Source of the DNA: Sulfurimonas sp.
GTDB taxonomy: Bacteria; Campylobacterota; Campylobacteria; Campylobacterales; Sulfurimonadaceae
Reading direction: 5' to 3'
Assembly: GCA_024513425.1 (NCBI GenBank)
Contig: JANEIH010000002.1
Coordinates: forward strand, 1 to 56,269
DNA: 56,269 nt
A program made the translations under genes and the position numbers. Shown in pieces: positions 1 through 56,269 of the stretch. The notes beneath the pieces are model-generated. The model searched no databases and had not been told where the DNA came from. It saw only the letters and a program-made list of their open reading frames with translations. The number at the start of each line of letters is the position of its first letter. Position 1 is the first letter of the stretch.

Positions 1-97
1 TCTCTCTGTGAGCTTTTTTTATTTATAGTTACTTTTAAAAACTTTAGTTATCTTCGGTTCTGTAGTGAGATTCACCATTGAGGCGATCTTGATTTCT

Positions 98-103
98 TAT
101 AAT
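98..103 (+). promoter_or_regulatory. Possible -10 box upstream of the Bat operon
   Basis: A perfect TATAAT lies about 40 bases before the first gene of the operon. No convincing -35 is present, which is common in Campylobacterota. The operon may also be transcribed from further upstream, because Bat clusters usually continue upstream with moxR and DUF58 genes that would lie outside this window. Confidence 0.3.
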
Positions 104-142
104 TTTATCAAACTATTATTATATTAGTGTTAAGCTGTCTCT

Positions 143-649
143 ATGAATATAACTATAAAAAAAATCAAACATTATTTAAAAAAGATACTCTATTTTATTA
201 TTACTATTACAATTGTAACAAATGCTATGAGTCTCTACCGTTCACAATCTCTCGGCAGTGCATCATTAGAGATGCACTCTTTTAAATTGATTGATAATAA
301 TACCTATTCATTAGACGGTAAAAAGCCGATACTTATACATTTTTGGGCAACCTGGTGCCCAATCTGTAAACTAGAAGCTGCAAATATCAACTTTTTAAAT
401 AGATATTATCAAATTATTACCATTGCCGTAAAATCAGGAAGTGATTATGAGATAAAAAAGTATCTCGACAGGTATGATTACCATTTCAAAGTTGTTAATG
501 ACAGAGATGGTTCACTCTCACGCAAGTTTAAAATAGCCGCCTATCCAACAACATTTATTTACGATCCAAAACAGCAACTTTGCTCTAATGAAGTTGGCTA
601 TACATCAACATTTGGACTTTGGCTGCGTCTTTTATGGGCAGATCTCTAG
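143..649 (+). CDS. Membrane-anchored TlpA/ResA-like thioredoxin
   Basis: Probable periplasmic thiol-disulfide oxidoreductase of the TlpA/ResA type. The N-terminus is lysine-rich and followed by a hydrophobic segment (about residues 14-30) that acts as a membrane anchor or signal. The thioredoxin fold follows, with active site WCPIC at residues 71-75 and the cis-proline region AAYPTTF near residue 135. At 168 residues it is a normal length for single-domain TlpA proteins. The next gene starts four bases after its stop, so it is probably cotranscribed with the Bat genes and the cytochrome c. An inferred role is keeping haem-binding or other exported cysteines reduced. The thioredoxin fold is certain; the substrate is unknown. 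Confidence 0.85.
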   Translation: MNITIKKIKHYLKKILYFIITITIVTNAMSLYRSQSLGSASLEMHSFKLIDNNTYSLDGKKPILIHFWATWCPICKLEAANINFLNRYYQIITIAVKSGSDYEIKKYLDRYDYHFKVVNDRDGSLSRKFKIAAYPTTFIYDPKQQLCSNEVGYTSTFGLWLRLLWADL

Positions 650-653
650 CTCT

Positions 654-1556
654 ATGTATAACTTTGAGCTTGAGTATCCTTATGCTTTTGTTCTGCTTTT
701 ATTAATTATCTGTATCTACAAGTGTCCGCTGAGCATTAAAAAAATCATTTTTCCCCATACATCCCTTTTTTCGCAAAAAGCACAATGGTTTAACAGAGAG
801 AAACTCCTCTACTCTCTCATTTTAGCACTACTTGCTACGGCACTCGCATCACCTATTAGCTATGATTCCAAAAGCACGCAGCAGCGAAAAGGTCGAGATC
901 TTGTTTTTGCACTTGATACAAGTGGTTCGATGGATGAGAGCGGATACTCTAGCGATACTACAAGTGAGAGTAAATTCTCCATCTTACAAAAACTCATTAA
1001 AAGTTTTGTAGAAAAAAGGTTTGATGACAATGTGGGTGTTGTTGTATTTGGTTCTTATGCCTTCAGCCCTGTTCCCATTACTTATGACATGCACTCACTT
1101 GCTTATATGCTTGATTTTTTAGAGGTCGGCATGGCGGGCAGTTCCACAGCAATCGGTGACGGTATTGCATATTCACTTGAGTTGTTGCAAAGGTCTCACG
1201 CAAAGAACAAAGTAATCATTCTTATTACAGACGGCTACCAAAACAGTGGAACAACGAAGATAAAAGATGCCATAGATCAGGCAAAAAAACTTCATGTGAA
1301 AATCTACACTATCGGTTTAGGCAAAGCAAGTGATTATGATACAAAACTTTTACAAAGCATAGCTAAAGATACAGGGGGTGTTGCCTTTAGTGCCAAAAAT
1401 GCGGAAGCACTACGAAACATTTACAAAGAGTTAAATGCACTTGAACCAAGTGCAATATGTTCTGAGCACTATTTAAACAAACAGATGCTCTTTACTTATC
1501 CTTTAGCATTTGCCATCCTCCTGCTTTTATATCTGCTTGCAAAGAGGAGAGCTTAA
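654..1556 (+). CDS. batA: BatA-like von Willebrand factor A membrane protein
   Basis: VWA-domain membrane protein like BatA of Bacteroides-type aerotolerance operons. The ATG at 654 is preferred to an in-frame ATG 66 bases upstream, which would overlap the thioredoxin gene deeply; from 654 the protein is 300 residues and opens with a transmembrane segment (about 10-22). A second helix spans about 52-66. The metal-ion-dependent adhesion site DTSGS is at about 88-92, with the further ligands in GSSTAIGDG and LITDG. A C-terminal helix (LAFAILLLLYLLAKRR) closes the protein. The following gene begins directly after its stop codon. The family is linked to oxidative stress and envelope functions, but its molecular role is not settled. 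Confidence 0.85.
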   Translation: MYNFELEYPYAFVLLLLIICIYKCPLSIKKIIFPHTSLFSQKAQWFNREKLLYSLILALLATALASPISYDSKSTQQRKGRDLVFALDTSGSMDESGYSSDTTSESKFSILQKLIKSFVEKRFDDNVGVVVFGSYAFSPVPITYDMHSLAYMLDFLEVGMAGSSTAIGDGIAYSLELLQRSHAKNKVIILITDGYQNSGTTKIKDAIDQAKKLHVKIYTIGLGKASDYDTKLLQSIAKDTGGVAFSAKNAEALRNIYKELNALEPSAICSEHYLNKQMLFTYPLAFAILLLLYLLAKRRA

Positions 1557-3077
1557 ATGACTTTTCTCAATGCTTGGGTACTCTTTGGAGTTATTCCTAT
1601 CTATTTTATCTATAAAAAACATGACCATCCAAACAAGCAGACAAAACTTTTGTATCTGAGTCTGATTTTTATGTTTTTGGCAATGGCACGGCCAGCTTAT
1701 AAAAATGCCTATGTAGAAGAAAATTTCAATTCTCATGACTACATTATAGCCCTTGATGCTTCTTACTCCATGCAGGCAAACGACTTAAAGCCAAGCCGTT
1801 ATGAGCTTGCAAAAGCCGCTATAAAAAAACTGATAAAAGAGCATCCAAAAGACAGATTTACCCTTTTTGCTTTTACATCATCTTCGCTGCTAATATCTCC
1901 ACCTACAACAGATACAGAGATAAGTATGATGGCACTCGATGCACTCAATCCAAAATACATTTTGACAAAAAGCACCAATCTCAAAAATCTTTTCAAAACA
2001 GTTGCAAAGCTTCCAATGAAACAAAAAAATCTGATTATTTTTAGTGATGGCGGCGATGAACATGACATTGCTAGCCTTGCAAAAATTGCCAAGAGAGGCA
2101 GTATCATCCCTTACATTGTAGCAACTGCCACACAAAAAGGTACAGCACTGAAAAAGGATGGAAAGTATATTAAAGATTTTCGTAAATCTATTGTTATTTC
2201 AAGAATAAACCCTATGCTTGTTGATTTAACTAATGCGACAGATGGAAAATATTATCAACTTACTTCACTCAAAGAGATTAACAAACTTTCCAATGACCTA
2301 CAGTCACAGCAGAGTAAAAAAGAGCATATAAAAGTAAAGAGATACAAAGAGCTTTTTGCCCTTCCTTTAATTATTGCATTCATACTCTACTTTTTAGGGA
2401 TTACAAAACTTTCACAACGCATTTTCGTTTTTCTGCCACTTTTACTTTTCTTACCGAACAAGAGCCATGCGCATATGTTGGATTTTTATTATGCACACAG
2501 TGCAAAAACAGCCTATAAAGAGCATAAATTTCATGATGCTGCACGCAATTATGCAAAACTGACACCTTCACAGCAGAGTTACTACAATCTTGCAAGCGCC
2601 TACTACAAAGCCGGCAATTATAAAAAAGCCATAGAGTTTTTCACGCAGATAAAAACCAAGCATAAAGCGCTTAAACAAAAGATTTTTTACAACCTTGGCA
2701 ACTGTGCCGTAAAAATCAAGAAGTATGACAGAGCAAAAAACTACTACATCAATACGCTTGTTCTTGGGGATGATGCCGATGCCCTTTATAATCTGAATCT
2801 ACTCAGAAAATTAAAACTCAAAACGGCTAAAGATATCTCTAAGATGATGCCGCAAAACCAATCGAAGAAGAAAAACAGTAAGAAAAGCAGTGCGGCAAAA
2901 AAATCATCTAATCAATCAGCAAATAAAAAAACAAATGGAGCCGGCAACTCGAAAAAAGGCAAGCAAAAACTTAGCCGTAAACAGGTGAGTAAAAAACGAA
3001 GAGGTGTTTATAAATTCGCCTACAAAGCCTATGAAAAAATCAATAAAGGATATACAGATGAAAAAGAGCCTTGGTAG
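1557..3077 (+). CDS. batB: BatB-BatC-like fusion: VWA domain plus TPR repeats
   Basis: A 506-residue membrane protein. Two N-terminal hydrophobic segments lead into a VWA domain with MIDAS motif DASYS at 67-71 and a further acidic motif FSDGGDEHD. Two transmembrane segments follow at about 267-305 and end in a signal-peptidase-like NKSHAH. The C-terminal part has TPR repeats (about 312-420, with A/Y/G patterns such as YYNLASAYYKAGNY) and then a Lys/Ser/Asn-rich basic tail. In the classic operons batB and batC are separate genes, so this is a fusion. Its stop overlaps the next gene by 20 bases, indicating translational coupling. The start follows immediately after the previous stop. Confidence 0.85.
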   Translation: MTFLNAWVLFGVIPIYFIYKKHDHPNKQTKLLYLSLIFMFLAMARPAYKNAYVEENFNSHDYIIALDASYSMQANDLKPSRYELAKAAIKKLIKEHPKDRFTLFAFTSSSLLISPPTTDTEISMMALDALNPKYILTKSTNLKNLFKTVAKLPMKQKNLIIFSDGGDEHDIASLAKIAKRGSIIPYIVATATQKGTALKKDGKYIKDFRKSIVISRINPMLVDLTNATDGKYYQLTSLKEINKLSNDLQSQQSKKEHIKVKRYKELFALPLIIAFILYFLGITKLSQRIFVFLPLLLFLPNKSHAHMLDFYYAHSAKTAYKEHKFHDAARNYAKLTPSQQSYYNLASAYYKAGNYKKAIEFFTQIKTKHKALKQKIFYNLGNCAVKIKKYDRAKNYYINTLVLGDDADALYNLNLLRKLKLKTAKDISKMMPQNQSKKKNSKKSSAAKKSSNQSANKKTNGAGNSKKGKQKLSRKQVSKKRRGVYKFAYKAYEKINKGYTDEKEPW

Positions 3078-4266
3078 AATACTTCTCCTGCTTTTTCTGG
3101 GGTTGAGTCTTCTCAAAGCAAATAATTTAGCTACATATAAATTGTTTGCAAACAAAACAACACCCTATGAAAAAGAAGCAGTTACCATCACTTTTGAAGC
3201 TACTCAAAAAGACCATACTGATGATATGATGTTTTCTTTACAACCGAAAAAAAGCAAAGATTATAAAATTATTCTGCTTAGTAAAAAGAGTGATAACAAC
3301 CAAAAGCATAATGCCCATACTGTTTTTACCTATCTTTTATTCCCTCTCAAAGTTAAAGCAATACTCGTAAATTTTGATTTTATTATCCATACTGCTAGTG
3401 ATAGTGCTATTGCACAAAGTGTTATCGATGATCATGACGACAGCATTGGCATTAACACGCATGATGCAACATTAAAAATCAAACCTTTATCACTTCAGGT
3501 GAAAAAATTCTCTCACGCTGTTGACTTAGTAGGAGACTTTTCCCTCAAAGAAAAAATACAAGACACAACTATCAATCAATACCAATCACTCAATATTATT
3601 TATACTTTAGAGGGAGAAGGCTATGAGAACAAATCTTTTAAACCAATCCACAAAATTGATGGTGTTACAATGTTTTTTGAGACAAATACTATATACGCAA
3701 AAGCAACAAAAAAGGGGTATAAAATTAAGCGAGAATACATCTATACACTCAGTGCAAAGAACAATTTTACCATTCCCGCAATACATATAGAAGCTTTTTC
3801 AGTAAAAAAGAAAAAATATTATCTTCTCAACATATCTAAACATAGTATTGATGTAACAAAAATAGATACTTCAAAACTTTTAGATAATGAGGAATATCCG
3901 AAAACAAAAAGTTTTATTAATATTCAAGAAATGAAAGAATTTTTTATATATATACTTATATTCCTCAGTGGTTATCTGACGGCTAAATTACAATCAACTA
4001 CTCTAATAAAGAAAAAAACAGATTCTAAAGAGTTGCAGGCACTGAAAAAATCACAAACAGCAAAAGAGCTGCTTTTTGTCATCATAAACAATCATCTTGA
4101 CAATCGTTTTGCAAATGAAGTACAATTATTAGAAGATATAATATATAATGATGCAGACCATAAACTAAACAATATAAAAAATAAAATTATAAAAGGAATG
4201 AAAAATGCGGACTGTTCTTTTTTTACTACTCTTTTCATTAGCACTCCTGCATGCTCAAGAAAATAA
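3058..4266 (+). CDS. batD: BatD-like exported membrane protein
   Basis: Probable BatD-type oxygen-tolerance protein. The ATG at 3058 has an AAAGGA ribosome site seven bases upstream and gives a clean signal peptide (MKKSLGRILLLLFLGLSLLKA). A nearby upstream ATG at 3004 lacks these features. The roughly 300-residue periplasmic part is beta-rich with an N-terminal pattern (LFANKTTPYEKEAVTITFEA) like the immunoglobulin-like BatD repeats. A single helix (about 297-315, FFIYILIFLSGYLTAKL) precedes a cytoplasmic helical tail of about 80 residues. It overlaps both the preceding VWA-TPR gene and the following cytochrome gene. The BatD assignment rests on topology and operon position more than on strong motifs. 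Confidence 0.7.
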   Translation: MKKSLGRILLLLFLGLSLLKANNLATYKLFANKTTPYEKEAVTITFEATQKDHTDDMMFSLQPKKSKDYKIILLSKKSDNNQKHNAHTVFTYLLFPLKVKAILVNFDFIIHTASDSAIAQSVIDDHDDSIGINTHDATLKIKPLSLQVKKFSHAVDLVGDFSLKEKIQDTTINQYQSLNIIYTLEGEGYENKSFKPIHKIDGVTMFFETNTIYAKATKKGYKIKREYIYTLSAKNNFTIPAIHIEAFSVKKKKYYLLNISKHSIDVTKIDTSKLLDNEEYPKTKSFINIQEMKEFFIYILIFLSGYLTAKLQSTTLIKKKTDSKELQALKKSQTAKELLFVIINNHLDNRFANEVQLLEDIIYNDADHKLNNIKNKIIKGMKNADCSFFTTLFISTPACSRK

Positions 4267-4570
4267 ATCTTACCAGAAGGGTGCAAATCTCTACTTTGCA
4301 AATAGCTGTGGAAACTGTCATGGAACAAATGCTGAAGGAAGTAGCTATTACCCAAGGTTGGCAAATCGAAAACAAAAAATACTCATAAAAAAGTTACAAA
4401 ATTTTAAAAACGGCATAGCAAATACGCAAAAACAGGAGATAATGTTTACTTTTGCAAAGCCATTATCACCACAAGATATGAAAGATATTACATACTATCT
4501 GTCACATTTCAAGAAAGAAAATACAGATAAATACAAAGTTGAAGATGATTTACTCGGAGTTGACTACTAG
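4205..4570 (+). CDS. Small periplasmic monohaem cytochrome c
   Basis: A 121-residue class I cytochrome c. The signal peptide MRTVLFLLLFSLALLHAQ is followed by one haem attachment site, CGNCH (about 37-41), and C-terminal helices with a candidate methionine ligand in EIMFTFAKPLS. The pattern resembles small c553-type electron carriers. The start lies 62 bases inside the preceding gene, with AAAGGA just upstream, so translation is probably coupled. Placement behind a membrane thioredoxin and Bat proteins fits an envelope redox function. The last four bases overlap the convergent gene on the other strand, leaving no room for a terminator between the two operons. Confidence 0.88.
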   Translation: MRTVLFLLLFSLALLHAQENKSYQKGANLYFANSCGNCHGTNAEGSSYYPRLANRKQKILIKKLQNFKNGIANTQKQEIMFTFAKPLSPQDMKDITYYLSHFKKENTDKYKVEDDLLGVDY

Positions 4571-5037
4571 TCATTCTCCGCTGTAAAAAATTCAATATAG
4601 ACTTTTTGAAAGTATTTTTTTGCTTTTTCAGCTTTTTGTATTTTTGATTCAAAAATCTCTTTTGATGATGGATAACGCTCTGAATACTCTCTGTACATTT
4701 CACATTTCATATCCATATTTTTAGAAAACTGCTCAATAACCGCTCTGAAATCTTCTGGGGTAGCAACCCACTGCATAAAGTTTTTAAACATACGCTCTCT
4801 GACATCAATAGCAAAAGACTCATCAAGCCCTTCTGCCATTCTTTTTAGATCCCAGCGTGAAAAATAGATACCACTTTTCACCGGTGGCATAATCTCAGCA
4901 TAAATCGCTTTTAAGTAATCTGGGTAATCTTCCGGTGTATCCATATCACAGCTGCCATCTTCACAGGATTGATCCATAACCTGTCTTTGCATCTGCTCAA
5001 ACTCACCTCTAAGTTCATTTAAATCTTTTATATCCAT
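4567..5037 (-). CDS. Hypothetical helical protein ending the molybdoenzyme operon
   Basis: I do not recognise this family. The 156-residue protein is acidic, has no signal peptide or transmembrane segment, and reads as mostly alpha-helical. A cysteine pair (CEDGSC, about 25-30) occurs near the N-terminus and one further cysteine later (MKCEMY). It is the last gene of the molybdoenzyme operon, 11 bases after the AroE-like gene, and has no other transcription context. A cytoplasmic role in maturation or regulation of the enzyme is inferred from position only. Its stop overlaps the convergent cytochrome c stop by four bases. Confidence 0.75.
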   Translation of the reverse strand: MDIKDLNELRGEFEQMQRQVMDQSCEDGSCDMDTPEDYPDYLKAIYAEIMPPVKSGIYFSRWDLKRMAEGLDESFAIDVRERMFKNFMQWVATPEDFRAVIEQFSKNMDMKCEMYREYSERYPSSKEIFESKIQKAEKAKKYFQKVYIEFFTAEND

Positions 5038-5048
5038 AATATTTTCCT

Positions 5049-5474
5049 CTATTTTATAAATTGTTTATATATCTCTTTGGCTAAATCTTCACCACTGAAT
5101 GATCCATTTTTTTCCAAATAAGTGCCGATGAGCTTTTCTCCCTGTCGTACAACAAAATCACATCTATTGTAAACCTGTACAAACTCATCTGCCTCGTCCA
5201 AAAGTTCAACAGCACTCTCTTGATACTCTGATGCAATATATGCCCCGTTAACATGAGATTTTTTCATATTTGAAAGTGTAAAGTAGAAATCATCTTCGCG
5301 GATGTTCATAGGTATCATCATAGCATCTATACCCTCTTCTTTTATGATTTTGTTCAGCATTACAAAAAGAGGATTTGGGCTTGCATGCTCTGCAATAAGT
5401 CCAAAAAGTTTTGTCTGTTTTTGAATCTTATCCTTAGCATTCATTGTATCTATCGCTTGCATATTTTCACTCAT
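5049..5474 (-). CDS. AroE N-terminal-domain-like protein of unknown function
   Basis: The ATG at 5474 overlaps the upstream stop as ATGA and has GGGGAA just before it; an earlier in-frame ATG at 5486 is less likely. Its 141 residues resemble only the substrate-binding domain of shikimate dehydrogenase. LFGLIAEHASPNPLFVMLN mirrors the AroE start (GxPIxHSxSPxxHN), VNGAYIASEYQESAVELLDE mirrors the NVTxPxKE strand, and the end (GEKLIGTYLEKNGSFSGEDL) mirrors DGxLxGxNTDGxG. The catalytic lysine and aspartate positions are not conserved and there is no NADP domain, so shikimate dehydrogenase activity is not expected. Its position among molybdoenzyme accessory genes suggests a ligand-binding or assembly role (inference). 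Sequence similarity is weak. Confidence 0.75.
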   Translation of the reverse strand: MSENMQAIDTMNAKDKIQKQTKLFGLIAEHASPNPLFVMLNKIIKEEGIDAMMIPMNIREDDFYFTLSNMKKSHVNGAYIASEYQESAVELLDEADEFVQVYNRCDFVVRQGEKLIGTYLEKNGSFSGEDLAKEIYKQFIK

Positions 5475-6571
5475 TCTATTCCCCATAATTCTTTCGCTTC
5501 TTCTTCTTCGATACTACATCTTCTACACAGAAGCTCGCCACCCTGGTACGCAAAGAAATTACCACACTCATCACAACGTTTTATATCAAAACGAACAAGT
5601 GTTTCGATCTTTGGTTCAAAAAAGTTTGCAAGTGAGAATGTTGGTCTTAATGTTAATGAATTAGGTTCACAGAGATCATGACAGCTGTGACACTGCACAC
5701 ACGAGAGTGGATTGAAATTAATCACAGAACCCTTTCCATCAGAGCTCAATGCTCCAGTTGGACAGATTCGGTAACACATTTGACAATTTGTACATGTTGA
5801 TTCATCTAAATCTTTTTGAGAGATAAAGCTAATATCTTCTATGGCGATAGTATGAAAATTCTCAGGTACCTTTGCATATTTCATAGCCATAAGCAACAAA
5901 CTTCGTCTATCTGGAATATTTTTTTGTTTAATTTTAACAATATCAACATTCGTAACTTCATGAACTTTAAGAGATGTATCACTTGCTTCAACTTTATTTT
6001 GAAGCTGCTGCTTTATACTAACTGCTTTTTTAAGTCCCTCTTTGGAAAGAAGTTTTCTTCTACTAAGTGCATTTTCTTCTTGAACTTCGGGACTCATATT
6101 CAGCTCTTTAAGCTCTATTGATTTCCCTTGTTCCATTGCTTCTAAAAGAAAATTAACCTCTTCAACTCTCTCTTTGATAAGTGGCAAATTTTTATTCGCG
6201 ATTAAGCACTCTTTACACACCCCAATATCTGCGGTAATAGTGTTTGGTGAAATCAGAGCAATACTTAATAGCTCTTCGACACTCAGTGCTGCAATACAAG
6301 GCAGCTCATTTTTACAGCTTAAAATCTCTAAGTCATTTTCCAAAAAGTTAAAAACATAATTGATAGGCTTGAAATCATCTAACTCATATGCTGCAGTTGG
6401 ACAAACGGCATCACATCCGCCACATCCTACACATTCACTTGGAGTAAAAGAGACAATACTTTCATCAATTTTAATAGTCTCCACAGGGCATACTTCAACA
6501 CACTTGTTGCAAATAGCAAATTTATTGGATGTATGCACACATTTTGAAACATCTAAAGTCAGTAAACTCAT
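5471..6571 (-). CDS. Multi-cluster ferredoxin with C-terminal zinc ribbon
   Basis: A 366-residue soluble iron-sulfur protein with no signal peptide. The N-terminal module has cysteines at 11, 21, 24, 28 and 47, 50, 53, 57 (CNKCVEVCP and CVGCGGCDAVCP), consistent with two [4Fe-4S] clusters. A cysteine-containing middle domain (CKNELPC, then GVCKEC) follows, then a basic helical linker, a second dicluster module (CTNCQMCYRICP and CVQCHSCHDLCEP), and a C-terminal zinc ribbon (CDECG then CRRC). The start overlaps the torD stop as ATGA. It is probably a cytoplasmic electron-transfer or cofactor-assembly partner in the same operon. I cannot name the family; it is too long for a simple ferredoxin. 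Confidence 0.82.
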   Translation of the reverse strand: MSLLTLDVSKCVHTSNKFAICNKCVEVCPVETIKIDESIVSFTPSECVGCGGCDAVCPTAAYELDDFKPINYVFNFLENDLEILSCKNELPCIAALSVEELLSIALISPNTITADIGVCKECLIANKNLPLIKERVEEVNFLLEAMEQGKSIELKELNMSPEVQEENALSRRKLLSKEGLKKAVSIKQQLQNKVEASDTSLKVHEVTNVDIVKIKQKNIPDRRSLLLMAMKYAKVPENFHTIAIEDISFISQKDLDESTCTNCQMCYRICPTGALSSDGKGSVINFNPLSCVQCHSCHDLCEPNSLTLRPTFSLANFFEPKIETLVRFDIKRCDECGNFFAYQGGELLCRRCSIEEEEAKELWGIE

Positions 6572-7218
6572 GCGATATATTTATACTCTTTATCTTTTAA
6601 CGCACTTAAATACTCAAAATCACTTAAGATAAACTCTAAAGCGAAATCAGCCAAGTCAAAATAAAAAGCTGTTCCGGCTTCATTTTTCACATTTAACAGA
6701 TACATAGGTGCCCACTCAACAATATGATCTTTCATAAAACCGTACTGGAGTTGTGCGAGTTGTTTTGCAATTTCTATATCACCCTCTTCAAGTGCCTTAA
6801 GCTCTGCCTTACAAAGCTCATACATAAATTCCAGCTCTACGCCAATATGATCTGCTGCCATTACGCGTGCTTTATCAAGCTCTACTCTAAATTCAAAAGC
6901 ATTAAAAATAGCTTGGACAGGATTGTCTCCACCTGTTTCCATCATCTGGTCTTCTCGTGTATAAAAAGATTCATATGGAATCAAATGCAACAAAAAAAGG
7001 TTAGTAAAATCAACATTGAGATATCTCTCAATCAACTCTTTTCTATCATACTCTTCTCTTTTTTTCCATGTTTCATATGTTGGAAAAAAAGAGAGGATAT
7101 TTTCATCTTCTTCTATTGATTTTAATAGCCCTTCATCCACTTCGCTCATCACGAGCCTTGAGAGTAAAGCATATATATTTATACGAGCAATTTGCTGTTG
7201 TTTTAAATCATTATTCAT
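6568..7218 (-). CDS. torD: TorD-family molybdoenzyme chaperone
   Basis: A 216-residue all-helical protein of the TorD/DmsD/NarJ chaperone family. These bind the Tat signal and apo-form of molybdoenzymes until cofactor insertion is complete. The N-terminal RINIYALLSRLVMSEVDE and the family-like block in the second half (DHIGVELEFMYELCKAELKA) support the call, as does its position directly after the gene for a Tat-exported molybdoenzyme. It is separated from that gene by 75 bases holding a strong hairpin, and overlaps the next ferredoxin gene by four bases. The natural client is the catalytic subunit encoded just upstream. Confidence 0.85.
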   Translation of the reverse strand: MNNDLKQQQIARINIYALLSRLVMSEVDEGLLKSIEEDENILSFFPTYETWKKREEYDRKELIERYLNVDFTNLFLLHLIPYESFYTREDQMMETGGDNPVQAIFNAFEFRVELDKARVMAADHIGVELEFMYELCKAELKALEEGDIEIAKQLAQLQYGFMKDHIVEWAPMYLLNVKNEAGTAFYFDLADFALEFILSDFEYLSALKDKEYKYIA

Positions 7219-7253
7219 TAATTGGCTACCTTGAATGGAAATATTATTGGAGG

Positions 7254-7289
7254 TATATTAAAGCACCACTTAAAGTGGGCTTTAATATA
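7254..7289 (-). other. Strong intercistronic hairpin between the catalytic subunit gene and torD
   Basis: A near-perfect 36-base palindrome: an 11-base outer stem (TATATTAAAGC against GCTTTAATATA), one bulged A, and a five-base inner stem (CCACT against AGTGG) with a three-base loop. It lies just after the catalytic subunit stop. There is no U-run on the transcribed side, so it is more likely an mRNA-stability or processing element, or an attenuator lowering expression of the accessory genes, than a full terminator. Confidence 0.7.
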
Positions 7290-7293
7290 AAAA

Positions 7294-10200
7294 TTAAATC
7301 TCTTTAATCTCAACTCTGTAAGCTTTTTGACTCGGTTTTACCGGACGTTTAATATGGTATGGACGACGCCATGTATCACCAGTTGCAAGAGGGCGAGTTA
7401 AGTCGTCTCTCCATGCTTTATAAACTTTAAAGTTATTTTCATAGTTTACATGGATATCACCAATCTTTTCATCAGCTCCAGCTTTAGAAAGAATAACTTT
7501 TTGATGCCAACCATGATTACCGGCAATTGGATCTGGATGACAAGGAGCTACAGCATTTTGCCATGCACCAGAGAGTCCATTCCACCAGATATCATCTAAG
7601 TCTCTGTTATACTCTTTAAACTGCCACGCTTTATGAGGATGAATACCTTCAGTTGTTGTCATTGTTCCAACTTTACCATCATTTGTCATAGTAACTTTTG
7701 GAGATCCTAAACTCATAATACCTAGTGAATGTTCAAATCCTGGAATGTTGACAGAATCTTTCAATTTCCAACGCCCAGCATGGTGTGAACACGCAAGAAC
7801 ACCAGGACGAGTTGCCTCAGTCGGTACTGCCATTGCGATAAAATAACCACTTTTGATACCAGTTAAAGTATCTTGAATTTGAACTTTTACAGCATCACCG
7901 CGTTTGATACCAAGTTTTTCAGCATCTTTTGTGTAAATCCATACAGGATTGTGATTTTGTGAAATTTCCATAAGGTGCTTAGAGTTCACAGAGCGTGTGT
8001 GAATGTTATATGGCAGACGATAAATTGTATTTAATGCAAACTCATTATCACCTTTCATATGTTTATGGTGAACCTGAGTTACTAGGTGAACCATTTTATC
8101 ATTCTCCGCCTTGTTTCTAGGATAAATAGGAATAGCGTACTCTGGCCATTTCCATTCAGTTAACCATTCAGAGAAGAATTCAAGTTTCTTGCTTAAAGTA
8201 TGGAAACCTTCAAGAGCTTTGTTGTCTTTAATGATACCGATAGACTCTTCTACCATGCCATCTTTGACCCAAAGTGTTCCAAAACTATCTTTTTTCACTT
8301 CGTCTTTATGGTATTTATGTCCATGTGCATAGACATAATCACCTTCGATTTTCAACTCTTCTTCTTGTGGTTTATACACATTAGTTTTCTCAGTCCAACA
8401 ACCATGATCTCTAATGTATGCATATACCGGATACTCTTCACCTTTGTACATTTTTCTTGCAGTTTCGTTCAATCTTGGTATATTACTCAATGCTGCATCA
8501 AAGTACTCAGGAACTGTTACACAGCGAGATGGATCTTTTTTACTTGCCCAATATTTTCTTACACCTAAAGAACCATCTGGATCTACATGATGAACAATAA
8601 GATTTGGCCAGAATTCACTCTCTTCCCAAACTTCACCAAGACCAAATTTCATATGTGCTTCTAATGTAGCGCGTGTTGGATCTTTTGGTTTCCATCCAGA
8701 TTTTTCAGCTGCAACACGAAGAACCGCTTGACGAAATTCAATACGCTGCTCTGGCTTCGATGGAGTAGACTGCTGGTCATTTCTCTCACCCGCAAGTCCA
8801 ACTGGAAGAACATAATCACAGTACCAGTTTGTTTCAGACCATGTTGGTGACAGGTTGAATGTTAATTCAAATTTATCTTCGCGCTTTAGTGCTTCCATCC
8901 ATCTAAAACCATCCGGATTAATCCATAATGGATTGTGCATTCTTGGAACATACACAGCCATGGATTTAGGAATCTTAAGCCCTTTTTTTGTCCATTTTGC
9001 ATGCCAGTCGTCATCCATCATAATTTGTGGCATCATAAAGCCCATTTCATAAGTTGAAATCGGATATTCCGGCGGCCAAGCAATTTCATTCCACGCATCA
9101 GTTTTTACTGGGTGTTTACCAGCTACTGTAGCTTTATCACCTTTACCTGCAACTGAAATCTCATGCCAGTGGTGCATACCTATTCCACCGATATCTCCAC
9201 GCATAGCACCACGAAGTGCTAACGGTAAGAAACCGGCACGCGTGTTCATCCAACCACCACGGTGACCGATTGCTCCGGCACGCCATAGATAACTAGTGAT
9301 TCTTGCACCAGCCGGGACAAAAAGTTCCCATAACTCATCAAGCTTGTACTCCATACCTTCAAGTTTACACTCTTGGACTACAAACTCTTTTGTATATGGT
9401 GCATACAACTCTTTCATAAGTTCTATGTATGATTCATAACTGTCATCTTTTGGCACTTTTGAAATATATCCATAACCAACCATCTTTTGTAAATAGTCTT
9501 TGTTCGCCATTAGACGATCCCAGTTCAACCACTCTTTTACATAGACATGATCTACTAAATCATTTCCGTCTTTATCTTTTTCATGAACAATTCTATTTAC
9601 AAGATAAAGATAAAGTGCTGCTTCAGTTCCTGGCCATGCCGGAATCCATAAATCTGCCATACCGGCAGAGTTACTCATTCTAGGGTCAATAACAACCATT
9701 TTTGCACCACGCTTACGTGCATCAGCAATATATGCTGCTGATTGTTGGAAGTAGTGTCCTGCATCTGCTGCGTGAGATGATTGTAAGAAAATCAAATCTG
9801 CACTAGCCCAGTCTGGTGAGTTTCTATCATCATTTGCCCACTGGATTGTACCTTCACGAGCACCTGCGGAACAGATGTTTGTGTGAGAGTTGTATCCGTC
9901 AATTCCTAATGATTGAGGAACACGCGGACCAAAACCATTCTCATTTGGACGACCAACATGATACATGATTTGTTTTTTAGAAACTTCATCACCTTTAGCA
10001 AGCGTATCGTGCATTTTCTTACCAATAGCAGCCATTGCTTCATCCCAAGTTACACGAACCCATTTTCCTTCGCCACGCTTAGAACCTGGAGCTCTTTTGA
10101 TTGGGAATGGAATACGATCTGGATCGTACATTTGAGAAGTTACAGCGTACCCTTTTGCACAGTTACGCCCACGAGAACCTGTGTGAAGTGGATTTCCCAT

Positions 10201-10581
10201 ATATTTACGCACTGTAAGCACACCCTTCTCAAAATCATTCTTGTTTACCCATGCAGTAAGACCACATCCTGCTTCACAGTTTGAACAAACTGTTGGAACG
10301 ATTGTATAATCATTTACTTGAATACCGTCTGGGTTTTCAGCACTTCTCACGCCATGACGCTCTATACCACCGCGTTTCCAGTCAGTTCCATCAAGCTCTT
10401 TAAAGCTATCCCACTCTTTTTGTTCAGGATAAAATGAAATTGTTTTTGGAGTATTTGTAAACTTACTGTCTGTTACAGATTCTGCGACAGCATCAGTTGT
10501 AAATACACCCTTTGCTATAGCTACACCAGCAACGCTAAATGCAGCACCTTTTAAAAATGTTCTTCTGCTTTGTAAATACAT
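7294..10581 (-). CDS. Tat-exported molybdopterin oxidoreductase, Psr/Phs/Soe-like catalytic subunit
   Basis: A 1095-residue catalytic subunit of a complex iron-sulfur molybdoenzyme. The N-terminus has a twin-arginine signal (SRRTFLKGAAF, 5-15), so it is exported folded. Cysteines 99, 102, 106 and 141 make the N-terminal [4Fe-4S] site (CxxCx3CxnC). Cys237 in THTNICSAGAREG is the probable Mo ligand, as in polysulfide/thiosulfate reductases and SoeA-type sulfite dehydrogenases. Formate dehydrogenases of this phylum carry selenocysteine in a different context. SSHAADAGHYF and DPRMSNSAGMADLWIPAWPGTEAA also resemble the Psr/Phs/Soe clade. The C-terminal part holds the usual molybdopterin-binding domain. 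A strong AAGGAG precedes the start. A sulfur-compound substrate is likely; its identity and direction of reaction are not readable. Confidence 0.85.
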   Translation of the reverse strand: MYLQSRRTFLKGAAFSVAGVAIAKGVFTTDAVAESVTDSKFTNTPKTISFYPEQKEWDSFKELDGTDWKRGGIERHGVRSAENPDGIQVNDYTIVPTVCSNCEAGCGLTAWVNKNDFEKGVLTVRKYMGNPLHTGSRGRNCAKGYAVTSQMYDPDRIPFPIKRAPGSKRGEGKWVRVTWDEAMAAIGKKMHDTLAKGDEVSKKQIMYHVGRPNENGFGPRVPQSLGIDGYNSHTNICSAGAREGTIQWANDDRNSPDWASADLIFLQSSHAADAGHYFQQSAAYIADARKRGAKMVVIDPRMSNSAGMADLWIPAWPGTEAALYLYLVNRIVHEKDKDGNDLVDHVYVKEWLNWDRLMANKDYLQKMVGYGYISKVPKDDSYESYIELMKELYAPYTKEFVVQECKLEGMEYKLDELWELFVPAGARITSYLWRAGAIGHRGGWMNTRAGFLPLALRGAMRGDIGGIGMHHWHEISVAGKGDKATVAGKHPVKTDAWNEIAWPPEYPISTYEMGFMMPQIMMDDDWHAKWTKKGLKIPKSMAVYVPRMHNPLWINPDGFRWMEALKREDKFELTFNLSPTWSETNWYCDYVLPVGLAGERNDQQSTPSKPEQRIEFRQAVLRVAAEKSGWKPKDPTRATLEAHMKFGLGEVWEESEFWPNLIVHHVDPDGSLGVRKYWASKKDPSRCVTVPEYFDAALSNIPRLNETARKMYKGEEYPVYAYIRDHGCWTEKTNVYKPQEEELKIEGDYVYAHGHKYHKDEVKKDSFGTLWVKDGMVEESIGIIKDNKALEGFHTLSKKLEFFSEWLTEWKWPEYAIPIYPRNKAENDKMVHLVTQVHHKHMKGDNEFALNTIYRLPYNIHTRSVNSKHLMEISQNHNPVWIYTKDAEKLGIKRGDAVKVQIQDTLTGIKSGYFIAMAVPTEATRPGVLACSHHAGRWKLKDSVNIPGFEHSLGIMSLGSPKVTMTNDGKVGTMTTTEGIHPHKAWQFKEYNRDLDDIWWNGLSGAWQNAVAPCHPDPIAGNHGWHQKVILSKAGADEKIGDIHVNYENNFKVYKAWRDDLTRPLATGDTWRRPYHIKRPVKPSQKAYRVEIKEI

Positions 10582-10594
10582 TTATACTTTCTCC

Positions 10595-11497
10595 TTAACT
10601 AAGTGGTAATAACTGTGGAATTATTAACCAAATATGCTTGACTACCCACAATCCTGCGATCGCTAAAATAGCCGCAAGATTTAAAATAGCACTACTTTTA
10701 CTAACACGCGCAAGTGCTATAAGCAACATAGGTAAGATATATGCGACCCACTGCCCAACCCAGAACATTGTTGCATATTCACCGTCACCTTTTACATAGT
10801 GTAAAATTGCTGCAACCTCTTCTGATTTCATAGCACCAAAAATATACTCTGACATATAGATGATAAATGCCATCAAAGCAGATAATCCTAAAATAGCTCC
10901 AAAGAACTGTTTTGTCTCATCACTAAGTTTTGAACCGCCAAGTAAAATAATAGCTGCAGAACCTGAGAGAGTCGCTGCTAAAATCATCTGCACCGCTTCT
11001 GTTGGCATTTGCCATAGCTCACGAGCGGTAGCTTCGGCCATAATTCCCGCAGTGTAAAGTGTTACGGGGATTGCCAAAAGTGTTATCCAAAAAAGCAATT
11101 TGTCATAAGTAGCAGTATCTTTTTTAAAAAAGATAATAACAATCATTAAAGACTCTAAAGCAACAAATATTGAAGCCATCCATGCACCTACTGTGATAGC
11201 AGAAGTCCAGTGAGGATAGAAAAAGATATGCCACATTCTAAATGGTTGGTGCAAATCAGCCAAAGTAAATAATAAGAAAATATTCATAAAGATAAAAGAG
11301 ACTATAAGCGTTGAAGTTCTCAGGCCTTTCATCTCATCAGGATTTTTTCTAAGTAATAAGAAAAGCATAAACACCAAACCGGTACCGATACTCTTCGCCC
11401 ACATATTCATCGTAACATACCAACCCCAAAATATGTCTGGTATCGCCACATCCAAAGTAACCACTGCATTTGTTGCAGCCAAAGTTTCATGTACCAT
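10595..11497 (-). CDS. NrfD/PsrC-type quinone-interacting membrane subunit
   Basis: A 300-residue integral membrane protein with about eight hydrophobic segments and the early pattern FWGWYVTMNMWAKSIGTG of NrfD/PsrC-family subunits. Family members exchange electrons between the quinone pool and the iron-sulfur subunit, without haem. Its start overlaps the stop of the iron-sulfur gene as TAATG, and the catalytic subunit follows after 13 bases. The order Fe-S, membrane, catalytic differs from the usual catalytic-first psrABC order. Confidence 0.9.
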   Translation of the reverse strand: MVHETLAATNAVVTLDVAIPDIFWGWYVTMNMWAKSIGTGLVFMLFLLLRKNPDEMKGLRTSTLIVSFIFMNIFLLFTLADLHQPFRMWHIFFYPHWTSAITVGAWMASIFVALESLMIVIIFFKKDTATYDKLLFWITLLAIPVTLYTAGIMAEATARELWQMPTEAVQMILAATLSGSAAIILLGGSKLSDETKQFFGAILGLSALMAFIIYMSEYIFGAMKSEEVAAILHYVKGDGEYATMFWVGQWVAYILPMLLIALARVSKSSAILNLAAILAIAGLWVVKHIWLIIPQLLPLS

Positions 11498-12132
11498 TAG
11501 TGATGCCCTCCTAGTGGAAGTTTTGTTATATTGTTAAATAAGCTATAGCCTTTTTCTCTTTTTGATGCAAGAGGGTTTAGATTAACTTGGCTTGCTCCAA
11601 CATAATAGTGATGAGGATTCGTGCCTTTTTCTGGTTTACGAACCTGCACATCTCTGTTGTCTTGAATATATCTAGAAATATTTGAAGTTGGATCATCTAA
11701 ATCACCAAAAATATTTGCCTCAACCGGACATGCAACAACACACGCAGGCATCATAGATGATGCGATACGGTGAGCACAATATGTACACTTATCGGCTGTT
11801 TGCGTCTCTGGGTCTATATAGATAGCACCATATGGACAAGCCATAACACAACCGGCACAACCGATACATCTCTCTTTATCAATATTTACAATTCCATTTT
11901 CAAGATAATGAAGAGCGGATACCGGACAGATTCTTTCACATGGAGCATTCTCACAGTGATTGCATCTAAGCGGTGTAAATGTTCTTTTAGTCTCTGGGTA
12001 TGTACCCACATCTACATATTTAACACGGAGTCTCCATGTACTAAGCGGGACTTCATTTTCCACTTTACATGCGATCTCACAACCTTTACATCCCATACAT
12101 AGATGTAAATCAACTAGGAAACCTAATTGCAT
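11497..12132 (-). CDS. Four-cluster iron-sulfur subunit of the molybdoenzyme
   Basis: A 211-residue electron-transfer subunit of the DmsB/PsrB/NrfC type, moving electrons between the catalytic and NrfD-like subunits. Four cysteine groups are visible: CMGCKGCEIACK (12-22), CNHCENAPCERICP, CIGCAGCVMACP and CTYCAHRI followed by CVVACP, consistent with four [4Fe-4S] clusters. No signal peptide is present, so it would be carried across the membrane with the Tat-exported catalytic subunit. AAAGGAG lies six bases before the ATG. It is the first gene of the seven-gene operon, behind a 256-base untranslated region with competing hairpins. Confidence 0.92.
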   Translation of the reverse strand: MQLGFLVDLHLCMGCKGCEIACKVENEVPLSTWRLRVKYVDVGTYPETKRTFTPLRCNHCENAPCERICPVSALHYLENGIVNIDKERCIGCAGCVMACPYGAIYIDPETQTADKCTYCAHRIASSMMPACVVACPVEANIFGDLDDPTSNISRYIQDNRDVQVRKPEKGTNPHHYYVGASQVNLNPLASKREKGYSLFNNITKLPLGGHH

Positions 12133-12153
12133 ATATTTCTCCTTTATCCCATT

Positions 12154-12226
12154 AGGGCTTATTTAAGATTTATAACTACGACTTATCTACACTAAAAGAA
12201 GCCCTTATACACGGCATTTCGGGCTT
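12154..12226 (-). promoter_or_regulatory. Competing stems in the leader of the molybdoenzyme operon
   Basis: Three complementary blocks occur in the gap between hisD and the iron-sulfur gene: AAGCCC/GGGCTT (12199-12204 with 12221-12226, 16-base loop) and AAGCCCT/AGGGCTT (12199-12205 with 12154-12160, 38-base loop). The middle block can pair with either partner but not both. On the minus strand the first hairpin is followed by CUUUU and may terminate hisD readthrough; the alternative stem ends just upstream of the ribosome site. On the plus strand the first hairpin has a run of seven T and looks like a terminator, so it may be bidirectional. Confidence 0.4.
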
Positions 12227-12388
12227 TTTTTACTGTGTCTATGATAACAAACGAAGCTTAAAGAAGTTATAAATTAATGATAATTTTATAATAGGTTTTT
12301 CAAATGGGTATATTTAGAAAAGTAATATTTGAGAGCTTTATACTAATTATAAGCTTAAGTTTTACAACTAGTATAAGGATTTAAAAAG

Positions 12389-13678
12389 TTATCTCAATCG
12401 CACTCTGACAGAGTGTTCATGTGCAGTAAGACCTTCTGTATTTGCAATGAGGGCACACTCTTTACCTATCTCACTAATAGCCTTTGAACTAAATGAGATA
12501 ATCGAACTTTTCTTCATAAAGTCTTCTACGCTAAGCGGTGAATAGAATTTTGCGGTCCCGCCTGTTGGAAGTGTATGGTTTGGTCCTGCAATATAATCGC
12601 CTATTGCTTCTGGAGTATTGTGTCCTAAGAAAATGGCTCCGGCATGTTTAATGTATGGAAGCAGTTCAAACGGGTTCTGCGTCGCAACTTCAAGGTGCTC
12701 TGGTGCTATCTCATTCATCAACTTAACAGCTTCATCCATACTTTGTGTTACTATGATTGCTCCACGCTTCTCTATCGACTCTCTAGCTATATCCTCACGC
12801 GAAAGATTTTGCAACCATTTTTCGATCTCCACTTGAACTGCATTAGCCAATCTCTGTGATGGAGTAATCAAAATCGAACTTGCCATCTCATCATGCTCCG
12901 CCTGTGAGAGCATATCAATTGCCATATGATTTGGGTTTGCGCTCTCATCTGCTAAGATTCCTATCTCACTTGGACCCGCAATCATATCGATATTTACATC
13001 TCCAAAAACCATCTTCTTCGCAGTTGCCACAAAGATATTTCCAGGTCCGGTAACAACATCAACTTTAGGAATACTTTCTGTTCCGTATGCCAAAGCAGCG
13101 ATTGCTGATGCACCACCTACTTTATAGACCTGCTCAACTCCACAGAGGTGGCATGCCGCCAAAAGAAGCTCATTGGGTTTATTATCTGGTGTCGGTGTGC
13201 ATACAACAATATTTTCCACACCTGCAACCTGTGCAGGGATAACATTCATCAAAAGCGATGACGGATATGTAGCTTTCCCACCAGGAATGTAAAGCCCAGC
13301 AGAGTCAACCGGGGTTACTTTTTGTCCAAGAATTGTTCCATTTGCTTCAGTATCAAACCATGATTGTGGCTTTTGTTTTTCATGATAGACTTTGATTCTG
13401 TCATAAGCAAGATGCAGTGATGCTTTTAATTTTTCATTTAAGCTATCGTATGCTTTACTCATAGACTCCTGAGAAATTTTCAAATCTTCATCACTTTGCG
13501 GAGTCCAGCCATCAAACTTTGCTATATGCAAAAAAAGTGCTCTGTTCTTATCTTTTTTTATCTCATCAATAATATCACCGACTATGCCTGAAACATGGTC
13601 AATATCCATTTTCCCGCGTCCAAGAAGTTCTTCAAATTTTTTATCAAAATCACTATCTGTTGATTTTACAAATATCAT
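12389..13678 (-). CDS. hisD: Histidinol dehydrogenase
   Basis: Catalyses the last two steps of histidine biosynthesis, the NAD-dependent oxidation of L-histidinol to histidine, in the cytoplasm. The 429-residue length is normal. Visible family signatures are TPVDSAGLYIPGGKATYPSSLLMN, the NAD-binding VTGPGNIFVATAKK, DMIAGPSEIGI, the zinc and catalytic region with DMLSQAEHD, and near the end IAPEHLEV and GPNHTLPT. It is the last gene of the hemerythrin-aroK operon and its start abuts the stop of the thioredoxin-like gene. Confidence 0.97.
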   Translation of the reverse strand: MIFVKSTDSDFDKKFEELLGRGKMDIDHVSGIVGDIIDEIKKDKNRALFLHIAKFDGWTPQSDEDLKISQESMSKAYDSLNEKLKASLHLAYDRIKVYHEKQKPQSWFDTEANGTILGQKVTPVDSAGLYIPGGKATYPSSLLMNVIPAQVAGVENIVVCTPTPDNKPNELLLAACHLCGVEQVYKVGGASAIAALAYGTESIPKVDVVTGPGNIFVATAKKMVFGDVNIDMIAGPSEIGILADESANPNHMAIDMLSQAEHDEMASSILITPSQRLANAVQVEIEKWLQNLSREDIARESIEKRGAIIVTQSMDEAVKLMNEIAPEHLEVATQNPFELLPYIKHAGAIFLGHNTPEAIGDYIAGPNHTLPTGGTAKFYSPLSVEDFMKKSSIISFSSKAISEIGKECALIANTEGLTAHEHSVRVRLR

Positions 13679-14109
13679 TATTTTCGCGCTCTCTTTTTGT
13701 TTTTATCAAACTCTTTTTTTGCGATATGGAGTGTTTCTAAAAACATATCTTTTTTGATATATCCAAGTAGTGGCTGATACATTGGTGTTCCATTAGGGTA
13801 AAGAAACCATATTCCCGGTAACCCCGGTGTGTTTTGGCGAATATCCATCGGGATATAATCCCCCTCATTTGTCCACGAACGGATCGCTATAAAGTTTTTA
13901 TTTAACTCTTTGACGACTTTTGCATCTCTGAGCGTTGTCTTATCCAATAAGATACAGTATCTACAAGTATCGCGTGAGATAATAAATAAAACCGGTTTGT
14001 TTTGTTTTGTTGCAGCTGCAATACCGCTTTGATAATCTTTAGCCCAATCTACTGTTGCTCCAAAAAGAGTACTACTAAGGAGTACACCTAATATAATTTT
14101 TTTAAACAT
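13678..14109 (-). CDS. Exported thioredoxin-fold protein
   Basis: A 143-residue protein with a signal peptide (MFKKIILGVLLSSTLFGATV) and a thioredoxin-like fold similar to DUF255/thioredoxin_7 proteins. KPVLFIISRDTCRYC carries a CxxC pair (CRYC, about 50-53), but it lacks the classical WCxxC tryptophan. A cis-proline-like GLPGIWFLYPNGTP follows. Probably a periplasmic disulfide reductase or isomerase. It overlaps aroK by eight bases at its start and hisD by one base at its end, so it is cotranscribed with these unrelated metabolic genes. Confidence 0.8.
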   Translation of the reverse strand: MFKKIILGVLLSSTLFGATVDWAKDYQSGIAAATKQNKPVLFIISRDTCRYCILLDKTTLRDAKVVKELNKNFIAIRSWTNEGDYIPMDIRQNTPGLPGIWFLYPNGTPMYQPLLGYIKKDMFLETLHIAKKEFDKNKKRARK

Positions 14110-14617
14110 GTTTTTTTACCTTTTTTAAAAGTTCTTTTGAGCACTCTTTTGCACTCTTGCCTGTCACATCTATAACTATATCTGCTAGCTTTAAATACTC
14201 TGGCTGTCTCTGCTTATACAGCTTTTGTGCAGCCTGAAGATCAGAAAGCAGTGGTCTTTTTTTCAGTTTTTTAGCTGCATTTGGATGCTCTTTTATTCTT
14301 TTGATGATAGCATCAAATGGAGAATCTAGAAGTACAATTGTACCTATTTTTTTTAAATTTTCCTGCTTATAGAATCCACCACCCGTTGAGATGAGTGTAT
14401 TTTTCACACTTAACTCCAACCATTTTGCTATATTTTTTTCTAATTTTCGGAAATACTTTTCACCTTCGTCTTCAAAAATAGTTTTTATTTTTCTATTTTC
14501 CATACTCTCTATCAAATCGTCTGTGTCTATTGCAATATAATCAGAATATTTAACAATCTCGCGAGCAACACTTCCTTTGCCAACTCCCATAAATCCAATC
14601 AATACTATATTTTTCAT
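14102..14617 (-). CDS. aroK: Shikimate kinase
   Basis: Phosphorylates shikimate with ATP in the chorismate pathway. The 171-residue protein has the Walker A motif GFMGVGKGS (8-16), the shikimate-binding Asp pair in IDTDDLIE, the FRKLE arginine/glutamate segment, STGGGF, and the lid arginine in KKRPLL. Length is standard. It lies nine bases after the NnrS-like membrane gene and overlaps the thioredoxin-like gene. Confidence 0.95.
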   Translation of the reverse strand: MKNIVLIGFMGVGKGSVAREIVKYSDYIAIDTDDLIESMENRKIKTIFEDEGEKYFRKLEKNIAKWLELSVKNTLISTGGGFYKQENLKKIGTIVLLDSPFDAIIKRIKEHPNAAKKLKKRPLLSDLQAAQKLYKQRQPEYLKLADIVIDVTGKSAKECSKELLKKVKKHV

Positions 14618-14626
14618 TTTCTCACT

Positions 14627-15916
14627 TTATGTCATACTAAAAGCACTCATATCAAAATCTGGTTTTTTCTTTCTTGTTGTATGATATATCCAAACCGGTG
14701 CTAAGATATTATACTCTAGTATTGCCATACTCACAATAAAAAAGAGTGATGACGGTATAAGAAATTCTGACATATAAAAAGAGAAGATAAAACCTACAAG
14801 AGAGAGCATAAGGAGAAGAAACTGTAGGCGTGAAAATTTTTTGTTTATCATCTCATTTATTGTCGGAATTGTCATATATCCAAGGGCATTCAGATGAAAC
14901 CAGACCAAAAACGGTACAATCTTATAGAGCATCCCAAGCATGATAGAGAGAACAAACCCACCACCGATAAGAATCCCTACCATTACAATATACTCATGCT
15001 TAAAAAACTCATCATATATCCAAAGAAATGAACCAAGTGTCAAAAAGATACTCGCAGCTCTCCAGTACCATACTGTTACATCTGAGACTGGTCTTTTTCT
15101 TTTATTGAACTTTATCCACACCGTTGTTGCAAATGCCCAAAAAAATGTAGTTACCCAAAGTTTTGCATACAGAGTATGCTCTTGTGCAAAAATGCTCAGC
15201 ACCATCCATATAAAAAGCCCTGTAGAGATAAGTAAAACAACTCTTTTTTTACAAAACTGCTTAAAACGCGGTGCTACATAAAACATCGGCAGAACCTGAA
15301 AAGCCACACCAATTATTAAAATACCCGCAAAACCAAAAACAGCCCAGACACTGTGGATATTTGCCACGATATAATGCAACCCTGTTATATCGTTTTCACT
15401 ATATCCATAAAGCAGATAAACACCCATCAAAACAATCATAAACGCAAATATAAGAGCAACCGACATCCCTTTGATACTCGCAGTAAAATGTTGGACACCT
15501 TTAATGGCATAAAGCATACTCCCGATAATCACAAGAAATCCGCTCCCAAGAAAAAGGGATGCAAGGCGCAATAAAAGCGTATTGCTCATCTCTAAACCAA
15601 AAACCATACTGAAAAGTCCCAACAGTAATGCTGCGTGTGAAAAAGTAGCAACTGTTTCTATTTTTGGAATATTAACGCCTGCAAGAACCGATAGCATCTG
15701 CGTGAGTGCTCCTAGCATAATGAAACCAAAAATACCTATAGTTATGAGATGTACAACTACAATAGCATCAATAGAGTAGCGATTCATCAAAGTAGCAGAA
15801 TCACTAAAAAGCAGTAAAAAACCTACTAAGATACCAAAAATAGGTGCCATTATAAAAAAACGAAGTGGTGCTGAAATGGGAGGTGCTTGATCTATAGATA
15901 AGCCATTAAAGTCCAA
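14627..15916 (-). CDS. NnrS-like / haem-copper-oxidase-subunit-like membrane protein
   Basis: A 429-residue polytopic protein with about twelve transmembrane segments and no soluble domain. Conserved-looking histidines sit in helices: VVHLITIGIFGFIMLGALTQML near the start, ANIHSVWAVFGFAGILIIGVAFQVLPMF in the middle, and VPFLVWFHLNALG later. These patterns resemble NnrS and related proteins with the haem-copper oxidase subunit I fold, which take part in nitric oxide tolerance. The family assignment is moderate. It follows the hemerythrin gene by nine bases, which supports an O2- or NO-related role, and precedes aroK by nine bases. Confidence 0.6.
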   Translation of the reverse strand: MDFNGLSIDQAPPISAPLRFFIMAPIFGILVGFLLLFSDSATLMNRYSIDAIVVVHLITIGIFGFIMLGALTQMLSVLAGVNIPKIETVATFSHAALLLGLFSMVFGLEMSNTLLLRLASLFLGSGFLVIIGSMLYAIKGVQHFTASIKGMSVALIFAFMIVLMGVYLLYGYSENDITGLHYIVANIHSVWAVFGFAGILIIGVAFQVLPMFYVAPRFKQFCKKRVVLLISTGLFIWMVLSIFAQEHTLYAKLWVTTFFWAFATTVWIKFNKRKRPVSDVTVWYWRAASIFLTLGSFLWIYDEFFKHEYIVMVGILIGGGFVLSIMLGMLYKIVPFLVWFHLNALGYMTIPTINEMINKKFSRLQFLLLMLSLVGFIFSFYMSEFLIPSSLFFIVSMAILEYNILAPVWIYHTTRKKKPDFDMSAFSMT

Positions 15917-15925
15917 AACTTTTTC

Positions 15926-16366
15926 CTACTCTACAACAAGAGAGTCCATCATCTCTACGATACGATCAGATTCTGCACTTAAATGCTGTTGTGCCATGGC
16001 GTAGAGCATCTGCTCTTCTTTCATATTGTGTTGTTGCAGTAAAATCATCAATGTTTCAGAGAGTCCAAAAAATTTATCTTTGTCATCATTCTCAATTGCT
16101 TCAAGTAGCTGGCTCATAAGATTTCTCATCTGAGAGTGTTCTTGACGCATCATCTCTGTTGGACCCATTGTCATATCTGTTTTTGTTTCAAACTCCAAAA
16201 ACATAACACGCTCTTCCATCTGAAAGTGTCTCTCCATATTTGCAATAAACTCCTGCGTGAGCTCTTTGGCATCTAAAAGAGAGTTATGTGCCCGCTCTTC
16301 CATCTTTGCAAAAACATCATCACATCGTCTATGGTCATTTGTCAAATACTCTTTTATACTACTCAA
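15926..16366 (-). CDS. Hemerythrin-like HHE-domain protein
   Basis: A 146-residue four-helix-bundle protein of the hemerythrin/HHE family, which binds a diiron centre and O2 or NO. Candidate ligands are His in TNDHRRCDD, HFQMEE with its glutamate, QEHSQMRN, and QQHNMKEEQ. The start is TTG at 16366 with AGGA seven bases upstream; no ATG in frame would preserve the first histidine helix. It is the first gene of the operon continuing into the NnrS-like gene, aroK and hisD. Confidence 0.85.
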   Translation of the reverse strand: MSSIKEYLTNDHRRCDDVFAKMEERAHNSLLDAKELTQEFIANMERHFQMEERVMFLEFETKTDMTMGPTEMMRQEHSQMRNLMSQLLEAIENDDKDKFFGLSETLMILLQQHNMKEEQMLYAMAQQHLSAESDRIVEMMDSLVVE

Positions 16367-16590
16367 AATTACATCCTAAAATAAAAAATTTTCAGTATTG
16401 AGCCACTTGATCCCGATTTTTGAGATTAAAAAATTCAGAACTAAGATATACCTGCAACATTTTATCTCAATTTTGTTAAATTTCTATAAAGTTTCCATTT
16501 TCGCTCTGTGCTTTGTGGTTCAATAGTGTAAATCTCTCTTCTTTAAATCACATTTTTAACAGAAAAGTAGAACTATTTAATAACAAAAGG

Positions 16591-16596
16591 TATAAT
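16591..16596 (+). promoter_or_regulatory. -10 box of the ctpA-pur operon
   Basis: TATAAT preceded by AAAAGG, 44 bases before the protease start codon, giving a predicted leader of about 37 bases. No -35 match. It shares the GGTATAAT form with the guaB, pal, obgE and kdsD promoters in this window. Confidence 0.65.
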
Positions 16597-16640
16597 TCTC
16601 TCTTTAAATATACAATCATTTCAATACACAGGTTTACTCT

Positions 16641-17951
16641 ATGAAAAACAAAAAAATCATTCCGTTGGGATTTCTCTCGGCAATATTATCTCTAAGCTTT
16701 ATTTTGAGCTCTACACTCTTTGCAGAAGAGGCAACGGCGAAAAAAAAGAGTACTGAAACTTCAAGGCTTGAAGCACTTTCAAAATTCACAAAGGTAATTG
16801 GCATTGTCCAAAAGTATGATGTCGATCAGATAACCATTGAAGAGCTAATAGACAAAGCACTCAAAGGTTTGATGGAAAATCTTGATGCACACTCTAACTA
16901 TCTTACACAAAAAGATTATAAGCGTCTGCAGGTACAGACAAACGGGGAGTTTGGCGGTCTTGGTATTACCGTAGGTATGAAAGGTGGAGCACTTACTGTT
17001 ATCTCGCCTATTGATGGCACTCCTGCAGACAAAGCGGGACTTAAATCAGGCGATATTATCTTAAAAATTGATAATAAATCAACACTTGGCATGACGATTG
17101 ACGAGGCTGTTTCACTGATGCGTGGGAAAGTTGGGAACCCGATCGATTTAACTATTGTACGCAAGGGTGAAAGCAAACCGCTCTCGATTCATATTGTTCG
17201 TGATATCATCAAAATAGAGTCTGTACATACCAAAATGATTGGTAAAAACATTCTCTACATTCGTGTTTCAAGCTTTGATAAAAAAGTGGTAAATGGTGTA
17301 GCAAAAGCCATCAAGAAGAAAAAATTTGTAACAAAAGGTATTATCTTAGACCTTAGAAATAATCCAGGCGGACTCCTTGATCAGGCGGTAGGGCTTGTTG
17401 ATCTTTTTGTAGATAGCGGTGTAATTGTTTCACAAAAAGGAAGAAGAAAAATCGAGACGAAAGAGTACTCTGCACATACAAGTAATACCATTACAGATGT
17501 TCCTGTTGTTGTTCTTATCAATGGAGGAAGTGCAAGTGCAAGTGAAATTGTAAGTGGAGCTCTTCAAGATCACAAACGCGCAATACTCATAGGGGAGAAG
17601 AGTTTTGGAAAAGGAAGTGTTCAGGTTGTTCTGTCGATTACAAAAACAGAAGCGATTAAGCTGACGATTGCACGCTACTACCTGCCAAGCGGAAGAACAA
17701 TCCAGGCACTTGGGGTAGTACCGGATATTGAGGTACTTCCAGGTGAACTTAAAACATTTAAAAATGAGTTTGCCATCAAAGAAGCTGACCTTAAAAAACA
17801 CCTAAAAAAAGAACTTGAAAAAATTGATGGAAAAAAATCGCAGACTAAAGAAGATAAAAAAAATATAATTACGCCAAAAATGTTGGAAAAAGATTTGCAA
17901 ATGAAAGAGGGTGTTAATATCATCAAGGCACTTATTATTACAAAAGGATAG
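16641..17951 (+). CDS. ctpA: Carboxy-terminal processing protease, S41 family
   Basis: Periplasmic tail-specific serine protease that trims or degrades envelope proteins. The N-terminal signal or anchor covers residues 7-28. A PDZ domain at about 95-180 ([34 protein letters not shown]) is followed by the S41 core. The catalytic serine is in [10 protein letters not shown] and the lysine in [11 protein letters not shown], the Ser-Lys dyad spacing of CtpA/Prc proteins. The C-terminus is lysine-rich and helical. At 436 residues it is typical. The purC start lies seven bases after its stop. Confidence 0.95.
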
Positions 17952-17958
17952 AAAATCA

Positions 17959-18672
17959 ATGAAAAAAAGAGAGATACTCTACGAAGGCAAGGCAAAAAAG
18001 ATTTGGTCAACAGATGATAAAAATTTAGTAATCTCAGAGTTTAAAGATGATTTAACTGCATTTAATGGACAAAAGAGATCTTCCGAAGCAGGAAAAGGCG
18101 CTCTAAACAATAAAATCTCTACAGAGCTATTTAAACTGCTAGATAAAAATGGTATTCCTACACACTTTGTAGAGATGCTTGACGACAATCATATGCTCCA
18201 TAAAAAAGCAGATGTTATTCTTATTGAAGTAATTGTAAGAAACATCGCCACAGGTTCACTATCTCGTAACTTAGGTATTGAAGATGGAAAAGTTCTGCCG
18301 TTCACACTTGTTGAGTTTGACTATAAAAATGATGATTTAGGTGACCCAAAACTCAATGATCAACATGCGCTTATCTTAGGTCTTGTTGATTTTCAAGATG
18401 AGTTGGATAAACTTCGAAGAATGGCTCGCCAGGTAAATGATATCTTGAAACCTTACTTTATAGAAAAAGGCTTAAACCTTGTTGACTTTAAACTTGAGTT
18501 TGGAAAAGATAAAGAGGGAAATATCATCCTTATTGATGAGATCTCTCCTGATAATTGCCGTTTTTGGGATATTGAAAGCGGAGAGAAGATGGATAAAGAT
18601 AGATTCAGGCAAGGGCTTGGCGGGTTAAAAGTGGCTTATGGGCAAGTTTTAGAGCGTATTTTAAACAAATAG
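17959..18672 (+). CDS. purC: Phosphoribosylaminoimidazole-succinocarboxamide synthase
   Basis: SAICAR synthetase of purine biosynthesis, joining aspartate to CAIR with ATP. The ATG at 17959, ten bases after AAAAGGA, gives the standard 237-residue protein beginning [14 protein letters not shown]; an upstream in-frame ATG lies inside the protease gene. Signatures include [26 protein letters not shown] and [12 protein letters not shown]. It is followed by purS and purQ, so consecutive purine genes sit together. Confidence 0.97.
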
Positions 18673-18689
18673 ATAAAGGATAAATTATA

Positions 18690-18929
18690 ATGAAAGCTAT
18701 CGTAAATGTATTTTTAAAAGCAGGTGTTTTGGATTCACAAGGAAAAGCTGTTCATCATGCTCTTGATTCTCTTCATTTTGACAGAGTAAAAGATGTTCGC
18801 GTTGGTAAGCAGATCGTACTGCAACTTGATGAAAATAACAAAGAAAAAGCAATGGCTTATGTAACAAAAATGTGTGAAGAGCTTTTAGCAAACACAGTTA
18901 TTGAAGATTATACTATAGAGCTAGTATAA
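18690..18929 (+). CDS. purS: FGAM synthase small subunit PurS
   Basis: A 79-residue subunit of the three-part phosphoribosylformylglycinamidine synthase (PurL/PurQ/PurS), bridging the amidotransferase PurQ and small PurL. Recognisable by VFLKAGVLDSQGKAVHHALDSLHF and the VRVGKQIVL strand, and by overlapping purQ by one base. AAAGGA precedes the start. The large purL gene is not in this window. Confidence 0.95.
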   Translation: MKAIVNVFLKAGVLDSQGKAVHHALDSLHFDRVKDVRVGKQIVLQLDENNKEKAMAYVTKMCEELLANTVIEDYTIELV

Positions 18930-19603
18930 TGAAGGTCTCAATTCTTCAATTTCCGGGTACAAACTGTGAGTTTGACACACAGTATGCATTTGAAAAGCTT
19001 GGGTGTGATACTGAAATAGTATGGCACAAAACAGAGTCATTTCCATCTGATACCGATCTTTTAGTCGTAGCAGGAGGCTTTTCTTACGGGGACTACCTTA
19101 GAAGCGGTGCTATTGCAAAATTCTCACCTATTATGAAAGCAGTAGTAGGGTATGCAAAGAGTGGTGGAAAAGTCCTGGGGATCTGTAACGGCTTTCAGGT
19201 TTTAACAGAAGCAAGACTCTTACCGGGTGCACTCAAACGCAATGAAGGACTTCATTTTATCTCAAAGCACCATCATCTTCGTGTAGAAAACAGTGACAAT
19301 ATCTTTTTGAAAAAATTAAACAAAGGTGATATTGTCAATATTCCGATAGCCCATCATGATGGCAACTATTATATTAACAAAGAGGGGCTCAAAGAGCTTG
19401 AAACAAATAGTCAGATTCTTCTTCGCTATACAGATAAAGATGGGAAGATTGAAAATCCTAATGGTTCTGTGGAGTCAATCGCAGGTGTTTGCAATAAGGA
19501 GAAAAATGTATTTGGACTTATGCCACACCCTGAGCGTGCAATGGAAGCTGTTTTGGGCAGTGCTGATGGTATTGCGATGCTAAAAGGATTTTTAGAGTCG
19601 TGA
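18929..19603 (+). CDS. purQ: FGAM synthase glutamine amidotransferase subunit PurQ
   Basis: Class I glutamine amidotransferase that hydrolyses glutamine and channels ammonia to PurL. The 224 residues contain the opening [10 protein letters not shown], the oxyanion region [15 protein letters not shown], the nucleophile cysteine in GICNGFQVL and the catalytic His/Glu in MPHPERAME. The start overlaps the purS stop, and its own stop overlaps the next gene's GTG. Confidence 0.97.
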
Positions 19604-20646
19604 TAAAACTACTTTTTCTTACTCTTATTTTTATAACATCGCTTTTTGCAAATAAAGTACTCTATGTCAACTATGGAGAGATACCAAAAAGAGTAATTAA
19701 AGGTGAAATATTTCCGGTAACATTAAAAACACTCTCTACAGTAAGGGATTTTGATGATGTCGAATATAACTTTTCTAATCATTCCGGCTTAAAAATCTTA
19801 GATACAACTCCAACTAAAGAGTATAGAGGAAAATTTCTTTATGCTACTTTTCATATGCTTGCTACTGCCGATAGCGCAAAACTTCCCGATGTCAATGCAA
19901 CACTCATTGCTACGCAAAAGCATAACTCCACCTTTATCAATGGCCCAAAGCTCAATATCATTACACTAAATCCAAAAAAAGAGTTCTCAAATATCATCGC
20001 AAACTCATTTGAATTGCAAGATTATAGAACAACAAGCTATGATATAAATCACAATATTGTTGTTTTTGTAGCTACAGCAACAAATGCAAATATAGAAACA
20101 ATGCATTTTGAGAATGTTTACAAACAGGGAATGGAATCTATTGAAAACTCTTATGAGACTTCAAGAATAACCTATTATGTTGTCATAGATAAACACTTAG
20201 AATACTTTACATTTTCATATTTTAATCTTTCAAAGAATAGTTATGTATTGGTAAGCATACCTATTATTGTTGATGATGACAGTGTAGCAACACAGAGTGA
20301 TTTAAAACCACATGACCAGTCTCATGATACTATAAAAATGTATATTGCCCTTACCATATCAATCATCGGACTTATTATCATTTTCTTTAGACAGAAATAT
20401 ATCTACTTAATTTTTATTGTCTTGCCACTTGGATATATTCTCTATTTGAGTATGCCACAAAAAGAGGTTTGTATAAAAAAAGGCTCAAACATATACCTTT
20501 TACCGGTTGAAAATGGTACAATATTTGAAGCAACGCCTCAAGAGTATCATCTGCCAAGAGAAGGAAGCGTAACAAACTTCACAAAAGTAAAACTTCAAAA
20601 CAATAAGATAGGATGGGTAAAAAATGAAGATACTTGCTCGTATTAA
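19600..20646 (+). CDS. Exported membrane protein with C-terminal SH3-like domain
   Basis: Unrecognised family. The GTG start overlaps the purQ stop by four bases and gives a signal peptide ([16 protein letters not shown]). A roughly 230-residue periplasmic part, rich in beta-strand and Asn/Thr, comes next and somewhat recalls the BatD-like protein. Two hydrophobic helices follow (about 248-285), then about 60 residues like a bacterial SH3 domain ([19 protein letters not shown], ending [11 protein letters not shown]). Two cysteines bracket the SH3-like part. The end overlaps plsC by 23 bases. The link to purine genes is positional only; cell-wall or envelope binding is inferred from the SH3-like domain. 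Confidence 0.75.
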
Positions 20647-21322
20647 CTGGTTTTTTGCCACCATCAATATCTTCTTGTCATTAATATTGATGATAATTTT
20701 ATACCCTATTCTTCCTCGTCCCTATGCACGAAAAATTGCTGCGTGGTATGTGCGTCTAACAACATTTTTCTCTGTAAATATCAAAGGAAAAGAGGATCCC
20801 GCAACGCAAATGTTTCTTATCAACCATCAAAGCGATTTGGATATTGGCATTATGGAGACGATATCAAAAAAAGATTTGGCATGGGTAGCAAAAAAAGAGC
20901 TCTTTGATATCCCTTTTTTTGGACTTGCTATGAGTATGCCCGAAGATATTCCCATAGAGAGGCAAAGCAAAACATCGCTTGTAAAACTTTTAAAAAATGC
21001 AAAGGATAGACTCATTAAGGGTCGTGTTATTACTATATTTCCTGAGGGTACGCGTTCGCGTGATGGCAGAATGCTTCCTTTTAAAAGTGGTGCAAAGGTT
21101 GTTGCAGACAAGTTTCAACTGCGTGTCCAGCCTGTTGTTTTGATACAAACAGCAAAATATTATAATATTAAAAGATTTTATTACTCTCCGGGTACTGTTA
21201 CCGTAATATTTATGGAGAGTTTTGTCGCAGATAAAGCGGATCCCAATTGGTTGAATGAGTTAAGAAAAAAAATGCAAAAGGTTTATGATGATGAGTTGGC
21301 AAACGATTCTAGCCATCGGTAG
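20624..21322 (+). CDS. plsC: 1-acyl-sn-glycerol-3-phosphate acyltransferase
   Basis: Makes phosphatidic acid from lysophosphatidic acid at the inner face of the cytoplasmic membrane. The 232 residues have an N-terminal transmembrane helix (about 8-28), the HX4D motif in NHQSDLDI, the glycerol-phosphate-binding IPIERQ and the FPEGTRSRDG motif. The start lies inside the preceding gene. The 3' end overlaps crcB by 38 bases, an unusually deep overlap. Confidence 0.95.
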   Translation: MKILARINWFFATINIFLSLILMIILYPILPRPYARKIAAWYVRLTTFFSVNIKGKEDPATQMFLINHQSDLDIGIMETISKKDLAWVAKKELFDIPFFGLAMSMPEDIPIERQSKTSLVKLLKNAKDRLIKGRVITIFPEGTRSRDGRMLPFKSGAKVVADKFQLRVQPVVLIQTAKYYNIKRFYYSPGTVTVIFMESFVADKADPNWLNELRKKMQKVYDDELANDSSHR

Positions 21323-21680
21323 CGGTGGTTTTATAGGAGCAATATCTCGGGCTTATCTCAATGGACTTATCTCTCACAGAATCCCTCATGAGCTGCCATT
21401 TGGAACATTGGGCGTCAACTTAATCGGTAGTTTTATTATGGGTTGTCTAGTCGCCTACTTTATGCACGCAACTCTCTTCTCTATGCATATGAAATCTTTT
21501 TTATCCACAGGAATTCTTGGAGCATTGACGACCTATTCTACATTTGCTATTGAGAGTTTTTTACTCTTTGAAAGTGGCAGTATCGGACTTGCTCTTCTTA
21601 ATATCTCTCTAAATGTTTTTGGTACGGTTGCTATGGCTGGGGGTGGTTACTATATGGTAAACACTCTCTTTAGATCCTAA
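21285..21680 (+). CDS. crcB: Fluoride channel CrcB/Fluc
   Basis: A 131-residue four-helix membrane protein exporting fluoride as a dual-topology dimer. Visible signatures are GGFIGAISRAYLNG, PFGTLGVNLIGSFIMG and STGILGALTTYSTFAIES. The first three codons are all ATG; the third is best spaced (eight bases) from AAAAGG, so the true start may be six bases later. No fluoride riboswitch is visible, because the start is buried in plsC. The end overlaps the convergent ABC gene by 11 bases. Confidence 0.92.
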   Translation: MMMSWQTILAIGSGGFIGAISRAYLNGLISHRIPHELPFGTLGVNLIGSFIMGCLVAYFMHATLFSMHMKSFLSTGILGALTTYSTFAIESFLLFESGSIGLALLNISLNVFGTVAMAGGGYYMVNTLFRS

Positions 21681-22239
21681 TAATCTCATCGGCGCACCAT
21701 TCTGCCAAGTCTATATCATGAGTGATAAGCAGCATCCCCATATTTTCTAAATGTCCCATTAACATCTTCATAACATCCAATTGAACCACATTGTCAAGTG
21801 CAGAAGTCGGTTCATCAAGTAAAAGCAGCTCTGGCTTCATTAATATTGCACGGAGTATAGAAGCACGCTGAAGTTCTCCTCCGGAGAGTTCATGTGGGAG
21901 CTTATGGAGTAGCTCCTCTTCAAGATCTATGTTTTGAAGATAAATTTTAAGTTTCTCCAAAGAAGCAACATCTGATATTTGATTAATAAGCGTATAGCTT
22001 GGATGAAAAGAGCTGTAAGGGTCTTGAAAAACCTCTGAAGAACGCATAGCTTTTATACTGCCATACTGCGGTTTAAGATTACCGAGAATAAGCTCAAAAA
22101 TTGTACTCTTTCCTGCTCCACTCTCTCCAACTATTGCTTTTAACTCTCCTTTTTTTAACGACAAAGAGAGATCTTTTAAAAGCACTTTTTCTTTTGAATA
22201 GCTAAAAGTGAGATCTTCTACCTTTAAAACTTCTTGCAA
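21670..22239 (-). CDS. Orphan compact ABC transporter ATPase
   Basis: A 189-residue ABC ATPase, shorter than the usual 230-260. Walker A GESGAGKST, Q-loop VFQDPYSSFHP, signature ELSGGELQR, Walker B LLLLDEPTSALD and the switch His in ITHDIDLAEW are all present, so it should be active. The Q-loop block matches the peptide/nickel (Opp/Dpp/Nik) subfamily. The space between Walker A and the Q-loop and the C-terminal end are trimmed. No permease or binding-protein gene is adjacent. It follows dut directly with no gap. The substrate is unknown. Confidence 0.85.
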   Translation of the reverse strand: MQEVLKVEDLTFSYSKEKVLLKDLSLSLKKGELKAIVGESGAGKSTIFELILGNLKPQYGSIKAMRSSEVFQDPYSSFHPSYTLINQISDVASLEKLKIYLQNIDLEEELLHKLPHELSGGELQRASILRAILMKPELLLLDEPTSALDNVVQLDVMKMLMGHLENMGMLLITHDIDLAEWCADEIIRI

Positions 22240-22941
22240 CTACTCACTCTTTTTTGTCAATGCCAGATACTGCTTTGTAAGTTCATGATAGAGTTTTTCG
22301 GGTGTAAGTTCTCCATCTTCTTCCCAGATACGCTTCATAACAACATTATCCTCCTCTCCGTTCCATACTTTGATATAGGAACCATCTTTGTATCCGTAGT
22401 CTTGACGAAATTGATTTAAAATATTTTTGCCGACATAAAGACGATAGAGTGTATCAAGATTAAGTCCGCTCATCACAACAAGATCAAAAAACTCTGAGAC
22501 AAGCCCTTCTAAATCAAGCTTCTCTTTTACAAGAACAATACGCATGATATTTTCCACTTTTTCTATTGTACTGTTTTGATCTGCAAACTCTGTAGCAAGT
22601 GTCTCAATTTGAGAAAATGATGCCGATTCTGAAATATCATTTGCCACATCTTCAACAATACCACGAAATGTTTGTGAATAGTTTTCAATAGCCAAACTTA
22701 TAATAAAGTGCCATACATCAACAACTTCTATCTGTAGATTACCCCAATCAGGCTCAACCTCTATGTTTTTCCAATGCTTCCACGGAAATGAGTCTATCAT
22801 CTCCGCACACTCCATATAGATACAGCGTCTCCAGTTGATAACTTTTCCATTTTTTGTTATACCCTTTACCCACTCTTCACCATTCGTTGCATCATTAAGT
22901 TGACTTTGTAGTTGTAACATAAGTAAAACTTTATTATTCAT
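22240..22941 (-). CDS. dut: Dimeric dUTPase (all-alpha NTP pyrophosphatase)
   Basis: Hydrolyses dUTP to dUMP and pyrophosphate, keeping uracil out of DNA and supplying dUMP. The 233-residue protein belongs to the all-helical dimeric dUTPase family, found in Campylobacter and relatives, not the trimeric beta-type. Metal-binding pairs are visible in YMECAEMIDSFPWKHWK and LQIEVVDVWHFIIS; EWVKGITKNGKVINWRR near the start is also typical. AGGTAGC precedes the start codon. Confidence 0.9.
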   Translation of the reverse strand: MNNKVLLMLQLQSQLNDATNGEEWVKGITKNGKVINWRRCIYMECAEMIDSFPWKHWKNIEVEPDWGNLQIEVVDVWHFIISLAIENYSQTFRGIVEDVANDISESASFSQIETLATEFADQNSTIEKVENIMRIVLVKEKLDLEGLVSEFFDLVVMSGLNLDTLYRLYVGKNILNQFRQDYGYKDGSYIKVWNGEEDNVVMKRIWEEDGELTPEKLYHELTKQYLALTKKSE

Positions 22942-22999
22942 TTTTGCTACCTTTTTTCTTATATGCTTGTATTTTATCTAAATATGATAAACTTTAACT

Positions 23000-23176
23000 A
23001 TGAAAAAACGAATCAACTGTAGATGTTGTAAATATTACTATGTCACTTGGGAACCCAAACAGCCTCATGGTTGCAAGGCATACGGATTTAAATCCACGCA
23101 GATTCCCTCAATAGTAGTTTTTAAAAGCAGTGAGTCAGAGTGCTCTTTGTTTAAACCGAAGCGCTCTTATAAATAA
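23000..23176 (+). CDS. Small cysteine-rich conserved-type protein (58 residues)
   Basis: Encodes a 58-residue basic protein that starts MKKRINCRCCKYYYVTWEP and continues with HGCKAYGFKS, a strand IPSIVVFKS and ECSLFKPKR. Five cysteines (NCRCC, HGC, SEC) suggest a small zinc or metal site of the form CxxC...C...C. The composition is clearly protein-like, and I recall similar small proteins in other Campylobacterota, although I cannot name the family. There is no good ribosome site, but TATGAT lies 16 bases upstream, so the mRNA may be nearly leaderless. The end overlaps the convergent YhbP-like gene by 26 bases. Confidence 0.65.
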   Translation: MKKRINCRCCKYYYVTWEPKQPHGCKAYGFKSTQIPSIVVFKSSESECSLFKPKRSYK

Positions 23177-23606
23177 GCTTTTTTCCAAATCCAAGCCGAT
23201 TATCTGTTAGTTTAAAAAAATCTACCTTGATTTGCCACAACTTGGGAGCTAATGCCAAAGCATACGGAAAAGCTTTAAAATAGAGTGCTTTTAGTTTTGC
23301 CTCTTCTAAAATAGTAAAAACTCCACGAAACTGTAGCCCTTGAATCTTGCCGACCTCTTTGGTCTCAAGTAAAATATTTCCAGCTACTTTTTGATTTTTA
23401 TGAATATGTTCTATATGGAGCGTATCTTCACTGCTTGCCACTACAAAAGAGATGCTTTTAAGATCAAAAGCGTAAAAAAGAGAACAGGCACTCACCTCAT
23501 TCTCTACCGTCGTTGCAAGCGTAAGGATATGATGCTCTTCTATGAAAGAGGTGATTTTTTCTAAATCTTCAGCATTTTTGATATTATACTCTTCTAAAAT
23601 CATCAA
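23151..23606 (-). CDS. YhbP-family (UPF0306) FMN-binding split-barrel-like protein
   Basis: A 151-residue protein related to pyridoxamine-phosphate-oxidase-like split barrels. The N-terminal strand HHILTLATTVENEVSACSLFYAFD and the C-terminal LTDNRLGFGKKLIY match the pattern of E. coli YhbP, whose end reads FTDNTLGFGKKMIW. It probably binds a flavin or related cofactor; the substrate is unknown. The first two codons are both ATG, so the start may be three bases later. It is monocistronic, between an intergenic stretch and the small cysteine-rich gene. Confidence 0.8.
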   Translation of the reverse strand: MMILEEYNIKNAEDLEKITSFIEEHHILTLATTVENEVSACSLFYAFDLKSISFVVASSEDTLHIEHIHKNQKVAGNILLETKEVGKIQGLQFRGVFTILEEAKLKALYFKAFPYALALAPKLWQIKVDFFKLTDNRLGFGKKLIYKSASV

Positions 23607-23960
23607 TACAATGTCATCTTTTTAATGCAATCGTCATTAAAAACTCCTGTAATTTGTATAATCTCTCTACCGTTTGAAGTCTCAAAATCTATCTAGTCTG
23701 CATCTAAAAAATAGCTATATTTATCCGCCAATTCTAAAATCAAGTACAATTTTTTGAAGTAGAGTAATCTTTTATCGACTAAAACAAAAGAGATAGAGAC
23801 AGTTGACACTATTAAAACGATACCATATTTCAGCTTTAATTAAAGCAGGTTTGAACAAAAGAGATTATTACCACTCAAAACAGATGCAATCATAAATCTA
23901 AAAAAAGTACTCAATTACAAAACTCTATATGGGATATTTTTTGGTAAAATGAGGTGAAAG
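23607..23960 (-). other. 354-base stretch with no supportable gene
   Basis: No reading frame of useful length, RNA gene or clear promoter is visible between the YhbP-like gene and the tRNA operon. A plus-strand frame around 23820-23891 reads like protein (RYHISALIKAGLNKRDYYH) but is bounded by stops, so the stretch may hold the decayed remnant of a gene. It is also where transcripts of the tRNA operon would end; no strong terminator hairpin was found. Confidence 0.4.
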
Positions 23961-24037
23961 TGGCGCGGTGGACGAGACTCGAACTCGCGACCCCCTGCGT
24001 GACAGGCAGGTATTCTAACCAACTGAACTACCACCGC
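23961..24037 (-). tRNA. tRNA-Asp(GTC), copy 2 in transcription order
   Basis: 77 bases with encoded CCA. The acceptor stem is GCGGTGG/CCACCGC with G discriminator, anticodon GTC in loop CTGTCAC, and T-arm GCGAGTTCGAGTCTCGT. Identical by eye to the other tRNA-Asp in this cluster. It is the last gene of the tRNA operon. Confidence 0.97.
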
Positions 24038-24074
24038 ACTCTAAAATTATATTTTTTGAATTAGTTGTGCTGAA

Positions 24075-24113
24075 GATGTAAGCGAAGCATACTCTAGTAT
24101 GTGAGCTTGCATC
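24075..24113. repeat. REP-like imperfect palindrome between tRNA genes
   Basis: GATGTAAGC pairs with GCTTGCATC (one G-U) and an inner CATAC pairs with GTATG around a four-base loop. The 39-base structure fills the spacer between tRNA-Val and tRNA-Asp. It may guide processing of the tRNA transcript or be a dispersed extragenic palindrome. Confidence 0.6.
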
Positions 24114-24134
24114 TGAAGTGCAAATAATCAAAAA

Positions 24135-24210
24135 TGGTGGGCACTACTGGACTCGAACCAGTGACATCTACCTTGTAAGGGTAGCGCTCTACCAACTGAG
24201 CTAAGCGCCC
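24135..24210 (-). tRNA. tRNA-Val(TAC), copy 2 in transcription order
   Basis: 76 bases with encoded CCA. The acceptor is GGGCGCT/AGTGCCC (one G-U pair) with A discriminator, and anticodon TAC in loop CTTACAA. Identical by eye to the other tRNA-Val of the cluster. Confidence 0.97.
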
Positions 24211-24252
24211 TAAATAATGCTTTTTATTTTACTCGTCGTCAATCCCTCATTC

Positions 24253-24270
24253 GGATACTTAATGTATTCC
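24253..24270. repeat. Second small palindrome between tRNA-Glu and tRNA-Val
   Basis: GGATAC and GTATTCC form a short stem with one bulge. The flanks both contain CCTCATT. The core layout (ATAC, short loop, GTAT) resembles the palindrome at 24075-24113, so the two may be related. Confidence 0.4.
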
Positions 24271-24339
24271 TCATTTAGTCTTTCCTAGATTAAAAGAAAA
24301 AATAATAAATTTAGATTAATGTATCTAAACACCACTAAA

Positions 24340-24415
24340 TGGCGACCCCTAAAGGATTTGAACCTCCGTTACTACCATGAAGTGATAGTGTCCTTGGCCA
24401 CTAGACGAAAGGGTC
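24340..24415 (-). tRNA. tRNA-Glu(TTC)
   Basis: 76 bases with encoded CCA. The acceptor stem is GACCCTT/AGGGGTC with G discriminator, anticodon TTC in loop ACTTCAT, and T-arm GGAGGTTCAAATCCTTT. Single copy, at the centre of the Asp-Val-Glu-Val-Asp arrangement. Confidence 0.97.
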
Positions 24416-24442
24416 ACTTTCATTAACAAAGGGTTAATTAAA

Positions 24443-24518
24443 TGGTGGGCACTACTGGACTCGAACCAGTGACATCTACCTTGTAAGGGTAGCGCTCTAC
24501 CAACTGAGCTAAGCGCCC
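24443..24518 (-). tRNA. tRNA-Val(TAC), copy 1 in transcription order
   Basis: 76 bases with encoded CCA, anticodon TAC, and the same stems as the second copy. Only about eleven bases separate it from the preceding tRNA-Asp. Confidence 0.97.
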
Positions 24519-24529
24519 ATAAACTAAAA

Positions 24530-24606
24530 TGGCGCGGTGGACGAGACTCGAACTCGCGACCCCCTGCGTGACAGGCAGGTATTCTAACCAACTGAACTAC
24601 CACCGC
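24530..24606 (-). tRNA. tRNA-Asp(GTC), copy 1 in transcription order
   Basis: 77 bases with encoded CCA, anticodon GTC, and the same stems as the distal copy. It lies thirteen bases after tRNA-Lys. Confidence 0.97.
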
Positions 24607-24619
24607 ATATTTAGTAAAA

Positions 24620-24695
24620 TGGTGTCCCGTGATGGATTCGAACCATCGGCCACATCATTAAAAGTGACGTGCTCTACCAGCTGAGCTAACGAGAC
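24620..24695 (-). tRNA. tRNA-Lys(TTT)
   Basis: 76 bases with encoded CCA. The acceptor is GTCTCGT/ACGGGAC (one T-G pair) with A discriminator, and anticodon TTT in loop CTTTTAA. It is the first gene of the tRNA operon, about 24 bases after the predicted transcription start. Confidence 0.97.
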
Positions 24696-24725
24696 ATGTT
24701 TTCTTCTCTTTACTAAGAGGTCGAA

Positions 24726-24754
24726 ATTATAGACAAATCATTTTTATATGTCAA
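24726..24754 (-). promoter_or_regulatory. Consensus sigma-70 promoter of the tRNA operon
   Basis: On the minus strand TTGACA (24754-24749) and TATAAT (24731-24726) are both perfect and separated by exactly 17 bases. Transcription should start near 24719 and run through all six tRNAs. It is the only promoter in the window with an unmistakable -35. Confidence 0.9.
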
Positions 24755-24771
24755 GAAAAACAGGGAAAAAT

Positions 24772-25860
24772 TCAGAAAAAAGCCTCTTTGTCAATTAAAA
24801 GCAGCATTTTTATCGCCATCATTACGCTTTGGTACTGCACATAGTTTCTATCGCCTTGAAAAAGAAAGTGTTGCTCATCTCTAACATCCTTGCTCCTTAC
24901 GCCAATACAGACTCTCCCGACAGGCTTTAGTTCTGTTGCTCCCGCATCTCCTGCGATGCCACTAATACTAAGAGCATAATCTGCTTCACCTACACTGAGT
25001 GCTCCTCTGCTCATCTCAGAAACAACTTCATGTGAAACTGCCCCAAAATTCTCCAAAACTTCATGATCTACAGCAAGCCAGTTCTCTTTTAAAATATTTG
25101 AGTATGTTACAAGTGAACCGTCTAAAATCTTCGATGCTCCATTATATTTTGTAAAATAGTACGCTAAAAGTCCGCCTGTACAGCTCTCCGCAAATGTTAT
25201 CTTTTTTCCTCTACTTGAGAGTTTTTCGATGATATGCTCTATAATGTTTGCAGAGGCTATAAGCTTTTTAGGTATAAGATTTTTTGCCGAATGAATGAAC
25301 TTTGAGATATCACCATACCTCTTTGAGTTAATATCAACACGAAGCCATCCCTCCACATAGCTTGTAACTCCGAAGCTAATCTTATATGTCTGCGCTATCG
25401 GATTTAATATAGCAATAAGGTCATCCCTGTTTTCATCAAAAACATGAATCGTTGCTTGTGTATCGTTGGCGTGGAGCAAGATTTGTGGCATTTTACTATT
25501 CTCATCCATCTGGATTACATTAATTGCACTCCTGTTATGCTCAAGCAGATATGTTCTCTCCTTAAAAAGCATAGCTTTTTGAGGCATTAGCATACCCTCT
25601 TTTAGCACCTGACTATCTCCTGTTACGGTGCAGATAACTTTTCCAACGGTTGGGAAGTTTTGTCTATTTGTTACTATTAAAACTCTATTTTCTGCATTTA
25701 ACTCTTGCTCTAAAGATAGAAAGAGAGAGTTATCACTCTCTTTGAAATAAGCAACAGAATCGATAAAACGCAACTCTTTTTCTATATTTCTAAAAGCATA
25801 CTCTTGAAGTGGCTCATTGTAGATAAACTTGTTTCCGATAAATATAAGATGTAACTTCAT
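24772..25860 (-). CDS. cinA: CinA-like protein with intact nicotinamide-nucleotide amidase domain
   Basis: The C-terminal half (from about residue 205) is a PncC/CinA amidase domain, which deamidates nicotinamide mononucleotide for NAD salvage. The signature AESCTGGLLAYYFT holds the catalytic serine, followed by SNILKENWL, GAVSHEVVSEMS and ALSISGIAGD. The N-terminal half starts MKLHLIFIGNKF, as CinA proteins do, but the molybdopterin-binding-like domain is reduced and lacks the GDE/TGGLG motifs. The ATG at 25860 is preferred to TTG at 25869 because it matches that family start. The gene lies just upstream of the tRNA operon on the same strand. Confidence 0.82.
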   Translation of the reverse strand: MKLHLIFIGNKFIYNEPLQEYAFRNIEKELRFIDSVAYFKESDNSLFLSLEQELNAENRVLIVTNRQNFPTVGKVICTVTGDSQVLKEGMLMPQKAMLFKERTYLLEHNRSAINVIQMDENSKMPQILLHANDTQATIHVFDENRDDLIAILNPIAQTYKISFGVTSYVEGWLRVDINSKRYGDISKFIHSAKNLIPKKLIASANIIEHIIEKLSSRGKKITFAESCTGGLLAYYFTKYNGASKILDGSLVTYSNILKENWLAVDHEVLENFGAVSHEVVSEMSRGALSVGEADYALSISGIAGDAGATELKPVGRVCIGVRSKDVRDEQHFLFQGDRNYVQYQSVMMAIKMLLLIDKEAFF

Positions 25861-25897
25861 CTTTTGCAAGACCTTTTATGAAGATTTGATATAAAGT

Positions 25898-25903
25898 ATT
25901 ATA
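25898..25903 (-). promoter_or_regulatory. Extended -10 promoter of cinA
   Basis: TGCTATAAT on the minus strand, 37 bases before the ATG. It has the TGn extension that can replace a -35. The region is divergent with ileS. Confidence 0.55.
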
Positions 25904-25972
25904 GCAGTTTTATAAGCTTTTAAAATCATTATAGATATAATAAATGACTTTAAATATATTTTTGGGGCAGAG

Positions 25973-28735
25973 ATGGACTACAAAGAGACACTACTTTTAC
26001 CGACAACGACTTTCACAATGCGAGGAAATTTGATAAATAATGAGCCAAAACGCTACAAGGCATGGGAGGCAAAAAATATCTATCACAAAATGAAGAAAAA
26101 TCGTAGAGATGCTGAAAATTTTACACTCCACGACGGACCTCCCTATGCAAACGGTCATATCCATATCGGTCATGCATTGAACAAAGTTTTAAAAGATATT
26201 ATCATAAAACATAACTATTTCTCCGGAAAATCTGTCCGTTTTACTCCGGGATGGGATTGTCACGGCCTGCCAATCGAACAGCAAGTGGAAAAAAGACTTG
26301 GTGGAAAAAAGAAAAAAGAGCAATTAAAAACTGCTGAGATTCGAAAACTCTGCCGTGAGCACGCCGCAAAATTCGTAGATATTCAAAGAGATGAGTTTAA
26401 AACGCTCGGGATTATTGCCGACTGGGAAAAACCATATGTAACAATGGATTTTCAATTTGAAGCAAATATTTTCAGAACACTTTGCGAAATTGCAAAAAAA
26501 GGTCTCTTAGTAGAGCGTAGCAAACCTGTTTTTTGGTCGTGGGCAGAGAGAACAGCTCTTGCAGAAGCCGAAGTTGAGTATGAAGATAAAGAGGATTACT
26601 CTATCTTTATCGCATTTGAACTCAGTAGTGAGGCAAAAGCAAAACTTGCTATTGAAGGGAGAGCCGCTCCTGTTATCTGGACAACAACTCCTTGGACAAT
26701 TCCAGCAAATACAGGCATCTCGCTCAATCCTGAAGAAAAATATATACTCACTACTGATGGTTATATAGTAGCAAAAGAGCTTTTAGGCTCACTTGTAGAG
26801 AGCGGAGTTGTAAGTGACGGCATCGTTAGAGAGTTTGATGCAAAAGATTTTGAAAACCTTATCGCCATCAACCCGCTTAACAAGAGAGAGTCTCGTTTGG
26901 TTTTAGGGGAACATGTATTGGTAGACAATGGTACAGGATGCGTGCATACTGCTCCCGGTCACGGTGAAGATGATTATCGTGTCGGTCTTATATATGACCT
27001 TGAAATTATTATGCCTGTTGATGAGACAGGATGCTATGATGAAAGCGTAGTGGAGCTTGGACTTATTCCAAATGCTCAAGATTTTGTAGGGCATCATATC
27101 TTTAAATCAAATGAAGACCTTATCGAACTTATGGGTGATGCGGTTCTTAAAGTAGATAAGTTTATGCACTCCTATCCTCACTGTTGGAGAAGCCACACGC
27201 CACTTATCTACCGCGCAACAAAACAGTGGTTTATCTCTGTCGATGGAACTCCCGAAGGAGAGAGTAAAACCCTGCGTGAGATAGCACTTGGCGAAGTTGA
27301 AAAAACTCAATTTATTCCAAAAACCGGTCACAAGCGTCTTACTTCCATGGTTGAGAACCGTCCTGACTGGTGTATCTCACGCCAGCGTGACTGGGGTGTT
27401 CCTATTGCATTTTTCAGAGTAAAAGCTACTGATGAAGTTCTCTTAGATGAAAAAGTTTTAAACTTTGTTGCGATGATTTTTGAAATGCAAGGAAGTGATG
27501 CATGGTACTCTATGGATATTGCACAACTGCTCTATCCCGGATGTAAGCACAAACCAGAAGAGCTAGAAAAAGTAACAGATATTTTAGATGTTTGGTTTGA
27601 CTCAGGTTCAACATGGAATGCAGTACTAAAATCTCGTAACTATGATGCAGGAGAGTACCCAGGTGATCTATATATAGAAGGAAGTGACCAACATCGTGGA
27701 TGGTTCCAGTCATCACTCTTTTTATCAACTGCCATAGAGCATAAAGCACCATATAAAGGTGTGTTAACACATGGTTTTACAGTAGATGAAAAAGGTGAAA
27801 AGATGTCCAAATCAAAAGGCAATGTAATCGCACCTGATAAGGTTCTTAAAGAGTACGGAAGTGAAATCCTGCGTCTTTGGGTGGCTTCATCTGACTATCA
27901 GGGAGATCTAAAAATTTCTCAAGGTATCTTAAAGCAGACTGCTGAGAGTTATAGAAAACTGAGAAATACATTTAGAATTATGCTTGCAAATATTGATGAC
28001 TTAAAAGAGCTTACTTCTTATGAACAGATGGGTAATTTAGATAAATGGATACTCAACGAAGCAAGCCGTGTACTAACAGAGGTTCATGAACAATTTAGCA
28101 AATACAACTTTGTAAATGGAATGAATACACTCAACAACTTTATCGTAAATGAGCTAAGCGGTATGTATATCGATATGACAAAAGACAATCTCTACTGCAA
28201 CGCACAAAACTCTACACGCCGTCGCGCAAGTCAAAGTGCAATGGCGATGATTACAAAAACACTTCTACTTTTAATAGCACCGATTCTTACATATACGGCT
28301 GATGAGATCGTAGAGAATGCTCCAGCTATCATTACAGACAGTGCTGAGGATATTTTTGATATGACTTACACGGCATTAGAGAAAATCGATACACCTTTTG
28401 ATGTAGAGTATATGATAAAAGCACGCGAAGGTTTTGGAGCTGTTGTTGATGGGCTTAAAAAAGAGAAGATTATCAAATCAACACTAGAGTTAAATATCTA
28501 TACAGAGTCAAAAATAGCTTTAGATATGGATAGAGTTGATGCGGAGGACTGGTTTGTTGTATCTGGTGTTTTCAAGGGGAGGACTAAAGAGAATGAACTT
28601 GGAATCTTTAAAGCAGGTCATGATACTTTCACAATAGCAAAAGCAACACAACACAAATGTCCAAGATGTTGGAAATATCAATCAGATAGAGAAAACAAAG
28701 TATGTAAAAGATGTGAGGAAGTTATAAGTGCCTAA
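25973..28735 (+). CDS. ileS: Isoleucyl-tRNA synthetase
   Basis: Class I aminoacyl-tRNA synthetase charging tRNA-Ile, with an editing domain for valine. The 920-residue protein has HIGH at residues 64-67 (PPYANGHIHIGHALNK), the KMSKS motif near residue 610 (KMSKSKGN), WTTTPWTIPANTG of the editing domain, and a C-terminal zinc site (CPRCWKYQ and CKRCEE). The start follows GGGGCAG. A 35-codon reading frame overlaps its last eight bases. Confidence 0.98.
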   Translation: MDYKETLLLPTTTFTMRGNLINNEPKRYKAWEAKNIYHKMKKNRRDAENFTLHDGPPYANGHIHIGHALNKVLKDIIIKHNYFSGKSVRFTPGWDCHGLPIEQQVEKRLGGKKKKEQLKTAEIRKLCREHAAKFVDIQRDEFKTLGIIADWEKPYVTMDFQFEANIFRTLCEIAKKGLLVERSKPVFWSWAERTALAEAEVEYEDKEDYSIFIAFELSSEAKAKLAIEGRAAPVIWTTTPWTIPANTGISLNPEEKYILTTDGYIVAKELLGSLVESGVVSDGIVREFDAKDFENLIAINPLNKRESRLVLGEHVLVDNGTGCVHTAPGHGEDDYRVGLIYDLEIIMPVDETGCYDESVVELGLIPNAQDFVGHHIFKSNEDLIELMGDAVLKVDKFMHSYPHCWRSHTPLIYRATKQWFISVDGTPEGESKTLREIALGEVEKTQFIPKTGHKRLTSMVENRPDWCISRQRDWGVPIAFFRVKATDEVLLDEKVLNFVAMIFEMQGSDAWYSMDIAQLLYPGCKHKPEELEKVTDILDVWFDSGSTWNAVLKSRNYDAGEYPGDLYIEGSDQHRGWFQSSLFLSTAIEHKAPYKGVLTHGFTVDEKGEKMSKSKGNVIAPDKVLKEYGSEILRLWVASSDYQGDLKISQGILKQTAESYRKLRNTFRIMLANIDDLKELTSYEQMGNLDKWILNEASRVLTEVHEQFSKYNFVNGMNTLNNFIVNELSGMYIDMTKDNLYCNAQNSTRRRASQSAMAMITKTLLLLIAPILTYTADEIVENAPAIITDSAEDIFDMTYTALEKIDTPFDVEYMIKAREGFGAVVDGLKKEKIIKSTLELNIYTESKIALDMDRVDAEDWFVVSGVFKGRTKENELGIFKAGHDTFTIAKATQHKCPRCWKYQSDRENKVCKRCEEVISA

Positions 28736-28835
28736 CTTTAGTGAACCCGTAACACTCACTTTTGTATTGGGCTCAATAGGTACTATTTTTACACTTATTG
28801 GACTTGGTATCTTTTTTGTAAAGAGATTTAAATAA
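28728..28835 (+). CDS. 35-residue single-helix membrane micro-protein
   Basis: Begins at GTG inside the end of ileS with GAGGA eight bases upstream, an above-average ribosome site. The short polar start (PNFSEP) is followed by one continuous transmembrane helix (LTFVLGSIGTIFTLIGLGIF) and a basic tail (FFVKRFK), an N-out/C-in topology by the positive-inside rule. It would be translationally coupled to ileS. There are no known motifs. The arrangement is typical of a real small membrane protein, but nothing shows conservation. Confidence 0.5.
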   Translation: MPNFSEPVTLTFVLGSIGTIFTLIGLGIFFVKRFK

Positions 28836-28848
28836 AGCAGAAACTTGC

Positions 28849-28854
28849 TATAAT
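28849..28854 (+). promoter_or_regulatory. Extended -10 promoter of gatA
   Basis: TTGCTATAAT: a perfect -10 with the TGn extension, 29 bases before the GTG start of gatA, giving a leader of about 22 bases. Confidence 0.6.
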
Positions 28855-28882
28855 AACAATAATAAAATAGGTAGGATATCTG

Positions 28883-30226
28883 GTGATTACATTAAAAGAA
28901 GCACTGACACTAAACAAAGATGAACTCAATAAATTTAAAGACGAACTCCGCAATAAAATAGAAGCAAATAAGAATTTAAACGCATATATTGATCTCAATA
29001 GTGTTGGCGAAGGTGTGCCTATTGCTATTAAAGACAATATTCAGGTAAAAGATTGGTCTATAACATCGGGAAGTAAAATTTTACAGGGATATATCGCACC
29101 ATATAATGCCACTGTCATTAAAAAACTACTCGATAACGGTCTCTCTCCTTTTGGTCGTGTCAATATGGATGAGTTTGCTATGGGCTCAACTACAGAATCT
29201 AGCTTTTATGGAAAAACACACAATCCTCACGCAAGCGATAGAGTTCCCGGTGGAAGTTCTGGCGGAAGTGCTGCTGCTGTTGGAGCCGGTCTTGCCATTG
29301 CGGCACTTGGAAGTGATACAGGTGGTTCTATCCGCCAACCTGCTGCTTTTTGCGGAGTCGTAGGAATGAAACCGACCTATGGACGAGTGAGTCGTTACGG
29401 CTTAGGTGCTTATGCATCAAGCTTGGATCAAATCGGTCCCATGACGCAAAATGTTGAAGATGCTATAATTTTATATAATATCATCAGCGGGAGCGACGAG
29501 AAAGACTCTACAAATGCCGGATATGATGATAAAGTTATATTGGATGTAGATACAACAAAAAAACTCAAGATTGCAGTTTTGCCAAAATATATTAAAAATG
29601 CAAGTCAAGATATAAAAGATGCCTATACAGAAGCAATAGAAGCGCTAAAAACTGCAGGACATACGATTGTAGAGCGTGAGATGATGGATGCGAAGTATGA
29701 TATCTCAGCATACTATATTACCGCAACGGCAGAAGCCACAACCAATCTTGCACGCTACGACGGCATACGGTACGGAAACCGTGTAGAGGGGAAAAATCTC
29801 GAAGAGACATTTTATAACACAAGAAGTGAAGGTTTTGGCGATGAAGTAAAACGCCGTATCTTACTTGGAAACTTCGTACTCTCAAGCGGTTACTATGAAG
29901 CATACTATGTACAAGCGCAGAAGACACGCCATATTATCAAAGATGAGTATGCGAAAATCTTTGAAGATGTAGATTTAATTCTTTCACCTGTTGCACCGAC
30001 TGTGGCACCAAGATTTGGAGAGTTGGCAAATCCTATGGATATGTATCTTAGTGATATCTATACTATCAGTGTTAATCTTGCCGGTCTTCCTGCTCTCTCG
30101 TTACCGATTACAAGAAATAGTGAAGGTATGCCGGTTGGTCTGCAACTCATTGCAAAAGCCTATGATGAACAGACTCTCTTTGATGGAGCACTTTCGCTTG
30201 AGAGAGAAGTCGCTTATAAAACATAA
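28883..30226 (+). CDS. gatA: Aspartyl/glutamyl-tRNA amidotransferase subunit A
   Basis: Amidase subunit of GatCAB, which converts Glu-tRNA(Gln) and Asp-tRNA(Asn) to their amides; the organism therefore probably lacks GlnRS or AsnRS (inference). The 447 residues contain the catalytic lysine in PIAIKDNI, the glycine/serine loop [12 protein letters not shown] and the second catalytic serine in [12 protein letters not shown]. The start is GTG with TAGGAT upstream, starting ITLKEALTL. Confidence 0.97.
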
Positions 30227-30247
30227 TATAACAATAAGGAGTATAAC

Positions 30248-30661
30248 ATGGCATATTTTGACAAGGTAAAAGTAAAAGAGAAACTCTACGGACTTGTATT
30301 TGGTCCGGGGAAAGTTTCTCAGGTTTTTGAAGACTCTCACTATAAAATGATGGTAAAGTTCAAAAACGGATATGAAGTACCATATACAGAAGAAGGTATT
30401 CCGGGCTGGGGAAACTTTAAAAAACAGACGATATTTTATAAAAAAGATATTGACCTTACTGATGTTGACTTTGGTCCAACAACAAAAATACTCTCACCCA
30501 AAAAAATCATTAAACTGCGTGAAAAGAACAAGCTTGAAGTGCGTCTTCCCTCTGGAATCTGGACAGATTGCACCAAGTGTGTTGTGGGGTATGTTGAAGA
30601 TATGTTAGAGACTGAAAACTATCACCTCTTTAGAAAAACTCTAAAAAAAAAGGATAAATAA
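30248..30661 (+). CDS. Conserved-type hypothetical protein with an N-terminal KOW/CarD-like strand region
   Basis: A 137-residue basic soluble protein. The first half (LYGLVFGPGKVSQVFEDSHY, then MMVKFKNGYEVPYTEEGIPG) has the beta-rich pattern of small barrel domains that carry a GxGxV turn and a YTxxG strand. The second half ends in a short C-x-x-C (DCTKC) and lysine-rich tail. I cannot name it. AAGGAG precedes the start, 20 bases after gatA, so it is probably cotranscribed. Its stop overlaps the next frame by one base. Confidence 0.7.
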   Translation: MAYFDKVKVKEKLYGLVFGPGKVSQVFEDSHYKMMVKFKNGYEVPYTEEGIPGWGNFKKQTIFYKKDIDLTDVDFGPTTKILSPKKIIKLREKNKLEVRLPSGIWTDCTKCVVGYVEDMLETENYHLFRKTLKKKDK

Positions 30662-31092
30662 TACTTTACACTATAATTCATACCATTCATATTTTTGCCG
30701 TATTTATCTACGGTGGTTTTTTATTTACAGATAATCTCTTTATGTCAAAAATGAAACAAACTTTAAATAAAGAGGAGCAGATAAAAGCGCGTGAAGCAAT
30801 TATGATGCATGTGCGAAAAGTTGTTCCAAAAGCACTTATTGTTGCGGTATTATCTGGAATATACTTATTTACACAGGTTTTTGGAGAGATCGGCTCAGAT
30901 GGACTCTCAACTTTTCAAATTCTTCTCTCCATTAAAGCATTTTTAGGTCTCTGGCTTGGATTTCGCGGTGTCAATCAGGTCTTTTTTGGCATTCAACCAT
31001 GGGTGTTTAAAAGTCATATCTTTCCGTTTGTTTTAGTAGTTATAATTATACTGCTTTCGCAATTTATGTTTTTGGATTTTACCTCTTTTTAA
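30661..31092 (+). CDS. Four-helix membrane protein, apparent AUA start
   Basis: About 143 residues with four predicted transmembrane helices, roughly like CopD/DUF2214-type membrane proteins with an early conserved-looking histidine (ILYTIIHTIHIFAVFIYGG). The first ATG, at 30742, would remove the whole first helix. The frame stays open back to 30658 with no ATG, GTG or TTG. AAGGA sits six bases before an ATA at 30661 that overlaps the upstream TAA as TAATA, exactly where TAATG coupling is normally seen. Hence the start is either AUA or the N-terminus has been lost. Substrate unknown. Confidence 0.65.
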   Translation: MLYTIIHTIHIFAVFIYGGFLFTDNLFMSKMKQTLNKEEQIKAREAIMMHVRKVVPKALIVAVLSGIYLFTQVFGEIGSDGLSTFQILLSIKAFLGLWLGFRGVNQVFFGIQPWVFKSHIFPFVLVVIIILLSQFMFLDFTSF

Positions 31093-31105
31093 CCACAAAA
31101 GAGGT
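31081..31105 (+). terminator. Terminator-like hairpin overlapping the guaB -10 box
   Basis: Nine-base perfect stem ACCTCTTTT/AAAAGAGGT with a seven-base loop containing the stop codon of the membrane protein gene. A weak AT-rich run follows. The last base of the stem is the first of the guaB -10 box, so termination and initiation signals overlap. Confidence 0.5.
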
Positions 31106-31110
31106 ATAAT
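31105..31110 (+). promoter_or_regulatory. -10 box of guaB
   Basis: GGTATAAT 39 bases before the guaB start codon; predicted leader about 33 bases. Same motif as the ctpA, pal, obgE and kdsD promoters. Confidence 0.65.
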
Positions 31111-31122
31111 TTAAACATTTAA

Positions 31123-33080
<1,958 letters not shown>

Positions 33081-33091
<11 letters not shown>

Positions 33092-33839
33092 ACTTCTTTT
33101 TATCGAAAAAGCTATCGATAGAGATATTTTTAAAAGCGGCATTGAGTGAAGTAAAGAGTTGCGGAAACTCCTGTTCCATTTTTGCAAGCATCGCTTTTGT
33201 ACTCTCTCTTGCGTGAGGAGCTTTAACATCAAAACGCATAGCAGGACAAGCCTCATCCCCTATCGCTTCAATACCGTTATCTGTAACAAAAGCACGCAAC
33301 TGTCGTTCACGCAACTGAATCAACGGACGAATCACAATCAAACCATTTTCGGCTCTATATTTTGGCGCTAAAGATCGCATCTGACCATTATAGATAAAGT
33401 TCATAAAAAAGCTCTCAGCAGCATCATCCATATGGTGTCCAAGTGCCACTTTATTGCACTCATACTCTTTTGCAACAGAGTAGAGATATCCACGACGCAT
33501 ACGAGAGAAGAATGAGCAGTAAGAGGAGTTTTTGCGAATCTTCTCTTTTGCTAGATTGTAGGTTTGTGTATCGTGGATAATATGTTGGATACCATGCTCT
33601 TTACAATGTGCTGCAAGATTTGAGTAATCTTCACCCATGCCATAGCTAATTGTCACTGCCAAAAACTCAAATTTAAAGGGGGCGCGACGCTGTTGCTCTT
33701 TCATAGCATGGATCATAGTAAGAGAATCTTTTCCGCCGGAAAGACCCACTAAGATTTTATCACCCTCCTCTATAAGGTTAAATTCAGCATTTGTTTTACC
33801 GAGCTTGGACATAATTTTTTTAGAAAGTTTTACTCCCAT
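33081..33839 (-). CDS. ttcA: TtcA-like PP-loop ATPase, atypical cysteine motif
   Basis: A 252-residue member of the TtcA/TilS PP-loop family; TtcA adds sulfur to cytidine 32 of tRNA. The ATP loop SGGKDS is at 34-39. The region CSFFSRMRRGYLY (108-120) matches CSxCxRxRRG of TtcA, but the second cysteine is phenylalanine (111). LGHHMDDAAESFFMN and RPLIQLRERQL follow. Another cysteine is at 198 (DEACPAMRF). The missing cysteine may mean a different cluster ligand or another tRNA modification. It shares one base with mtnN and ends the large minus-strand block. Confidence 0.82.
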
Positions 33840-34534
33840 TAAGCGCCTGCCAACTTATCAATCATCTTCATTAAAAATTTGGCACTAACCTTTGCAGAGC
33901 TCTCAACAAACTCTTCAAAATTAAAGCCTGCATCCATATCTGCTGAGTCGCTAATAGAACGAAGAATGAAAAAAGGAACTCCTAGTGCATCACATACAAC
34001 TGCAACACTAGCGCCCTCCATCTCTAAAGCATCTGCTTTAAAAGTCTCAGCGATAAACCCTTTACGCTCCTCTGATGCGATAAACTGATCTCCAGTTGCA
34101 ATAATGCCCTCTTTTACATCAATTCCCATCTCAGAAGCGACTATCTTACTTAGTGCTGTCAAATCTCTGTCGGATTCAACATAAACACTTCCTTCTGGAA
34201 CATATCCATGCGGATGTCCAAAGATTGTGATATCCAAATCATGCTGTGCAAGCTTAGAAGCCACTACCAAATCACCGATTTGAAGCTTAGAATTAACTGC
34301 TCCGGCAACACCGGTAAATAGAAGCATATCACAAGCAAACATCTGTAACATTGTACTCGCTGTTAATGTTGAAAATACTTTTCCTATTTTTGAATACGCC
34401 ACAACTACATCTATATCTTTATATTTTGCTTTAAAGTACTTGTTTTTTGCGTAATTGACCTCTACTACATCATCAAGAGACTCTAAAATCGGTGCCACCT
34501 CTTCCGGCATTGCGCCCATAATTGCTATTTTCAT
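33839..34534 (-). CDS. mtnN: 5'-methylthioadenosine/S-adenosylhomocysteine nucleosidase
   Basis: Cleaves adenine from methylthioadenosine and S-adenosylhomocysteine; in Campylobacterota it may also act on aminodeoxyfutalosine in menaquinone synthesis. The 231-residue protein begins IAIMGAMPEEVAPIL and contains LLFTGVAGAVN, EMEGASVAVVC (ribose-binding Glu) and RSISDSAD (catalytic Asp). It overlaps the ttcA-like gene by one base. Confidence 0.95.
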   Translation of the reverse strand: MKIAIMGAMPEEVAPILESLDDVVEVNYAKNKYFKAKYKDIDVVVAYSKIGKVFSTLTASTMLQMFACDMLLFTGVAGAVNSKLQIGDLVVASKLAQHDLDITIFGHPHGYVPEGSVYVESDRDLTALSKIVASEMGIDVKEGIIATGDQFIASEERKGFIAETFKADALEMEGASVAVVCDALGVPFFILRSISDSADMDAGFNFEEFVESSAKVSAKFLMKMIDKLAGA

Positions 34535-34542
34535 CTTCCTCC

Positions 34543-35259
34543 TTATATCTCTATAGTCTTTATTGCCATATCAAATTTGGCAAGTTGCTCTTTGATATTG
34601 CCCTCATTATCGACAACACAACTACCACCCCAAAAGCCAAGTCCATCTTCAAAGCCGACACGATTTACAAAAATAAGTTGCGCCGAGCACTCACGGGCAA
34701 CTCTTTGAATAATCGCATACCAACTCTTTTCAATGTTCAATCCATTATCTTCAAATCCACGCGCAGGTGAAGCTGCGTGAACGATAATCAAATCAGGATT
34801 TAATCCGATAAGCTCTCTATGCACACTCTTGTGCCATAGATCTTCACAAATCAAAAGAGAGACTCTTTTGCCATCAACTTCAAAAGCCTCAAAGCTATCG
34901 CCACCTTTAAAGTAGCGTGCCTCTTCAAACATTCCATAATTTGGCAGATGCACTTTTATATGTTTGGCAACAACCATTCCTTGTGCAAAATAGAGTCCGC
35001 AATTTTGAAAAATATCCCCGTCACGCAGTGCTGCACCAATAGCAATATCTACATCTCTGCTCAATTCAGCCAACGAGGTCAGTTCTGACTCACTCCACGC
35101 ATCTTCGTGCAGCTTATCTTGCAAAAGATAGCCACTCAACGCTAATTCTGGAAAGACTATTAAATCTGTTGTTGTCTTGTTTGCTTCGATAATTTTAATA
35201 ACTTCTTCCAAATTTAAACGATTTAATTTGGGAGAAGTCTGCGCAAGTGTTACTCTCAT
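34543..35259 (-). CDS. Carbon-nitrogen hydrolase (nitrilase superfamily)
   Basis: A 238-residue cytoplasmic hydrolase with the Glu-Lys-Cys triad visible in FPELALSGYLLQ, KVHLPNYGMFEEARYF and LLICEDLWH. The fold matches amidase/NAD-synthetase-glutaminase-type members of the superfamily; the early part resembles the glutaminase domain of NadE, although no synthetase domain follows. It sits one base after fabD and eight bases before mtnN. The substrate cannot be read from the sequence. Confidence 0.88.
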   Translation of the reverse strand: MRVTLAQTSPKLNRLNLEEVIKIIEANKTTTDLIVFPELALSGYLLQDKLHEDAWSESELTSLAELSRDVDIAIGAALRDGDIFQNCGLYFAQGMVVAKHIKVHLPNYGMFEEARYFKGGDSFEAFEVDGKRVSLLICEDLWHKSVHRELIGLNPDLIIVHAASPARGFEDNGLNIEKSWYAIIQRVARECSAQLIFVNRVGFEDGLGFWGGSCVVDNEGNIKEQLAKFDMAIKTIEI

Positions 35260-35260
35260 A

Positions 35261-36199
35261 TTATGAGCAAACTTCCTCTTTTACCTTCTCTAGTGACGCC
35301 ATATCAGAGATATTAAGCGTTTTTAAATCTTTTGCTACTCTTCTATTGAGTCCTTTAAGCACAACTCCATTTCCAAACTCAATTGCCATATCAACCTCTC
35401 CTGCAATGGCTTGGATTGACTGTTTATATTTTACAGGTTTTACAAGCTGGTCTCTCAAGAGTGTAACTGCTTCGGCTTTTGTAGCATAGGGCTTTGTGGT
35501 AACATTAGAGATGACGGGTGCTTCAAAACCATCTGTAATATATCTCTCCATCAGCTCTCTCAATGGCTCTTGAGCCAAAGCTAAAATCTCACAGTGCGAA
35601 GCAACAGACATATTTAAAAGCAGTGCTCTTTTTGCACCTGCCTCTTTAAATGTATCTTCCAAAGATGCCAAATCTGCTCTATTTCCTGCAACAACAAGCT
35701 GTCCATCTTGATTATAGTTTGCCGGCCATATCTGTTTGCCTTGCATCTGTGCGTCTGCACAAATTTTCTCAACACTTGCATCATCAAGCCCAACAATAGC
35801 CATCATGCCGGCATCTTTTCCTTCACATGCTTCTTGCATATATGCGCCACGCTTATGGACAAGTTCAACTGCATCAATATAGTCAATAGCACCTGCTGCA
35901 CAAAGCGCTGAAAATTCGCCAAGAGAGTGTCCCAAAAAAAGCTCAGCTTTTACATATGGATATGCCTCTTTAAAAAGTCTGTATGCAACCATTTGAACTA
36001 GTAAAATCGCAGGTTGCGTATAGGCAGTTTGTCCGAGCTTTTCATTCTCTTCAAAGATTATCTCCTTAAAATCCACTCCAATTCTTTCACCGGCTTTAAC
36101 AAACATCTCATGTGCCACTTCTGAATTATCATAAAAATCTTTACCCATACCTACTGCTTGTGAGCCTTGTCCTGCAAATATCATAGCTATTTTTTTCAT
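35261..36199 (-). CDS. fabD: Malonyl-CoA:acyl carrier protein transacylase
   Basis: Transfers malonate from CoA to acyl carrier protein for fatty acid elongation. The 312 residues contain the start IFAGQGSQAVGMGKDFY, the nucleophile serine in GHSLGEFSALCAAG, the catalytic-histidine segment VASHCEILA and the carboxyl-binding arginine region. The start has AAAGGAAA upstream, 12 bases after the NtrC-like gene. Confidence 0.97.
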   Translation of the reverse strand: MKKIAMIFAGQGSQAVGMGKDFYDNSEVAHEMFVKAGERIGVDFKEIIFEENEKLGQTAYTQPAILLVQMVAYRLFKEAYPYVKAELFLGHSLGEFSALCAAGAIDYIDAVELVHKRGAYMQEACEGKDAGMMAIVGLDDASVEKICADAQMQGKQIWPANYNQDGQLVVAGNRADLASLEDTFKEAGAKRALLLNMSVASHCEILALAQEPLRELMERYITDGFEAPVISNVTTKPYATKAEAVTLLRDQLVKPVKYKQSIQAIAGEVDMAIEFGNGVVLKGLNRRVAKDLKTLNISDMASLEKVKEEVCS

Positions 36200-36211
36200 C
36201 TATTTTCCTTT

Positions 36212-36964
36212 TTATAAATATTGTTTGTTTTCTGAGATCTTTTTTCTAAGGGTATTGCGATTGAGTCCCATTTTATCTGATAACTGCAGTTGTGATTTGA
36301 ACTTTTTAAGTCCTGCGCGAATCAGTGGTGCCTCATAAAGATACAAAAAGTTTCTATAGTCGCTATTTGAGCCGAGTTTATCATAAAGATAATTCTCAAT
36401 AATCTCCATCAATTCACCATCTTGAATATCTTGTAGAAGATAGTTGATCATTACCTGACGCCTTAGAGAATCTGCATTTCTTGATACATCGGCTTTGAAG
36501 TTTTGAGTATTGAACGATTCGTGACCACCAAAAAGTTCTGCTGCTTCTTTGGCGAACTTCTCAACTAAAAAAGAGACATCTTCTTCTCTCTCACGCAGAG
36601 GCGGAATGTCAAATTTAACACTAAAAAGATCATCAATAAGCTCATTCTTACAAGATTGTTTTGCAGTTGCGATGACACGCACTTGTTTCTCTTTGATCAT
36701 CTGCAAAAGCCTGTTTAAATTAGGGGAGTTGTCTATATTGATTATGATTAACTCTTTGGAGCTCTCCAATGCAATAAGCAGTTCATTAAAGTTTGATGCA
36801 TCAACAATTAATGCATCAGGAAGTACAAAAGAAGCTAATGTCCTTTTACCAACACCACTCTCACCCACAATGAGAGCATTGACACTTAGTGTCTTAAGAA
36901 GTGATGCTGTTTTCTTGGCCTGATTTGAGGCTGAAGATTCAGTTATAAAACTAGTGACATCCAC
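36212..36964 (-). CDS. Degenerate NtrC-like protein: AAA+ remnant with Fis-type helix-turn-helix
   Basis: About 250 residues from a GTG at 36964, inside the end of slyD. There is a Walker A motif GESGVGKRT, then after only some 90 residues the block RVIATAKQSCKNELIDDLFSVKFDIPPLREREEDV, which is the sensor/arginine-finger part of sigma-54 activators. The segment that should hold GAFTGA and the Walker B (FLDEI) is missing or replaced by IIINIDN. The C-terminus is a Fis-type DNA-binding helix-turn-helix (LSDKMGLNRNTLRKKI). No receiver domain. Probably a regulator that no longer activates sigma-54 polymerase; the exact start is uncertain. Confidence 0.75.
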   Translation of the reverse strand: MDVTSFITESSASNQAKKTASLLKTLSVNALIVGESGVGKRTLASFVLPDALIVDASNFNELLIALESSKELIIINIDNSPNLNRLLQMIKEKQVRVIATAKQSCKNELIDDLFSVKFDIPPLREREEDVSFLVEKFAKEAAELFGGHESFNTQNFKADVSRNADSLRRQVMINYLLQDIQDGELMEIIENYLYDKLGSNSDYRNFLYLYEAPLIRAGLKKFKSQLQLSDKMGLNRNTLRKKISENKQYL

Positions 36965-37472
36965 AGCCGCTGCCGCCACCTGTTCCGCAACAACCATCAT
37001 CTGCTTGTTGGTTCTCAATAGGAACACCACTCATTGCTTCTTCGGCCGAAGCATCTCTGACATTGTTGATTGTCACTGCAAACATTAAATCTTTACCGGC
37101 TAAAGGGTGGTTAAAATCAATTGCCACAGAAGTATCTTTGATCTCTTTAACAACAACTTGAACAGTTGAACCATCTTCGCCTTGACCATAAAGTGTCATA
37201 CCTTCAGTAAGTTCAATTCCGGCAAACTGCTCTTTTTCAACTTCTTGAGTAGCTTCTGCATTGTACTCACCATAAGCATCTGCAGCCTTTACAAAAATAT
37301 CGCCTTTTTCACCAATGTTCATATCTTTGATTCCATTTTCTAAACCTGAGATAATTTGACCTTTTCCAAACATAAATATTAACGGTTGCCCACCAACATT
37401 ACTATCTACTACTTTATCACCATCTCTTACTTCATACTCTAATGATACGATTTGATTTTGCTCAATTGCCAT
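36951..37472 (-). CDS. slyD: SlyD-like FKBP-type peptidyl-prolyl isomerase
   Basis: A 173-residue chaperone and prolyl isomerase with an inserted chaperone flap. Early GDKVVDSNVGGQPLIFMFGKGQIISGLENGI and the later DFNHPLAGKDLMFAVTI match the family. The tail is a short cysteine/histidine-rich metal-binding end (CCGTGGGSGCGCH), like the nickel tails of SlyD proteins that help mature nickel-iron hydrogenase and urease. A 10-base hairpin lies between it and cpoB. Confidence 0.93.
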   Translation of the reverse strand: MAIEQNQIVSLEYEVRDGDKVVDSNVGGQPLIFMFGKGQIISGLENGIKDMNIGEKGDIFVKAADAYGEYNAEATQEVEKEQFAGIELTEGMTLYGQGEDGSTVQVVVKEIKDTSVAIDFNHPLAGKDLMFAVTINNVRDASAEEAMSGVPIENQQADDGCCGTGGGSGCGCH

Positions 37473-37504
37473 ATTTTTACCTTAATTTTTATTTCATGCA
37501 TTTT

Positions 37505-37541
37505 AGCATAATTTCTTATTTCTTTAGCTGAAAATTATGCT
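37505..37541. other. Hairpin between cpoB and slyD
   Basis: A perfect 10-base inverted repeat AGCATAATTT/AAATTATGCT with a 17-base loop. On the transcribed minus strand it follows cpoB without a U-run, and TAAAAT just after it may be a slyD -10. It could be a partial terminator or an RNA-stability element that uncouples slyD from the Tol-Pal genes. Confidence 0.5.
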
Positions 37542-37546
37542 CGTTT

Positions 37547-38461
37547 TTACCTCAAGCGTCTTTTGGCTTCGCTTGCTTCCTTGGAGTTTGGATACTTCAC
37601 AATGATTGCCTTATAAAAAGATTTTCCATGCGCTCTATCTCTTGTTCTATCCATTGAGATGGCTGTGTGTAGCATCAATGTCGGCATATATTTTGCTTTA
37701 GAGTAAAGCTGTGATGACTTTTTAAAATAAGAGATTGCTCTTGCGTAATTCTTGCGTTGAAAATATATCTCACCTATCATATAGTGTGCATATGCGGGTC
37801 TATACTTTCTCTTTATCAACTCTTCATAATTAGCAATTGCTTTTGTATAGTACCTTTTATCATAACTCTTTTTCGCCAAATTATAAAGCTCTGGACTGCT
37901 TATCTTGGGGATGCTATTTACTTCTCTTCTCTTCTTTGATTTCAACTCTTTTGCTACTAAAACTTTAAAATCATTTATACTCTTTACCAAAGAGTTATAT
38001 TCAGCTTTTGCAACATAATGAGCATTTATCTTATCTAAAAGTTTTGAGGTCTCTAAAATACTTAACTTTAGTTCTTTAATGTTTTTAGAATTCTCTTGGA
38101 TGGATTCATTAAGCCTTGCTTGATACTCATGAGTACCGGCAAAACCTAACTTCTCCTCCTCTTTTAATTTTTGAAGATTGATTTTATTGTTATGTGTCTT
38201 TTTGCTTATACTCTCAACTATGCTTTGCAGACCATCTATTCTCCCACGCAAAGAATCCAATTGATTTGCCTGCGAATTGCTCTTGAGTGCAACTTTTTTC
38301 AGCTTATCATTTGTTTCCAATATAACTTTTTCACTAGAAGTAAGCCCATAGGGCTCAGGGCTTGAAAGATCTCCGGCACCAAACGCTGAAGGTTCGGCTG
38401 CTAAGAGATAGATTGGTGCAGTAGCAATAATAAAAGTACTTACTATTGCGCTACATTTCAT
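37547..38461 (-). CDS. cpoB: CpoB/YbgF-like Tol-Pal coordinator
   Basis: Exported 304-residue protein that in other bacteria links Tol-Pal outer-membrane constriction to peptidoglycan synthesis. A signal peptide ends near LLAAEPS; a coiled-coil region (about 45-170, KLKKVALKSNSQANQLDSL) is followed by three TPR-like repeats (from about 195, ELYNLAKKSYDKRYYTKAIANYE). The order coiled coil then TPR is that of CpoB. It follows pal by 14 bases. Confidence 0.85.
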   Translation of the reverse strand: MKCSAIVSTFIIATAPIYLLAAEPSAFGAGDLSSPEPYGLTSSEKVILETNDKLKKVALKSNSQANQLDSLRGRIDGLQSIVESISKKTHNNKINLQKLKEEEKLGFAGTHEYQARLNESIQENSKNIKELKLSILETSKLLDKINAHYVAKAEYNSLVKSINDFKVLVAKELKSKKRREVNSIPKISSPELYNLAKKSYDKRYYTKAIANYEELIKRKYRPAYAHYMIGEIYFQRKNYARAISYFKKSSQLYSKAKYMPTLMLHTAISMDRTRDRAHGKSFYKAIIVKYPNSKEASEAKRRLR

Positions 38462-38475
38462 AATTTTTACTTAAA

Positions 38476-39015
38476 TTATGGAAGAAGTTTGAAGTTAACG
38501 CGACGGTTTTTAGACCAACATTTTTTTGTGTGATCTGTACACACAGGATTGGACTTACCATAACTTACCATTGAAATACGAGAAGCATCAATGCCGTCAG
38601 CTACTAGTGCTTTTTTAACTGCATTGGCACGCTTTAGACCAAGTGCAAAGTTATACTCATCACTACCCCACTCATCACAGTTACCTTCAAGCTTAACATT
38701 GAAAGATTTTGCAGCATCTGTTTTTCCAAGTTCTGCAGATTTGTCAATTTTAGCTTGCATCTCTGGGGTAATATCATACTTGTCAAATGCAAAATAAACT
38801 GTTGGAAGTTTACTCTCTACCTCGGCCATTGTCTCTGCACCTAAATCTACAACACTGTTTTCAACTGGTGCAGTCTCAGCTTCTGAAGCTTGAACTTCCT
38901 GAGCAACTGGCACAGAAACCTCTTTTGTCTCGCTATCTATTGCAGGCTCTTTCAAAGAACATCCACTAAAAACTAAAAGTGCCATAACAACACCAGAAAG
39001 TACTATACTTTTCAT
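38476..39015 (-). CDS. pal: Peptidoglycan-associated lipoprotein Pal
   Basis: Outer-membrane lipoprotein anchoring peptidoglycan. From the ATG at 39015 (AAGGAAA upstream) the protein has 179 residues with lipobox LLVFSGC. The OmpA-like domain shows VYFAFDKYDITPEMQAKIDK, LEGNCDEWGSDEYNFALGLKRANAVK and ISMVSYGKSNPVCTDH. An upstream in-frame ATG at 39096 would place charged residues before the lipid signal and is rejected. Last two cysteines (KKCWSKNRRV) are typical of Pal. Confidence 0.96.
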   Translation of the reverse strand: MKSIVLSGVVMALLVFSGCSLKEPAIDSETKEVSVPVAQEVQASEAETAPVENSVVDLGAETMAEVESKLPTVYFAFDKYDITPEMQAKIDKSAELGKTDAAKSFNVKLEGNCDEWGSDEYNFALGLKRANAVKKALVADGIDASRISMVSYGKSNPVCTDHTKKCWSKNRRVNFKLLP

Positions 39016-39045
39016 ATCTATTTCCTTAAATTTTAATATCAAAAC

Positions 39046-39051
39046 ATTATA
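39046..39051 (-). promoter_or_regulatory. -10 box of pal
   Basis: GGTATAAT on the minus strand in the 74-base tolB-pal gap, 30 bases before the pal start, so pal-cpoB can be made independently of tolQRAB. Same motif as four other promoters here. Confidence 0.6.
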
Positions 39052-39089
39052 CCAAAAAAAATAGCAATAGTTTCTTAACTCATATCTAC

Positions 39090-40340
39090 TTACCAATCCA
39101 TAGATTGTATTTTTCCATATTTTAAAGGGAAGAGATAATTTTTATTGTGGTGAAGTCTTATGATACCCATGGCACTTTGTCTTTTATAGTTTTTAATAAA
39201 GATTATTGCATCACCATCTTTTGAAAATCTTGGAAACTCATTTACGCCTGTTGCAGTAAGCCGTCTGATAAAATCTGTCTTAGTAGAGATTAGATGCAGA
39301 TTAAAAGTATTTTGACTAAAAGCATTTGAGCTCTCTCTTGCTTTATATACTATATAATTTCCATGTGCGCTACACGCTGAATTGCTTCTTCCATAATAAA
39401 CCATCTGCTCAACTTCATTTGTATCGAGTCGTTTTGAAAAAACATTTGGATACCCAAGTCTAGAAGATATAAAAACGATTTGATTTTTGCCCATAAACTG
39501 TGCGTTTACATCTATACCGCTGTATCGTGTAAGACGCTTATATTTTCTAGTCACTGTATTGAAACTGTAGATATCTGGCTGACCATGCAAAGCCATAGTA
39601 AGTAGCAATATTTTTCCATCACTGCTTACATCAGAACAGACCATCATGCCATCTGAAGATATGATATTTTTTATTTTTCCGCTCTTTATGTCTACATATT
39701 TCAGTGTAGGTTTACCTGCATCTAAAACTGTATAATAAAAAGCATTTTGTGCTTTGTTTGCCCATTTTGGAAAAAGATTAAACCCACCTTTTAAAATTGT
39801 ATGCTGATATGAAAGCGTATAGTCTGCAATAACTATCTCACTTTTCATAGGTGCGATTATATGAGAAAATATAACTTTTCTCTTCATCCATGCGACCGAA
39901 GGTGCACCCATAAAATCATTAATATCATAGGCAATTGCGTGAGAGATGAACATAAATATATCTTGTTTACCTACTCTGTAGTTCCTAGAATAGACCTCTT
40001 TATTTTTTTGCAGTAGTTTTATTTGAACATTTAAAGCAGCGCTATCATCTTCAAATATTTTATAGCGCAGCACATAGTCCATCTCTCTATTTTTAACAAA
40101 TACATCGACATCATCATAGTTTGCTATGTGGCGATGTCTCTCAACATTAAAAATCGAAAGAACATTCAAGTCTGCTATCAATGTTTTAAAAAAACGCAGT
40201 CGAAAAGTGTTATCATAGCTAATAGATGCATCCTCTACTGCAATTGAGGGAAGCGCATCGGCTTTTTTTATCACTTCTATCGTTGCATCATTTGCAAAAA
40301 CAAAACTTATTAGCATCAATAGTGAAAATATAACTTTCAA
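39090..40340 (-). CDS. tolB: Tol-Pal system periplasmic protein TolB
   Basis: Soluble periplasmic propeller protein linking TolA and Pal. A signal peptide (MKVIFSLLMLISFVFA) precedes a 416-residue protein with an N-terminal domain and beta-propeller repeats of the WD40/PD40 type (DVSSDGKILLLTMALHGQPDIYSF, GVNEFPRFSKDGDAIIFIKN). The start lies three bases after tolA. Sequence is divergent from E. coli TolB, as usual in this phylum. Confidence 0.9.
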   Translation of the reverse strand: MKVIFSLLMLISFVFANDATIEVIKKADALPSIAVEDASISYDNTFRLRFFKTLIADLNVLSIFNVERHRHIANYDDVDVFVKNREMDYVLRYKIFEDDSAALNVQIKLLQKNKEVYSRNYRVGKQDIFMFISHAIAYDINDFMGAPSVAWMKRKVIFSHIIAPMKSEIVIADYTLSYQHTILKGGFNLFPKWANKAQNAFYYTVLDAGKPTLKYVDIKSGKIKNIISSDGMMVCSDVSSDGKILLLTMALHGQPDIYSFNTVTRKYKRLTRYSGIDVNAQFMGKNQIVFISSRLGYPNVFSKRLDTNEVEQMVYYGRSNSACSAHGNYIVYKARESSNAFSQNTFNLHLISTKTDFIRRLTATGVNEFPRFSKDGDAIIFIKNYKRQSAMGIIRLHHNKNYLFPLKYGKIQSMDW

Positions 40341-40343
40341 ACT

Positions 40344-41054
40344 CTACTCCTTAGAAATTAGTACTAAAATTTTTCTAATAGACTTACCTTGAGGATTTTT
40401 CGGAAATATGACATTTTTAAGTCTCTCTTTTATCCTATTGGCCTCTTCGGTAAGTGCTTCATTCATCGAATGATTTAATATTCGAAAATCAGTCATATGC
40501 CCTAAAGAGTCAATCTCAATGACTGTTTTAACGCGTTGCCCCTCACTGTTTGGAGGAACATTAAAATGCTGATAAACAATTGCTTGAATTTTAGCTAAAT
40601 ATTCATTAACTTCATTTGCCGTTGAAGCCTGCTGTTGATTTTTACCAGATTCATTGCTATCAAGTTTTTCTAATTTTTCAGAGAGTGAATCTACGCTGTT
40701 TTTCTCTGTAGTTTTTATCTTTTTTGCTATATCTTGAATGCGTTTTGAGTTGACTTTTTTTGGTTTTTGTTTATGGGAGATTTTTTTCGTCCAGACACTA
40801 GAAAAGAGATCATTCACATCAATATCTTGCGCTTTACTTGTTGCAATACTCTGTGGAGCTGAAACCTGAGATGAAATTTTTGAGACATCCTTTGGCACAA
40901 CAACAGATACTGCGATGAATTTATCTTTTTTCATTGCATAAGATTTGTCTTTTTTTATTGTAAACATCATAACAATAAAAAGTATTAAAAAGAGAGAGAA
41001 AAGAGTAAAAGAAATCACTCCGCCAAGAATAAAATAATTTCTGTTCTTATCCAT
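40344..41054 (-). CDS. tolA: TolA/TonB-like envelope-spanning protein
   Basis: A 236-residue protein with an N-terminal transmembrane anchor (about 8-33, FILGGVISFTLFSLFLILFIVMMF), a basic and Ser/Gln-rich linker (roughly 50-150), and a C-terminal TonB/TolA-like domain (about 155-236, IQAIVYQHFNVPPNSEGQ, then VKTVIEIDSLGHMTDFRI). It overlaps tolR by eight bases. Its position between tolR and tolB makes TolA more likely than TonB. Confidence 0.88.
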   Translation of the reverse strand: MDKNRNYFILGGVISFTLFSLFLILFIVMMFTIKKDKSYAMKKDKFIAVSVVVPKDVSKISSQVSAPQSIATSKAQDIDVNDLFSSVWTKKISHKQKPKKVNSKRIQDIAKKIKTTEKNSVDSLSEKLEKLDSNESGKNQQQASTANEVNEYLAKIQAIVYQHFNVPPNSEGQRVKTVIEIDSLGHMTDFRILNHSMNEALTEEANRIKERLKNVIFPKNPQGKSIRKILVLISKE

Positions 41055-41439
41055 TGGTCGCTAGCGAAACCTCAGAAAAACCCGCCTGTTTTACTGCAGC
41101 TAGTACAGACATAACAACTCCATAATCAAGTCTCTTATCGGCACTGATGAGTACAGTTGCCTTTTTATCAAGTTTTTTTGCATAAAGAAAAAAGTTATCT
41201 GTAAAAGCATTCAAAAGATAATTTTTTTTATTTACCTTTATGCTGCCCTCTTTATCAATAGTAATATGAACAGGAGGAATTTTAGAGAGTTGTTCTGTTG
41301 TAGAGCCTTGCGGCAGTTTAATATTTTCTTCAAAAATAATATTTGGGGCAATAACCATCAAAACAACAAGCAAAACCAACATTACATCCACTAAAGGTGT
41401 AATGTTCAGTTCTGGTTTTTCATTCCAATCATAGTTCAT
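41047..41439 (-). CDS. tolR: TolR/ExbD-family proton-channel subunit
   Basis: A 130-residue protein with one transmembrane helix containing the essential aspartate (NITPLVDVMLVLLVVLMV, D18 region) and a periplasmic domain. With TolQ it forms the proton-driven motor of Tol-Pal. Annotated as ExbD in many relatives; the adjacent tolB-pal genes favour TolR. Confidence 0.94.
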   Translation of the reverse strand: MNYDWNEKPELNITPLVDVMLVLLVVLMVIAPNIIFEENIKLPQGSTTEQLSKIPPVHITIDKEGSIKVNKKNYLLNAFTDNFFLYAKKLDKKATVLISADKRLDYGVVMSVLAAVKQAGFSEVSLATNG

Positions 41440-41443
41440 TTTT

Positions 41444-42010
41444 TTACGCCTTGCGAGCTAAAATTGCATCGCTTTGCATTTGAAGATAAGAAATCAAATC
41501 AAAAGATTTTCGTTTCAATAACTGGTGATAGGTATAGGAAAATATTGCCACAAAGATACCTGAAGCCGTAGCAACAAGTGCATCACTTACACCTGCAGAT
41601 ATAACAGACATACTCCCTGTAGTTTGACCAATATGCGTAAAGGTATCCAATATAGAGACTACAGTACCAAAAAGTCCAATAAACGGTGATGTTGAAGAAA
41701 AAATAGAGAGAATTGAGAGCCCTTTTGTTGCCTCTTTTGTTGCAACAAGCATCGCAAGACCTAAAACTTCCCTTGAAACAATATTACTACTTTTAATAAA
41801 ATTATTTAAAAAAGAGTTTTCATTAACAGTAGTTGCACCAAGCAGGAGCGATTCCAAAGAGGCACTCTCACTTTTGAGCCAACCGTTAAGAGAAAAATAG
41901 CGATAGAAAAACACCCAATTCAAAATAATAAAATATATTGACAAGAGAATCAATACACCTATCGTGACCGGATGACTTTTCAGATAGAAATCAATTAAAT
42001 TATTGATCAT
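41444..42010 (-). CDS. tolQ: TolQ/ExbB-family motor subunit
   Basis: A 188-residue protein with three helices: near residues 17-36, then about 105-130 and 145-170 (GLFGTVVSILDTFTHIG and GVSDALVATASGIFVAIFSY). The TVVSILDTF and ALVATASG segments are the pore-lining family signatures. It follows atpC by three bases, so the proton-driven Tol motor is in the same operon as the ATP synthase. Confidence 0.94.
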   Translation of the reverse strand: MINNLIDFYLKSHPVTIGVLILLSIYFIILNWVFFYRYFSLNGWLKSESASLESLLLGATTVNENSFLNNFIKSSNIVSREVLGLAMLVATKEATKGLSILSIFSSTSPFIGLFGTVVSILDTFTHIGQTTGSMSVISAGVSDALVATASGIFVAIFSYTYHQLLKRKSFDLISYLQMQSDAILARKA

Positions 42011-42013
42011 ATA

Positions 42014-42406
42014 TTATATTAATCTTTGAGTTGCTGACTCTATTTTAGCAGACACAGAGGCAATAGCAGTACTTGAATCTGCAACATCGTTAATGAGTTT
42101 TCTCACATTTTCAAGAGCTTTAGCGATTTCATCTTCGTTTGTGCCACGAATAGGTGCAGCACCCTCCACTAAAATAACAACTTTATCTTCACTAACTTGG
42201 GCAACACCCCAGTCAATAACAATAGATTCGACTGATTTATCTTCTTTTTCAACATCAACAACACCAGCTTCTAACAAAGTTGTCAGTGAAGCATGACCTG
42301 CTAAAACGCCAAATTCTCCCTCTTTACCAGGAAGAACAACGCTAACAGCTTCATCATTGAAGATTTCACCATTAGGAGTTAGGATTTCAAATTTAAACTT
42401 ATCCAT
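42014..42406 (-). CDS. atpC: ATP synthase epsilon subunit
   Basis: A 130-residue F1 subunit that regulates hydrolysis. The N-terminal beta sandwich (FEILTPNGEIFNDEAVSVVLPGKEGEFGVLAGHASLTTLL) is clear, and the C-terminal helical part is typical. It lies 25 bases after atpD and ends the ATP synthase part of the operon. Confidence 0.96.
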   Translation of the reverse strand: MDKFKFEILTPNGEIFNDEAVSVVLPGKEGEFGVLAGHASLTTLLEAGVVDVEKEDKSVESIVIDWGVAQVSEDKVVILVEGAAPIRGTNEDEIAKALENVRKLINDVADSSTAIASVSAKIESATQRLI

Positions 42407-42431
42407 TACAGTCCTTTACTAAGCATGAAGC

Positions 42432-44728
<2,297 letters not shown>

Positions 44729-44738
44729 AAAATATTCC

Positions 44739-46256
44739 TTAGTTCGCTACAAAGCTAGCTTTGAACTCTTCAAGTGCTTTTGTTAGTAATGATTTGGTAT
44801 CATCATCTACTTTTTTGCTACTTCTAATGTTCTCAAAGATTTGAGGATAAGAAGCTTCAATAAATGGATAGAGTTCAGCTTCAAAACGCACAACATTTGA
44901 TGCATCAATATCATCTAAGAAACCTTCATTTCCAGCGAAGATAATAATAACTTGTTTTTCAACAGAAAGTGGCGAGAAAGGCCCTTGTTTAAGAACTTCA
45001 ACCATTCTTTGCCCACGCTCAAGTTGGTTACGAGAAACTTCATCAAGATCAGATGCAAACTGAGCAAATGCTTGAAGCTCACGGTATTGAGCAAGATCAA
45101 GGCGTAGTGTGCCAGCAACTTGCTTGGTAGCTTTAATCTGAGCAGCACCACCAACACGAGATACCGAAAGACCAACATTAATCGCTGGGCGTACACCTGA
45201 GTTAAAAAGGTCAGTCTCAAGGAAGATTTGTCCATCGGTAATTGAGATAACATTTGTTGGAATATAAGCCGCAACATCTCCTGCTTGTGTCTCAATAATA
45301 GGAAGTGCGGTAAGTGAACCTGCACCATTTTCATCAGAAAGTTTCGCAGCACGCTCAAGAAGTCTTGAGTGAACATAAAAAACATCCCCCGGATATGCTT
45401 CTCGACCTGGAGGACGACGAAGGATAAGTGACATTTCACGGTAAGCGACTGCGTGCTTGGAGAGATCATCATAGACAATGAGACCATGGCGTGCATTGTC
45501 ACGGAAATACTCACCCATAGTAACACCAGTATACGGAGCCAAAAATTGAAGTGCAGCAGCTTCGGCAGCTGTAGCAGATACGATAATTGTATACTCCATT
45601 GCGCCATGCTCTTCTAGGCGACGAACGATTTGTGCAACAGTTGACTCTTTTTGACCAACAGCAACATAGATACATACAACACCATTACCTTTTTGATTAA
45701 TGATTGTATCAATAGCTACTGTAGTTTTACCGGTCTGTCTATCGCCAATAATAAGCTCACGCTGACCGCGACCGATCGGAACAAGTGCATCGATTGCTTT
45801 AATGCCGGTTGCAAGTGGCTCATGGACAGATTTTCTCTCCATAATACCAGGAGCTTTCTCTTCTACAAAACGCACCTCGCTTGTCTCAATTGGACCTTTA
45901 CCGTCAATTGGCTCACCAAGTGCATTTACGACACGCCCAAGAAGTGCATCACCTACGGGGACTTTTAAAAGAGTACCTAAGCGTTTAACGCTCATACCCT
46001 CTTTAAGCTCAACTCCAGAACCAAGAATAACAACACCTACGCTGCTCTCTTCAAGGTTCATTACTAAACCTTTTGTTCCTTCGTCGAACTCTACCATCTC
46101 TCCCGCCATAACATTGCTAAGTCCATAAACTTGTGCAACACCGTCAGCATAAGAAACAATCTTACCTGTTTGATTAATATCAATACTTAGTTCAAAGTTG
46201 TCGATACGATCTTTAATTATTGAGCTGATTTCATCAGCTTGAATTTTTGCTACCAC
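44739..46256 (-). CDS. atpA: ATP synthase alpha subunit
   Basis: Non-catalytic nucleotide-binding F1 subunit, 505 residues. Walker [60 protein letters not shown] and the tail ([24 protein letters not shown]) are present. The gap to atpH is 21 bases. Confidence 0.99.
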
Positions 46257-46277
46257 TATTGTTCTCCTCTCTTGAAG

Positions 46278-46811
46278 TTAAATTGCTTTAATTATATGAT
46301 TTATAATTTGACTATCGATTCTATCTTTAGAGAAATTAATCTCAATTCCAAGACCTTCGACTTCTACTTTGATTCCGTTAAAATCATTTTTCACAAATGA
46401 AAAAGAGATTGTAGAATTAAATTTTTTACTCAAACTCTTACCAAGTTCATCTATAACTTTCGCATCAATCTCGCTGTCGCTATAAATTATTCCTTCATAA
46501 GTTTTTAATGTATTTGCTATATCTTTTTTCAACTCCTTTGCAATCACAGGAATTATACTTACTCTTCTGTTTTCAATCAATAACTTAATAAGATTGTTTA
46601 CCTTATCTGAATTAGCTGGCTTTACTGCTTCTAATAAAATCTCTGATTTGACCTTAGCATTCACTTCAGGATTATCAATAATGCTAACAAATTTATCATC
46701 CCTAAAAGAGTCTGCCAAAGCATCAAATACGGATGAAATATTTTGAACTATCTCTAAGTCAAAATCACTTTTGAGTGCTTTTATATATCTTTTTGCGATC
46801 AGTTCTTTCAT
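46278..46811 (-). CDS. atpH: ATP synthase delta subunit
   Basis: Connects F1 to the peripheral stalk. The 177-residue protein shows the family start (LIAKRYIKALKS) and conserved end block (FVKNDFNGIKVEVEGLGIEINFSKDRI). Divergent in sequence, as is normal for this subunit. It directly abuts atpF. Confidence 0.95.
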   Translation of the reverse strand: MKELIAKRYIKALKSDFDLEIVQNISSVFDALADSFRDDKFVSIIDNPEVNAKVKSEILLEAVKPANSDKVNNLIKLLIENRRVSIIPVIAKELKKDIANTLKTYEGIIYSDSEIDAKVIDELGKSLSKKFNSTISFSFVKNDFNGIKVEVEGLGIEINFSKDRIDSQIINHIIKAI

Positions 46812-47327
46812 CTATGCCACCTTTTTCAAAATAACATTTGTCATAGCTTCTCTATCGAAAATTTCAGAACTTTGATCTAATGTTTCGGCGACAACAGTTT
46901 CAACTACCTCACAAATCATATTTCTTTGTTTAAACTCTTTTTTAGACGCATGTTGTTTCACTATAGCTTCTAATTCAATATCACACTGTGCCATAATATT
47001 GTCATTTAGAATCTTATTCTCTTTTTTAGAACTTACTGCCAACTCTTCGGCAAATTTCTCTGCTTCAGAAATTTTAGCAAGTGCCTCTTTTTTGAGGGTA
47101 ATTGACTCATTAAGTTTCTCTTGTACTCTGTTCAACTCATTAGCAATACCCTGACTTCTTGACGCAAAAAAGTTCTTTACCGGCTCCCCTACTAGATACC
47201 AAATAAGCCCTGCATAAAGAAGAAAGTTCACAGTTCTTGCAACTATGTCTGTTCCTCCCTCATGCGCAGCTTCAGATGCTAATGCATAAGTTGATATCAT
47301 AAGTATCAATACTAGAATTCTACTCAC
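46812..47327 (-). CDS. atpF: ATP synthase b subunit
   Basis: Membrane-anchored peripheral stalk subunit of 171 residues. Its N-terminal leader (MSRILVLILMISTYALA, possibly cleaved) is followed by a second hydrophobic segment (TVNFLLYAGLIWYLV) and a long charged helix. A paired b' gene lies just upstream, the b/b' arrangement of this phylum. The a and c subunit genes are absent here and expected elsewhere. Confidence 0.93.
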   Translation of the reverse strand: MSRILVLILMISTYALASEAAHEGGTDIVARTVNFLLYAGLIWYLVGEPVKNFFASRSQGIANELNRVQEKLNESITLKKEALAKISEAEKFAEELAVSSKKENKILNDNIMAQCDIELEAIVKQHASKKEFKQRNMICEVVETVVAETLDQSSEIFDREAMTNVILKKVA

Positions 47328-47336
47328 ATTACACCT

Positions 47337-47759
47337 TTATATCTGACTCATTTTAGCTTTTAAAGCTTCTTTAAACATTGGAACTTGACTCATTAAGTCA
47401 TTAGCCAACTTTTTCTTAGATTTCGCAAGTGATTGCTCAAACTCTAAATACTCTTGTGCAAGTTCAGCACTTTTTGCTTCTAACTTACTCTCTGCCAACT
47501 CCTTAGCATCCGCGATAACTTTTTCTCTTAGTGCCGCAGCTTCTAGTTTAGCATTCATAATAATTGATTCTGCTTTTGCATGAAGTTCATTGATTTTACT
47601 ATCGTTTGAACCTACTTTATCAAGATCTCTTTTGATATCTTCATCACGTTTATGCATAAAACTGATTAATGGATTATAAAGCCAACTATTTAGAACGGCT
47701 ATAAGTGAAACAAATACAACAAATGTAGCCAAGAGTAGTATTGGATTTATATCTAACAT
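47337..47759 (-). CDS. atpF': ATP synthase b' subunit
   Basis: A 140-residue second peripheral-stalk subunit with one N-terminal membrane helix (PILLLATFVVFVSLIAVLNSWLY) and a long coiled-coil helix rich in Lys, Glu and Ala (HAKAESIIMNAKLEAAALRE). The first gene of the ATP synthase operon, with AGGAGG four bases before the ATG and its own promoter. Confidence 0.93.
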   Translation of the reverse strand: MLDINPILLLATFVVFVSLIAVLNSWLYNPLISFMHKRDEDIKRDLDKVGSNDSKINELHAKAESIIMNAKLEAAALREKVIADAKELAESKLEAKSAELAQEYLEFEQSLAKSKKKLANDLMSQVPMFKEALKAKMSQI

Positions 47760-47781
47760 AGCACCTCCTAAAAGTTGTGAG

Positions 47782-47787
47782 ATTATA
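47782..47787 (-). promoter_or_regulatory. -10 box of the ATP synthase-Tol operon
   Basis: TATAAT on the minus strand (context AGTATAATCTC) in the 83-base parB-atpF' gap, 22 bases before the start codon. This allows the ATP synthase genes to be transcribed separately from the parAB block. Confidence 0.6.
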
Positions 47788-47842
47788 CTATGATTAAATT
47801 GAAAGGATAGTTAAATGGAGTAAAAAATTGAATTTTTTGTCA

Positions 47843-48688
47843 CTAGTCTGTTAAATGTGACAAAAATTCCTCTGTCTCTTCTTGAAAATCAAACTCTAAT
47901 ATAAGCCTGTTTTTAGAACTTTTTACATAAAATCCCAAATCATTAAGTTTCTCTTTGAGTTTTGAAAAGTCTAATATAATTTCATCATCTACAGATGGGC
48001 TTTTTTTTGTATCTTCTTTTTTAATGTTTTTAATCATCGACTCAACATCACGAACAGTGAGCTTCTGTCCAACAATAGAGTTAACCATTGATTCTTGTTC
48101 TTTTTCATCAAGACCGACTAAAACTTTTGCGTGACCTGCTGATATCTTTTTCTCAATAAGTGCTTTTTGTGTCTTGAGTGAGAGTTGCAAAAGTCGCAGC
48201 GTGTTTGTAATATGCGTACGGCTTTTATGAATCATCGTCGCTAACTCGTCATGTGTTATATCATGAAGTTTGATAAGCTCATGGTATGCCTCAGCCAATT
48301 CGATAGAATTCAACTCCTCTCTTTGAATATTTTCAATAAGAGCAAACTGACGCATCTTCTGTTCATCAGAGTTCAAAACAATGGCGCGAATCTCTTTAAG
48401 CTTTGCAAGCTTAGAGGCACGAAATCTTCTCTCGCCTGCAATGAGAACATAACCGTCAATATCTTCAGTAACAACGACAGGTTGTAACAATCCATCATTT
48501 TTAATTGATTCGGCAAGTTCTGCCAAAGCAGCATCATCAAAAGATTTTCTCGGCTGAAAAGGATTGGGTCGAATATCTTTTAAAGGAATCTCTAGAACTG
48601 CATCGCGTGGTGAGCTCTCATTCTCATATGCCTCATCCATTTCACCGAAAAGTGCATCTAAACCGCGTCCAAGTTTCTGTGTCTTCAT
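47843..48688 (-). CDS. parB: Chromosome partitioning protein ParB
   Basis: CTP-dependent DNA-binding clamp that loads at parS and spreads. The 281 residues contain the N-terminal ParA-interacting tail (KLGRGLDALFGE), the ParB/Srx core IRPNPFQPRKSFDD and VIAGERRFRASKLA, ENIQREELNSIELAEAY, and the helix-turn-helix KSRTHITNTLRLLQL. No copy of the canonical parS palindrome was found in the window. It shares one base with parA. Confidence 0.96.
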   Translation of the reverse strand: MKTQKLGRGLDALFGEMDEAYENESSPRDAVLEIPLKDIRPNPFQPRKSFDDAALAELAESIKNDGLLQPVVVTEDIDGYVLIAGERRFRASKLAKLKEIRAIVLNSDEQKMRQFALIENIQREELNSIELAEAYHELIKLHDITHDELATMIHKSRTHITNTLRLLQLSLKTQKALIEKKISAGHAKVLVGLDEKEQESMVNSIVGQKLTVRDVESMIKNIKKEDTKKSPSVDDEIILDFSKLKEKLNDLGFYVKSSKNRLILEFDFQEETEEFLSHLTD

Positions 48689-49470
48689 TATTTTATAATT
48701 GCCTGTGCTAAATTTTGATATGCAAGAGAACCTGCTGATTTTACATCATATAAAATTACAGGTTTGCCAAAAGATGGTGACTCTGCAAGTTTTACATTTC
48801 TAGGTACTACTATATACCTATCTTTTGCATCTTTAAAGAGCTTCCCTTTAAAATGCTGACGCAAATCTGCAAATACCTGTTTTGAAAGGTTGTTTTGAGC
48901 AGAGAACATGGTAGGGATAAAACCTTTGACGGTTAGTTTTGGATTGATTGATTTTCTTACTAATTTTACAGTATTTAAAAGTTGTGCAAGACCCTCTAGT
49001 GCGAAAAACTCACACTGAATAGGAATAATAACCGAATTTGAAGCTGAGAGTGCATTGATTGTCATCGGTCCAAGTGCCGGAGGAGAGTCGATAATGATAT
49101 AGTCATAATCTTTTTTTACATTTGCAATAGCTTTTTTAAGAATTAGCTCACGCCCTTTGGCTTTATCTGCATCATAGTACTCTTTTTCTATCCCCACAAG
49201 ACCGATGTTTGAAGGAGCAAGGTGAAGAGTTGGGAGGTCTGACTTTAAAATAATATCTTTAAGTTTTTTTGTACCGATAAGCACATGATAGATATTAAAC
49301 TCATAATCATTTCTGTGAAATCCAAGTGATGTCGTTGCATTAGCCTGTGGATCTGAGTCAATGAGCAGTACTTTTTTTTCAGCAACAGCAAGAGAGGCTG
49401 CTAGATTTACGGCGGTTGTTGTCTTGCCTACTCCGCCTTTTTGATTTGCAATTACAATTACTTCATTCAT
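48688..49470 (-). CDS. parA: Chromosome partitioning ATPase ParA/Soj
   Basis: A 260-residue deviant Walker-A ATPase (KGGVGKTTTAVNLAASLA, 11-28) with IIIDSPPALGPM and the switch regions of the family. It overlaps birA by four bases and parB by one. Confidence 0.97.
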   Translation of the reverse strand: MNEVIVIANQKGGVGKTTTAVNLAASLAVAEKKVLLIDSDPQANATTSLGFHRNDYEFNIYHVLIGTKKLKDIILKSDLPTLHLAPSNIGLVGIEKEYYDADKAKGRELILKKAIANVKKDYDYIIIDSPPALGPMTINALSASNSVIIPIQCEFFALEGLAQLLNTVKLVRKSINPKLTVKGFIPTMFSAQNNLSKQVFADLRQHFKGKLFKDAKDRYIVVPRNVKLAESPSFGKPVILYDVKSAGSLAYQNLAQAIIK

Positions 49471-50102
49471 CTTAAACCGTACACCCTCTCACCATTTATC
49501 TCCAAACTGCCGTCAGAACTCAATTTTGCGTCACGCAGAGAAACTCTATTTTTATTGATATGTGTATAAAAATTTTGATTCTTGTAAAATTCTAACTTAT
49601 ATTTGCTAAAAATTTGCTTCCATAAAACTTTTTTTTCAATATTTTTAAAATAATTCTCCAAAAGCTTTTTTTTCTCTACTGCAACATCAAGTGATGCGTG
49701 AGCCTCTGGCGCACTGTTGCTATTTAATCCTATACCGCAAATTACTATATCTTGTACTAAATTTGTAATTGTTCCACCGATTTTTTTATCTGCAAAATAA
49801 AAATCATTGGGCCACTTTATCCATACATTAGAACCAAGCTCTTGGAGTGTCTCTTTTAAAATATAGGAAAAATAGACAGATGCAGACTCTAGTTTCAAAT
49901 CTTCTGGCAAAAAACTCTTTTTTATGGCAAAAGAGAGAAAGAGATTTCCCTCTTTTGATATCCACTTATTTTCACGACTTCCTATACCGTCAGTCTGCAA
50001 GTCGGCACTAACAGCTATAGGAGCTTGAAGTTCGTTTGTAGTAATTTTTTCTTTGAGATATTTTTGTGTTGAGTGGACAGTGTCAAGATAGATAATCTGC
50101 AA
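49467..50102 (-). CDS. birA: Biotin-[acetyl-CoA carboxylase] ligase, catalytic domain only
   Basis: A 211-residue biotin protein ligase that attaches biotin to the carboxylase carrier protein. Signatures are TVHSTQKYLKE, DGIGSRENKW (normally GRGRxGRxW), NLFLSFAI, WIKWPNDFYFADKKIGG and GIGLNSN. It lacks the N-terminal helix-turn-helix of E. coli BirA, so it should not act as a repressor. It overlaps fmt by 20 bases. Confidence 0.94.
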   Translation of the reverse strand: MQIIYLDTVHSTQKYLKEKITTNELQAPIAVSADLQTDGIGSRENKWISKEGNLFLSFAIKKSFLPEDLKLESASVYFSYILKETLQELGSNVWIKWPNDFYFADKKIGGTITNLVQDIVICGIGLNSNSAPEAHASLDVAVEKKKLLENYFKNIEKKVLWKQIFSKYKLEFYKNQNFYTHINKNRVSLRDAKLSSDGSLEINGERVYGLR

Positions 50103-50994
50103 TACTTAACCTTTTGCCATTAATATAAGCAAGTACATCCATCTCTTTTTTCGATTCCGGTTGCACTCTAAAAATTCTAATACTTCCCTTTTGACATCCG
50201 ACTACAATACTCTCTTTGTCAATGTTTAAAATCTTTCCTGCTTCGTTAGAAGACTCTCTCTCTTCAAGTGCGATTTTTTTGAGTTTTAGTTTGCTCTTTA
50301 AGTATATGCTCGGCCAAGGCGTAAAAGCTCTATATTTGTTAAAAAGCATCTGAGCATTCTCAAAGCCAATCAAGCCATCTGCTTTTGTTATCTTCTTGCA
50401 GTGTGTTGCTTTTGCTTCATCTTGTAAAACGGGAGTGTATGAATCAAAATTTTTCACCACATCAATCGTCAGTGCCGTAGCTACTTGCGTGAGCCTATGA
50501 AAAAGAGACTCGAGCATCTCATCATCAACCACTTGAGTCTTTTCAATCTTTAAGATATCACCCGTATCAAGCCCCTCTTTCATCAACATTGCAGTCACAC
50601 CCGTCTCTTCATCACCATTTAAAAGAGTTTGTTGAATTGGAGATGCTCCACGATACTGTGGAAGTGTGGAAGCATGAAGATTAATGCATGGCGCATGGTC
50701 TAATATTTCGCGTGGCAATATCTGTCCATATGCTGCTACTGCAATATAGTCGCACTCTATTGCTAAAAGCTCACGCACAACTGCCTCCTCACGCAGGCGT
50801 ATAGGTTGATAGATAGGTAGATTATGCTCCTGTGCCGTTACTTTTACCACTGGAGGTGTAAGAGTCTTTTTACGCCCTACCGGTTTGTCAGGCTGTGTAT
50901 ATACTGCAACAACATCTATCTTACTATCTTCTATAAGCTCCTGCAAAATAGCATCGGCATAGTCAGGCGTACCCATAAAAATAACTTTTATCAT
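50083..50994 (-). CDS. fmt: Methionyl-tRNA formyltransferase
   Basis: Formylates initiator Met-tRNA with 10-formyl-THF. The 303 residues show the start VIFMGTPDYADAILQELI, the catalytic Asn/His block INLHASTLPQYRGASPIQQTLLNGDEETGVTAMLM with DTGDIL, and the C-terminal OB-like tRNA-binding domain with FTPWPSIYLK. It overlaps proB by four bases. Confidence 0.97.
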   Translation of the reverse strand: MIKVIFMGTPDYADAILQELIEDSKIDVVAVYTQPDKPVGRKKTLTPPVVKVTAQEHNLPIYQPIRLREEAVVRELLAIECDYIAVAAYGQILPREILDHAPCINLHASTLPQYRGASPIQQTLLNGDEETGVTAMLMKEGLDTGDILKIEKTQVVDDEMLESLFHRLTQVATALTIDVVKNFDSYTPVLQDEAKATHCKKITKADGLIGFENAQMLFNKYRAFTPWPSIYLKSKLKLKKIALEERESSNEAGKILNIDKESIVVGCQKGSIRIFRVQPESKKEMDVLAYINGKRLSIADYLS

Positions 50995-51761
50995 AACTCT
51001 GTAGCCTTAGTAAAGAGTGTTCCGCCTATATGTCTATCTTCAAGTGTAAAATGTTTAACATCACTCAGGTCAAAACCACTTGCTAAAAACATCTCCCTAT
51101 TATTTTCCAAGAGATACGCTGCTGCTTTGAGTTTTGTAACTATCCCACCCTTTGCAAAGATATTGTTTGGAGTCACCTCCTGATTTAACATCTCCTTATC
51201 AATACTATGGACAACTTTTTGAATCCTTGCATCACTGTTTTTTCTCGGATCACTATCATAAAAAGCATCAATATCTGAAAGAATAATAAGCATATCTGCA
51301 TCTGTATGTTTTGCTATATATGCTGAGAGTTGATCATTATCTCCAACTTCAAGCTCATCAGTTGCAGTTGCATCATTTTCATTGACAATTGGGACAACAC
51401 CGCTACTTAGCAGTATCTCAACTGTATTTTTCACTCTTTGAATATCATCTTGTTTATTGAGATTTGCTGCGGTTACCAAAACTTGAGCGGTCATTAGATT
51501 GTGTTTCTCAAACTTCTTTGCATATCTACTCATAAGAACCGGCTGCCCAATAGCGGCCAATGCCTGCTTATTGGCTATGACTCTTCTGTCGAGTTTGAGT
51601 TTTGTATATCCACCGGCAACAGCACCTGAAGAGACTAAAATCACTTCATGCTTTTTACGAAGTTCAACCAAAAAATTTACAAGTGCCTGCATACGGGTAA
51701 GTGCGATTTTACCATCTTGTGTAAGCACTGCACTTCCTACTTTAACAACAACACGCTTCAT
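50991..51761 (-). CDS. proB: Glutamate 5-kinase, PUA-less form
   Basis: First enzyme of proline synthesis, phosphorylating glutamate. The 256 residues match the amino-acid-kinase core (VVVKVGSAVLTQDG, VILVSSGAVAGGY, VPIVNENDATATDELEVGDND, MLIILSDIDAFYDSDPR, GGIVTKLKAA). The C-terminal PUA domain of the E. coli enzyme (about 110 residues) is absent, as in several other bacteria. It sits five bases after obgE and is coupled to fmt. Confidence 0.95.
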   Translation of the reverse strand: MKRVVVKVGSAVLTQDGKIALTRMQALVNFLVELRKKHEVILVSSGAVAGGYTKLKLDRRVIANKQALAAIGQPVLMSRYAKKFEKHNLMTAQVLVTAANLNKQDDIQRVKNTVEILLSSGVVPIVNENDATATDELEVGDNDQLSAYIAKHTDADMLIILSDIDAFYDSDPRKNSDARIQKVVHSIDKEMLNQEVTPNNIFAKGGIVTKLKAAAYLLENNREMFLASGFDLSDVKHFTLEDRHIGGTLFTKATEL

Positions 51762-51766
51762 ATTTT

Positions 51767-52867
51767 CTACTTTCTGTCAGACTGCACTAAATTAAAGAGT
51801 GCATATTTGAGTGGATCTATATTTTTATGTGTAGCAGAAGAGATTGGAGCAATGAAATATGGTTTTTCTCTCTCAAAACCAAGTGTTTCATCTGCACTTT
51901 GCTGAATAAAATACGGTAACGCAGTATCAAAGTCAAATTCACTCTGCTTGCTTGGAGTAACTCCTGACATCTTAATAAAATTCGTCACTAAATTCTCAAT
52001 ATCTTCCAATGGAACAATATCTGCACGAGTCAATGCTATTGCATATTTTGAAGTTTCAAATTTTTCTGAAAAAGAAGCTACCTCATCTTTAAGAACCTCT
52101 ATCTGCTCTTTCAAATCACGATATGAAGCCAAATCAACCATAAAAAGGAGTGTTTTTGTACGCTCAATATGACGAAGAAACTTGATACCAAGCCCTTTAC
52201 CTTCATGTGCCCCACCGATAATTCCGGGAATATCCGCCATTACAAACGACTCATAATCTCCAATATTTATCTGACCGAGCTTTGGTGTGAGTGTTGTAAA
52301 CTCATAGTTTGCAATCTCGGGACGGGCATTTGATATCGTCGAGATGAGTGTTGATTTTCCAACATTTGGAAAACCGACAAGTCCAACATCGGCAATAAGC
52401 TTCAAATCAAGCTTGATTGTACGCGTTTCTCCCTTTTGACCTGGTTGTGCATAGGTTGGTCTCTGGTTTGAAGGGGATTTAAAGTGTGTATTTCCAAGTC
52501 CACCCTTTCCACCTTCTAAAAACTTTACCTCTTGAGTATCTTCAACCATATCGAGTAAAACTTCACCTGTTTCGGCATCAATTATCTGCGTTCCGGGCGG
52601 TACAACAATAACTTTTTTAGCACCTGATTTTCCTGTACAGTTTGAACCCTCACCATGACGGCCGTTATCTGCTTTTATGTGCATCTTTCTTTGAAAATGT
52701 GAAAGTGTATGTGTATTATTGTCACATCGAAACCAGATGTCACCGCCTTTTCCGCCATCTCCGCCATTTGGACCACCATTGAGTACAAATTTTTCACGAC
52801 GAAATGCTACACATCCTGACCCACCTTTACCTGATGAGACTGTTAATTCGACACTATCTGCAAACAT
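51767..52867 (-). CDS. obgE: GTPase Obg
   Basis: Ribosome-associated GTPase with the glycine-rich Obg domain (1-155, e.g. [31 protein letters not shown]), the G domain with [11 protein letters not shown], the switch/G3 block [19 protein letters not shown] and TRAD as the NKxD equivalent. At 366 residues it lacks a long C-terminal OCT extension. It is the first gene of its transcript (obgE-proB-fmt-birA-parAB). Confidence 0.97.
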
Positions 52868-52884
52868 TTTTTGATCCTTTTTAT

Positions 52885-52909
52885 AGAGATTATTATACCT
52901 AAAATCTCT
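52885..52909 (-). promoter_or_regulatory. obgE promoter inside an inverted repeat
   Basis: GGTATAAT on the minus strand (-10 box at 52897-52892) sits inside an inverted repeat of AGAGAT and ATCTCT separated by 13 bases. The repeat could be an operator or a short leader hairpin. The -10 is 25 bases before the obgE start codon. Confidence 0.5.
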
Positions 52910-52941
52910 TCAAGCTTATTTGAAATCTGATTTAATCTTGT

Positions 52942-54114
52942 TTAACCAAAAAAATTAAGCCACTCTTTCATCTTTTTTTCATATCCTATCTCTTTGAGAT
53001 CGACAAAATGCAATGGTTTTGTTAAATAATCCTGCTTTACATAACCGCCAAAGTCATGTGGAGAGAGATATCCCTCGTTTTGTTGCCTGATGCTCTTTGG
53101 AATCTCTAAAATTAAACCATCTCTAACGACTTGAAGTGCTTTATTTATCGCTAAATATGCCGAATTAGACTTTGGTGAAGCACAAAGATAAATAACAGCC
53201 TGCGCTAAAACAATTCTTGCCTCAGGATAACCAATCTGCTTTACGCTTGTTAGTGTTGAAGTTGCAAGTGTTAAGGCTTGGGGATTGGCATTGCCCACAT
53301 CTTCGCTCGCAAGTATAATCAAACGGCGTGCTATAAAATCAGCACTCTCCCCTCCATCAATCAGCCTTGCAAGATAATAGATGGCGGCATCAGCATCACT
53401 GCCGCGAATTGATTTGATAAGCGCTGAAGTCAAATCATAATGTACACCCGCTTCGTTACTTCCAGCCTGTAGAGCATTCGGGCGTAAAGATTTCAGCAAA
53501 TTTAGTGTTACCTCCGTACTAACGGCAACTGCAAACTCCAGAAGTTTTAACATAGCCCTTGCATCACCGCCGCTTGAGGCTATTAGGTACTCTTTTGCAT
53601 CTTTATTAAGTATTAATTTTTCTTGATTTATAGCTTTTTCTAAAAGTTGCTCAAGCCCTGCGTGAGATATAGAAACAAGCTCAAAAAGCATAGAGCGGGA
53701 ACGAATAGCAGATGTGAGTGAAAAGAGAGGATTCTCTGTAGAAGCACCGATAATAAGTACCGAGTTATTCTCCATTACGGGGAGCAATACCTCTTGTTGA
53801 TTTTTAGAGAGTCTATGCACTTCATCAATAAATATCAAAGGTTTTTGTAAAGCATTGGCATACTCTTTAAATATTTTTCGTAACTCTTCAATCTTAAACG
53901 AAGTCGCATTTATCTCATAAAAAGGCATATCAAGTGTTAATGCAATAATACGAGCTAGTGAAGTTTTTCCAACCCCTGCCGGTCCATAAAAAAAGCTATG
54001 ACCAAGTGCGCTCTTTTCACATAGTGTCCGAAGTGGAGCACCCACTTGCGTGAGATGCTCCTGTCCTTCTATGTCGTCAAAAGATGCAGGTCGAAGCAGA
54101 TAGGTAAAATCCAA
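52942..54114 (-). CDS. rarA: Replication-associated recombination ATPase RarA/MgsA
   Basis: AAA+ protein related to clamp loaders, acting at stalled forks. The 390-residue protein has Walker A GPAGVGKTSLA, Walker B IFIDEVHRLSKNQQ, sensor I GASTENPLF and the second-half block YYLARLIDGGESADFIARRLIILASEDVG typical of RarA/WRNIP1. The rRNA pseudouridine synthase precedes it by three bases. Confidence 0.96.
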   Translation of the reverse strand: MDFTYLLRPASFDDIEGQEHLTQVGAPLRTLCEKSALGHSFFYGPAGVGKTSLARIIALTLDMPFYEINATSFKIEELRKIFKEYANALQKPLIFIDEVHRLSKNQQEVLLPVMENNSVLIIGASTENPLFSLTSAIRSRSMLFELVSISHAGLEQLLEKAINQEKLILNKDAKEYLIASSGGDARAMLKLLEFAVAVSTEVTLNLLKSLRPNALQAGSNEAGVHYDLTSALIKSIRGSDADAAIYYLARLIDGGESADFIARRLIILASEDVGNANPQALTLATSTLTSVKQIGYPEARIVLAQAVIYLCASPKSNSAYLAINKALQVVRDGLILEIPKSIRQQNEGYLSPHDFGGYVKQDYLTKPLHFVDLKEIGYEKKMKEWLNFFG

Positions 54115-54117
54115 GTT

Positions 54118-54918
54118 TTACTCTTTTTCTTTAGAGACTCTGGCTTTCTCTTTTGCCTTGTGTTTCTCTTTTTTTAGAAATGTATGCAGAGCCGAATACT
54201 CACTGCGTGAGAGATAGCGGGTTTTACCCGTCGGAAGATTATTGAGCTCAATCTCTGCAAAACTCAAACGCTTTAGGTCAACAACTTCAGCTCCAAAGTG
54301 CGCAAAAAAACGACGAAGCTCACGGTTCTTCCCTTCTGAAAGTGCCACTTTCAACACTGAGTAGTTTGGCTGATTTTTCTGAATTTTATACCCGATAAAA
54401 GGCTTAAATTCCATCGACTTAATCTTAGAGTGTGAATGTGCGCCGGCTGTTGCATCTTCAAGATAGATACCGTTAAGCATTGCATCTTCCATATCGGGGG
54501 TTACTTCTCCTTTGATTTTAAGCTTATAGATTCTCTCTAAATCTGACTCCATCAAAGCTGTTGCTACACGAGAAGCATCCGTTAAAAGAAGTAGCCCCTC
54601 TGAAGCAAAATCTAAGCGCCCAACGGAAATAAAATGACGAAAATCTTTATGAAGTGAATCATAAATCGTTCTTCTTCCTTTTGGATCTGACTTTGCAACA
54701 ATCTCCCCTTTTGGCTTATTGTAAACTATAACTGTATATTTCTCTTGAGGAGTTACCTGTTTTCCACTGATATAGATACTATCTCTACCCTCTTCTATCT
54801 GCGTGGCAGGGTTCATCTCTATCTCACCGTTAACACGGACATAGCCATCCTGAACGGCACGGTCAGCCTCTCTGCGTGAATAGGTTGAATAGTGTGCTAT
54901 ATATTTATTTAATCTCAT
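54118..54918 (-). CDS. rluB: rRNA pseudouridine synthase, RsuA/RluB family
   Basis: Isomerises a specific uridine of rRNA. Of the 266 residues, the N-terminal S4 RNA-binding domain reads RLNKYIAHYSTYSRREADR and the catalytic aspartate is in GRLDFASEGLLLLT. The segment GKNRELRRFFAHFGAEV is another family mark. The C-terminus is very basic (KKEKHKAKEKARVSKEKE). RluB and RsuA cannot be separated reliably by eye. Confidence 0.93.
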   Translation of the reverse strand: MRLNKYIAHYSTYSRREADRAVQDGYVRVNGEIEMNPATQIEEGRDSIYISGKQVTPQEKYTVIVYNKPKGEIVAKSDPKGRRTIYDSLHKDFRHFISVGRLDFASEGLLLLTDASRVATALMESDLERIYKLKIKGEVTPDMEDAMLNGIYLEDATAGAHSHSKIKSMEFKPFIGYKIQKNQPNYSVLKVALSEGKNRELRRFFAHFGAEVVDLKRLSFAEIELNNLPTGKTRYLSRSEYSALHTFLKKEKHKAKEKARVSKEKE

Positions 54919-54922
54919 TGTT

Positions 54923-55885
54923 TTATGAAATTCCTTTTTCTATCAGGGTATGAATATGAAGCACCCCTTTTATCTTTTTATTTGTATCTGTTACGACTAA
55001 AAGCTGTATCTTTTTTTCTTCTATTAAAACAAGTGCATCGCTTGCAAGCATCTCTTCGTCGTCTATAGAGAGCGGTTTTTTTGTTGCATACCGCAATACG
55101 CTATCGTCAAGTGAAAAATTTTCACTAAGCAGTGCGCGACGGACATCACCATCACTCATCAGTGCTATAAGTTGCCCCTCTTTGTCGGCTATAAGTGCCG
55201 TGCCAAGTCGTCCTTCACTGATGGTCAAAATCACATCTTTTACTTTTGTATCTTTACCGATAAGCGGGAGATTCTCTGTTTGCATTAGGTTCTTTACTTT
55301 TACAAAAAGTTTTTTACCCAATGCACCTCCTGGATGAAAAGAGGCGAAATCAGACTTTTGAAAATTACGCGCCTTCATCAAACAGACTGCAAGTGCATCA
55401 CCGAGAGCAAGCGTCAGTGTTGTTGAACTTGTCGGCGCAATATTAAGCGGGCAGGCCTCACGCTCAACCGAAACCTTTATGATCAAATCGCTATATGCTC
55501 CAAGTGTTGCACTCTCATTGCGTGTCATCCCAATAAGCGGTACATTAAAACGCTTAATATGGGGAAGCATAGTGTTAAGCTCTTCGCTCTCTCCTGAGTA
55601 GCTAATCGCTAGCACCACATCATCACCTCCAATCATTCCTAAATCCCCATGCAGTGCTTCAGTTGGATGCAGAAAAAAACTTGGTGTTCCAGTTGAAGCA
55701 AAGGTAGCAGCCATCTTCGCGCCGATAAGCCCACTTTTACCGACACCGCTTACTATAAGTTTACCTTTGCAATTTAAAATCATCTCTACTGCTTTATCAA
55801 ATTCATTACCGATTTTTTTCGAAGCTGCTTGAAGTGTGAAGGCTTCAATATTAAGTGCCTCTTGTGCAATTATTTTATAATTCAT
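54923..55885 (-). CDS. kdsD: D-arabinose-5-phosphate isomerase (SIS plus two CBS domains)
   Basis: Converts ribulose 5-phosphate to arabinose 5-phosphate for KDO and lipopolysaccharide synthesis. The SIS domain (GVGKSGLIGAKMAATFASTGTPSFFLHP, then SYSGESEEL and the EREACPLNIAPTSST block) covers residues 1-190 and two CBS domains follow. The 320-residue length matches KdsD/KpsF. The start codon lies just six bases downstream of a perfect -10 box and has no ribosome site at proper distance, suggesting a leaderless mRNA. Confidence 0.95.
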   Translation of the reverse strand: MNYKIIAQEALNIEAFTLQAASKKIGNEFDKAVEMILNCKGKLIVSGVGKSGLIGAKMAATFASTGTPSFFLHPTEALHGDLGMIGGDDVVLAISYSGESEELNTMLPHIKRFNVPLIGMTRNESATLGAYSDLIIKVSVEREACPLNIAPTSSTTLTLALGDALAVCLMKARNFQKSDFASFHPGGALGKKLFVKVKNLMQTENLPLIGKDTKVKDVILTISEGRLGTALIADKEGQLIALMSDGDVRRALLSENFSLDDSVLRYATKKPLSIDDEEMLASDALVLIEEKKIQLLVVTDTNKKIKGVLHIHTLIEKGIS

Positions 55886-55891
55886 AGTCGC

Positions 55892-55897
55892 ATTATA
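55892..55897 (-). promoter_or_regulatory. -10 box of kdsD, leaderless spacing
   Basis: GGTATAAT on the minus strand, six bases before the ATG. A start of transcription seven bases downstream of the -10 would fall at the start codon itself. Confidence 0.55.
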
Positions 55898-55985
55898 CCT
55901 TTTTTATCAAGCCACTTGCAAATGTATGTAATCCTCAGTTGTCTTGACTATTTGGGATTGGTACAAATAACAAAGGAGCTATAGT

Positions 55986-56018
55986 GCTAACATTTGGCTA
56001 ACAAATATTTTATATACT
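55986..56018 (+). promoter_or_regulatory. Promoter with 11-base-period direct repeats upstream of the lipoprotein
   Basis: GCTAACA occurs twice (55986-55992 and 55997-56003), exactly eleven bases apart, followed nine bases later by TATACT (56013-56018) as a -10. The repeats cover where a -35 would be. Direct repeats one helical turn apart over the -35 are typical of OmpR/PhoB-type activators. Confidence 0.5.
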
Positions 56019-56046
56019 TTCACTACAAAATTTATTAGGAGACAAA

Positions 56047-56269
56047 ATGAATACAATAGTAAAATTAAGTTTAGCATCAATATTGAGTGCTGGATTATTT
56101 ACAGGATGTGGAAGCAGTAGCAGCAGTAGTAGCAGTGATGTTTTGACAACAACAGGTGACACAGTAGGGTATTTTATAGATTCAGCAGTTAAAGGTGCTC
56201 ACTATAAAACAACTTCAGGCTTAGAAGGTGATACTGATGAATTTGGTAGATTTTCTTATAATATAGGTG
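56047..56269 (+). CDS. Serine-rich lipoprotein, 5' part only
   Basis: The gene runs off the window; 74 codons are visible. AGGAG lies five bases before the ATG. A lipoprotein signal ends in LFTGC, and the cysteine is followed by a run of Ser residues (GSSSSSSSS), a flexible tether. Then VGYFIDSAVKGAHYKTTSGLEG leads to a TDEFGRFSY segment, a pattern (G...DSxVxGxxYxT.SGxxGxTDxxGxF.Y) seen at the start of many large surface lipoproteins of marine proteobacteria. The function is unknown. Confidence 0.75.
   Translation, partial: MNTIVKLSLASILSAGLFTGCGSSSSSSSSDVLTTTGDTVGYFIDSAVKGAHYKTTSGLEGDTDEFGRFSYNIG

Follow-up and report, generated by a model that had tools for sequence, protein, structure and literature searches.

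Why should a shortened relative of shikimate dehydrogenase (AroE) be encoded within a molybdoenzyme operon? The question arises from a stretch of 56,269 nucleotides of Sulfurimonas sp. DNA (contig JANEIH010000002.1, hereafter the window), in which a sequence-only reading had noticed an AroE-like protein at 5049–5474. The frame is confirmed on the minus strand, with its first ATG at 5486; its product is referred to here as X.

Organization of the locus

The operon is on the minus strand, and is transcribed in the order FeS subunit, NrfD, MoA, TorD, polyferredoxin, X and D156. The first three genes encode a TtrB/NrfC-like FeS subunit with multiple 4Fe-4S motifs (11497–12132), an NrfD/PsrC-like membrane subunit (10595–11497), and MoA (7294–10581), a catalytic molybdopterin oxidoreductase of 1095 amino acids possessing a twin-arginine signal (SRRTFLK) and a 4Fe-4S motif. 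These are followed by a TorD/NarJ-type chaperone (6568–7218), identified by its match to PF02613, and by a polyferredoxin of 366 amino acids (5471–6571), with four cysteine sets that fit 4Fe-4S clusters and a C-terminal CxxC-x12-CxxC. X spans 5049–5486 when read from the first ATG (145 amino acids). An alternative ATG at 5474, giving a 141-amino-acid product, overlaps the polyferredoxin TGA as ATGA, as had been reported for this gene pair, and the TorD and polyferredoxin genes overlap in the same manner. D156 (4567–5037), the final cassette gene and a member of a conserved family, lies 11 bases downstream of X.

Several neighbouring genes are also of note. Upstream of the FeS-NrfD-MoA operon is hisD (12389–13678, minus strand), a position kept in many Sulfurimonas, even when the chaperone cassette has been relocated. 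On the plus strand, positions 143–4570 hold a thioredoxin-like gene, BatA/BatB/BatD-like von Willebrand-domain and TPR genes, and a cytochrome c, convergent on the cassette; this Bat-like cluster adjoins the cassette in several relatives too.

When compared to the PsrA/PhsA equivalog models, MoA scores best with PhsA, at 112.6 bits for a cut-off of 694, short of a whole-protein match, and its closest PDB chain, 2vpw, corresponds to residues 95–349 only. By sequence, MoA is thus related to PsrA/PhsA, but far under any equivalog cut-off. PSR homologues have been described in all sequenced Sulfurimonas (PMC4584964), and are not equated here with MoA. Within the genus, two classes of MoA are found: in one, identity is 77–93% along the entire protein; in the other, it is about 63% for residues 1–948, and the C-terminal part differs (about 1130 amino acids). 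The polyferredoxin scores below the NapF model cut-off (36 vs 102 bits).

X is a member of the AroE superfamily

As a single sequence, the window X is matched by the NCBIfam AroE models with E values of 9e-7 to 1e-6. For PF08501 it reaches 24.6 bits, under the 27-bit gathering cut-off, whereas two orthologues (G418 and G030) score 31.8 and 29.0. The X family profile aligns to AroE with 98.3% probability in hhalign, and matches PDB AroE chains with an E value of 8.7e-20. The closest relatives are found in Sulfurimonas metagenome genomes, with X 90% identical.

AlphaFold2 models were obtained with a pLDDT of 84.8 for the short X of the window, and 91.6 for a longer form described below. In Foldseek, the top matches of both models are shikimate dehydrogenases and the related 5-ketofructose reductase, with E values of about 1e-8 to 2e-8 for the short model and, over the full two-domain fold, about 5e-15 for the long one. 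The predicted fold, which had been set beforehand as one of two tests of the sequence-only reading, is that of the AroE substrate domain. A chance resemblance is ruled out by the AroE models, the predicted structure, hhalign and the PDB profile matches taken together: X belongs to the AroE superfamily by homology, and its models and profiles assign it the AroE substrate-binding domain fold.

The TorD/NarJ models (PF02613/TorD) do not match it, nor do NapD or NapF; only the AroE models do, along with a chance-level TetM-type match (E 0.07). An alpha-glycerophosphate oxidase was the top match of a single-sequence PDB search with X, and was taken as chance.

X is not the shikimate dehydrogenase of this organism. 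A separate, intact aroE (263 amino acids, 80.6 bits) is present in the window's genome, and a separate aroE was found in 18/18 other genomes checked, which rules out X as the true aroE or as its sole copy. A phylum-scale profile search using a diverse X alignment returned mostly frames of canonical AroE size (about 260–290 amino acids) in other families of the order, and the family was therefore not extended by that search.

The active site is lost, and other residues are conserved

I used an alignment of 108 X and 18 AroE sequences to evaluate residue conservation. The AroE controls were picked by the HSxSP and NxTxPxK patterns, and it is for this reason that they show 18/18 conservation at those columns; the X sequences were not so picked. 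In the window X, Q89 (5220–5222) occupies the column of the catalytic lysine, and E125 (5112–5114) that of the catalytic aspartate, in agreement with the earlier observation that both are replaced. Across the family, the lysine column holds Q, V, T or others, with lysine in 1/108 sequences, aspartate is found in its column in 13/108, and the two occur together in none of the 108. The HSxSP and NxTxP motifs are lost, and the HSxSP-like start previously described for X is not retained. Judging from these residues, X can no longer work as a shikimate dehydrogenase, and such genes should not be annotated as encoding one.

Other positions are conserved in X. E87 (5226–5228), in the column of the NxTxP proline, is glutamate in 94% of X sequences, and D110 (5157–5159), in the column of the VNT asparagine, is aspartate in 92%; on this alignment, both substitutions appear as new conserved features of X. 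A signature specific to X, N61-I62-R63-x-D65-D66 (5289–5306), is unconserved in the AroE sequences, and is followed by further conserved X residues, F69, T70, N73 and S77.

AroE-fold domains are ligand-binding modules, and the two acidic replacements, conserved at AroE motif columns in >90% of X, would suit a small-molecule sensor or regulator, in which a metabolite or an ion bound in the former shikimate pocket would control how the molybdoenzyme system is expressed or how active it is. I consider this unlikely, as there is no DNA-binding or signalling domain among the family-model matches of X, and the gene is located inside a chaperone and ferredoxin cassette, translationally coupled to the ferredoxin gene.

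A shortened protein that has lost its catalytic residues could also be what is left of a duplicated aroE, decaying as a pseudogene. However, pairwise dN/dS within short-form clades is 0.036–0.167, with synonymous sites near saturation, indicating purifying selection and therefore a functional, constrained protein. This rules out a pseudogene, and the conservation of X-specific residues, as well as the persistence of X across the order in a constant place, flanked by the ferredoxin gene and D156, makes such a remnant extremely improbable.

The Rossmann domain has been lost repeatedly

The window X has no NADP-binding Rossmann domain with its GxGGxxA motif, as had been pointed out. A search of the genus revealed, beyond that earlier observation, that congeners have a two-domain X: most Sulfurimonas orthologues are AroE-like over both domains, with open frames of ~250–280 amino acids (two-domain proteins of 250–267 amino acids in most species), and lie in a cassette of the same make-up (TorD, polyferredoxin, X, D156). 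When the two forms are aligned, the short X has a gap over the entire Rossmann domain, and the match picks up again at the C-terminal helix (EDLAKEIYKQFIK against EELSSAIFEFLEKK). The short/long alignment places the junction of the missing domain approximately at residues 126–132 (5091–5111), and both the alignment and AlphaFold, which positions it confidently, identify residues 133–144 (5055–5090) as the C-terminal helix kept from the two-domain form. The C-terminal segment of E. coli AroE is part of the substrate domain, and the excision thus takes out one domain cleanly. X had been described as a stand-alone AroE N-terminal domain; this is correct in that the substrate domain lacks its Rossmann partner, but the C-terminal helix is retained as well, and the stand-alone condition is derived, a two-domain ancestor having been reduced when its Rossmann domain was excised from within the gene. 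An assembly truncation or a frameshift is ruled out, since the same short length and conserved flanking genes are found in >20 genomes.

Short X proteins also exist in other families, with 156–165 amino acids in f6, 152–158 in f17, 116–132 in f18 and 170 in f5, and in two genera (g23 and g26) of f1. When mapped onto a quickly built tree of the adjacent ferredoxin, in which some forks are weak and some branches long, X changes between short and long states at least seven times; these changes are read as repeated losses because regain of the domain is implausible. Such repeated natural deletions identify the substrate domain as the part of the protein that does the work. In long X, conservation is higher in the N domain than in the Rossmann domain (0.64 vs 0.48), but the same holds for true AroE (0.63 vs 0.50), and I have therefore not counted this contrast as evidence.

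These data bear on whether X could be a cytoplasmic redox partner, with a long form that bound NAD(P) and exchanged electrons with the polyferredoxin, and that later became a docking protein as the Rossmann domain decayed. The X gene directly follows that of the polyferredoxin, and a GxGxxA-like motif is kept in 9/62 forms of 200 amino acids or more; a GAGxxA is present in the long X of family f4 (L145). Yet most long Sulfurimonas X have a degenerate nucleotide motif, the domain is gone from the window clade and others, and there is no conserved catalytic lysine, making this role improbable.

X is linked to a molybdoenzyme

To what extent X is associated with molybdoenzymes can be seen from its genomic neighbourhood. 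X, TorD, ferredoxin and D156 occur together at 91 of the loci examined, and X was found without the other three at two loci only, both in family f23. These two homologues (L159 and L161, 217–236 amino acids) adjoin a dnaJ-like gene outside the cassette; the genomes with this unlinked X hold MoA elsewhere. The full operon, from the FeS and NrfD subunits through the molybdoenzyme, TorD, polyferredoxin and X to D156, recurs in several Campylobacterales families. In Sulfurimonas with a short X (L033–L060), MoA is adjacent at 24/28 loci, the contigs of the remaining four ending before MoA. In those with a long X, MoA is near the cassette at 7/52 loci, some of the loci being on short contigs, and most of these genomes have the four-gene cassette elsewhere than MoA. 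In the three such genomes that were read (L141–L143), no TorD gene is found beside the unlinked MoA operon.

The association holds at the level of genomes. Within the genus, 110 of 135 genomes possess both X and MoA, four MoA only, five X only (all <85% complete), and 16 neither (Fisher p 4e-13, the kinship of genomes being ignored). In the order (399 genomes), MoA is found in 92/96 X genomes, and a further 43 were classified as having MoA only; many of these, when inspected, were seen to have a short X below threshold, at the same operon position. The proposed association of X homologues with molybdoenzyme genes is thus borne out: many lineages have the genes linked in an operon, and where they are unlinked they still occur in the same genomes.

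X is nonetheless absent from some intact MoA-TorD-ferredoxin-D156 operons, in one genus of f6 (L177, L178, L190) and in f21 (L180), indicating that it is accessory rather than indispensable. Its co-occurrence with MoA might be expected if X were a subunit, structural or regulatory, of the mature molybdoenzyme complex. I view such a subunit as quite improbable, given that X has no apparent Tat or Sec signal while MoA has a twin-arginine signal, and that most long-form Sulfurimonas X are linked to TorD and unlinked from the structural genes.

A possible role in molybdoenzyme maturation

Pseudoenzymes derived from core biosynthesis enzymes are known, and the reading I favour, with a probability of roughly 0.6, is that X is one of these: an AroE-family pseudoenzyme that has become an accessory protein of a PsrA-like, Tat-exported molybdoenzyme, and that probably takes part in its maturation in the cytoplasm. 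TorD, polyferredoxin, X and D156 track the exported molybdoenzyme, and are therefore most simply seen as a maturation cassette. X itself is probably cytoplasmic, as its sequence contains no apparent signal. From the gene context and the dead active site, I infer the maturation role and the binding partner of X. The earlier suggestion that the AroE fold may serve as a binding or assembly factor is, on the same grounds, the one that fits best.

In this proposal, a dead shikimate dehydrogenase paralogue would have been recruited early in the Campylobacterales as an accessory of the PsrA/PhsA-related, Tat-exported molybdoenzyme. The TorD-type chaperone, polyferredoxin, X and D156 would together form a cassette, probably cytoplasmic, acting on MoA before its export, in FeS or Mo-bisPGD loading or in Tat proofreading. 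The former substrate domain may act as a binding module, with the NIRxDDxxFT...S segment and the two new acidic residues as its conserved features. The NADP-binding domain would have become dispensable and been cut out on several occasions; what is left is the substrate domain, together with the C-terminal helix in several lineages.

TorD-type proteins and the NapF ferredoxin are established maturation factors of the cytoplasm: the former bind Tat-exported molybdoenzymes and proofread them, and NapF, which has four clusters, assists FeS loading into NapA (PMC10609526, PMC12998232). TorD, DmsD and NarJ would act at the same step as that proposed for X, and a TorD-type gene is part of its cassette, but their fold is unrelated and X has no match to these families. 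NapF and NapD offer a precedent, with a Tat-exported molybdoenzyme matured by small, unrelated proteins of the cytoplasm, one of them a ferredoxin with four clusters (PMC10609526); in contrast to X, NapD has a ferredoxin-type fold, and that review mentions neither an AroE-fold protein nor "shikimate". The MOLY cluster of Desulfobacterota (MolyABC and a TorD-type chaperone) likewise combines an exported molybdopterin oxidoreductase with a TorD chaperone, but comprises two oxidoreductase subunits and one chaperone, with no AroE-like protein described in the passages concerned (PMC12998232). A 2023 review noted that Psr-type operons contain no chaperone gene, and that an unidentified chaperone encoded elsewhere may be needed (PMC10609526). 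For the Psr-related MoA, the chaperone cassette with X, where it is unlinked, provides a specific candidate that can be tested.

Compared to AroE and its paralogues (YdiB, HI0607, Ael1, 5-ketofructose reductase), X has the substrate-domain fold in common, and in its long form the full two-domain fold. It differs from AroE in having neither the catalytic Lys/Asp pair nor NxTxP, nor usually the nucleotide motif, in the absence of the Rossmann domain from short X, and in being found in a molybdoenzyme cassette. Searches of openly accessible papers found no description of an AroE-like protein in molybdoenzyme maturation, or of an AroE-family pseudoenzyme in such a role. The present case provides a dead AroE paralogue in a molybdoenzyme cassette, conserved across an order and with repeated domain loss. 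More tentatively, the cassette could be a dedicated multi-protein maturation machine for exported sulfur-respiration-type molybdoenzymes of the Campylobacterota, with the AroE fold as a client- or cofactor-binding module, repeatedly trimmed to its substrate domain.

D156, for which no convincing relative was found in Pfam or PDB (a RhoGEF match was taken as chance), is conserved across the Campylobacterales as the last gene of the cassette, and is kept even where X is lost. In one genome bin (G019) the cassette is present in two copies (L053 and L055), which may correspond to a duplication or to mixed strains.
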